Shown here: positions 1 to 34,751 of the stretch, one piece after another
How the letters are laid out: every line of letters starts with the position of its first letter
Position numbering within the stretch: the first letter of the stretch is position 1
Assembly (NCBI GenBank): GCA_937921555.1
Contig: CAKZUV010000219.1
Location: forward strand, 1-34,751
Reading direction: 5' to 3'
Source of the DNA: an uncultured Saprospiraceae bacterium
GTDB taxonomy: Bacteria; Bacteroidota; Bacteroidia; Chitinophagales; Saprospiraceae
Length of the DNA stretch: 34,751 nucleotides
Position numbers and translations under genes: made by a program
Notes under the pieces: generated by a model
Databases searched by the model: none
Told to the model about the DNA's origin: nothing
Seen by the model: the letters and a program-made list of their open reading frames with translations, nothing else

Positions 1-113
1 TTCCGCATTTTGGCAAGGGAATTTTGGTTCAAGATGAGGCAAAAAACGTAGACGATGCCGTAGCATCGGCGAGGCTTTTTAACGAAATATTGGATCAAAA
101 GGGCCAGCCATAA
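1..113 (+). CDS. 3' end of an unidentified gene (partial)
   Basis: An open frame enters from the left edge (first complete codon at position 3) and runs 36 codons to a TAA at 111-113. The visible C-terminus begins PHFGKGILVQDEAKNVDD and continues as an apparently amphipathic helix ending in DQKGQP. The composition looks coding, unlike the AT-rich spacer that follows. I do not recognise the family from this fragment. There is no clear terminator directly behind the stop codon. Confidence 0.5.
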   Translation, partial: PHFGKGILVQDEAKNVDDAVASARLFNEILDQKGQP

Positions 114-230
114 ATCGGGAAGTTATTGTTTTACCATTACTAAGCCTACCCAAAAAACCAGAAAAGCTAAAACCCGGAATCAAATTTTCTAAAATCATCT
201 ATACACCACCTTCACGAAAAAAGATATACA

Positions 231-650
231 CGCCCCGCTCAGCGATCTCTACTCCTCTGCGCGAAAAAATAATAAATAAAGCATCTCCACGTCTCGTCCA
301 GCCCCTTTACCTCTTACGAATCAACTTCAAAACAGTTCCTGCACAAAAGAAAACAACACGAAATTTCTAAAACAGAGAAAACCCAAATCTCCTTTCCACG
401 CCCTCCACATATCAAAAACAACCATCCCCAAAAAAAGCACCCCCGCGTCTCGCTCAGCGATCTCTGCTCCTCTGCGCGAAAAAATAATAATGAAGCAACT
501 CCACGTCCCGTCCAACCCCCTTTACCTCTTCCAAATCAAGTTTAAAAAAGTTCCTGCACAAAAGAAAACAACACGAAATTTCTAAAACAGAGAAAACCTA
601 AATCTCTTTTCCACGTCCCGCTCAGCGATCTCTACTCCTCTGCGTGAAAC
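231..650. repeat. Tandem intergenic repeat, period about 215 bp, with partial third copy
   Basis: A segment beginning GCTCAGCGATCTCT starts at 237, 452 and 620. A second segment beginning GTTCCTGCACAAAAG starts at 335 and 550. The first two copies are therefore offset by 215 bp and are alike over most of their length. About 47 extra bases lie between the second segment and the next copy in unit 1 (about 398-445) and are absent from unit 2. The third copy stops after about 35 bases. The leftward open frame at 327-515 is produced by the repeat and is not taken as a gene. Confidence 0.85.
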
Positions 651-801
651 CCCCTTTCTAAAGCAAGCTCAACAATTCAACAAGCAAAGCGCCTAATATT
701 TTCAAAACCATTAACTAACCCATAACTACCACTTACCTCTGATTGGCCCCCGAACGCTAAAAACCGCTTTTTTTAACAAGAAGTCTATAGTATCTTGGTC
801 T

Positions 802-870
802 TAGTTTTCTCATAGTATGTTTAATTTTCCTACACTCTAATCCCTTCTGGAGTGTAGGAATTTTTTTTTT
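802..870 (+). terminator. Hairpin plus T-tract with conserved 22-nt leader, copy 1
   Basis: A 22-nt leader (802-823, core TTTTCTCATAGTATG) is followed by an 11-bp perfect stem TTCCTACACTC (827-837) / GAGTGTAGGAA (850-860), a 12-nt loop and ten T residues (861-870). It has the form of a rightward intrinsic terminator, but no rightward gene ends within 600 bp. It may be the 3' end of a small RNA. The same leader occurs again at 1069. Confidence 0.65.
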
Positions 871-1068
871 GCCCGTCTGTCTATTATAGCGTGTATCTAA
901 TTTACCTCCCCTTTTATTACTAAAATCAGGAAATTCAACCAACTTAATCATATTATTAATTGATTTAATACCTTTTTCTAACTGGTTTGCACCATTTTTT
1001 TGTAATATGTAACCGATAAGTAATTAACGTTTTAAATATGAGTTAAAATTTATTAACTTGTAACTGTG

Positions 1069-1137
1069 TAGTTTTCTCATAGTATGTTTATTTCTCCTAC
1101 CGTCAATATGCCTCCGACTGTAGGAGAATTTTTTTTT
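1069..1137 (+). terminator. Hairpin plus T-tract with conserved 22-nt leader, copy 2
   Basis: The leader at 1069-1090 is identical over 22 nt to the one at 802. The stem has a different sequence: TTCTCCTAC (1092-1100) / GTAGGAGAA (1120-1128), followed by nine T residues (1129-1137). It lies just beyond the pbpC stop codon but faces rightward, toward pbpC. It could stop rightward transcription from running into pbpC, or end a small RNA. Confidence 0.65.
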
Positions 1138-1152
1138 CTGGAAAGAAGCACT

Positions 1153-3558
1153 TCAATCCTCTTTCAATCCTATTATTTCAAAAGCTCGTTCAGTTTGTTC
1201 TCCGGTCTCATCAACCAGGGTCAGTGTATGTTTGCCCGGTGGCGGATTCAATGCCAGTTCGTGAAAATCCTCTGTGCTTCCCAGATAAGTTTGATTCAGA
1301 TGCCAGAAAATTTTCTTACTCGGATCACGGTGAGTGGCACGAAAGATCGTATTACTCAGTTTTCCGTCCAGATTTATTGGGACCATTATTTTAGCTCCGG
1401 CCGGAGGGTAGATCAGTTGAATTTGGGCGGTGTTGGTATGCTGCCCCATCGGACAGTCCGGATGGATCGGTGGTAAAGGACGATAGGCGGGATGATGATT
1501 CCGATAGTAAAATTCTTCTATGGGAGGAAGTACAAACCAATTAGCACGATACATCTCACGGGGTGACCGGCAATCACTGTTCACCCGGTACTGTTCCGTT
1601 TCGTCCAGATAAATCTGCTGGTGAAAACGACAGCTTTCCAGCCGTTCTCGTCCTGGTCCCAGCCACAGCGTATCCACCGGACAATTCCTCAATGCACCCA
1701 AACCTGATTGCTGACATAAAGCTGTTTCCCGCATCTCGTCCCGTGGCGGTGAAAACCAAACCGGACTTTTCAGCAGTGCAAAAATATCAAACAGCACGGG
1801 CCCCGCTGCTTTGACGCCTACCAGTCCTGGACGACCTTCACCATCCGCATTTCCTGCCCAGACACCTACGACGTAACGCGGCGTTACCCCAACCGCCCAC
1901 GCATCCCGGAACCCAAAACTGGTTCCGGTCTTCCACGCAATTTTTTTCCCCGAGCCGAAGCGCTCCCATTCTCCTTCGCTGTTGGGACGTTCCACCGATC
2001 TCATCGCTTCGAAAGTATGCCAGCAAGCTGCCGCCGACAAAACGGGTGCTTCTTTTTGTAAATAAACTGTTTTGGTTTTTGGTACTGATGATAATTCCAG
2101 TGCTGCGGATTGAAAATCCATTGGATCATACTGCCCGTCGTTGGGTTGAAAATGATTCAGGGTGCGAGCCATTCCCGCGTAGGCATTGGAAATTTCCCAC
2201 AAAGAAGATTCTGCGCCTCCCAGAATCAGCGTCAGCCCGTAGTGGGAAGGAGTCTGGTCAATCGTAGAAAGATTTAATTGTTGTAACCCAAAATGAAATT
2301 TTTCTAATCCATAATCCTGTAAAAGTCTGACCATAGGAACATTCAGTGATCGGGCCAGCGCTCTTTTAGCCGGTACCATTCCGTCGTACGACTGGTGATA
2401 ATTTTCCGGCCGGTAACCGTTCAGATACAATGGTACGTCCGACAGTAGGGTAGTGGGAGCAATTAATCCATCGTCGAGTGCGAAGCCGTATAAAAAAGGT
2501 TTCAAAATACTACCGGTACTACGCGGCGCAGGAATAATATTGACGGCAGACTGATGATTTTTACCCGCATCGCTGACATTGCCGGTATAAGCGAGTATTT
2601 CATTTTTTTCCACATCCAAAACCAGGGCTGCCAGATTTTGAATCCCGTTTCCGGACAAATGTTGCTGGTGTCTTTTGAGTAAATCGTTGACTTGTTTTTG
2701 TAATTCACGGTCAATAGCAGATTTTTTACGGCTATACAGACCTTCATTTTTTGGTCCGTTTTGTTGCCGGATTTCTTCCAGCAAATGAGGGGTCAGATCG
2801 GGTAGGGGCAGTGGCTTTTCCGGCAGCGGTTCTAAAAGAGAAAGCTCCAGCGTTTGCGCGTCAATTTTTCCATCGGCAACGAGTCGTTCCAGCAAACGGT
2901 TGCGCTTGGCACGCAACGCCGCGCGGTTACGGCCCGGATGGATGAGTCCCGGACTGTTGGGCAAAACGGCGAGCGTTGCCGCTTCTGCCCAGGATAACTG
3001 ATCGGGTTGTTTGCCATAGTATCGCCAGCTGGCAGCGTTCAGTCCCACGACGTTGCCACCGAAAGGCGCATTGGCAGCATAGAGTGAAAGAATTTCTGAC
3101 TTACTATACGTCAGTTCCATCCGGGTAGCCAGGATGGCTTCTATTATTTTTTGAAAAACAGAACGACGCTTTTTATTCCGGGACATGCGGATGGTTTGCA
3201 TGGTCAGGGTACTTCCACCACTAACAATTTTTTTATTTTTAAAATTTTGTTGAATGGCCCGGGCAATTCCTACGGGATCAATTCCGGGATGCTGATAAAA
3301 TCGCCGGTCTTCAAACGTGGTGAGCGCCGTCGCAAACCGTTCGGGTACCTGATCGGTTCCCGGAAATCGCCACTGTCCATCCGCCGCAATCCGGGCGCCC
3401 AGCAGAAGTCCCTCCCGGTCTTCCAACACCATGGACAACGGAGTACGGAATAATTGACCGGGTAAACAAAACAGGTAGGCGACCAGCAGCAACAGTCCGA
3501 AGAAGAACGTCTTCTTTCGGTGGATTTTAAAAAAGAAATGGAAGGTTTTTTTTAGCAT
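1153..3558 (-). CDS. pbpC: Penicillin-binding protein 1C, bifunctional peptidoglycan synthase
   Basis: An 801-residue class A penicillin-binding protein that polymerises glycan strands from lipid II and carries a transpeptidase-type domain in the periplasm. A membrane anchor spans about residues 17-36. The GT51 glycosyltransferase domain has EDRRFYQHPGID from residue 83 (E83 is the expected catalytic Glu) and GGSTLTMQ at about 114-121. The transpeptidase domain has S350-x-x-K353, S404-L-N406 and K543-T-G. The last 90 or so residues match the C-terminal domain typical of PBP1C. The start is the ATG at 3556-3558. In many genomes an alpha-2-macroglobulin gene is adjacent. None is visible here on either side. 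The family assignment is firm; the activity is inferred from intact motifs. Confidence 0.95.
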   Translation of the reverse strand: MLKKTFHFFFKIHRKKTFFFGLLLLVAYLFCLPGQLFRTPLSMVLEDREGLLLGARIAADGQWRFPGTDQVPERFATALTTFEDRRFYQHPGIDPVGIARAIQQNFKNKKIVSGGSTLTMQTIRMSRNKKRRSVFQKIIEAILATRMELTYSKSEILSLYAANAPFGGNVVGLNAASWRYYGKQPDQLSWAEAATLAVLPNSPGLIHPGRNRAALRAKRNRLLERLVADGKIDAQTLELSLLEPLPEKPLPLPDLTPHLLEEIRQQNGPKNEGLYSRKKSAIDRELQKQVNDLLKRHQQHLSGNGIQNLAALVLDVEKNEILAYTGNVSDAGKNHQSAVNIIPAPRSTGSILKPFLYGFALDDGLIAPTTLLSDVPLYLNGYRPENYHQSYDGMVPAKRALARSLNVPMVRLLQDYGLEKFHFGLQQLNLSTIDQTPSHYGLTLILGGAESSLWEISNAYAGMARTLNHFQPNDGQYDPMDFQSAALELSSVPKTKTVYLQKEAPVLSAAACWHTFEAMRSVERPNSEGEWERFGSGKKIAWKTGTSFGFRDAWAVGVTPRYVVGVWAGNADGEGRPGLVGVKAAGPVLFDIFALLKSPVWFSPPRDEMRETALCQQSGLGALRNCPVDTLWLGPGRERLESCRFHQQIYLDETEQYRVNSDCRSPREMYRANWFVLPPIEEFYYRNHHPAYRPLPPIHPDCPMGQHTNTAQIQLIYPPAGAKIMVPINLDGKLSNTIFRATHRDPSKKIFWHLNQTYLGSTEDFHELALNPPPGKHTLTLVDETGEQTERAFEIIGLKED

Positions 3559-3661
3559 AAAATGATGCGCTTACTTCAACGTGCATAGTGTATTAAACAA
3601 AGCGTACGATAAAAGATTTTATGTAGCGTTATCAAACATTCCTGGAAATGAATGGCTCGTA

Positions 3662-4702
3662 TCAACGTCTAATCACCTTCTCCATCTCCTCAATCAACCG
3701 GATTCCTTCTTCGGAAAACTGCTCAAGCGTTCGTGCGTCCTGTCTTGCCTGCACCATAAAAATAAAATTATCCGCCAGAATTTCATCCGGATGAATGATG
3801 TAGTCGGTGTTTTTTTGAATCTGTTCGTAAAAGCCTTTTACTTCGTTTAGGTCCAGACGACTGCTACCGTCCGTTTGGGATAAGACCTTCATGGTATCAT
3901 TGTGAGATGGTTGAATTGGATAAAGATTGAAGTTTAAATAATCAAAGAAGACAGGTTTTTCGGACACAAATCCCATCTCATTTGCCGCCAGCAAAGGTAC
4001 CGCCGAAAAGGAGGTATCCGCTTCTGTTAGTGCTATCGCATATTCCATATCTATTCCGTCGGGGTTTAATAACAATCTATTTTTTAATGAAGCATCCAGT
4101 GATAAAACATCGGAATCGTTAAGTTTTTTAAATCCAATTAATGCGTACAATGCCCGTCGCTTTTCCGGATGGTAACGGGAATAGATATGGAAAATTTCGT
4201 GCAGCATGGTTTCGTAAAAGGAGGCTCGCTGCTTTTCTTTCAAAACACCTTGTGGAATGAGAATCGCTCGCTCCCGGGTATAAAATGCCCCCGGTCCGTA
4301 ATGATTGCCTTTTAACTTGATTAGCTGCAAATTGTCGGGATAAATATCCGGATGAATAGCCAGCAATTGAGGATGAATTTTATTAAAAATATCCTGACAA
4401 AAATCCGTTTCTTCTTTGGAAAAATTCAGGACCTCCGTTTTTAAAAAAGTCCTGTATTCGGACAGCAACGTATCCCGATTGATCGAATTCCGGTAAGGAC
4501 GTTTCATCTGAATCAACATATCCGAAATTCCTACTTTGTCAAAAAAGCCCTCCTGATCATCCTTCGCAATTACCGTTGCCGCAGCCGTACTGTTCACAAA
4601 AGTCAAAGGCGCCGCTACTTCAGTTTTCTTCGTCTTTTTATCATCCGGAGTAATTTTACACCCGAAAAAAATGATCAGCAAAAAAATCCAGTAGTATTTC
4701 AT
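3662..4702 (-). CDS. Putative lipoprotein with metzincin-like zinc motif
   Basis: I do not recognise a named family. Taking the ATG at 4700-4702 as start gives 346 residues with a short hydrophobic leader ending in a lipobox-like FFGC (Cys15), so export and lipidation are likely. A more upstream start would add ten residues before a leader that already looks complete. Residues 168-178 read HEIFHIYSRYH. This fits HExxHxxxxxH, with His at +4 and +10 as in metzincin proteases, but Ser replaces the usual Gly. That suggests a secreted zinc peptidase, although no signature outside the motif supports it. It lies 103 bp upstream of pbpC on the same strand and may share its transcript. Confidence 0.8.
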   Translation of the reverse strand: MKYYWIFLLIIFFGCKITPDDKKTKKTEVAAPLTFVNSTAAATVIAKDDQEGFFDKVGISDMLIQMKRPYRNSINRDTLLSEYRTFLKTEVLNFSKEETDFCQDIFNKIHPQLLAIHPDIYPDNLQLIKLKGNHYGPGAFYTRERAILIPQGVLKEKQRASFYETMLHEIFHIYSRYHPEKRRALYALIGFKKLNDSDVLSLDASLKNRLLLNPDGIDMEYAIALTEADTSFSAVPLLAANEMGFVSEKPVFFDYLNFNLYPIQPSHNDTMKVLSQTDGSSRLDLNEVKGFYEQIQKNTDYIIHPDEILADNFIFMVQARQDARTLEQFSEEGIRLIEEMEKVIRR

Positions 4703-4755
4703 AACGGTATAATCAAAAAATCCACGCATCAAAAAATCTGCAAATCAAAAAAATC

Positions 4756-4951
4756 ATCCGCTTACGCGGCTGCCTGCCGATTTTAGGTAGGGTGCCTTCC
4801 TTTGTCGTGCTGTTGCACGTTACGTTTCTTCGTTGGGGTCAGTCAGTGCCTGCCCATCCGCTTACGCGGTGCCTTCCTTTGTCGTGCTGTTGCACGCCAC
4901 CCTCCTTCGTCGGGGTCAGTCAGTTATCCTTCGTCGGGATCAGTCAGTTAT
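4756..4951. repeat. Cluster of short direct and palindromic repeats at the tex 3' end
   Basis: Three repeat types are interleaved. A 14-nt palindrome ATCCGCTTACGCGG occurs at 4756-4769 and 4856-4869. A 28-nt unit containing the hairpin CGTGC-aaca-GCACG occurs at 4792-4819 and 4869-4896. A 24-nt unit occurs in tandem at 4904-4927 and 4928-4951 with one mismatch, and its GGGGTCAGTCAGT core also occurs once near 4836-4848. The second 24-nt copy runs through the tex stop codon (4944-4946). The hairpins could act as a 3' processing or termination site for tex. Confidence 0.8.
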
Positions 4952-7070
4952 CTTTCATCGATAGTTGTACTCGTTTTCTTTCGAGATCTACATCCATGAC
5001 CCGCACCTCTACCTGCTGTCCCAGTTTTACCACGTCCGCCGGATTTTTTACAAAACGATTTGCGAGTTGTGAAATATGCACCAACCCGCTTTCCTTGATG
5101 CCGATATCGACAAAGGCTCCGAAGTTGGTAACGTTATTAATGACGCCGGTAACGACCATTCCTTCCTTCAGGTCTTCGATTGTCTGAATGGATTTAGAAA
5201 ACGCAAGTGCCTTCGCAGCGCCACGGGGATCGAGGCCCGGTTTTTCCAGTTCCCCCATGATATCTTTTAAAGTGGGTAATCCCACTTGGTCGGAAATATA
5301 TTTTTTTAAATCAATTTTTTGTCGCAACTGCCGGTCTGATAACAATCCGGATACATCTGTTCCTGAATCTTTTGCCATTTGCTCTACCAGCTTATACCGT
5401 TCAGGGTGTACGGCGGTGTTGTCCAGCGGATGTTTACCATTGCGAATTCTTAAAAAACCAGCAGCTTGTTCGTATGCTTTATCTCCCATACGGGCTACTT
5501 TCAGAAGTTGCTTCCGTTGTTTAAATTCTCCGTTTTCGGAGCGGTAATCCACGATGTTTTGCGCCAGAGCCGGGCCCAGACCAGAAACGTAAGTGAGTAA
5601 ATGTTTACTAGCTGTATTTAGATTAATACCCACGGAGTTTACGCAACTTTCGACCGTTCGGTCCAGACTTTCTTTGAGCATATTTTGCTGTACATCGTGT
5701 TGATACTGGCCTACGCCAATGGACTTCGGATCGATTTTTACAAGTTCTGCCAGTGGGTCCATCAAACGTCGGCCAATAGAGACGGCCCCTCTCACGGTTA
5801 CATCCTTGTCTGGAAATTCTTCCCTCGCGACGGGCGATGCGGAGTAAATGGAGGCACCACTTTCATTGACCATAAAAGTATCCACCGGACGTCCGTAATC
5901 TATGCCGGCAAATAGTTGATAAGTTTCTCTTCCCGCCGTACCATTTCCTACCGCCAGTGCGTCAATTTTATATTTTGTAACCAGTTTTTTAATATCGGCT
6001 ACCGCTTCGTTGGTTCTGGACTGTGGCGGATGTGGATAGATCGTACCGTTGTAAATAAGATTTCCCTGCGCATCCAGACAAACGACTTTGCAGCCGGTTC
6101 TGAATCCGGGATCAAGTGCCAGAATACTGCGTTGGCCGAGTGGGGGAGCGAGCAGGAGTTGACGCAAATTTTCGGTAAAAACCTGAATGGCTTCCTCGTC
6201 CGCTTTTGCTTTGGCCAGATTTCTGAATTCCGTTTCGATGGAAGGGGCCAGTAATCTTTTGTAACCATCTTCTACCGCCATTGCTACCTGCTCACCGGCG
6301 GCATTTTTATTTTGTACAAATATTCTTTCCAAGTGATAACGGGCGTTTTCCTCATCTGGACCGATTTTTACCCGTAGAAAACCTTCGTCTTCGCCCCGTC
6401 GTATTGCCAATAAACGATGCGAAGGACACCGGCTTAATTTTTCGGCGTATTCAAAATAGTCCTGATATTTGGCAGCCTCTTTTTCTTTGCCCCGGACCAG
6501 TTTGGCAGTAATAAATGCGTCTTCCTTAAAACTCCTCCGGACACTATTCCGGGCATCTTCGTGTTCGTTAACCTGTTCAGCGATGATATCGCGGGCTCCT
6601 TTGAGGGCGTCCTCTATGGTCGTAACTTTATCAGAAAGCAGCTGAGTCGCGAATTCGTTAATATTGAAATTTTCCTGTTGTAATAATTTTTGGGCGAGTG
6701 GTTCCAGGCCGTTTTCGCGGGCGATCGAGGCGCGTGTCTTTCGTTTCCGTTTGTAGGGTAAGTACAAATCTTCGAGTTCATTTAGCTGACGCGCGTTCTT
6801 TATTTTTTCGAGTAATTCGGGGGTCATCTTGCCTTGCTCTTCAATGGAGGCGATAATTGTTTCCCGGCGTTTGTCCAGATCTTTTAATTTCTGTAATTGC
6901 TCCTGGATGGTTGCAATTTGTACTTCGTCGAGAGAACCCGTGGCTTCTTTCCGGTAACGGGAAATAAAGGGAATGGTCGCTCCTTCTTCGAGTAAATTTA
7001 TGGTGTTGGTAATTTTAGTGGAGGGTAGGCCAGTTGCGCTGGCAATCAGGTCAATATAGGTATTGAGCAT
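4944..7070 (-). CDS. tex: Tex-like RNA-binding protein with S1 domain
   Basis: A 708-residue homologue of Tex, the conserved nucleic-acid-binding protein with an N-terminal helical part, a YqgF/RNase H-like core (about residues 315-440), helix-hairpin-helix repeats and a C-terminal S1 RNA-binding domain (about 630-705, VVTGVINNVTNFGAFVDIG). The family hallmark GATIPFISRYRKEATGSLDE lies near the N-terminus. I chose the ATG at 7068-7070. A frame extension to 7130 exists, but a perfect -7 promoter box (7128-7135) overlaps its start, and family members begin near MLNTYIDLI. The 3' end is embedded in a repeat cluster. The role in transcription or RNA turnover is taken from the family. Confidence 0.95.
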   Translation of the reverse strand: MLNTYIDLIASATGLPSTKITNTINLLEEGATIPFISRYRKEATGSLDEVQIATIQEQLQKLKDLDKRRETIIASIEEQGKMTPELLEKIKNARQLNELEDLYLPYKRKRKTRASIARENGLEPLAQKLLQQENFNINEFATQLLSDKVTTIEDALKGARDIIAEQVNEHEDARNSVRRSFKEDAFITAKLVRGKEKEAAKYQDYFEYAEKLSRCPSHRLLAIRRGEDEGFLRVKIGPDEENARYHLERIFVQNKNAAGEQVAMAVEDGYKRLLAPSIETEFRNLAKAKADEEAIQVFTENLRQLLLAPPLGQRSILALDPGFRTGCKVVCLDAQGNLIYNGTIYPHPPQSRTNEAVADIKKLVTKYKIDALAVGNGTAGRETYQLFAGIDYGRPVDTFMVNESGASIYSASPVAREEFPDKDVTVRGAVSIGRRLMDPLAELVKIDPKSIGVGQYQHDVQQNMLKESLDRTVESCVNSVGINLNTASKHLLTYVSGLGPALAQNIVDYRSENGEFKQRKQLLKVARMGDKAYEQAAGFLRIRNGKHPLDNTAVHPERYKLVEQMAKDSGTDVSGLLSDRQLRQKIDLKKYISDQVGLPTLKDIMGELEKPGLDPRGAAKALAFSKSIQTIEDLKEGMVVTGVINNVTNFGAFVDIGIKESGLVHISQLANRFVKNPADVVKLGQQVEVRVMDVDLERKRVQLSMKDN

Positions 7071-7127
7071 AGTTTTTTTATAGTATGAATTTAAAAATTG
7101 GCTATTGAAAGCGTCGGTTTTCGAAGA

Positions 7128-7135
7128 CAAATATA
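7128..7135 (-). promoter_or_regulatory. Candidate -7 box for tex
   Basis: Read on the minus strand, the sequence is TATATTTG, a perfect match to the Bacteroidota TAnnTTTG box, 57 nt ahead of the chosen tex start. No clear -33 TTG is seen at the expected distance. Confidence 0.5.
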
Positions 7136-7177
7136 CGTGCTTACGGGCGATCAGGAGGGAAAAATAGAGAAGATTTT

Positions 7178-7543
7178 TTAAACAAATTCCTGATCATCCG
7201 TCCACTCGCTTCTTAGTTTTTTAAATTCTTTGAGTTCCAGTTCTTCGTCTGGTTCCGGTCTTTCCGGAAACCCTTCCAGTTTATCCATTTCTTTTTCAAT
7301 TTCCTGGTCTTCCCACTCTGGCGACATTACGCCTTTGGTAAATGGAAACCCAAACGTATTCAGATAATGGATAGATAAACCAATCCCCCAGCCGGCAGCA
7401 GGTATGAGGAAACCCATGATTGGCTCGCCGGAAAATATTCCAATAAAAACCAAAAAGGCGTTGACGGACAAATAAGCAGCCAGATGTTGATAGAATCCTT
7501 TCTTTTTTCTGACAATTTTTTTAGCACGCTGGTAATTATCCAT
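7178..7543 (-). CDS. 2TM-domain small membrane protein
   Basis: A 121-residue protein with two hydrophobic segments (about 19-38 and 46-64) joined by a short turn, preceded by a basic RAKKIVRKKKGFYQH stretch and followed by a conserved-looking NTFGFPF region. This is the 2TM domain pattern common in Bacteroidota, sometimes attached to histidine kinases but here free-standing. The last 45 residues are highly charged and probably cytoplasmic. It lies upstream of tex in the same orientation with a 107-bp gap that contains the tex -7 box. The function is not known. Confidence 0.8.
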   Translation of the reverse strand: MDNYQRAKKIVRKKKGFYQHLAAYLSVNAFLVFIGIFSGEPIMGFLIPAAGWGIGLSIHYLNTFGFPFTKGVMSPEWEDQEIEKEMDKLEGFPERPEPDEELELKEFKKLRSEWTDDQEFV

Positions 7544-7648
7544 TTTATTTTTTAATTTTTTTTGAAATGAGTATTCGTCCGAAATTTAAACATGCTCTTA
7601 AGCAAGGACAATCAAGGACGCTATTTGTTGCGCATTTTTTTAAAAAAA

Positions 7649-7990
7649 CTAAAATATTCTTCTGAAAAATCCTCCGGTCATACTTCCCAAACCTCCCAGC
7701 AGTCCACCAACCAGGCCGGTAATAAACATTAAAGCGACACCCCCTACATTTCCTAAAAGACTACCCATCCGGTTGGCAATAATATAACTGCCGTGGTGAA
7801 AACTCCATCCGGCACTCAATCCCCAAAGCAGAAAAATAGCCACCAATCCGCAAAGAAAACTTTTCCATCCATCCATATTCAGGATCGCTCCGGCGATAAA
7901 ACAAATCACAACAATATTCCACCAAGGTAAGAATTGCGCAGCTAAAAGTCCCGCTACGATCATTCCAATTATTCCTAAAATTACTTTCAT
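7649..7990 (-). CDS. Small hydrophobic membrane protein of unknown function
   Basis: A 113-residue, very hydrophobic protein starting at the ATG 7988-7990. Segments at about 3-20, 24-40, 43-62 and 77-103 could span the membrane. The last one is rich in glycine (GLVGGLLGGLGSMTGG) and is followed by the basic end FFRRIF. There is no signal peptidase site or known motif. It sits in a run of leftward genes 105 bp upstream of the 2TM gene. I do not recognise a family, and a transport or envelope role would be a guess. Confidence 0.7.
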   Translation of the reverse strand: MKVILGIIGMIVAGLLAAQFLPWWNIVVICFIAGAILNMDGWKSFLCGLVAIFLLWGLSAGWSFHHGSYIIANRMGSLLGNVGGVALMFITGLVGGLLGGLGSMTGGFFRRIF

Positions 7991-8111
7991 AAAATTTTAT
8001 TTTTTCCGGTTTATCGGTTAGCTCTTAGTTGGTTGGCTTCCCTAAAACGTAAAATCAAATAAGGTAAATATTAACTACTTCTTTCCACTAAAAAGCCAAC
8101 CACAAACCACG

Positions 8112-10499
8112 TCACTCCCGATCCATCAATTCCAGTTCGTAATACTTCCCTTCCGCCCAGTCTTCCAGCATATTATCATAATTGGGACTGCCCGGATTAC
8201 CAGACTGCCCGCCCGGATAAATTCCATAAGCTTTGGGTTTTCCCGGGCCAAATGCCACAATCATCCGCCAGGAAGGTCCCCAGGTTCTGCCAATAGCGTT
8301 GAGCGTCTTGGGATCACCTTCGACCTCCAAATCTGATCTGGAAAAAGCCGGGATAAATCCAATATGGTTGATGCTTAATTTTTTATAATCAGACCATTCC
8401 AGTTGTTTGCCGTCCGTTTCCCAGGAGGCTACCTTTCCGGCCATTTCTGTAAAGCTCAATTGTGCAATATCTTTCGCCGTTTCTTTGGTATCTTTAGTTT
8501 CCTGTATATCAAAAAAGTCGTGATCGGGCACCTCGTTGAGTAAGGTAATGGTCCGGCGACTGCGGGGGAAAGACACCTCGTTATCTTCCGCCAGCGCGTA
8601 GATTTCGTCCCATGTTTTTTTATAAAAAAGCGTATACCAACTATTAAAAAGGATCGGTCCGCTCGCTTTGCGTTCGTACTGATAATCCCAGTTTTTCAAT
8701 AAATCAAAATACTTTTTTTCTAACTCACTCAACTTCGTTTCGTCCACCAGCGCCAGCATACCCGGCAACGCTTCGGCGGCCTTTAAACCATAAACATCCG
8801 TTTGTAAATTTTGCATATCCGTTACGGTAATCTGTTCCATGGTGTCCAGTTTCCGGTTGAGGGTACGACCCCGGTAGGCTTCAAATCCTCCGTGCATCGA
8901 CAGATACGGATAGGGATAAGCGGTACCGGTAGAACGTTGATTGGCCGAAGATACAAATCCCCGTGCCGGGTTTTTTACGTGCGGCAACTGATCCATCGGA
9001 ATAAATCCTTTCCAACCGGCAGCAGCAGACTCACCGGACTGAACGACCATGCCTTGTTCTACGGAACGGATTGGCAACTGCCCCTGCACGGTAATACCAA
9101 TGTCTCCTTGTTTATTTGCGTACACAATGTTTTGGGCCGGGGACGCAAAATTGGTGATCGCTGCGCGGTAATCCGCGTAACTTTTATTGGTGTTGAGTCC
9201 GTGAAAAGTTTTTAATTCATTGCCCGCCGAATTATGTGCCACCCAGCGCATGGCCAGATCCTGATCCAGCTTTTCTGGTTGCTGATGCACCACCGGACCC
9301 CAGTGTGTATAACGGACCGTATCATAAACCGTTCCCTGGCCTTTTACCTCATAAGCCTCTATCTTTAGTTCGGCGGATTTTTCCTGACCATCAACGATAT
9401 ACTTTTCTTTTTTGGCGTCCGTCCATCTGATTTTATACCAGTCTACGACATCATGTCCAACGTTGGTCACTCCCCAGGCGGAAGTTTCATTAAAACCGAT
9501 CACGATCCCCGGAACGCCCGGTAAACAAACACCATACACATTAGAGTTGGGCGTATTGATTTGCAGTTCAAACCAAATGGAAGGCAGGGTCAGACCAAGA
9601 TGTGGATCATTGCATAAAATAGGGTAGCCCGATGCAGTTTTACTACCCGAGACCGCCCAGTTATTACTACCCAGATTTGGCGGTGGTTTGCGATAGACTT
9701 TATGTTCAATCAGACCGATAAACGGGGGATTCTTCTCAGGCAAATCAACGGGTGTAAAATCAAAAGCTACCTCATTGGGAATAATCGGGGATTCTCCGGG
9801 ATACAATTGTGGGTATAAATCGGCGGTAACAGCATCTCCCAGTAACTCGCGGACATTGGTCATCTCAATATCTTCGTTGGCCCGGGAGAGCATTTCGGCC
9901 ATGGCCTTATTGAAAAGCGCTGTTTTCAGAGGGGTCCAGGGTTCTGGCTGGTAATTTAGTAATTTAAATTCGATAGGATAATCAGCGGGCTGAAGTTGTT
10001 CGATAAAAGCATTTACGCCGTTGGTGTAGGCTTCGATAAAGCTGAATTCCGGGGAGGTTTTCCAGCGGTTAACGGCATTTTCAGCGGCGAAAACCATTCC
10101 TCTTCTTCTTTGCAGTTGATCCCTTTCGAGGGTTTTGGTGCCCATAATTTCGCTGAGTCTGCCACTGGCAGAACGGGTAGAAATATCCATTTGCCACAGC
10201 CGGTGCTGTGCCAGCAAATATCCCTGGGCGAACAGGGCATCTTCAGTATTGGCGGCAAAAATATGGGGAACCCGGCGACGGTCAAAGATGATTTTAACTT
10301 TTTCGGTCAGATGACTGTTTTCCAGATAAACGGTTTCGGGTTCTACGGTATTTTGTTCGCCATTTTTCCAGAATCCGGTAAATGGATTGAGTATTTTTCC
10401 CAATGGCGGGATTTGCGTTCCGGGAACAGGATTGTTTAATAGTAATGTAAAAAAAAGACAGATCAGGGCACTGATGCCAAACTTTAGAATTGATTTCAT
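8112..10499 (-). CDS. Penicillin acylase family protein (Ntn hydrolase)
   Basis: A 795-residue precursor of the penicillin amidase/acylase family, N-terminal nucleophile hydrolases that cut themselves into alpha and beta chains and hydrolyse amide bonds such as N-acyl homoserine lactones or beta-lactam side chains. An N-terminal hydrophobic segment (residues 5-22) should export it. The auto-processing site is the GSNNWAVSG motif, with Ser278 as the expected nucleophile. Further beta-chain landmarks are NDPHLGL and the WGVTNVGHD region. I chose the ATG at 10497-10499; an extension beginning with TTG (10511) puts four residues ahead of the signal. The substrate cannot be told from sequence. The divergent neighbour starts only 17 bp away. 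Confidence 0.92.
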   Translation of the reverse strand: MKSILKFGISALICLFFTLLLNNPVPGTQIPPLGKILNPFTGFWKNGEQNTVEPETVYLENSHLTEKVKIIFDRRRVPHIFAANTEDALFAQGYLLAQHRLWQMDISTRSASGRLSEIMGTKTLERDQLQRRRGMVFAAENAVNRWKTSPEFSFIEAYTNGVNAFIEQLQPADYPIEFKLLNYQPEPWTPLKTALFNKAMAEMLSRANEDIEMTNVRELLGDAVTADLYPQLYPGESPIIPNEVAFDFTPVDLPEKNPPFIGLIEHKVYRKPPPNLGSNNWAVSGSKTASGYPILCNDPHLGLTLPSIWFELQINTPNSNVYGVCLPGVPGIVIGFNETSAWGVTNVGHDVVDWYKIRWTDAKKEKYIVDGQEKSAELKIEAYEVKGQGTVYDTVRYTHWGPVVHQQPEKLDQDLAMRWVAHNSAGNELKTFHGLNTNKSYADYRAAITNFASPAQNIVYANKQGDIGITVQGQLPIRSVEQGMVVQSGESAAAGWKGFIPMDQLPHVKNPARGFVSSANQRSTGTAYPYPYLSMHGGFEAYRGRTLNRKLDTMEQITVTDMQNLQTDVYGLKAAEALPGMLALVDETKLSELEKKYFDLLKNWDYQYERKASGPILFNSWYTLFYKKTWDEIYALAEDNEVSFPRSRRTITLLNEVPDHDFFDIQETKDTKETAKDIAQLSFTEMAGKVASWETDGKQLEWSDYKKLSINHIGFIPAFSRSDLEVEGDPKTLNAIGRTWGPSWRMIVAFGPGKPKAYGIYPGGQSGNPGSPNYDNMLEDWAEGKYYELELMDRE

Positions 10500-10516
10500 G
10501 TTTTCTACCAAAATAT

Positions 10517-11095
10517 ATGATGACCCAATATAGTGATATTACCCGGTTTTTCGCCATTTTCAGTCTGTTATTATTAATCGGCTGTGAGTCCGGATCCGTA
10601 AAACGGCAGCAACATGGAGATCTACAATTTAAGACAACCGCTCCTTCTCTGATTTATTTTAAAAATATCAGAAGTCTCAAGTATGAGCACAATCGAAATC
10701 CAAAAAGTCAGATGGATTTCTACCGGCCCAAGGTGTTTTCAAAAACTACCAGCCAGCCGGTCATTTATCCGGTCATTGTCCAGAACTGGCTGGAAGACGA
10801 ATCCTACCTGATTTTTGAAAAGAAAAATATAGCAGATTCCGCTAAAATATTTGTAGTAGATAAGGATGGAAACCGGACCGAACTGAACTGGCCGGAGAAA
10901 GATTATCTGGAACAACTGGTCTTCGTAAGAAACCTTGAAACCATCCTGAAGTCAAATCAGAAAGTGTTAATTGGGGAAAATGACGGGGAAGTAATACCGC
11001 TTGCTTATAGTATTTCGGAGCGAACGAGTTTTCTGTCCGTTGTGCAGGATTTTCAAAATCTGACAGAAACAGCTACTAGCAGAGCAAAAAAGTGA
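10517..11095 (+). CDS. Small putative lipoprotein, unknown family
   Basis: Starting at the ATG 10517-10519 (a second ATG follows directly), this encodes about 192 residues with a hydrophobic leader ending in LLLLIGC, a good lipobox with Cys near residue 23. The mature part is polar, with beta-rich-looking stretches (QPVIYPVIVQNW, AKIFVVDKDGNRTEL) and a basic C-terminus. I find no motif that identifies a function. It is divergent from the penicillin acylase gene with 17 bp between start codons, so the two promoters must overlap each other or the coding sequences. An intrinsic terminator lies about 200 bp downstream. Confidence 0.75.
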   Translation: MMTQYSDITRFFAIFSLLLLIGCESGSVKRQQHGDLQFKTTAPSLIYFKNIRSLKYEHNRNPKSQMDFYRPKVFSKTTSQPVIYPVIVQNWLEDESYLIFEKKNIADSAKIFVVDKDGNRTELNWPEKDYLEQLVFVRNLETILKSNQKVLIGENDGEVIPLAYSISERTSFLSVVQDFQNLTETATSRAKK

Positions 11096-11298
11096 CATTA
11101 TTTTAAGTCTTTTTACTAAGACTGGAGTCACAATTGAGGCATTTTATTGCGTTTTTAAAGAGTGAAGATTGTTGTTATGTGTTGTTTTGTATGTCACACT
11201 TTTTTAGGCAAATGCTTTTGAATTTTATTTAAAGGCCTTATAATTGCTTAACTAAAATTATTTAAAAGTAGTTTTTGTGTTTATTTGTTTGGGTTAGG

Positions 11299-11336
11299 AA
11301 TCCTTGTTTTTATAAAAAAACAAGGATTTTCTTTTT
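11299..11336 (+). terminator. Intrinsic terminator, rightward
   Basis: The arms AATCCTTGTTTTT and AAAAAACAAGGATT form a stem with a very short loop, followed by a T-rich run broken by one C. It lies about 200 nt after the small lipoprotein gene and probably ends that transcript. The rest of the 11096-11428 gap is AT-rich with no gene seen. Confidence 0.7.
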
Positions 11337-11368
11337 CCAGGAGAAGAAACACAACAGTACACAAAACG

Positions 11369-11406
11369 AAAAAGCCCCTTGATTATCTGTAATCAAGGGG
11401 CTTTTT
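11369..11406 (-). terminator. Strong intrinsic terminator behind the DUF1573 gene (bidirectional form)
   Basis: A perfect 17-bp stem with a 4-nt loop: AAAAAGCCCCTTGATTA (11369-11385) and its complement at 11390-11406. The A/T ends give a U-run in either direction. It begins 22 nt beyond the stop codon of the leftward DUF1573 gene and also faces the rightward lipoprotein gene, so it can insulate both. Confidence 0.9.
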
Positions 11407-11428
11407 TCAGCTGATTAACCAGCAGTTA

Positions 11429-11893
11429 TTAGTTTCCAGCCGGGCTGAAAGCATCAGGTGCTTCTACGGGCAATCCACTTGGCTCGGGTGCTTTCTTTAA
11501 GACTTCCCCTTTGATGGTTAACTTTTCCTTCCCGGAAGTAGTATTCGTCGTCAAAGTAACAGACTTTACAAATTTACCAATGCGCTTGGTGTCATAACGA
11601 ACGTTGATCTTCGCCTGCTCACCCGGCATGATTGGCTCCTTTGGATACTCGGGAACCGTACAGCCACAGCTACCCTTAGCGTGCGTAATCTGTAATGGCT
11701 CATTTCCCGTATTGGTAAAAAGAAAACTTCTCAGAGGGTCAGAATTCTGCTCAATTGTGCCGTAATCAACCGTCATAGCTTCAAAAGTCATAACGGGGCC
11801 GTCAGCTGAAGCCTCAACCGCTGCGGTATCCTGAGCAAAACTGATGCTGCTAATCATAGCAACCATAAATAGTAATGTGAAAATCTTTTTCAT
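11429..11893 (-). CDS. Exported DUF1573 domain protein
   Basis: A 154-residue secreted protein with a clear signal peptide (basic MKK, hydrophobic core, predicted cleavage after ISFAQ at about residue 21). The mature part is a single DUF1573 domain of the Ig-like ASH/MSP type: TFEAMTVDYGTIEQ, then FTNTGNEPLQITHAKGSCGCTVPEYPKEPIMPGE and a terminal beta-strand region. The GSCGC pair and the PGE turn are typical of the family. A proline-rich tail follows. Such proteins are abundant in Bacteroidota and of unknown role, probably periplasmic. It stands alone, with its own promoter and a strong terminator. Confidence 0.93.
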   Translation of the reverse strand: MKKIFTLLFMVAMISSISFAQDTAAVEASADGPVMTFEAMTVDYGTIEQNSDPLRSFLFTNTGNEPLQITHAKGSCGCTVPEYPKEPIMPGEQAKINVRYDTKRIGKFVKSVTLTTNTTSGKEKLTIKGEVLKKAPEPSGLPVEAPDAFSPAGN

Positions 11894-11970
11894 TATATGA
11901 AATTTTATATTTGGTTCATGAAAGAATTAAATCGTTCAATAATTGAGCAACGACTCCGTTACCCCGTCTA

Positions 11971-12000
11971 CAAATGTAAGTTATTACCTCGCAAATCAAA
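11971..12000 (-). promoter_or_regulatory. Promoter of the DUF1573 gene
   Basis: On the minus strand, TACATTTG (11971-11978) matches the Bacteroidota -7 box perfectly, and TTTG (11997-12000) sits 18 nt upstream as a -33 element. The implied untranslated leader is about 70 nt. Confidence 0.65.
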
Positions 12001-12307
12001 AGAATTTTTCGGTTTTTTAGCCGTTAAATTATCGTTAAAACGTCATTCCCTTTGATTGGTTCAACTCTGATACATTTCTGCACCGTAAGTTAGACTCTAC
12101 CTGATTCAATTGGTTACATCTAGGCGGGCAAATAACACACCACTTTAACAAGTTCTTAGCTATTTTTATTAAAAATCCGTCGAAAATTCGTATTTTGCTT
12201 GCACCAAATTATTCCAACTGTACGAAGGTAAAAACATACGCCTCCAACCTTCTGACTGATACTTCGTACCCTTAACCATGGTGAAAGCCTGCTAATATAC
12301 AAAATAA
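12001..12307. other. Intergenic leader region before the E1 gene
   Basis: About 300 bp without a gene between the DUF1573 promoter and the E1 start. Near-matches to the -7 box are TACATTTC (12071-12078) and TATTTTGC (12191-12198). Neither is perfect, so the E1 promoter is not fixed. No terminator hairpin or riboswitch fold was recognised. Confidence 0.4.
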
Positions 12308-14722
12308 ATGATCACGAATTCTTTAGTAATTCAAGAACTTACCAGTAAGAAAACACAGAAAAAGCAATTGACCGTCGAAATACTCAAAGACTACTGGATT
12401 TGCCGCGTCAGTCGCGAAACCAGTCTGATGGGACGCAGAGAGGTACTTACCGGCAAAGCTAAATTCGGTATTCTCGGCGACGGAAAAGAAGTCCCCCAGG
12501 TAGCAATGGCACGGGCATTTAAAGAGGGAGACTGGCGTTCGGGGTACTACCGGGATCAAACCTTTATGTTCGCCCTCGGCCTAAGTTCCGTAGAAGATTT
12601 TTTCGCTCAATTATACGCCGACACGGAAAACGATCCTTTTTCCGGCGGAAGACAAATGAATTCTCACTTTTCCAGCCCGATGGTCGACGAAGAAGGTAAC
12701 TGGATTAACCAATTAAAGATTCATAATATTTCCAGCGATATTTCCTCTACCGGCGGTCAGATGGCCCGGGGGTTGGGACTTGCCTTTGCTTCCCGGATGT
12801 ACCGGAGTATGGACACCTTGAGAAACGGTACCATCTTTTCTAAAAATGGAAACGAAGTTTGTTTTTGTACCATTGGGGATGCCAGTACCAGTGAAGGTAT
12901 TTTTTGGGAATCCATGAATGCTGCCGCAGTCATGCAGGTGCCGATGGCTATTTCCGTCTGGGACGATGGTTATGGTATTTCTGTGCCCAAAAAATTTCAG
13001 ACGGTAAAACAAAGTATCTCCGAAGCACTCAAGGGTTTCAAAAGAACCACAGACGAAGCCGGTATTGAAATATTCAATGTCAAAGGGTATGATTATATGG
13101 CCCTTAGAAAAACTTATGATAAAGCCATTGCACTGAGTCGTAAAGCGCATGTGCCCGTTCTCATTCACGTAGAAGATCTCACACAACCACAGGGACACAG
13201 TACCAGCGGATCGCACGAACGCTATAAATCCAAAGAAAGACTGGAATGGGAAAAAGAACATGATTGTATCTTAAAAATGCGGCAATGGATGCTGGAAGAG
13301 GGATACGCAGACGAAGAAATGCTGGAACAGATTGACGCCGAAGCGAAATCTTACGTTCGTACGGCAAAAAATAACGCGTGGAAAAAATATGCTGATCCGG
13401 TAGGACGTAACCGTCGCGAACTGGCCGGGATACTTGAGCAAATTGAAAAAAATGAGGAAACGGAAAAACTGACCGAAGAGTTAGGTAAACTGATCAATCC
13501 TACCCTCAGTGAAATATATCAGATCGCGCGTCGCTTTTCTTACGCAGCCGGAACGGGAAATGACCCCGGACGCAATGCGTTAAAAACATATCTTTCTGAC
13601 ATCAGTCAGCTGGGCCAGCAACGATATTATACGAACCTTTACAGTCATTCCAAATATTCGGCGCTCAACATTCCCATCGTTGCACCGACTTACACGGAGG
13701 ACAGTCCCGAATTAAACGGATATCAGATTATCAATAAATACTTTGACCACGTATTGGGTAAATATCCGAACGTGGTTGCCTTCGGAGAGGATGTCGGGAA
13801 AATCGGTGATGTCAATCAGGGGTTTGCCGGCTTACAGGAAAAATATGGAATTGAGAGAGTTTTCGATACCGGAATCCGGGAGTGGTCCATCATGGGACAG
13901 GCCATCGGACTGGCCATGCGTGGGTTCAGACCCATCGTAGAGATTCAGTATCTGGATTATCTGATTTACGGATTACAGCCCCTTTGTGACGATCTGGCAA
14001 CTTTGCGTTATCGTAGCAACGGGCTGCAGCAGGCACCCGCCATTATTCGTACCCGTGGTCACCGTCTGGAAGGAATCTGGCACGCAGGATCACCGATGGC
14101 GATGCTTTTAAATTCATTAAAAGGAATGTACATCGCAGTTCCCCGTAATATGGTACAGGCTGCCGGAATATACAATACCCTTTTGCAGGGAGACGATCCG
14201 GGATTGGTCATTGAATGTCTGAATGGTTACCGCTTAAAAGAATCACTGCCTGAGAACATGGGGGAATTTACCGTTCCGCTGGGGGTACCCGAAGTTTTGC
14301 AGGAAGGTACGGATGTTACGCTCGTCACTTATGGTAGTTGTATCCGGGTGGCACAGAATGCGGTTAATATGCTGGAAAAACATGGGATTTCGGTAGAATT
14401 AATGGATATTCAAACGCTGATACCTTTTGATCTGGAAGGTCACGTTCTGAAATCACTAAAGAAAACCAACCGGCTGGTTATCCTGGACGAAGATGTACCC
14501 GGCGGAGCGAGTGCGTATTTATTGACCGAAATACTGGAAAAACAAAACGGATACCGATATTTGGATGCTGCCCCGGTCACGATCACCGCCGGAGCACACC
14601 GGACACCTTTTGGATCAGACGGGGATTACTTTACCAAGCCCAATCCGGAACAAGTATTTGAAGGTATATACGCTTTAATGCAAGAAGCAAATCCGGAAAA
14701 TTATCCGCTGTCTTTTAGCTAA
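12308..14722 (+). CDS. Fused alpha/beta E1 component of a 2-oxoacid dehydrogenase
   Basis: An 804-residue fusion of the E1 alpha and E1 beta chains of a thiamine-diphosphate-dependent 2-oxoacid dehydrogenase (branched-chain or pyruvate type). The alpha half runs to about residue 400, with the ThDP-binding GDASTSEG (190-197) and the following WDDGYGISVP. The beta half starts near residue 470, with FGEDVGKIGDVNQG (about 492-505), the DTGIREWSIMGQAIGLAMRG region and a C-terminal transketolase-C domain. The E1 reaction decarboxylates a 2-oxoacid and passes the acyl group to the lipoyl E2. No E2 or E3 gene is in view. Fusions near 800 residues are known in Bacteroidota, often mislabelled. The actual substrate cannot be decided from sequence. 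Confidence 0.92.
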   Translation: MITNSLVIQELTSKKTQKKQLTVEILKDYWICRVSRETSLMGRREVLTGKAKFGILGDGKEVPQVAMARAFKEGDWRSGYYRDQTFMFALGLSSVEDFFAQLYADTENDPFSGGRQMNSHFSSPMVDEEGNWINQLKIHNISSDISSTGGQMARGLGLAFASRMYRSMDTLRNGTIFSKNGNEVCFCTIGDASTSEGIFWESMNAAAVMQVPMAISVWDDGYGISVPKKFQTVKQSISEALKGFKRTTDEAGIEIFNVKGYDYMALRKTYDKAIALSRKAHVPVLIHVEDLTQPQGHSTSGSHERYKSKERLEWEKEHDCILKMRQWMLEEGYADEEMLEQIDAEAKSYVRTAKNNAWKKYADPVGRNRRELAGILEQIEKNEETEKLTEELGKLINPTLSEIYQIARRFSYAAGTGNDPGRNALKTYLSDISQLGQQRYYTNLYSHSKYSALNIPIVAPTYTEDSPELNGYQIINKYFDHVLGKYPNVVAFGEDVGKIGDVNQGFAGLQEKYGIERVFDTGIREWSIMGQAIGLAMRGFRPIVEIQYLDYLIYGLQPLCDDLATLRYRSNGLQQAPAIIRTRGHRLEGIWHAGSPMAMLLNSLKGMYIAVPRNMVQAAGIYNTLLQGDDPGLVIECLNGYRLKESLPENMGEFTVPLGVPEVLQEGTDVTLVTYGSCIRVAQNAVNMLEKHGISVELMDIQTLIPFDLEGHVLKSLKKTNRLVILDEDVPGGASAYLLTEILEKQNGYRYLDAAPVTITAGAHRTPFGSDGDYFTKPNPEQVFEGIYALMQEANPENYPLSFS

Positions 14723-14809
14723 GGAATGGCAAATAAATAAGTGCAGAGTGAGGCAAAAAGAGGAAGTATAGAATCGTACTTTATTTATTTAACATTCCTA
14801 AGGAATGTT
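14721..14809 (+). promoter_or_regulatory. Nested inverted repeats directly after the E1 stop codon
   Basis: AGGAATG occurs at 14722-14728 and 14801-14807, with its complement CATTCCT at 14793-14799. AAATAAATAA (14731-14740) also pairs with TTATTTATTT (14781-14790). A long imperfect hairpin starting in the stop codon can form. Alternatively, a short 19-nt dyad AACATTCCTAAGGAATGTT (14791-14809) forms instead. There is no strong T-tract, so this is not a classic terminator. Confidence 0.55.
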
Positions 14810-15052
14810 GCGTTTGGTACTTAGGAATCTGGTCTGTGGCAAGCAACCTTCAAGCGTAGCCGGGTTCAGCAAGAAGCAAACACCATCATTTTCAATCCCT
14901 AAAGGCGGGGTTCTAATCTGATTTTTAACTTCTGAATGGTATTAAGGGTTATATTTACATAAACTTTATCAAATTTGAGGCGTATTATTTAAAATATGTC
15001 AGGCTGCTTGCCAGTTGAAAACAGTTTTATCCTTACTATTTAAATTCTAATT
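14810..15052. other. Intergenic region before the mannosyltransferase gene
   Basis: About 240 bp with no gene or clear promoter. It contains another half-copy of the preceding repeat (TTAGGAATC near 14820). The last 100 bp are AT-rich. A weak -7 match, TATATTTA, lies near 14950. Confidence 0.4.
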
Positions 15053-15829
15053 GTGTCGAAGAGGTTAGTCATTATTCCTACTTATAATGAAAAAGAAAAT
15101 ATCGCAAACATTATTGCGGCGGTTTTTTCGTTACCGACTTCCTTTCATATTTTGATTGTTGACGACGGTTCACCGGATGGAACGGCGGATATTGTCAAAA
15201 ATCTGCAACTAACCAGTAAGGGACAACTACATATCATCGAAAGAAAAGGTAAAATGGGACTGGGAACCGCCTACATTGCGGGCTTTCGGTGGGGACTGGC
15301 ACGAACGTATGATTATATTTGTGAAATGGACGCCGACTTTTCTCACAATCCAAAAGACCTACTAAGATTATGTGAAGGTTGTGAAAAACAAGGCGTCGGA
15401 ATGACGGTAGGATCGCGGTACACCAAAGGTGGAAAACTTGAAAACTGGCCGTGGGACCGGGTAGCCTTATCTTACGGAGCATCTCTTTACGTGCGGGCCA
15501 TCACCTGGATGAATGTAAAAGACCCTACCGCCGGATTTGTCTGTTACCGGCGCGAAGCACTGGAAGGAATTGATCTGGATAAAATCAGATTTGTCGGCTA
15601 TGCTTTTCAGATTGAAATGAAATACGCCGTTTATTCGCTGGGCTATAAAATTGTGGAAATACCCATTACTTTTAAGGACCGGATTCTGGGAGATTCGAAA
15701 ATGAATTCCAATATTATCAGCGAAGCAGCACTGGGCGTAATCAAGATGAGATGGCAGAGACTTTTCCACAATTACGACAAAAAGGTGGTCAAACCGGAAA
15801 TGAAATCAAAAAACTCAACTTCCTCTTAA
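15053..15829 (+). CDS. Polyprenol-phosphate mannosyltransferase-like GT2 glycosyltransferase
   Basis: A 258-residue family 2 glycosyltransferase of the dolichol/polyprenol-phosphate mannose synthase type. It transfers a sugar, usually mannose from GDP-mannose, to a polyprenyl phosphate on the cytoplasmic side of the membrane. Key features are VIIPTYNEKENI at the N-terminus, VDDGSPDGT (36-44), the metal-binding D93-A-D95 in EMDADFSHNP and VGSRYTKGG. There is no C-terminal membrane domain, which matches the short soluble type. The start is GTG at 15053, giving MSKRLVIIPT; no upstream alternative fits. The gene ends before a terminator and so is separate from the dcw operon. The donor sugar is inferred from the family. 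Confidence 0.9.
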   Translation: MSKRLVIIPTYNEKENIANIIAAVFSLPTSFHILIVDDGSPDGTADIVKNLQLTSKGQLHIIERKGKMGLGTAYIAGFRWGLARTYDYICEMDADFSHNPKDLLRLCEGCEKQGVGMTVGSRYTKGGKLENWPWDRVALSYGASLYVRAITWMNVKDPTAGFVCYRREALEGIDLDKIRFVGYAFQIEMKYAVYSLGYKIVEIPITFKDRILGDSKMNSNIISEAALGVIKMRWQRLFHNYDKKVVKPEMKSKNSTSS

Positions 15830-15872
15830 TGACTGGATTAACGGCTGTTCCCCCCGGTTTTTGGCCCCAAAA

Positions 15873-15905
15873 ATCAACAGAATCTCACTGTTGATAACTT
15901 TTTTT
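15873..15905 (+). terminator. Intrinsic terminator ahead of the dcw operon
   Basis: ATCAACAG (15873-15880) pairs with CTGTTGAT (15888-15895) around a 7-nt loop and is followed by a run of seven T residues (15899-15905). It closes the mannosyltransferase transcript just before the mraZ control region. Confidence 0.75.
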
Positions 15906-15915
15906 CCCTTTTTGG

Positions 15916-15940
15916 TGGGAAAAAGTGGGAAAATGTGTCA
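15916..15940 (+). promoter_or_regulatory. Candidate MraZ operator (TGGGA boxes)
   Basis: TGGGA at 15916-15920 and TGGGA at 15926-15930 are separated by exactly 5 nt. A weaker third position, TGTCA (15936-15940), follows at the same 10-nt period. MraZ of E. coli and Mycoplasma is known to bind TGGGN-type repeats with 5-nt spacers upstream of mraZ. The boxes lie just ahead of the -7 element, so bound MraZ would be expected to block the promoter. Confidence 0.75.
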
Positions 15941-15948
15941 TTTTATAT

Positions 15949-15956
15949 TAGCTTTG
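15949..15956 (+). promoter_or_regulatory. -7 box of the mraZ/dcw promoter
   Basis: TAGCTTTG matches the Bacteroidota -7 consensus TAnnTTTG perfectly and lies 28 nt before the mraZ ATG. The -33 position overlaps the second TGGGA box and has no clear TTG. Confidence 0.65.
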
Positions 15957-15984
15957 AAGATAAATATCGAATAAAGGTAAGCAA

Positions 15985-16488
15985 ATGCCACAATTATTAG
16001 GAGAATATGACTGTAAGATCGACGCGAAGGGACGTCTGCGTTTGCCCGCAGGACTTCTTAAGCAGTTGCATGCATTCGGTTCTTCTGAATATGTGATCAA
16101 TCGTGGTATGACGCCGTATCTTACGTTATTTCCCAAAACCGTTTGGGAATACGAAAGTGCAAAAGTAAAAGCCTTAAACGGATATATTGAAAAAAATCAG
16201 GCTTTTAAAAGATATTTCTATCGGGGTGCTACTCCTCTGGAACCAGATAGCGCGGATCGGATTCTTCTACCCAAGTCACTGATTGAATACGCGGGCATCA
16301 ACAAATCAGTCATGATTCAGGGAATGGATGACCGCGTAGAAATCTGGGACAAAGAAGCCTACCTGAACGATCTTAACCAAGAACCGGCTGATTTTAGAAA
16401 ATTGGCAGAGGATACCTGGAGCAGTGTGACACCAACACCTCCGGCACCAAATCCTCTTAATCCTCCTCCGGGCCATGTCTTACCATGA
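15985..16488 (+). CDS. mraZ: MraZ, DNA-binding regulator of the dcw operon
   Basis: A 167-residue MraZ protein with two SpoVT-AbrB-like halves. The first opens with LLGEYDCKIDAKGRLRLPAGLLKQL and the second contains LEPDSADRILLPKSLIEYAGI and VMIQGMDDRVEIWDKEAY. The known role is a ring-forming transcriptional regulator that binds its own promoter region, and matching TGGGA boxes lie upstream. The protein is slightly longer than usual because of a proline-rich tail (TPTPPAPNPLNPPPGHVLP), encoded partly by the 14-nt overlap with rsmH. The overlap implies translational coupling. Confidence 0.95.
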   Translation: MPQLLGEYDCKIDAKGRLRLPAGLLKQLHAFGSSEYVINRGMTPYLTLFPKTVWEYESAKVKALNGYIEKNQAFKRYFYRGATPLEPDSADRILLPKSLIEYAGINKSVMIQGMDDRVEIWDKEAYLNDLNQEPADFRKLAEDTWSSVTPTPPAPNPLNPPPGHVLP

Positions 16489-17386
16489 ACCGGTGATGCT
16501 CACTGAATGTATCGAAGGACTGCAAATTAATCCCGCAGGAATTTATGTCGATGCAACTTTTGGTGGGGGAGGACACGCAAGGGAGATTATTAAAAAAATA
16601 AACAGTACTGGTCATCTCTACGGTTTTGATCAGGACGAAGATGCACTGGCAAATACTTTAGATAGTGAGAATTTTACGTTTGTTCAGCAGAATTTTCGCT
16701 ACCTCGATAAAGCACTCCGACTGAACGGTGTGCGCAAGGTAGATGGAATTCTCGGGGATCTGGGCGTTTCTTCTCATCAGTTAGACGTAGCCGAAAGAGG
16801 CTTTTCTTACCGGTTCGATGCCGATCTGGATATGCGGATGAATCAGGAAGGAGAACGAAAAGCCGATGAGATAATCAATACCTATTCTGCCGAAAATTTG
16901 CAGGCGATTTTTAGTCGCTACGGCGAACTGAGAAATTCGAAGACCCTGGCCCAGGCCATTGTCAGCGACCGGAAGATCCGGAAAATTAATACCATCGGAG
17001 ATTTACTAAAAGTAGTAGATCCTCTGATTCGCGGCCAGCGAAATAAATATTTATCGCAGGTCTTTCAGGCCATCCGGATTGAGGTAAACGAAGAGATGGA
17101 AGTCTTAAAAGATTTTTTGACTGCTTCGCTCAAAGTACTCAAACCTGGTGGCAGACTGGTGATCATGTCTTACCACTCGCTGGAAGACCGCCTGGTGAAA
17201 AACTTTTTTAAATCAGGAAATTTTGACGGAGAGCTCCAGAAAGATTTCTACGGAAATATTCACCGGCCTTTTAAATTGATAACTAAAAAAGCAGTATCGG
17301 CCAGTGCAGAAGAACTAAAAATCAATTCAAGATCCCGCAGTGCGAGACTGAGAATTGCCGAAAAATTAGCAGAACCAAATGGCTAA
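16475..17386 (+). CDS. rsmH: 16S rRNA m4C1402 N4-methyltransferase
   Basis: A 303-residue RsmH (MraW), which methylates N4 of C1402 in 16S rRNA using S-adenosylmethionine. It starts with the family-typical MSYHEPVMLTECIEGL. The SAM-binding loop is DATFGGGGH (26-34), followed by LGDLGVSSHQLD and, near the C-terminus, VIMSYHSLEDRLVK. The length is normal. It overlaps mraZ by 14 nt and ftsL by 8 nt, so these genes are translated as a unit. Confidence 0.97.
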   Translation: MSYHEPVMLTECIEGLQINPAGIYVDATFGGGGHAREIIKKINSTGHLYGFDQDEDALANTLDSENFTFVQQNFRYLDKALRLNGVRKVDGILGDLGVSSHQLDVAERGFSYRFDADLDMRMNQEGERKADEIINTYSAENLQAIFSRYGELRNSKTLAQAIVSDRKIRKINTIGDLLKVVDPLIRGQRNKYLSQVFQAIRIEVNEEMEVLKDFLTASLKVLKPGGRLVIMSYHSLEDRLVKNFFKSGNFDGELQKDFYGNIHRPFKLITKKAVSASAEELKINSRSRSARLRIAEKLAEPNG

Positions 17387-17708
17387 GAAAAAAAAACTTA
17401 AAGACTATTTTGAATTAGGGGATCTAAGCGCTTCCCTGATACTCAAAAATTTGCCTTTCGTTTTATTCCTGAGTTTTTTGGTGCTTATTTACATTGCAAA
17501 TGCCCACTTGTCAGAAAAAAAAGTAAGACAAATACAGGTACTGCAAAAAGAAATACAGGAAATCCGCTGGCATTATATGTCCATACAATCTGAACTGATG
17601 TACAGTACGCGCAGAACCAAAGTGGCCAATTCCGTAGCCGATAAAGGTCTGAAAATACCAAAAGGGGCTCCTAAGAAAATTGTGATTCCTAAAACAAAGA
17701 AGAAATAG
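17379..17708 (+). CDS. ftsL: FtsL-like division protein
   Basis: A 109-residue bitopic membrane protein. A basic N-terminal tail (MAKKKKLKDYFELGD) is followed by one membrane span (about 26-43) and a periplasmic coiled-coil-like segment (about 46-75, SEKKVRQIQVLQKEIQEIRWHY), ending in a lysine-rich tail. Position between rsmH and ftsI and topology identify it as the Bacteroidota type of FtsL, the divisome scaffold that links FtsQ to FtsW-FtsI. Sequence similarity to proteobacterial FtsL is low, as usual. It overlaps rsmH by 8 nt. Confidence 0.85.
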   Translation: MAKKKKLKDYFELGDLSASLILKNLPFVLFLSFLVLIYIANAHLSEKKVRQIQVLQKEIQEIRWHYMSIQSELMYSTRRTKVANSVADKGLKIPKGAPKKIVIPKTKKK

Positions 17709-17715
17709 GATAGTA

Positions 17716-19845
17716 ATGGCGGATATTAAAAATGAAGTGCTCTATCGGGTTTACGGAGTATTGGCACTCATCGTCTTGCTGGCGATGGTCCTCTTTGGGA
17801 AAGTGGTCAAAATTCAGATTGCCGAAGGAGACAAGTGGCGGAGACAGGGAGATAAAAAAGTGAAATTTGAAAAAGTGATTGCCGAACGTGGCAATATATA
17901 TTCGGAGGATGGCAAATTATTGGCCACCTCACTACCGTTCTTTGAAATACGATTTGATTTAAATTCCAGTGCCATGAGCGAAAAGGATTTCAACGAAAAC
18001 GTTGATTCCCTCGCATATTGTCTGGCCACCTTTGTGGATAATATTTACGAATTGACACCGGGTGGATACCGTCAGTTATTGATCGACCAGCGGGCCGCCG
18101 GAGAACGCTACATGCTGATCAAAAAAAATGTCACCTACACGGAACTCGAAAAAATTGAAAAATTTCCACTTTTTAATTTAGGACAGTATCGTGGTGGGTT
18201 TATTGTCAGAAGAGAAAGCAAACGCGATCCTCCTTTTAAAATGCTGGCCCACCGAACCATCGGTTACGTACGGGAAGGCGCCAACAAAGTAGGACTCGAA
18301 GGATTCTTTGACGAAGATCTGGGTGGGACAGCTGGTAAAAAACTCATGCAGAAAGTAGGGAACGATATCTGGATTCCAGTAAATGACCTGACGGAAATCG
18401 AACCTGAAAACGGGCAGGATTTGGTAACCACGATTAACGTAGAACTTCAGGAAACTGCTCAGACCGCATTGGTGCGTGCCCTCAACTTTCACGACGCAGA
18501 TCATGGTTGTGCCGTTATTATGGAAGTCAAAACGGGGGCGATCAGAGCCATTGCCAACGTCGGAAAAACCGAAAAAGGAACACTCTGGGAAACCTACAAT
18601 CACGCCGTAGGAGATGCCGTTGAACCCGGCTCTACTTTTAAACTGGCACCGATGATGGCGCTTCTGGACAAAGGGGCGATCTCGCTCGGTGACAGCATTA
18701 ATCTGGAAGAAGGTAGAACTACTTTCTACGAAGAAATAATGGAAGATTCTTCTCCTCACGGACTGGAAAAAACCACCGTCAGAAGAGCATTTGAATTATC
18801 CTCCAATGTTGGGATTGCTAAAATGGTGGAAGGAACTTACGGCAACGAAGGTGGCGCGATTGAATTTATTAACCAACTGCGAAAATATAATTTACATCTG
18901 CCAACGGGTATTCAGATTGAAGGGGAAGCATCTCCTTTTATCAAAGAAGCCTACAATAAAGAAATGGAGTGGAGTGGGATTACGCTCCCGTGGATGTCAA
19001 TCGGTTACGAAGTGCTGATTACGCCGTTGCAATTGCTGACTTTCTACAATGCGGTGGCCAACGACGGACAAATGATGCGGCCTTATTTGGTGTCGGAAAT
19101 ACAGGATTTTGGGGTAACCACCAGAAAATATAAACCGACGGTTATCAAAAAAAGTATCGCTAAACCAGAAACCATTGCGCAGGCAAAATCATTGCTCGAA
19201 GGAGTCGTGAAAAGGGGAACGGCCAGAAAGCTGGACACGGATCGCTATAATTTTGCGGGTAAAACGGGAACCGCTCAGATTGATTACCGGAAGTTCAATC
19301 GTCAGAGAACAAACCTTAAACACCGTGCCTCTTTTGTTGGATATTTTCCCGCCGAAGATCCGGTTTATAGCTGTATTGTTATGGTCACCAATCCCAGACA
19401 AAATGGGATTTACGGAGCGGATGTAGCTGGTCCCGTATTTCGGGAAATCGCCGATAAATGTTATGCGACCAGAATTGAAATGCACCGTCCGATTAATTCG
19501 TACGCAAAACCAAAATTGGTAAACTACGAACTACCTGCGATGGAAATAGGCAAAAAAGAGTCGGTGAATTATCTGCTGGATTACTTTAAACTGCCTCACC
19601 AGAATCGGGCAGCAACCGACTGGACGGTTATACAAGCTGAAAGAGATACCGTAGTGATGTTGCCAAGAGATTTGTCAGATTCAGTTATTCCGAATGTAAA
19701 AGGAATGACCTTGATGGATGCGGTGTACGTATTAGAAAATTTAGGGTTAAATGTGATAGCCTCCGGAGTTGGAAAAGTCCACCACCAGTCTATCCTTGCT
19801 GGCACAAAAGCCAGAAACCAAACGATAAAGATCAGACTGAATTAA
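17716..19845 (+). CDS. ftsI: Septal transpeptidase (class B penicillin-binding protein) with PASTA domain
   Basis: A 709-residue class B penicillin-binding protein that cross-links septal peptidoglycan. A single membrane span lies at about 12-30. The dimerisation domain has ERGNIYSEDGKLLATS (57-72). The transpeptidase motifs are S306-T-F-K309, S362-S-N364 and K516-T-G. A PASTA domain fills the C-terminus (about 655-709, VIPNVKGMTLMDAVYVLENLG), as is common in Bacteroidota FtsI. It starts 7 nt after ftsL and is followed by an unusual 452-bp gap before murE. Confidence 0.96.
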   Translation: MADIKNEVLYRVYGVLALIVLLAMVLFGKVVKIQIAEGDKWRRQGDKKVKFEKVIAERGNIYSEDGKLLATSLPFFEIRFDLNSSAMSEKDFNENVDSLAYCLATFVDNIYELTPGGYRQLLIDQRAAGERYMLIKKNVTYTELEKIEKFPLFNLGQYRGGFIVRRESKRDPPFKMLAHRTIGYVREGANKVGLEGFFDEDLGGTAGKKLMQKVGNDIWIPVNDLTEIEPENGQDLVTTINVELQETAQTALVRALNFHDADHGCAVIMEVKTGAIRAIANVGKTEKGTLWETYNHAVGDAVEPGSTFKLAPMMALLDKGAISLGDSINLEEGRTTFYEEIMEDSSPHGLEKTTVRRAFELSSNVGIAKMVEGTYGNEGGAIEFINQLRKYNLHLPTGIQIEGEASPFIKEAYNKEMEWSGITLPWMSIGYEVLITPLQLLTFYNAVANDGQMMRPYLVSEIQDFGVTTRKYKPTVIKKSIAKPETIAQAKSLLEGVVKRGTARKLDTDRYNFAGKTGTAQIDYRKFNRQRTNLKHRASFVGYFPAEDPVYSCIVMVTNPRQNGIYGADVAGPVFREIADKCYATRIEMHRPINSYAKPKLVNYELPAMEIGKKESVNYLLDYFKLPHQNRAATDWTVIQAERDTVVMLPRDLSDSVIPNVKGMTLMDAVYVLENLGLNVIASGVGKVHHQSILAGTKARNQTIKIRLN

Positions 19846-20297
19846 TAGAAAGCTATTTGCCATTTGCTCTTAGCCATTTGCTTCCCTCGAACGCGTTTGA
19901 AGCGGTTATTAATTAATTCGATAATAGAGAATTGAACGAAAAAACTCAAAACTCAAAAACTTCGTAATCGAATACTCCTCCGTTATGAAACACTATACTT
20001 TTTTAAAAAACGGGCCACTTGAAACACGGCCATTTTGAAACACTATTTAAAAGACCGTTCGCTTGAAACACGGACGGTCAAACACTATTTTTTTGAAACA
20101 CTTGGATTGGGCTACGGCCCATACTCCTTACACTATGAAACAGGAAATGTGGTAGCTCTGGTTTAAAACCGGGGTTACTATATTTTTCCTAACAACAAAT
20201 TATTGGTTGCTGGAAATTTGTGGGTTTGCGGCCCTCTTTTAGGAGACTGAGAGGTAAGAAATGGCAAAATTTACAGTAATCAAAACAACAAACACTT
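19846..20297. other. Non-coding gap between ftsI and murE
   Basis: This 452-bp break in an otherwise tight operon carries an AGCCA-type spacer motif (19852-19882), an array of TGAAACAC octamers (19986-20101), a small dyad TGGGC/GCCCA (near 20109-20122) and, at the end, a short reading frame that overlaps the murE start. No terminator with a T-tract was seen, so transcription may run through. Confidence 0.6.
19986..20101 (+). repeat. Array of TGAAACAC octamers, two inside hairpin loops
   Basis: TGAAACAC occurs at 19986, 20020, 20036, 20064 and 20094, with a TCAAACAC variant at 20078 and TGAAACAG at 20136. The copies at 20020 and 20064 are flanked by complementary arms (GGCC...GGCC and GACCGT...ACGGTC), so each sits in a potential loop. 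Spacing is irregular (14-34 nt) and not in multiples of three, so it is not a protein repeat. Confidence 0.7.
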
Positions 20298-20326
20298 TTG
20301 ACTGCTTTATCAGAAATACTAAATGA
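20261..20326 (+). CDS. Possible 21-codon leader ORF overlapping the murE start
   Basis: ATG at 20261 follows a purine-rich AGGAGACTGAGAGGTAAG stretch and opens 21 codons (MAKFTVIKTTNTFDCF...), ending in TGA at 20324-20326, after the murE TTG start at 20298 in a different frame. Ribosomes ending there could re-initiate on murE. It could also be chance; no codon evidence separates the two. Confidence 0.35.
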   Translation: MAKFTVIKTTNTFDCFIRNTK

Positions 20327-21755
20327 CCTTTCGATAAAAAAAATTATCGGGACTACTGACCTTTCGGTTAATCATTTGGTATTTGACTCACGTAAAGTAC
20401 AACCAGCGGACCTGTTCGTTGCCGTCAGAGGACACACCATGGATGGTCATCAATTTATTGAAAAAGCCATCCGTAACGGAGCGAGCGTAATTGTCCTGGA
20501 ACAATTACCAGCTACTGTTGCTGAAAAAATAACCTATCTACTGGTTGACAACAGTGCAGAAGCATTGGGTCAGATGGCTGCCGCGATCTACGGTCACCCT
20601 TCTCAACAATTAAAATTGGTGGGTATTACGGGGACCAACGGAAAGACGACTACGGCCACTTTGCTGTTTGACCTCTTTACGTCGATGGGGTATAAAACCG
20701 GACTACTGTCCACCGTCGCAAACCGGATTGCGGGAAAAACGATTCCCAGCACTCACACAACGCCGGATGCCGTTGGTCTGAACGCACTGCTGGCGGAGAT
20801 GGTCGCAGCGGGATGTACGTACGCTTTTATGGAAGTAAGTTCGCACGCCATTCATCAGAGAAGAATTGCGGGCATCACTTTCACGGGAGGGGTTTTTACT
20901 AATTTAACCCACGACCATTTAGATTATCACGGAACTTTTCGTGATTATATCTACGCAAAAAAACAATTCTTTGACGATTTGCCGAAAGCGGCTTTTGCGT
21001 TGACGAATATTGATGATAAACAGGGGGAGGTGATGGTACAAAATACCAAAGCAAAAATTGCCCGGTATAGTTTACGTCGTTTGACGGATTACAAGGCACG
21101 GGTCATTGACAACAGCTTGACGGGATTACATCTGGAATTAAACGAAGTCGAATTTTTTAGCCGGTTGATCGGAGGATTCAACGCGTATAATCTTTTAGCA
21201 GTTTATGCCACGGCAGACTTGCTGGAAATGGATCAGATGGAAACGCTGACTAAAATGAGTGGCTTACATTCGGCGGAAGGACGATTCGAATATTTGATTC
21301 ATCCGGAAACCCTGGTTTATGCCATTGTGGATTACGCGCATACGCCCGATGCACTAGAAAAAGTGTTATTGACACTCAGAAAATTGCGAAAATCCGAAGC
21401 GCAAATTCTGACCGTCGTAGGATGTGGTGGTGATCGCGATAAAAAGAAAAGACCGGTCATGGCGGAAGTCGCAGCCCGTTACAGTAATCAGGTAATTCTG
21501 ACTGCTGATAATCCACGGACCGAAAACCCCGAAACGATCATTCGGGAAATGGAAACGGGAATTTCGGATGCCGATAGAAATAAAGTGTTGTCTATCACCG
21601 ACCGTAAACAAGCTATCCGTACCGCCTGTAAACTGGCGCGACCGGGAGACTTTGTACTTGTAGCCGGAAAAGGACACGAAAAATATCAGGAAATCAACGG
21701 GGTAAAACATCCCTTTGACGACCAGGAAATAATAAAAGAAATATTCGCCTTGTAG
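20298..21755 (+). CDS. murE: UDP-MurNAc-tripeptide synthetase, probably diaminopimelate-adding
   Basis: A 485-residue Mur ligase that adds the third amino acid to UDP-MurNAc-L-Ala-D-Glu. The ATP-binding loop is TGTNGKTTT (111-119). DNPRTE (404-409) matches the DNPR motif of enzymes that use meso-diaminopimelate rather than lysine, as expected for a Gram-negative wall. The start must be the TTG at 20298: the frame has a stop 21 nt upstream, the next Met is near residue 48, and the family N-terminus (LSEILNDL, then DSRKVQPADLFVA) begins right here. An overlapping leader frame precedes it. The rare TTG start suggests reduced or coupled translation. Confidence 0.95.
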   Translation: MTALSEILNDLSIKKIIGTTDLSVNHLVFDSRKVQPADLFVAVRGHTMDGHQFIEKAIRNGASVIVLEQLPATVAEKITYLLVDNSAEALGQMAAAIYGHPSQQLKLVGITGTNGKTTTATLLFDLFTSMGYKTGLLSTVANRIAGKTIPSTHTTPDAVGLNALLAEMVAAGCTYAFMEVSSHAIHQRRIAGITFTGGVFTNLTHDHLDYHGTFRDYIYAKKQFFDDLPKAAFALTNIDDKQGEVMVQNTKAKIARYSLRRLTDYKARVIDNSLTGLHLELNEVEFFSRLIGGFNAYNLLAVYATADLLEMDQMETLTKMSGLHSAEGRFEYLIHPETLVYAIVDYAHTPDALEKVLLTLRKLRKSEAQILTVVGCGGDRDKKKRPVMAEVAARYSNQVILTADNPRTENPETIIREMETGISDADRNKVLSITDRKQAIRTACKLARPGDFVLVAGKGHEKYQEINGVKHPFDDQEIIKEIFAL

Positions 21756-21913
21756 GGAAGGTAAATATTTAAGAAATATTTGACAGCGTGGGGGAAAGAT
21801 TAAAAGACTTATCCTCCTCCGTAATTACGTTAAAGAAAAGCCAACGGCTAATAGCCAACAGCTTTTAAAGAACCTTTATTCGTACGAGAATTAAAACATT
21901 CTCAGATTTAAAT

Positions 21914-21960
21914 TAACAGCAAGTGATAAATATAAAAAATTTGTCGCTGCTGTTAGATTT
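21914..21960 (+). promoter_or_regulatory. Long hairpin in the mraY leader
   Basis: The left arm (21914-21930) starts TAACAGC and the right arm (21940-21955) ends GCTGTTA. They pair over about 16 positions with one bulged A and two G-U pairs around a 9-nt A-rich loop. Five T residues follow (21958-21962). The structure ends about 25 nt before the mraY ATG and could be an attenuator or an RNA-stability element within the operon. The 21838-21866 part of the same gap is an AGCCA-type spacer. Confidence 0.6.
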
Positions 21961-21984
21961 TTAACAGACTAAACGCCAGCTAAA

Positions 21985-23262
21985 ATGCTGTATTATTTTT
22001 TACAGTGGTTAGAGAAAACTTACGACCTGGGGATTCCTCCAGTGTACCAATATTTAAGTTTTCGGGCCGGAGTTTCGTTAATCATATCGCTGATTATCAG
22101 CATCCTGTATGGTGAAAGAATCATACGACTTTTGAAAAAACTACAGGTAGGAGAAACCGTACGGGATCTCGGACTGGCCGGACAAAAAGAAAAAGAAGGA
22201 ACGCCAACGATGGGCGGACTACTGATTATTCTGTCCATTTTGCTACCCTGTATCCTGATGGCTAAGATTGGCAATATTTACATTATCGTCATGATCGTCG
22301 CCACCCTCTGGATGGGCGCTATCGGTTTTCTGGATGACTACATCAAGGTTTTTAAAAAAGATAAAAAGGGATTGAGTGGAAAATTCAAGATTGTGGGGCA
22401 GGTAGGATTAGGCTTGATTGTCGGACTTACGATGTTATTCAACGACGGAATTTACGTTCGGATGAACGTAGACATGGCACAGGAACAGGGATACGAAATT
22501 ATCGGAGAACCATGGATGCAGGAAGATAAGGAGGGAACGGACGCAGTCATTAAAATGGCTAAAGTGAAAACCACTTTGACGAACGTCCCCTTTTTAAAGC
22601 ACGATAATTTTGGTAACAATAGTTTTGACTACGCCCAGCTACTTCCTTTTTTGGGAGACAATGCGCGTAATATGGTTTGGCTGATATTTATTCCAATGGT
22701 TATTCTGGTCGTAACGGCGGTCAGTAATTCCGCTAACCTGACCGATGGAATTGATGGATTGGCTACGGGACTCAGTGGCATTATTGGAGCTACGTTGGGC
22801 GTGTTGGCGTATCTCTCCGGAAATGCGATTGCGGCAAATTATCTGAATATTTTATATCTGCCGGACACGGGGGAACTATTAATTTTTGCTGCCTGTTTTG
22901 TGGGTGCCTGTATTGGTTTTTTATGGTACAACTCTTATCCGGCAAAAGTCTTTATGGGAGATACCGGAAGTCTGATGCTGGGAGGTGTAATTGCGGCTTT
23001 TGCGATTTTGATTCGGAAAGAATTATTGATTCCGATTTTGTGTGGTGTGTTTTTAGCGGAAACATTATCCGTGATGATTCAGGTCAGTTATTTTAAACAT
23101 ACCAAGAAAAAATACGGAGAAGGAAGACGGATATTTTTGATGTCTCCTTTGCACCATCATTATCAAAAAAAAGGAATGCACGAGGCAAAGATTGTTACAC
23201 AGTTTTGGATTGTAGGAATACTGTTAGCAGCATTGACTATCATAACGCTCAAAATAAGATAG
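21985..23262 (+). CDS. mraY: Phospho-MurNAc-pentapeptide translocase (lipid I synthase)
   Basis: A 425-residue polytopic membrane enzyme that transfers phospho-MurNAc-pentapeptide to undecaprenyl phosphate, giving lipid I. Diagnostic motifs are TPTMGG (73-78), the D117-D118 pair in [19 protein letters not shown] (251-260) and the histidine-rich [12 protein letters not shown] near the C-terminus. It is longer than the usual 320-360 residues because of an insertion at about 155-215 (containing [16 protein letters not shown]), which is characteristic of Bacteroidota MraY. A leader hairpin precedes it, and murD follows 7 nt later. Confidence 0.97.
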
Positions 23263-23269
23263 AGGTTTT

Positions 23270-24571
23270 ATGAAAAAAATAGTGATACTCGGAGGAGGAG
23301 AGAGTGGCGTCGGTGCGGCGATTCTGGCAAAAACAAAAGGTCATCCTGTATTTTTATCGGACAATGGTACGCTGAAAGCAGCTTATCGCAAAAAATTAGC
23401 AACAAATAATATTCCCTACGAGGAAAATAACCACGATCAGAAACGCATTTTTTCGGCTGATCTGATCGTAAAAAGTCCGGGTATTCCGGACAACGCTCCG
23501 TTGATAAAAGCATTGACGGAATCCGGGATTCCCGTAATCTCGGAAATTGAATTTGCGGGCAAACATACAAACGCCGTGATCATCGGGATCACCGGAAGTA
23601 ACGGCAAAACAACTACCGCCAGTCTGACTTATCACCTGCTGAAGACCGCAGGACTTGACGTAGGATTAGGAGGAAACATCGGCCGCAGTTTTGCGGAAAT
23701 GGTCGCCGTAGATCCGCACGAATATTACGTGCTGGAGCTAAGCAGTTTTCAGTTGGACGGAATTGAATACTTCCAACCGGATGTGGCTGTTCTGCTAAAC
23801 ATTACGCCGGATCACCTGGATCGTTATGATTATAAAATGGAAAATTATATCGCTTCCAAATTCAGAATTATAAGAAATCAGGAAGCAGAAGATATTTTTA
23901 TTTATAACGAAGAAGATAAAAACATCGCAGATTTTTTAAAAGAAAAAGAACTGTTGCCTGATTTGATAAAAGTTAAGATGACCAGCACGGATGATACAAA
24001 AATCACCATTGATGGTAGTTATCATTTTGATTTGAGTGAAACGAGCCTCAAAGGATTACACAGCCGGTTTAACGCTGAATGTGCCATCCACGCCGCACTT
24101 TCACAAGGGGTCAGCGGACAAGATATTCAACGCGGTCTGGAAACTTTTAAAAATGAGCCGCATCGTCTGGAAGTAGTCGCTAGCGTTGACGGAGTAACGT
24201 ACATTAACGACAGTAAAGCGACCAACGTCGATTCGGTGTATTACGCGCTGCTGGCAGTAGAAGCGCCCATAGTTTTGATTATCGGAGGAGTGGACAAGGG
24301 CAACGATTACGGCGCAATTATACCATTGGTCAAAGAAAAAGTAAAAGGTATCGTCTGCCTCGGAGTCGATAACGAAAAATTAAAAGCTACTTTTTCCACG
24401 GTGGTAAATAAAATAGCAGAGGCGGACAGCATGAAAGCAGCGATTGAAAAAAGTCGGAGTATGGCTCAATCCGGTGATCAGATATTGTTGTCTCCGGCCT
24501 GTGCCAGTTTTGATTTATTTAAAAACTACGTAGACCGTGGAGAACAGTTTACGGAAATAGTAAGAAGTTAA
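23270..24571 (+). CDS. murD: UDP-MurNAc-L-alanine:D-glutamate ligase
   Basis: A 433-residue cytoplasmic Mur ligase adding D-Glu to UDP-MurNAc-L-Ala. The N-terminal UDP-binding domain has VILGGGESGVGAA (5-17) and KSPGIP. The ATP loop is GSNGKTTT (109-116), followed by LELSSFQLDGI, NITPDHLDRY, and in the C-terminal domain NDSKATN. The length is typical. It sits 7 nt from mraY and 7 nt from ftsW, in the tightest part of the operon. Confidence 0.97.
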   Translation: MKKIVILGGGESGVGAAILAKTKGHPVFLSDNGTLKAAYRKKLATNNIPYEENNHDQKRIFSADLIVKSPGIPDNAPLIKALTESGIPVISEIEFAGKHTNAVIIGITGSNGKTTTASLTYHLLKTAGLDVGLGGNIGRSFAEMVAVDPHEYYVLELSSFQLDGIEYFQPDVAVLLNITPDHLDRYDYKMENYIASKFRIIRNQEAEDIFIYNEEDKNIADFLKEKELLPDLIKVKMTSTDDTKITIDGSYHFDLSETSLKGLHSRFNAECAIHAALSQGVSGQDIQRGLETFKNEPHRLEVVASVDGVTYINDSKATNVDSVYYALLAVEAPIVLIIGGVDKGNDYGAIIPLVKEKVKGIVCLGVDNEKLKATFSTVVNKIAEADSMKAAIEKSRSMAQSGDQILLSPACASFDLFKNYVDRGEQFTEIVRS

Positions 24572-24578
24572 AAAACGA

Positions 24579-25709
24579 ATGGAACTCGGAACAAAATTAT
24601 ATACGAAACTAAAAGGAGACCATGCCATCTGGATGATTGTCATCGTGCTGGCCCTGTTTTCCGTTTTGATTGTGTATAGTTCTACCGGGCATATTGCGTT
24701 TAAGGAACGGGGTGGCAATACCGAATTTTATCTGATGAAGCATTTGATTTTTATTGTCGGAGGACTCGTGTTGACCTTCGCTTGTTACCAAATGCACTAC
24801 ACCCGGTTTTTGCGGATATCTCCGTTGTTACTATTGTTTTCGATTCCACTGCTGGTTTATACAATCGCCTTCGGAACAGATGTCAATCAAGCACGACGGT
24901 GGATTGAGTTACCGTTTATAGAAATGACTTTTCAAACGTCAGATTTTGCCAAACTGGCTTTAATCATCTACGTAGCGAGAGCCATTTCATCCAAACAAGA
25001 ATACATCAAGGATTTCAAAAGTGGATTCCTGCCGATCGTTATGCCGATCATTATTATTTGTGGATTAATCGCTCCGGCGGATTTATCAACGGCTATGTTG
25101 CTTTTCTTTACCTGTCTGTTGATGATGATAATGGGAAGGGTGGCATTGCGGGATATCAGTTGGTTGGTACTGATGGGCGTAGCAACTTTCGGGTTTTTGA
25201 TCGCTCTCGGAACACAATATCCGGATATGATACGGGTAACGACCTGGGTTAACCGGATGAATGAATTTCTGGATAATACCGATGGCGGTTACCAGATTCA
25301 GCAAGCGAAAATTGCCATCGCCGATGGTGGCCTTTTTGGACTGGGACCAGGAAATAGTATTCAGCGTAATTTTCTGCCGGCACCTTATTCCGATTTTATT
25401 TTTGCGATTATTATCGAAGAATACGGATTGATTGGTGCTTTTACGGTCATTGCGATGTACGTGCTTTTATTTTTCCGAATTGTACGAATTATTACCAATA
25501 GTCCAAAAGCATTCGGAGCCATGCTGGTACTCGGACTTGGATTGATTATTTGTATTCAGGCGTTGGCAAACATTGCCGTTTCAGTGCACCTGGTGCCCGT
25601 AACCGGATTGACGTTACCAATGATAAGTATGGGAGGAACGTCTATCATATTTTCGAGTATCGCTTTCGGGATGATCCTGAGTGTGAGCCGGTATATTGAG
25701 AAAATATAA
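24579..25709 (+). CDS. ftsW: FtsW, septal peptidoglycan glycosyltransferase (SEDS family)
   Basis: A 376-residue SEDS protein with about ten membrane spans that polymerises lipid II at the septum with FtsI. Visible family features are YSSTG in the first span, the QARRWIELPF loop, FQTSDFAKLALI with the conserved acidic Asp, and the LVPVTGLTLPMISMGGTS signature near the C-terminus. Location between murD and murG favours FtsW over RodA. It starts 7 nt after murD, and murG follows after 3 nt. Confidence 0.95.
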   Translation: MELGTKLYTKLKGDHAIWMIVIVLALFSVLIVYSSTGHIAFKERGGNTEFYLMKHLIFIVGGLVLTFACYQMHYTRFLRISPLLLLFSIPLLVYTIAFGTDVNQARRWIELPFIEMTFQTSDFAKLALIIYVARAISSKQEYIKDFKSGFLPIVMPIIIICGLIAPADLSTAMLLFFTCLLMMIMGRVALRDISWLVLMGVATFGFLIALGTQYPDMIRVTTWVNRMNEFLDNTDGGYQIQQAKIAIADGGLFGLGPGNSIQRNFLPAPYSDFIFAIIIEEYGLIGAFTVIAMYVLLFFRIVRIITNSPKAFGAMLVLGLGLIICIQALANIAVSVHLVPVTGLTLPMISMGGTSIIFSSIAFGMILSVSRYIEKI

Positions 25710-25712
25710 GGT

Positions 25713-26816
25713 ATGAAGCAGGAACAATTAAACGTAATCATCAGTGGTGGTGGCACCGGAGGCCACGTTTACCCGGCCATTGCGATTGCCAACGAAATAA
25801 AAAAACAAGTACCCGGTGCGAACATACAGTTTGTGGGCGCACAGGGAAAAATGGAAATGGAAAAAGTCCCGAAAGCGGGATATCCCATTGAAGGATTGTG
25901 GATTAGTGGATTTCAGCGAAGGCTGACTTTAGACAATCTTGCTTTTCCTTTTAAGTTATTGCACAGTTGGTGGAAAGCCCGTGGAATCATTCGCAGATTC
26001 AAACCGGACGTAGCCATTGGAGTAGGAGGATATGCCAGTTATCCTACGTTGGCCGTGGCCAGCTGGATGGGCATCCCGACGATGATTCAGGAGCAAAACT
26101 CCTACGCCGGTGTCAGCAATAAAATGCTGAAAGGAAGTGTAAAAAAAGTTTGTGTGGCTTACGATGAGATGCACCACTTTTTTCCCGCCGAAAAAATAGT
26201 CTATACCGGAAATCCGGTTCGGAGTGATATCTGGGAAATGGACGACCAGCGGGCGGAAGCACTGGCGCATTTTGGATTAAAAAATAAAAAGACCATCCTG
26301 GTTTTTGGGGGAAGCCTCGGAGCTAAAACCCTGAACGAAGGAATGGCCAATAATACCGATCTGTTGAAAGCAACAGATGACGTACAGGTGATCTGGCAGG
26401 CAGGAAAATTCTATCACGCCGATTATAAAAAATCCGCTACGGCTCGATTGGATAATGTCCGGCAGATGGAATTTATTGACCGGATGGATCTGGCCTACGC
26501 AGCTGCCGATGTGGTGATTTGCCGGGCCGGGGCACTGACGATTTCGGAACTTTGTCTGGTTGGAAAAGCGGCTATTTTTATTCCGTCGCCCAACGTAACG
26601 GGAGATCATCAAACCAAAAATGCGATGGCCCTGATTCGTAACGACGCGGCCAGAATGCTTAAAGATAAAGATGGACAGCAAATGATCGGAATGGCGATGG
26701 AATTACTAAATAATGAAACCGCCCGCAAGGAGTTAGAAACCAATATTCGCCGGATGGCAAAGCCGGACGCCGCACGGGAGATTGTCACGACCTTGCGGTC
26801 AATTGTTGAAAAATAG
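25713..26816 (+). CDS. murG: UDP-GlcNAc:lipid I GlcNAc transferase (lipid II synthase)
   Basis: A 367-residue GT-B glycosyltransferase at the inner face of the membrane that adds GlcNAc to lipid I. The N-terminal SGGGTGGHVYPA (11-22) is the glycine-rich lipid-substrate loop. GVGGYASYP, QEQNSYAG, FGGSLGA and the C-terminal nucleotide-binding RAGALTISEL are also present. The length is normal. It follows ftsW by 3 nt; a 153-bp gap separates it from murC. Confidence 0.97.
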   Translation: MKQEQLNVIISGGGTGGHVYPAIAIANEIKKQVPGANIQFVGAQGKMEMEKVPKAGYPIEGLWISGFQRRLTLDNLAFPFKLLHSWWKARGIIRRFKPDVAIGVGGYASYPTLAVASWMGIPTMIQEQNSYAGVSNKMLKGSVKKVCVAYDEMHHFFPAEKIVYTGNPVRSDIWEMDDQRAEALAHFGLKNKKTILVFGGSLGAKTLNEGMANNTDLLKATDDVQVIWQAGKFYHADYKKSATARLDNVRQMEFIDRMDLAYAAADVVICRAGALTISELCLVGKAAIFIPSPNVTGDHQTKNAMALIRNDAARMLKDKDGQQMIGMAMELLNNETARKELETNIRRMAKPDAAREIVTTLRSIVEK

Positions 26817-26818
26817 GT

Positions 26819-26845
26819 CGATTTAACCGTAAATCGCATCTTTTT
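26819..26845 (+). terminator. Weak terminator-like hairpin after murG
   Basis: CGATTTA (26819-26825) and TAAATCG (26830-26836) form a 7-bp stem with a 4-nt loop, then CATC and five T residues. The stem is AT-rich, so at most partial termination is expected inside the dcw cluster. The rest of the gap before murC is AT-rich. A near -7 match (TATCCTTTG, one base too long) lies around 26910. Confidence 0.4.
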
Positions 26846-26969
26846 AGATAAAGTAGTACAAAAAAATGCCAAAGAAGTATTACATATATAAAAATTTTTA
26901 AATACGGCATATCCTTTGTTTACTTATTGATAGACAGCGGATTACAGAAAAAATAAAAGAACAATCGCT

Positions 26970-28325
26970 GTGAACGATATTCAAAAAGTGTATTTCATCG
27001 GAATCGGTGGTATTGGAATGAGTGCACTGGCTCGGTACTTTAATAGTCGCAACGTGGCTGTTTTTGGGTATGATAAAACGGCAACAACCCTGACCAAAAA
27101 GTTGGCAGCGGAAGGAATGATGATCCATTACGAAGATGATATTTCGCAGATACCCGAAGGCATCGACCTGGTGATCTATACACCGGCTATTCCGGGAGAA
27201 CACCGCGAGTTAAACTATTTTCGGGAGCATAATTTCCCAATAAAAAAAAGAGCAGAAGTGCTGGGAATGATCAGTCGGACCCAGCGGACGATTGCGGTGG
27301 CCGGTACCCACGGAAAAACCACGACCACTTCTATTCTGACGCATATATTACGCGAAGGTGGAGTGGATTGTACCGCATTTTTGGGCGGTATTGCCAATAA
27401 CTTTTCTTCCAATTACGTGGAAGGAAAATCAGACTGGGTTGTCGTGGAAGCGGACGAGTATGATCGTTCTTTCCTGCACCTGCATCCCGAAATCGCCATC
27501 ATACTTTCGATGGACGCCGATCATCTGGATATTTACGGTGCGGACGAAGCGGTAAAAGAGGGATTCAGAATGTTTGGATCTCAGATTAAAAAAAATGGAA
27601 AATTACTGGTTAACCAAAAGTGGATAACTGAATATTTACAAAAAAAGGAAGTCCGGAATGAGATAAAAACTTACGGATTGGAGACTGGAGATTATCACGC
27701 TACGAACATAAAAGTCGTAGATGGATATTTTGTATTTGATTTTAAATCAAAAATGTCGGATATTGATGATCTTCAATTCAATTTACCTGGACACCATAAT
27801 ATCGAAAATGCCACCGCGGCAATTGCTGTCGCGTTGGCGTTAGGCGTATCCGTCGATGCCATTCGTCGGTCGCTCGTCTCATTCAAAGGAATAAGACGAA
27901 GATTTGAAATTATTTATCGTAATGAAAATGTAGTTTATATTGATGATTACGCGCATCATCCCTCGGAACTAAGGGCCGCGATTCACGCCGCGAGAACACT
28001 ATTTCCGAATAAACGGATAACGGGTGTTTTTCAGCCCCATCTGTTTAGCCGGACCAGGGATTTTTTGCCGGAATTTGCCGAGGTACTCAGCACACTGGAC
28101 GAAGTGATGCTCCTGGAGATTTATCCAGCCCGGGAATTACCGATTGCCGGGGTGACTTCGGAAGCAGTGTATCAATTAATTACCAACGAAGCTAAAACGT
28201 TGACGACCATGCGGGAATTGCTGGATTTGTTAGCCACCAGAGATCTGGAAGTTTTAATGACACTGGGCGCCGGGGATATTGATACCCTCGTTGCACCCAT
28301 CAAAGAACAACTGATCCATGGCTAG
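26970..28325 (+). CDS. murC: UDP-MurNAc:L-alanine ligase
   Basis: A 451-residue Mur ligase adding the first amino acid, L-Ala, to UDP-MurNAc. It has FIGIGGIGMSALA (9-21), GTHGKTTT (112-119), EADEYDRSFL, DADHLDIYG and the MurC-type DDYAHHPSE. The start is GTG at 26970, 17 codons before the next Met, and gives the usual NDIQKVYFIGIGG N-terminus. It overlaps ftsQ by 8 nt. Unlike most upstream junctions in the cluster, a 153-bp gap precedes it, which may hold an internal promoter. Confidence 0.97.
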   Translation: MNDIQKVYFIGIGGIGMSALARYFNSRNVAVFGYDKTATTLTKKLAAEGMMIHYEDDISQIPEGIDLVIYTPAIPGEHRELNYFREHNFPIKKRAEVLGMISRTQRTIAVAGTHGKTTTTSILTHILREGGVDCTAFLGGIANNFSSNYVEGKSDWVVVEADEYDRSFLHLHPEIAIILSMDADHLDIYGADEAVKEGFRMFGSQIKKNGKLLVNQKWITEYLQKKEVRNEIKTYGLETGDYHATNIKVVDGYFVFDFKSKMSDIDDLQFNLPGHHNIENATAAIAVALALGVSVDAIRRSLVSFKGIRRRFEIIYRNENVVYIDDYAHHPSELRAAIHAARTLFPNKRITGVFQPHLFSRTRDFLPEFAEVLSTLDEVMLLEIYPARELPIAGVTSEAVYQLITNEAKTLTTMRELLDLLATRDLEVLMTLGAGDIDTLVAPIKEQLIHG

Positions 28326-29100
28326 AAAACAAATCAAGGATAATATGCTGGGACGAATCCTGGCCTACGCAACCTTCTTTTTAGTGGCGGTAATTATTGT
28401 CACCATGGTGCAGCGTAAAAATTCCAACCGTGCTACAGACGTGGTGTACGAAATCGAGGCGTTGCGTTCAGGAGATTTTTTGATTAAATCAGAAGATGTG
28501 CTGGAGATAATTGAACGGTCTTTCGGACATGAAATTGTCGGCGAACCACTTGGTGAACTGGACATGGAACGGATGGAACGCGTGCTGGAAAATGCTCCGT
28601 TTATCTTGTCGGCAGATGCTTACGTAGATGCCCGGGAAGTGGTTCATTTGGATATCAAGCAACGCGAACCCATCATCCGGATTATGGACCGGGACGGACA
28701 GCAGTATTATCTGGATCACACGGGAACGAAGATGAAATTGTCAGACCATTTTACGGCAAGAGTGCTGGTAGCTACGGGAGATATTCCTCCGTACGATCCG
28801 GATTTTTTAACTGCCGAAAATAATAATCTGCGGTCTGTTTTTGAATTGACCCGGAAAATTCTGGAAGACGAATTTCTGGAAAATCTGATTGGTCAGGTTT
28901 ATATAAACGGTAAAAACGAACTACAGATGGTGCCCGTTGTCGGGGATCAGCGAATCATTCTGGGAAATACAGAAGATTTGGACGATAAAATATTTCGATT
29001 AAAAACTTTCTATGAGGAAGCCATGTCCCGAATGGGATGGACCAAATATAAAACAATCAATTTAAAATTTAAAAACCAGGTAGTGTGCAAAAAGCGGTAA
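28318..29100 (+). CDS. ftsQ: FtsQ-like division protein
   Basis: A 260-residue bitopic membrane protein with a basic N-terminus, a membrane span at about 12-27 and a periplasmic POTRA-like region (about 40-115, with LKSEDVLEII-type and VDAREVVHLDIKQREPIIRI segments) followed by the FtsQ domain. It connects the FtsL subcomplex to the rest of the divisome. Sequence conservation is low, so the call relies on topology, the POTRA pattern and its place between murC and ftsA. It overlaps murC by 8 nt (ATGGCTAG). Confidence 0.9.
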   Translation: MARKQIKDNMLGRILAYATFFLVAVIIVTMVQRKNSNRATDVVYEIEALRSGDFLIKSEDVLEIIERSFGHEIVGEPLGELDMERMERVLENAPFILSADAYVDAREVVHLDIKQREPIIRIMDRDGQQYYLDHTGTKMKLSDHFTARVLVATGDIPPYDPDFLTAENNNLRSVFELTRKILEDEFLENLIGQVYINGKNELQMVPVVGDQRIILGNTEDLDDKIFRLKTFYEEAMSRMGWTKYKTINLKFKNQVVCKKR

Positions 29101-29143
29101 CCAAAACTTTACAAACCCGATACCCTACCAACAAAAAAGTACT

Positions 29144-30508
29144 ATGATGGAAAACAAAAAATTACACGACGCCCCCGTTGTTGTAGCCCTCGATATCGGG
29201 ACTACTAAAGTATGCGCCATCGCTGGCCGCAGGGACGCGAATGGTAAAATCGAGATTCTGGCCATTGGTAAAGTAGAATCCGAAGGAGTTTCCCGTGGCG
29301 TGGTCTCCAACATCGAAAAAACGGTAAAAGCGATCAAAAAAGCGATTGCTATCGTTGAACGCCAAACTGGAAAAGAAGTAAAAGTGGTACACGTAGGCAT
29401 TGCCGGACAACACATCAAGAGTGTTCAGCATCGGGGGATTCTTACCCGTGAAAGTGATCTTACGGAAATTGATGCTTCTGATATTCAGAAATTAATCACC
29501 GATATGTACAAATTAGTACTGCCGCCCGGTGACAAAATCTTACATGTTATCCCTCAGGAATATACCGTAGACGGAGAACAGGGAATTACCGATCCGATTG
29601 GAATGTCCGGTGTTCGTCTGGAAGCCAATTTTCATATTATTACCGGTCAGATAACTGCCTCTAACAATATCCACCGCTGCGTGGAAAGAGTCGGACTGAA
29701 AGTAGGTGATATGACTCTGGAACCAATTGCTTCCTCCGAAGCTATTCTGAGTAACGAAGAAAAAGAAGCAGGCGTTGCACTCGTAGATATTGGGGGTGGA
29801 ACCACGGATATTACTATTTTTCACGAAGGTATTGTACGGCACACAGCGGTTATTCCTTTCGGTGGGAACGTAGTAACAAAAGATATTAAGGAAGGATGCA
29901 TGGTCCTGCAAAATCAGGCCGAAAAGCTAAAACGTAATTTTGGTTCTGCGATGTCAGAAGAAGTATACGACAACCGGATTATTACAATTCCTGGTTTGAA
30001 AGGCCGGGAGCCAAAAGAAATTTCTGAAAAGAATCTTGCCCTGATCATTCAGGCGCGGGTAGAAGAAATTCTGGATTACGTGATCTGGGAAATCAGAAAA
30101 TCCGGATTCGAACGCAATCTGATTGGTGGTATTGTACTGACGGGTGGAGGAGCATTATTGAATCATCTGGATAAACTGACGGAGTACCACACCGGAATGA
30201 GTTGCAGAGTGGGGATTCCCGTGGAGCATTTGGCACACGGCTACAAGCAGGAAATTTGCAGCCCTATTTTTGCTACCGGCCTTGGATTATTATTCCGCGG
30301 CATCAGTGACGTAGAACGCGGAATCATTGATTACTCCGATTATATCGAAACACCAAAAGTAGAAGCACCGGTTGTCGAAAACGAAGTATCGGATGAAAAT
30401 AAAGTAGAAGAAAAGGAACTAGTCACCGAAAATTCTAAAACATGGTACGATAAATTATTCCGGAAGACGAAAGAATTTTTTGAAACGGGAGAAGATAAAG
30501 AATTTTAA
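29144..30508 (+). CDS. ftsA: FtsA, actin-like membrane tether of FtsZ
   Basis: A 454-residue actin-fold ATPase that anchors FtsZ filaments to the membrane. ALDIGTTKV (15-23) is the phosphate-1 motif, ALVDIGGGTTDI the phosphate-2 motif, and VLTGGGALL the adenosine motif. The last 20 or so residues (TWYDKLFRKTKEFFETGE) form an amphipathic helix suited to membrane binding. They are separated from the core by an acidic, Glu/Val-rich linker. Two ATG codons are adjacent (29144 and 29147), and either may be used. It lies 43 nt after ftsQ. Confidence 0.97.
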   Translation: MMENKKLHDAPVVVALDIGTTKVCAIAGRRDANGKIEILAIGKVESEGVSRGVVSNIEKTVKAIKKAIAIVERQTGKEVKVVHVGIAGQHIKSVQHRGILTRESDLTEIDASDIQKLITDMYKLVLPPGDKILHVIPQEYTVDGEQGITDPIGMSGVRLEANFHIITGQITASNNIHRCVERVGLKVGDMTLEPIASSEAILSNEEKEAGVALVDIGGGTTDITIFHEGIVRHTAVIPFGGNVVTKDIKEGCMVLQNQAEKLKRNFGSAMSEEVYDNRIITIPGLKGREPKEISEKNLALIIQARVEEILDYVIWEIRKSGFERNLIGGIVLTGGGALLNHLDKLTEYHTGMSCRVGIPVEHLAHGYKQEICSPIFATGLGLLFRGISDVERGIIDYSDYIETPKVEAPVVENEVSDENKVEEKELVTENSKTWYDKLFRKTKEFFETGEDKEF

Positions 30509-30587
30509 AATCAGGTTTTTCCAATTTAAATTGATTGTGAAAACCATTTGAAAACAAAAATATTAGAAACACTTTAAAAATAATATT

Positions 30588-32021
30588 ATGCATTTTGATT
30601 TGCCAAAAGAAGAAGCATCTATCATTAAAGTCATCGGAGTCGGTGGCGGTGGTAGCAATGCTGTAACCCACATGTACAACCTCGGAATTCACGGCGTGGA
30701 TTTCGCTATTTGTAATACGGACAGTCAGGCCATGGACCTGAGCCCGGTACCCAAGCGAATTTCGCTCGGACCCGAACTCACGGATGGTCGTGGTGCCGGA
30801 TCAAAACCGACTATCGGTCGTCAGGCTTGTCTGGAATCCATCGAAGAAGTTAAAAGATTCCTCGCGGATAACACCAAGATGTTATTTGTTACAGCCGGAA
30901 TGGGTGGTGGTACCGGAACCGGAGCCGCACCGATTATTGCGAAGGCTGCACAAGAGATGGACATTTTAACGGTGGGTATTGTTACGTTGCCTTTTACCTT
31001 TGAAGGACGTCAGCGAACGACGCAGGGAGTAGAAGGTTTAGACGAATTAAAGAAAAATGTGGATACGCTGATTGTTATTTCAAATGACAAACTGCGTGAA
31101 ATTCATGGAAACCTTTCTCTGACTCAGGCATTCTCCAAAGCGGACAGTATTCTATCAACTGCTGCCAAAGGGATTGCGGAAATTATTACGGTTGCAGGTT
31201 ATGTAAACGTGGATTTTGAAGATGTCAACACGGTTATGCGTGATAGTGGGGTAGCGATTATGGGAACGGCGATGGCCGAAGGACAGGATCGTGCGAAGAA
31301 TGCCATCGACGAAGCGTTGAATAGTCCGTTACTGGAAGACAATGATATTCGCGGAGCGAAGCATATTCTGGTCAATATCAGTTCCGGTTCTACGGAAGTA
31401 ACGATGGACGAGATTTTTGAAATTACCGAATTTGTTCAGGAAGAAGCCGGTTACGGAACGAACCTGATCTGGGGTAATTGTCACGACGATGACCTGGGAG
31501 AAAAAATCAGTGTCACGGTTATTGCGACGGGTTTTGAACACCGCAAGAACAATAAATTTGAGCCTGAAGTAGAGAAAATTGTCGTACCGCTGGATTCGGA
31601 TCAACCGAAAAAAACTTCTTTGTACGACACGGGACACAATAGTGGTGAGACGAGCCGAACCGTAGAGTTTGACAACGTTCGTCCTACGACTCCTTACCGT
31701 TCAACGGGTACGCCGTATTCTTACGAAGAGCCGTACGTAAAAGAAGTGGACAAGGAACGCATGCAGGAAGAAGATCGCCGTCGCCAGGAAATGGAGGCAC
31801 TGCGCCGCGAACAGGAACGTAAGCGAATTGCTAATTTAAAACTTAACAATCCACAGACCGTGGTAGATATGGAGAACGAACCTGCTTATCTTCGACGTAA
31901 GGTAAATCTGGACGATGTACCTCACTCATCTGATACGGATCAAAGCAAGTGGACGATCAGTGACGACGCAGAACCGGAAATCCGGGAAGATAACAGTTTC
32001 TTACACGATAATGTAGACTAA
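30588..32021 (+). CDS. ftsZ: FtsZ, tubulin-like division GTPase
   Basis: A 477-residue GTPase that forms the Z ring. GTP-binding residues include GVGGGGSNAV (17-26) and the tubulin signature GGGTGTG (106-112). The T7 synergy loop is NVDFEDV (207-213). The tail is longer than in E. coli: a variable stretch, a strongly charged helix (about 386-414, rich in Glu and Arg) and a conserved PAYLRRKVNLDD segment (432-443), usual for Bacteroidota FtsZ. It starts 79 nt after ftsA and is followed by the intrinsic terminator at 32122. Confidence 0.98.
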   Translation: MHFDLPKEEASIIKVIGVGGGGSNAVTHMYNLGIHGVDFAICNTDSQAMDLSPVPKRISLGPELTDGRGAGSKPTIGRQACLESIEEVKRFLADNTKMLFVTAGMGGGTGTGAAPIIAKAAQEMDILTVGIVTLPFTFEGRQRTTQGVEGLDELKKNVDTLIVISNDKLREIHGNLSLTQAFSKADSILSTAAKGIAEIITVAGYVNVDFEDVNTVMRDSGVAIMGTAMAEGQDRAKNAIDEALNSPLLEDNDIRGAKHILVNISSGSTEVTMDEIFEITEFVQEEAGYGTNLIWGNCHDDDLGEKISVTVIATGFEHRKNNKFEPEVEKIVVPLDSDQPKKTSLYDTGHNSGETSRTVEFDNVRPTTPYRSTGTPYSYEEPYVKEVDKERMQEEDRRRQEMEALRREQERKRIANLKLNNPQTVVDMENEPAYLRRKVNLDDVPHSSDTDQSKWTISDDAEPEIREDNSFLHDNVD

Positions 32022-32121
32022 ATGTTAGTCGGTTGATGAATCAACTGACTGGTACGAAGAAAACGTTTCCCGGTAAGAAAATAATAATGGCAAATCGTTG
32101 TTTACCCTCCGGGTGAACGGT

Positions 32122-32159
32122 GGCATAAGTGCGCTATGGCGGACTTATGCCTTTTTTTA
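32122..32159 (+). terminator. Intrinsic terminator closing the dcw cluster
   Basis: GGCATAAGT (32122-32130) and ACTTATGCC (32143-32151) form a perfect 9-bp stem with a 12-nt loop, followed by seven T residues. It stands 100 nt behind the ftsZ stop codon. A rightward 68-codon frame (32098-32304) runs across it and is not a gene. Confidence 0.88.
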
Positions 32160-32440
32160 TGGATGGAAAAAAATAGTCATTTACTTTGCCAGGGTATTTA
32201 ATATCCACATTTTTTATTTGAAATATTTGGCTTATCAAAATCAAAAAAAAACTACAGCTTCATCTGCATCAGTATCCACTGACAGGTGGCGCTTTCCCAA
32301 TTGACGATTCTGTTTTTGTTAGGGACGACTTTTGCTAGTTCTTTTTGGTAATAATATGTCTAAAAAGGATATATTTGTGCCTTGAAATTTAGTTTTCAAA
32401 AGAAATCCATTCAGCTACCCTGAAAGCTTTGGCCTAACAA
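32160..32440. other. Intergenic region with an orphan promoter-like site
   Basis: About 280 bp without a gene. The only signal noticed is a perfect -7 box, TATATTTG, at 32370-32377 on the plus strand, with TTTG at 32344-32347 22 nt upstream. No rightward gene starts until 32886. Confidence 0.4.
32370..32377 (+). promoter_or_regulatory. Orphan -7 promoter box
   Basis: TATATTTG matches TAnnTTTG perfectly. Transcription from it would run antisense to the small leftward frame at 32441-32698. The spacing to a possible -33 TTTG (22 nt) is longer than the usual 19-20 nt. Confidence 0.4.
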
Positions 32441-32698
32441 TTATTTATTGAGGATCGGTCTCAGCGTGTCGGTATGGCGGGCCTCAACCGTTGACTTGTC
32501 CGGTTTCTGCTTTTCGGAGCAGAACAGGAGGATTACAGAAAACACATTGGCTCCCTCAACCCTGTTTTTTTCGAGGTCCAAAAGCACCTTACGGTAGTCT
32601 GAATGGTATTTTTTCCTGCCACTAACCACGTCTTCATTTTGTACTTTTTTCAGTGCATTGGTCAAATTCTGCGCTTTAACATAAAGCTTGTTTACCAC
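32441..32698 (-). CDS. Possible small helical protein
   Basis: An 85-codon leftward frame with a GTG start directly after a TAA, so there is no freedom in the start and no clear ribosome site. The first half looks like a real amphipathic helix (VKAQNLTNALKKVQNEDV), and the middle contains VVSGRKKYH. A similar VVDGSFKKYH occurs in the small protein at 34543-34731, which also has helical flanks. The second half, with FSVILLFCSEKQKPDKS, is less protein-like. It may be a real gene, a remnant or chance. Confidence 0.35.
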   Translation of the reverse strand: MVNKLYVKAQNLTNALKKVQNEDVVSGRKKYHSDYRKVLLDLEKNRVEGANVFSVILLFCSEKQKPDKSTVEARHTDTLRPILNK

Positions 32699-32851
32699 TT
32701 AGCTAGTTGTTTTCCTTTTAATTCATGCTGCGTTTGAGAGAAGCCAACCAGCAAATTGCCAACCGGCTAACCAGCTAAACATTAGCGCAGTAAAAGCAAT
32801 TATATTTCAAACTCAATTGTAAGATGATGTTTCTTTATTTTATATATTTAT

Positions 32852-32859
32852 TACCTTTG
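32852..32859 (+). promoter_or_regulatory. -7 box of the aspartate kinase gene
   Basis: TACCTTTG is a perfect TAnnTTTG match 26 nt before the aspartate kinase ATG. TTTC (32830-32833) lies at about the -33 distance as an imperfect TTG element. The leader is too short for a lysine riboswitch. Confidence 0.6.
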
Positions 32860-32885
32860 CCCCCAAATTTTAAAAATCAGTTAGG

Positions 32886-34178
32886 ATGACCAACACGATG
32901 AAAGTTTTTAAATTCGGAGGTGCCTCCGTAAAAGATGCGGATGCCATCCGGAACGTGGCAAATATTATCAAAAGATACCCGGACGAAAAAATTATGATTG
33001 TTGTTTCTGCTATGGGCAAGACCACCAATGCCCTCGAAAAAGTAGTCGAAGCTTACAGCAAAAAAACGGGAGAGGCCTTTGCCTTACTGGAAGAGGTGAA
33101 ACAAAACCATTACAAAGTAGCCACGGAATTATTCGGAGCAGATCATCCGGTATTTTCATTGCTCAATGATACTTTCGTAGAAATAGAATGGGTGATCGAA
33201 GATGACCAGCAGGACGGCTACGATTATATTTACGATCAGATTGTTTCTATCGGAGAGATGGCTTCGACCCGGATGCTGGCGGCGTTTTTGGTCCACGAAC
33301 AACAAAAGGCGAGTTGGCTGGATGTCCGGGATGTGATCCGTACGGATGATACTTTCCGGGAGGGCAGGGTTGACTGGGAGACTACGGGTTCGCTTTGTCA
33401 GCAAAAAATTCCCGGGCTTTTTGAAAAAAATGATCTGATTGTCACCCAGGGTTTTATTGGCGGAACCCAGGAAAACTTTACGACCACGCTGGGAAGGGAA
33501 GGGTCCGATTATTCGGCGGCTATTTTAGCTTTTCAGCTGAATGCAGAAAGTCTGAGTATCTGGAAAGACGTTCCGGGTATTCTGACGGGCGATCCCCGCC
33601 TCTTCGAGAATGTTCAGAAAATAGATCGGCTTTCCTACAAAGAAGCGATTGAAATGACCTATTATGGTGCCAAGGTAATTCATCCCAAAACCATTAAACC
33701 CCTCGAAAATAAAAATATTCCGTTGTATGTTAAATCATTTGTTGATCCGGACGGAGAAGGCACACTGATATCTACCGACGTGAATGTTACCTATCCGCCG
33801 GTGGTCGTCGTTGAACCCAAACAGGTGCTGCTGCACATTTCGACCCGTGATTTTTCTTTTGTGACCGAGCGGCATCTGGGATTTCTTTTTCAGCAATTTG
33901 ACAAGTATCGGATCAAAATTAATATGATGCAGAACATGGCGATTAGCTTTACGGTCTGCGTTACGGAGCGTTCAGAACGACTGGCATTACTTATTTCAGA
34001 ACTGGAAAAAGAATTTAAACTGGTCGTAGATCGAAATCTGGAATTGATTACCGTCCGTCATTACACGGATGAGATAGTGGAGTCGCTTGCTGGTGGTAAG
34101 ATTATTTTGTTTGAGGAATATATCCGTGGAACGATGAGTATGGTGGTGAAAGAAGTCCCAAAGATGATTCGGAAATAA
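32886..34178 (+). CDS. lysC: Monofunctional aspartate kinase
   Basis: A 430-residue aspartate kinase that phosphorylates L-aspartate at the entry to the lysine/diaminopimelate, threonine and methionine pathways. KFGGASV (9-15) is the N-terminal kinase motif; SIGEMASTRML, TQGFIGGT and TTLGREGSDYSAA follow. The C-terminal 130 residues fit the regulatory ACT region, suggesting feedback control. No homoserine dehydrogenase domain is attached. The start is ATG 32886; an in-frame ATG at 32898 is also possible and would place the kinase motif closer to the N-terminus, as in many homologues. The -7 box supports either. Diaminopimelate made through this pathway is the MurE substrate. Confidence 0.93.
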   Translation: MTNTMKVFKFGGASVKDADAIRNVANIIKRYPDEKIMIVVSAMGKTTNALEKVVEAYSKKTGEAFALLEEVKQNHYKVATELFGADHPVFSLLNDTFVEIEWVIEDDQQDGYDYIYDQIVSIGEMASTRMLAAFLVHEQQKASWLDVRDVIRTDDTFREGRVDWETTGSLCQQKIPGLFEKNDLIVTQGFIGGTQENFTTTLGREGSDYSAAILAFQLNAESLSIWKDVPGILTGDPRLFENVQKIDRLSYKEAIEMTYYGAKVIHPKTIKPLENKNIPLYVKSFVDPDGEGTLISTDVNVTYPPVVVVEPKQVLLHISTRDFSFVTERHLGFLFQQFDKYRIKINMMQNMAISFTVCVTERSERLALLISELEKEFKLVVDRNLELITVRHYTDEIVESLAGGKIILFEEYIRGTMSMVVKEVPKMIRK

Positions 34179-34542
34179 AGGACTGAAAAAAATATTCCAA
34201 ATGTGCAACAAATACCTGACTTAATTCGTTAATTAAAAGTGACAAGGCGAAATAGATTCTTTTTAGTATTTTGTCAGATTCAGTATAATAATTCAAGATA
34301 ATCTAATTTTGTGCATTTTTATACTGAGTATTGATTATATCGCAAATTTTTTGTAATTTTATAGAAGTCGTTATCCACAGGCGATTTTACCGGAAATACT
34401 TAACCATAACTTACTGCTTAAAACTACACTGTGTCAAAGGATATTCTTTGATACTACTTTGATTTAATTGACCCTGATTAACTTTAGCACACTAATACAC
34501 AAATTTCTAAACCAAATTAATCACCCTTTCAATCTTTAAATC
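34179..34542. other. AT-rich intergenic region before the last small gene
   Basis: About 360 bp with no gene. A perfect -7 box, TAATTTTG, lies at 34304-34311 without a clear -33 partner. A weaker site, TAACTTTA (34479-34486) with TTTG at 34458-34461, is better placed for the gene at 34543. No terminator behind lysC was recognised. Confidence 0.45.
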
Positions 34543-34731
34543 ATGGACACACAAGATTTTAACAAGCTAATTGGTCTGCTTTCTAAATTGAATGCCGCTA
34601 CCAATAAAGCAACCGTAGTAGATGGGAGTTTTAAAAAATACCACACGCAGTCTATTGACGCCATCAAGGACATTCCACTGCATCTGAAACGATTAGAGCA
34701 GGGACTGAAAACGGCTAAAATTCTAAAGTAG
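34543..34731 (+). CDS. Small helical protein of unknown function
   Basis: A complete 62-codon gene from ATG 34543 to TAG 34729-34731. The product is polar and mostly helical in appearance (DFNKLIGLLSKLNAAT, then IDAIKDIPLHLKRLEQGLK), without signal peptide, membrane span or cysteine. It contains VVDGSFKKYH, resembling a motif in the leftward frame at 32441-32698. A promoter-like pair lies 57-85 nt upstream. I do not recognise a family. The clean frame and plausible upstream site make it likelier real than not. Confidence 0.55.
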   Translation: MDTQDFNKLIGLLSKLNAATNKATVVDGSFKKYHTQSIDAIKDIPLHLKRLEQGLKTAKILK

Positions 34732-34751
34732 CTTGAAATTCACTAAAGAAA

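Follow-up and report, generated by a model that had tools for sequence, protein, structure and literature searches.

MraZ forms a ring, and structures of MraZ are found in the PDB under entries 9qlr, 9qlg, 9r4j, 9sx6, 9sz7, 1n0e, 1n0f, and 1n0g. The motif of E. coli MraZ given by Eraso in 2014 is said to be TGGGN. The mraZ operator of E. coli K-12 consists of three GTGGG boxes at a 10-nt period directly upstream of mraZ, and reading of the sequence places TTGACA and a -10-like GTAAAC 5' of the boxes, which we take to be the mraZ promoter. In the Mollicutes, the MraZ box is AAAGTG[T/G] (Fisunov 2016, as described in PMC8475190), and it likewise forms direct repeats with a GTG[GT] core after an A-run. 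DnaA is also located at a division-operon promoter, that of ftsL in B. subtilis (Goranov 2005, as cited in PMC8203912).

The mraZ locus described here resembles the E. coli K-12 operator in its three boxes, their period and their position directly upstream of mraZ, whereas the promoter is arranged differently, with the -7 box on the 3' side of the boxes and the second box in place of the -33 element. The Mollicute box, which belongs to a different phylum, resembles it in the direct repeats of the GTG[GT] core. Compared with the ftsL promoter, the class to which the locus belongs, in another phylum, has a candidate DnaA-like 9-mer that is phased with the MraZ operator. The operator is of a kind already known and its architecture is a variant; what this analysis adds is a measure of its conservation, the finding that the promoter changed sides, and two accessory layers. 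The present arrangement is not described in the listed titles and abstract openings of the literature on MraZ, on DnaA at ftsL and on DnaA boxes and oriC.

The window, the whole stretch of 34,751 nucleotides that was analysed, comes from a 5.44-Mb genome in 403 contigs, the closest named relatives of which are Saprospiraceae MAGs with 89-90% identity in MraZ. The features of the locus are as follows.

15053-15829, + strand: upstream, co-directional glycosyltransferase gene (PF00535)
15873-15895, + strand: terminator-like hairpin followed by a run of T, downstream of the glycosyltransferase gene and upstream of mraZ, overlapping the DnaA-like 9-mer
15889-15897, - strand: DnaA-box-like 9-mer TTATCAACA, offset -26 from box 1, common to many relatives
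15915-15920, + strand: MraZ box 1, GTGGGA, beginning at about -46 from the predicted start
15925-15930, + strand: MraZ box 2, GTGGGA, beginning at about -36 and spanning the -33 position
15935-15940, + strand: MraZ box 3, variant GTGTCA, beginning at about -26; the GTGT form recurs in the family
15949-15956, + strand: -7 box TAGCTTTG, fitting TAnnTTTG (consensus as given in PMC7366714 and PMC9723704)
15961, + strand: predicted transcription start, from the placement of TAnnTTTG at -12 to -5 (PMC9723704)
15985-16488, + strand: mraZ, first gene of the dcw cluster (PF02381, E 2.9e-24)
16475-17386, + strand: rsmH (mraW; PF01795, E 2.7e-96)
17379-17708, + strand: ftsL-like gene (PF19579)
17716-19845, + strand: ftsI-like transpeptidase with PASTA domain (PF00905, PF03717, PF03793)
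20298-21755, + strand: Mur ligase (Mur ligase families), probably murE as judged from gene order

The first-pass annotation had described two TGGGA boxes with a 5-nt spacer ahead of a -7 box and mraZ, and examination of the window confirmed their coordinates: exact TGGGA stands at 15916-15920 and 15926-15930, and TGGGA-N5-TGGGA occurs exactly once in the whole window. A third box at the 10-nt period had been claimed as degenerate. It is present, as GTGTCA at 15935, but it is a common family variant and not a degenerate copy. The direct GTGG-type boxes follow a 10-nt period (15915, 15925, and the variant at 15935) at the promoter that serves mraZ and the rest of the dcw cluster, and 44 nt separate the end of box 3 from the ATG of mraZ at 15985. 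TGGGA by itself is at chance level in the window (76 observed, 76.8 expected), and the pair GTGGKA-N4-GTGGKA occurs three times in the 5.44-Mb genome, while the reversed-pattern control gave none; a box pair without the rest of the array is only suggestive as evidence of function. When we scanned the genome with a model of the array and the -7 box, built from 33 training rows that include the window's own site, the site was unique with 41.5 bits (E 7e-10), and the runner-up reached 15.4 bits (E 0.11). No other MraZ target above 15.4 bits was found in this genome by the array-model scan. The model also matched 34 of 40 relatives. TGGGA was rejected as the consensus, as the core is GTG[GT]; the conserved unit is this core in A-rich surroundings, and TGGGA is its local form.

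The first-pass annotation had proposed aligning the mraZ upstream regions of relatives, and this comparison revealed the 10-nt-spaced boxes throughout the phylum. Of 60 relatives, 56 had a detected mraZ, as did 279 of the 296 genomes sampled from the phylum, and 179 of the available upstream regions were picked to span many genera and families. At least two GTG[GT] boxes at the exact 10-nt period were present in 163 of the 179 regions and at least three in 97, while 20 shuffles gave at least two boxes in a mean of 2.85 and a maximum of 6 regions and at least three boxes in none. The other periods from 5 to 19 were found in 2-14 loci each, and period 20, the harmonic, in 107. The pair was kept in 35/37 loci of the window's own family, 29/31 in the rest of the order, 26/28 in the rest of the class, and 73/83 in the rest of the phylum. 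Among named relatives, a set that overlaps the 179 loci, 78 of 80 had boxes at the 10-nt period; the loci of both sets are related by descent, so that these counts are not independent. In several of the 16 loci that have no GTG[GT] pair, ATGG or TTGG variants stand at the 10-nt spacing instead. The box pair was absent from the promoters used as controls, groES (0/30) and rpsT (0/29). At L012, L013, and L016, a AAAAGTGGAAAT-like sequence before the matched MraZ could be a GTG start, and it resembles an MraZ box.

The boxes also occur together with mraZ. When we searched all 21 genomes without an mraZ match for rsmH, 14 were positive and the other seven were uninformative; one of the 14, G340, was dropped because of a decayed mraZ, and 13 genomes were left. 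No box pair was found within 1.2 kb upstream of rsmH in any of these 13 mraZ-less genomes, nine of which belong to one family and in which rsmH is not necessarily the first gene of its operon. Two of the 13 have a lone pair further away, at -1267 and -1312 from rsmH. The dropped locus, L265, retains a C-terminal mraZ remnant before rsmH, and ATGG and AGGG box variants at a 10-nt period are seen upstream.

We then compared the position of the promoter relative to the operator, counting offsets from the first G of box 1, with numbered families. With class labels assigned by tool, 68 of 96 loci inside the window's class have TAnnTTT at +33 to +37, on the 3' side of the boxes, compared with 4 of 83 outside it; by kinship, the counts inside are 33/37 for the family, 12/31 for the rest of the order, and 23/28 for the rest of the class. 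The longer TAnnTTTG gives 31 matches at +34 to +36 in the 37 family loci, and TAGCTTTG, a -7 box of the type of the Bacteroidota primary-sigma promoter, stands at the same offset in the window and its relatives. One family of the window's order, f20, has TTATTTTG at +13, between boxes 2 and 3, in 9 of 10 loci.

At 50 of the 83 loci outside the class, representing 23 of 38 family labels, TTGAC is located 5' of the boxes (-40 to -16), compared with 1 of the 96 loci inside it; a control stretch contained TTGAC in 4/96 loci inside and 2/83 outside. Its position is sharp within families, at -30 in 8/8 loci of f42 and at -28 or -29 in 7/8 loci of f53, and in loci of this type it is accompanied by TTATTTTG at -5 or GTACNTTG at -7. 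These elements read as a promoter of sigma70 type that precedes the operator, which is also the order in E. coli K-12. Since TAnnTTT is found 3' of the boxes inside the class and TTGAC 5' of them outside it, the predicted promoter has switched sides between the window's class and the rest of the phylum, while the operator stayed fixed. The suggestion that the operator is conserved and the core promoter changed, made from the window, accordingly holds in a sharper form. It means that regulator and operator were kept phylum-wide while the start signal for polymerase was rewired, which is a promoter turnover at a fixed operator. An inverted half-box TTCCCA was also observed 3' of box 3, at about +24 to +42, in 20/83 loci outside the class and 0/96 inside, with examples in the non-Bacteroidia loci L126, L136, L149, and L172.

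With a start near 15961, the boxes would begin at about -46, -36, and -26, and box 2 therefore covers -33. Overlap of the boxes with the -33 region had been proposed earlier, and box 2 indeed lies where a -33 element would be; a TTTG -33 element was not found before the -7 box of the window, where GTGGGA of box 2 occupies the position. According to PMC7366714, no -33 motif was detected in Flavobacterium johnsoniae, so this element may not be essential. Since 50 of the 83 loci outside the class have their boxes 3' of TTGAC, the -33 overlap characterises the lineage rather than the operator as such.

Based on these observations, we suggest with good confidence that MraZ uses 15915-15940 as its autoregulatory operator. 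With three boxes in direct repeat and one helical turn apart, the site would present a single face of the helix to adjacent subunits of the ring. The boxes of this lineage stand immediately 5' of the -7 box with box 2 in place of the -33 element, and MraZ bound there would exclude the sigma factor and RNA polymerase. Because of this placement, MraZ should repress its own division operon. The same placement could be read in the opposite sense, as activators also bind 5' of a -7 box and TTTG is missing at -33, in which case the boxes would substitute for the missing element and MraZ would hold the polymerase. We consider activation unlikely: box 2 covers the -33 site rather than flanking it, the E. 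coli protein carries the annotation of a repressor, and PMC8475190 describes the MraZ of M. genitalium in the same way. That the boxes are a functionless chance run in AT-rich DNA would agree with the chance-level frequency of single TGGGA in the window and with the three pairs in the genome. Such a run would hardly keep an exact period in 163 of 179 loci and a fixed register with the -7 box, nor would it be lost together with mraZ, and we regard chance as highly improbable.

Upstream of the proposed operator, there is a conserved site that looks like a DnaA site, as predicted from its sequence. When 9-mers were counted without bias over the 100 nt that precede the operator at 92 loci of the class, TTTTCCACA, TTATCAACA, and TTATCCACA occurred 15, 10, and 10 times against an expected 0.15-0.40, ranking 1st, 3rd, and 4th in the 9-mer list. 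TTWTCMACA was present at 41 of the 92 loci, while 1000 permuted words reached a maximum of 22, for an overlapping word, and a median of 0. By kinship it is found in 7/33 loci of the window's own family, 21/31 of the order, 13/28 of the class, and 9/83 outside (shuffle means 0.9, 0.5, 0.5, and 1.0, respectively); four loci of the window's genus (L004-L007) were left out of the DnaA and distal counts. The positions cluster at -37, -26, and -16 on the minus strand and at -11 and -22 on the plus strand with helical-turn spacing (Rayleigh p 2e-4 and 5e-3), and, measured from the predicted start, the centres of 21 of 23 sites fall between -54 and -68. In the named set, 39 of 78 loci carry a DnaA-like 9-mer, mostly at -26 minus and -11 plus. 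These 9-mers were rejected as extra MraZ boxes, as they do not keep to the 10-nt register and as TTATCAACA and plus-strand copies are among them.

The positions and counts raise the possibility of dual control, in which DnaA at the 9-mer, roughly one to three helical turns ahead of the operator, would couple division-gene expression to replication initiation. The word is about ten-fold enriched 5' of dnaA itself, the promoter of which is known for control by DnaA, with 1.39 per kb compared with 0.13 elsewhere (six short dnaA loci were left out, leaving 24 of 30), and it is absent from the groES (0/30) and rpsT (0/29) promoters. The 30 genomes of the groES, rpsT and dnaA controls were, however, selected once the DnaA-like words were already apparent, and they carry the word at mraZ in 22/30 cases compared with 41/92 unselected. 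ChIP shows DnaA at the ftsL promoter region of B. subtilis, according to PMC8203912. On the other hand, the low count in the window's own family speaks against the idea, and the window's 9-mer sits within the terminator-like hairpin, which is a confounder. TTATCAACA has one mismatch to TTATCCACA and departs from the strict TTATNCACA, with A replacing C at position 6. An inverted partner within 30 nt accompanies 10 of 63 9-mer sites, four of them from the window's genus, and a search for origins by DnaA-box pairs gave 9 pairs in 7 of 14 genomes, with two neighbouring pairs in one genome, and pointed to no clear origin in most of the 14. In addition, PMC11019786 gives RsmH and PbpB levels of B. 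subtilis close to wild type after arrest of replication initiation, and strong DnaA control in that species is disfavoured because of this. We therefore treat the 9-mer as a candidate site and put dual control at somewhat below an even chance; if the element is real, Bacteroidota would allow a direct test of how replication initiation is linked to the expression of division genes. Within the genus (L004, L006, and L007), the hairpin at 15873-15895 recurs with sequence variation.

A second layer consists of two-box MraZ sites in reverse orientation further upstream of the operator. These were found at 36 of 174 loci, 22-298 nt from box 1 (one further locus with a distal region of at most 60 nt was dropped), compared with 11 in forward orientation and 0-9 at other periods; with a strict pattern, the same 174 loci yielded 18 in reverse and 2 in forward orientation, compared with 0-2 for the other periods. 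In the named set, reduced to 72 loci by taking out two that lacked a run, three near-copies, and the short loci, there were 26 reverse and 14 forward sites, and 17 against 1 with the strict pattern. The window has no distal inverted site. A divergent promoter was rejected as the source of these boxes: in 41 strict sites, some from genomes counted twice, once as an unnamed and once as a named locus, the eight third-box triplets seen most often do not include GTG, and any given offset of TAnnTTT is found three times at most. Distal inverted sites are also present where the upstream genes are co-directional. A ring of MraZ with several DNA-binding faces could bridge to them, which makes them a possible looping partner of the operator, and they would supply a reason for the ring form.

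Taken together, the dcw promoter of the class may tentatively be viewed as a composite switch, with a DnaA site at -54 to -68, the MraZ operator over -33 and, in some genomes, distal inverted sites bridged into a loop. Such a switch would tie division-gene output to replication initiation and would have arisen when the core promoter moved from 5' to 3' of an immobile operator; as a whole we hold it to be rather doubtful. At single loci, we observed a second and sometimes a third distal inverted site without a -7 box about 100-310 nt 5' of the primary operator (L012, L018, L023, L026, L090, L100, L197, L205, L209, L217, L219, and others).
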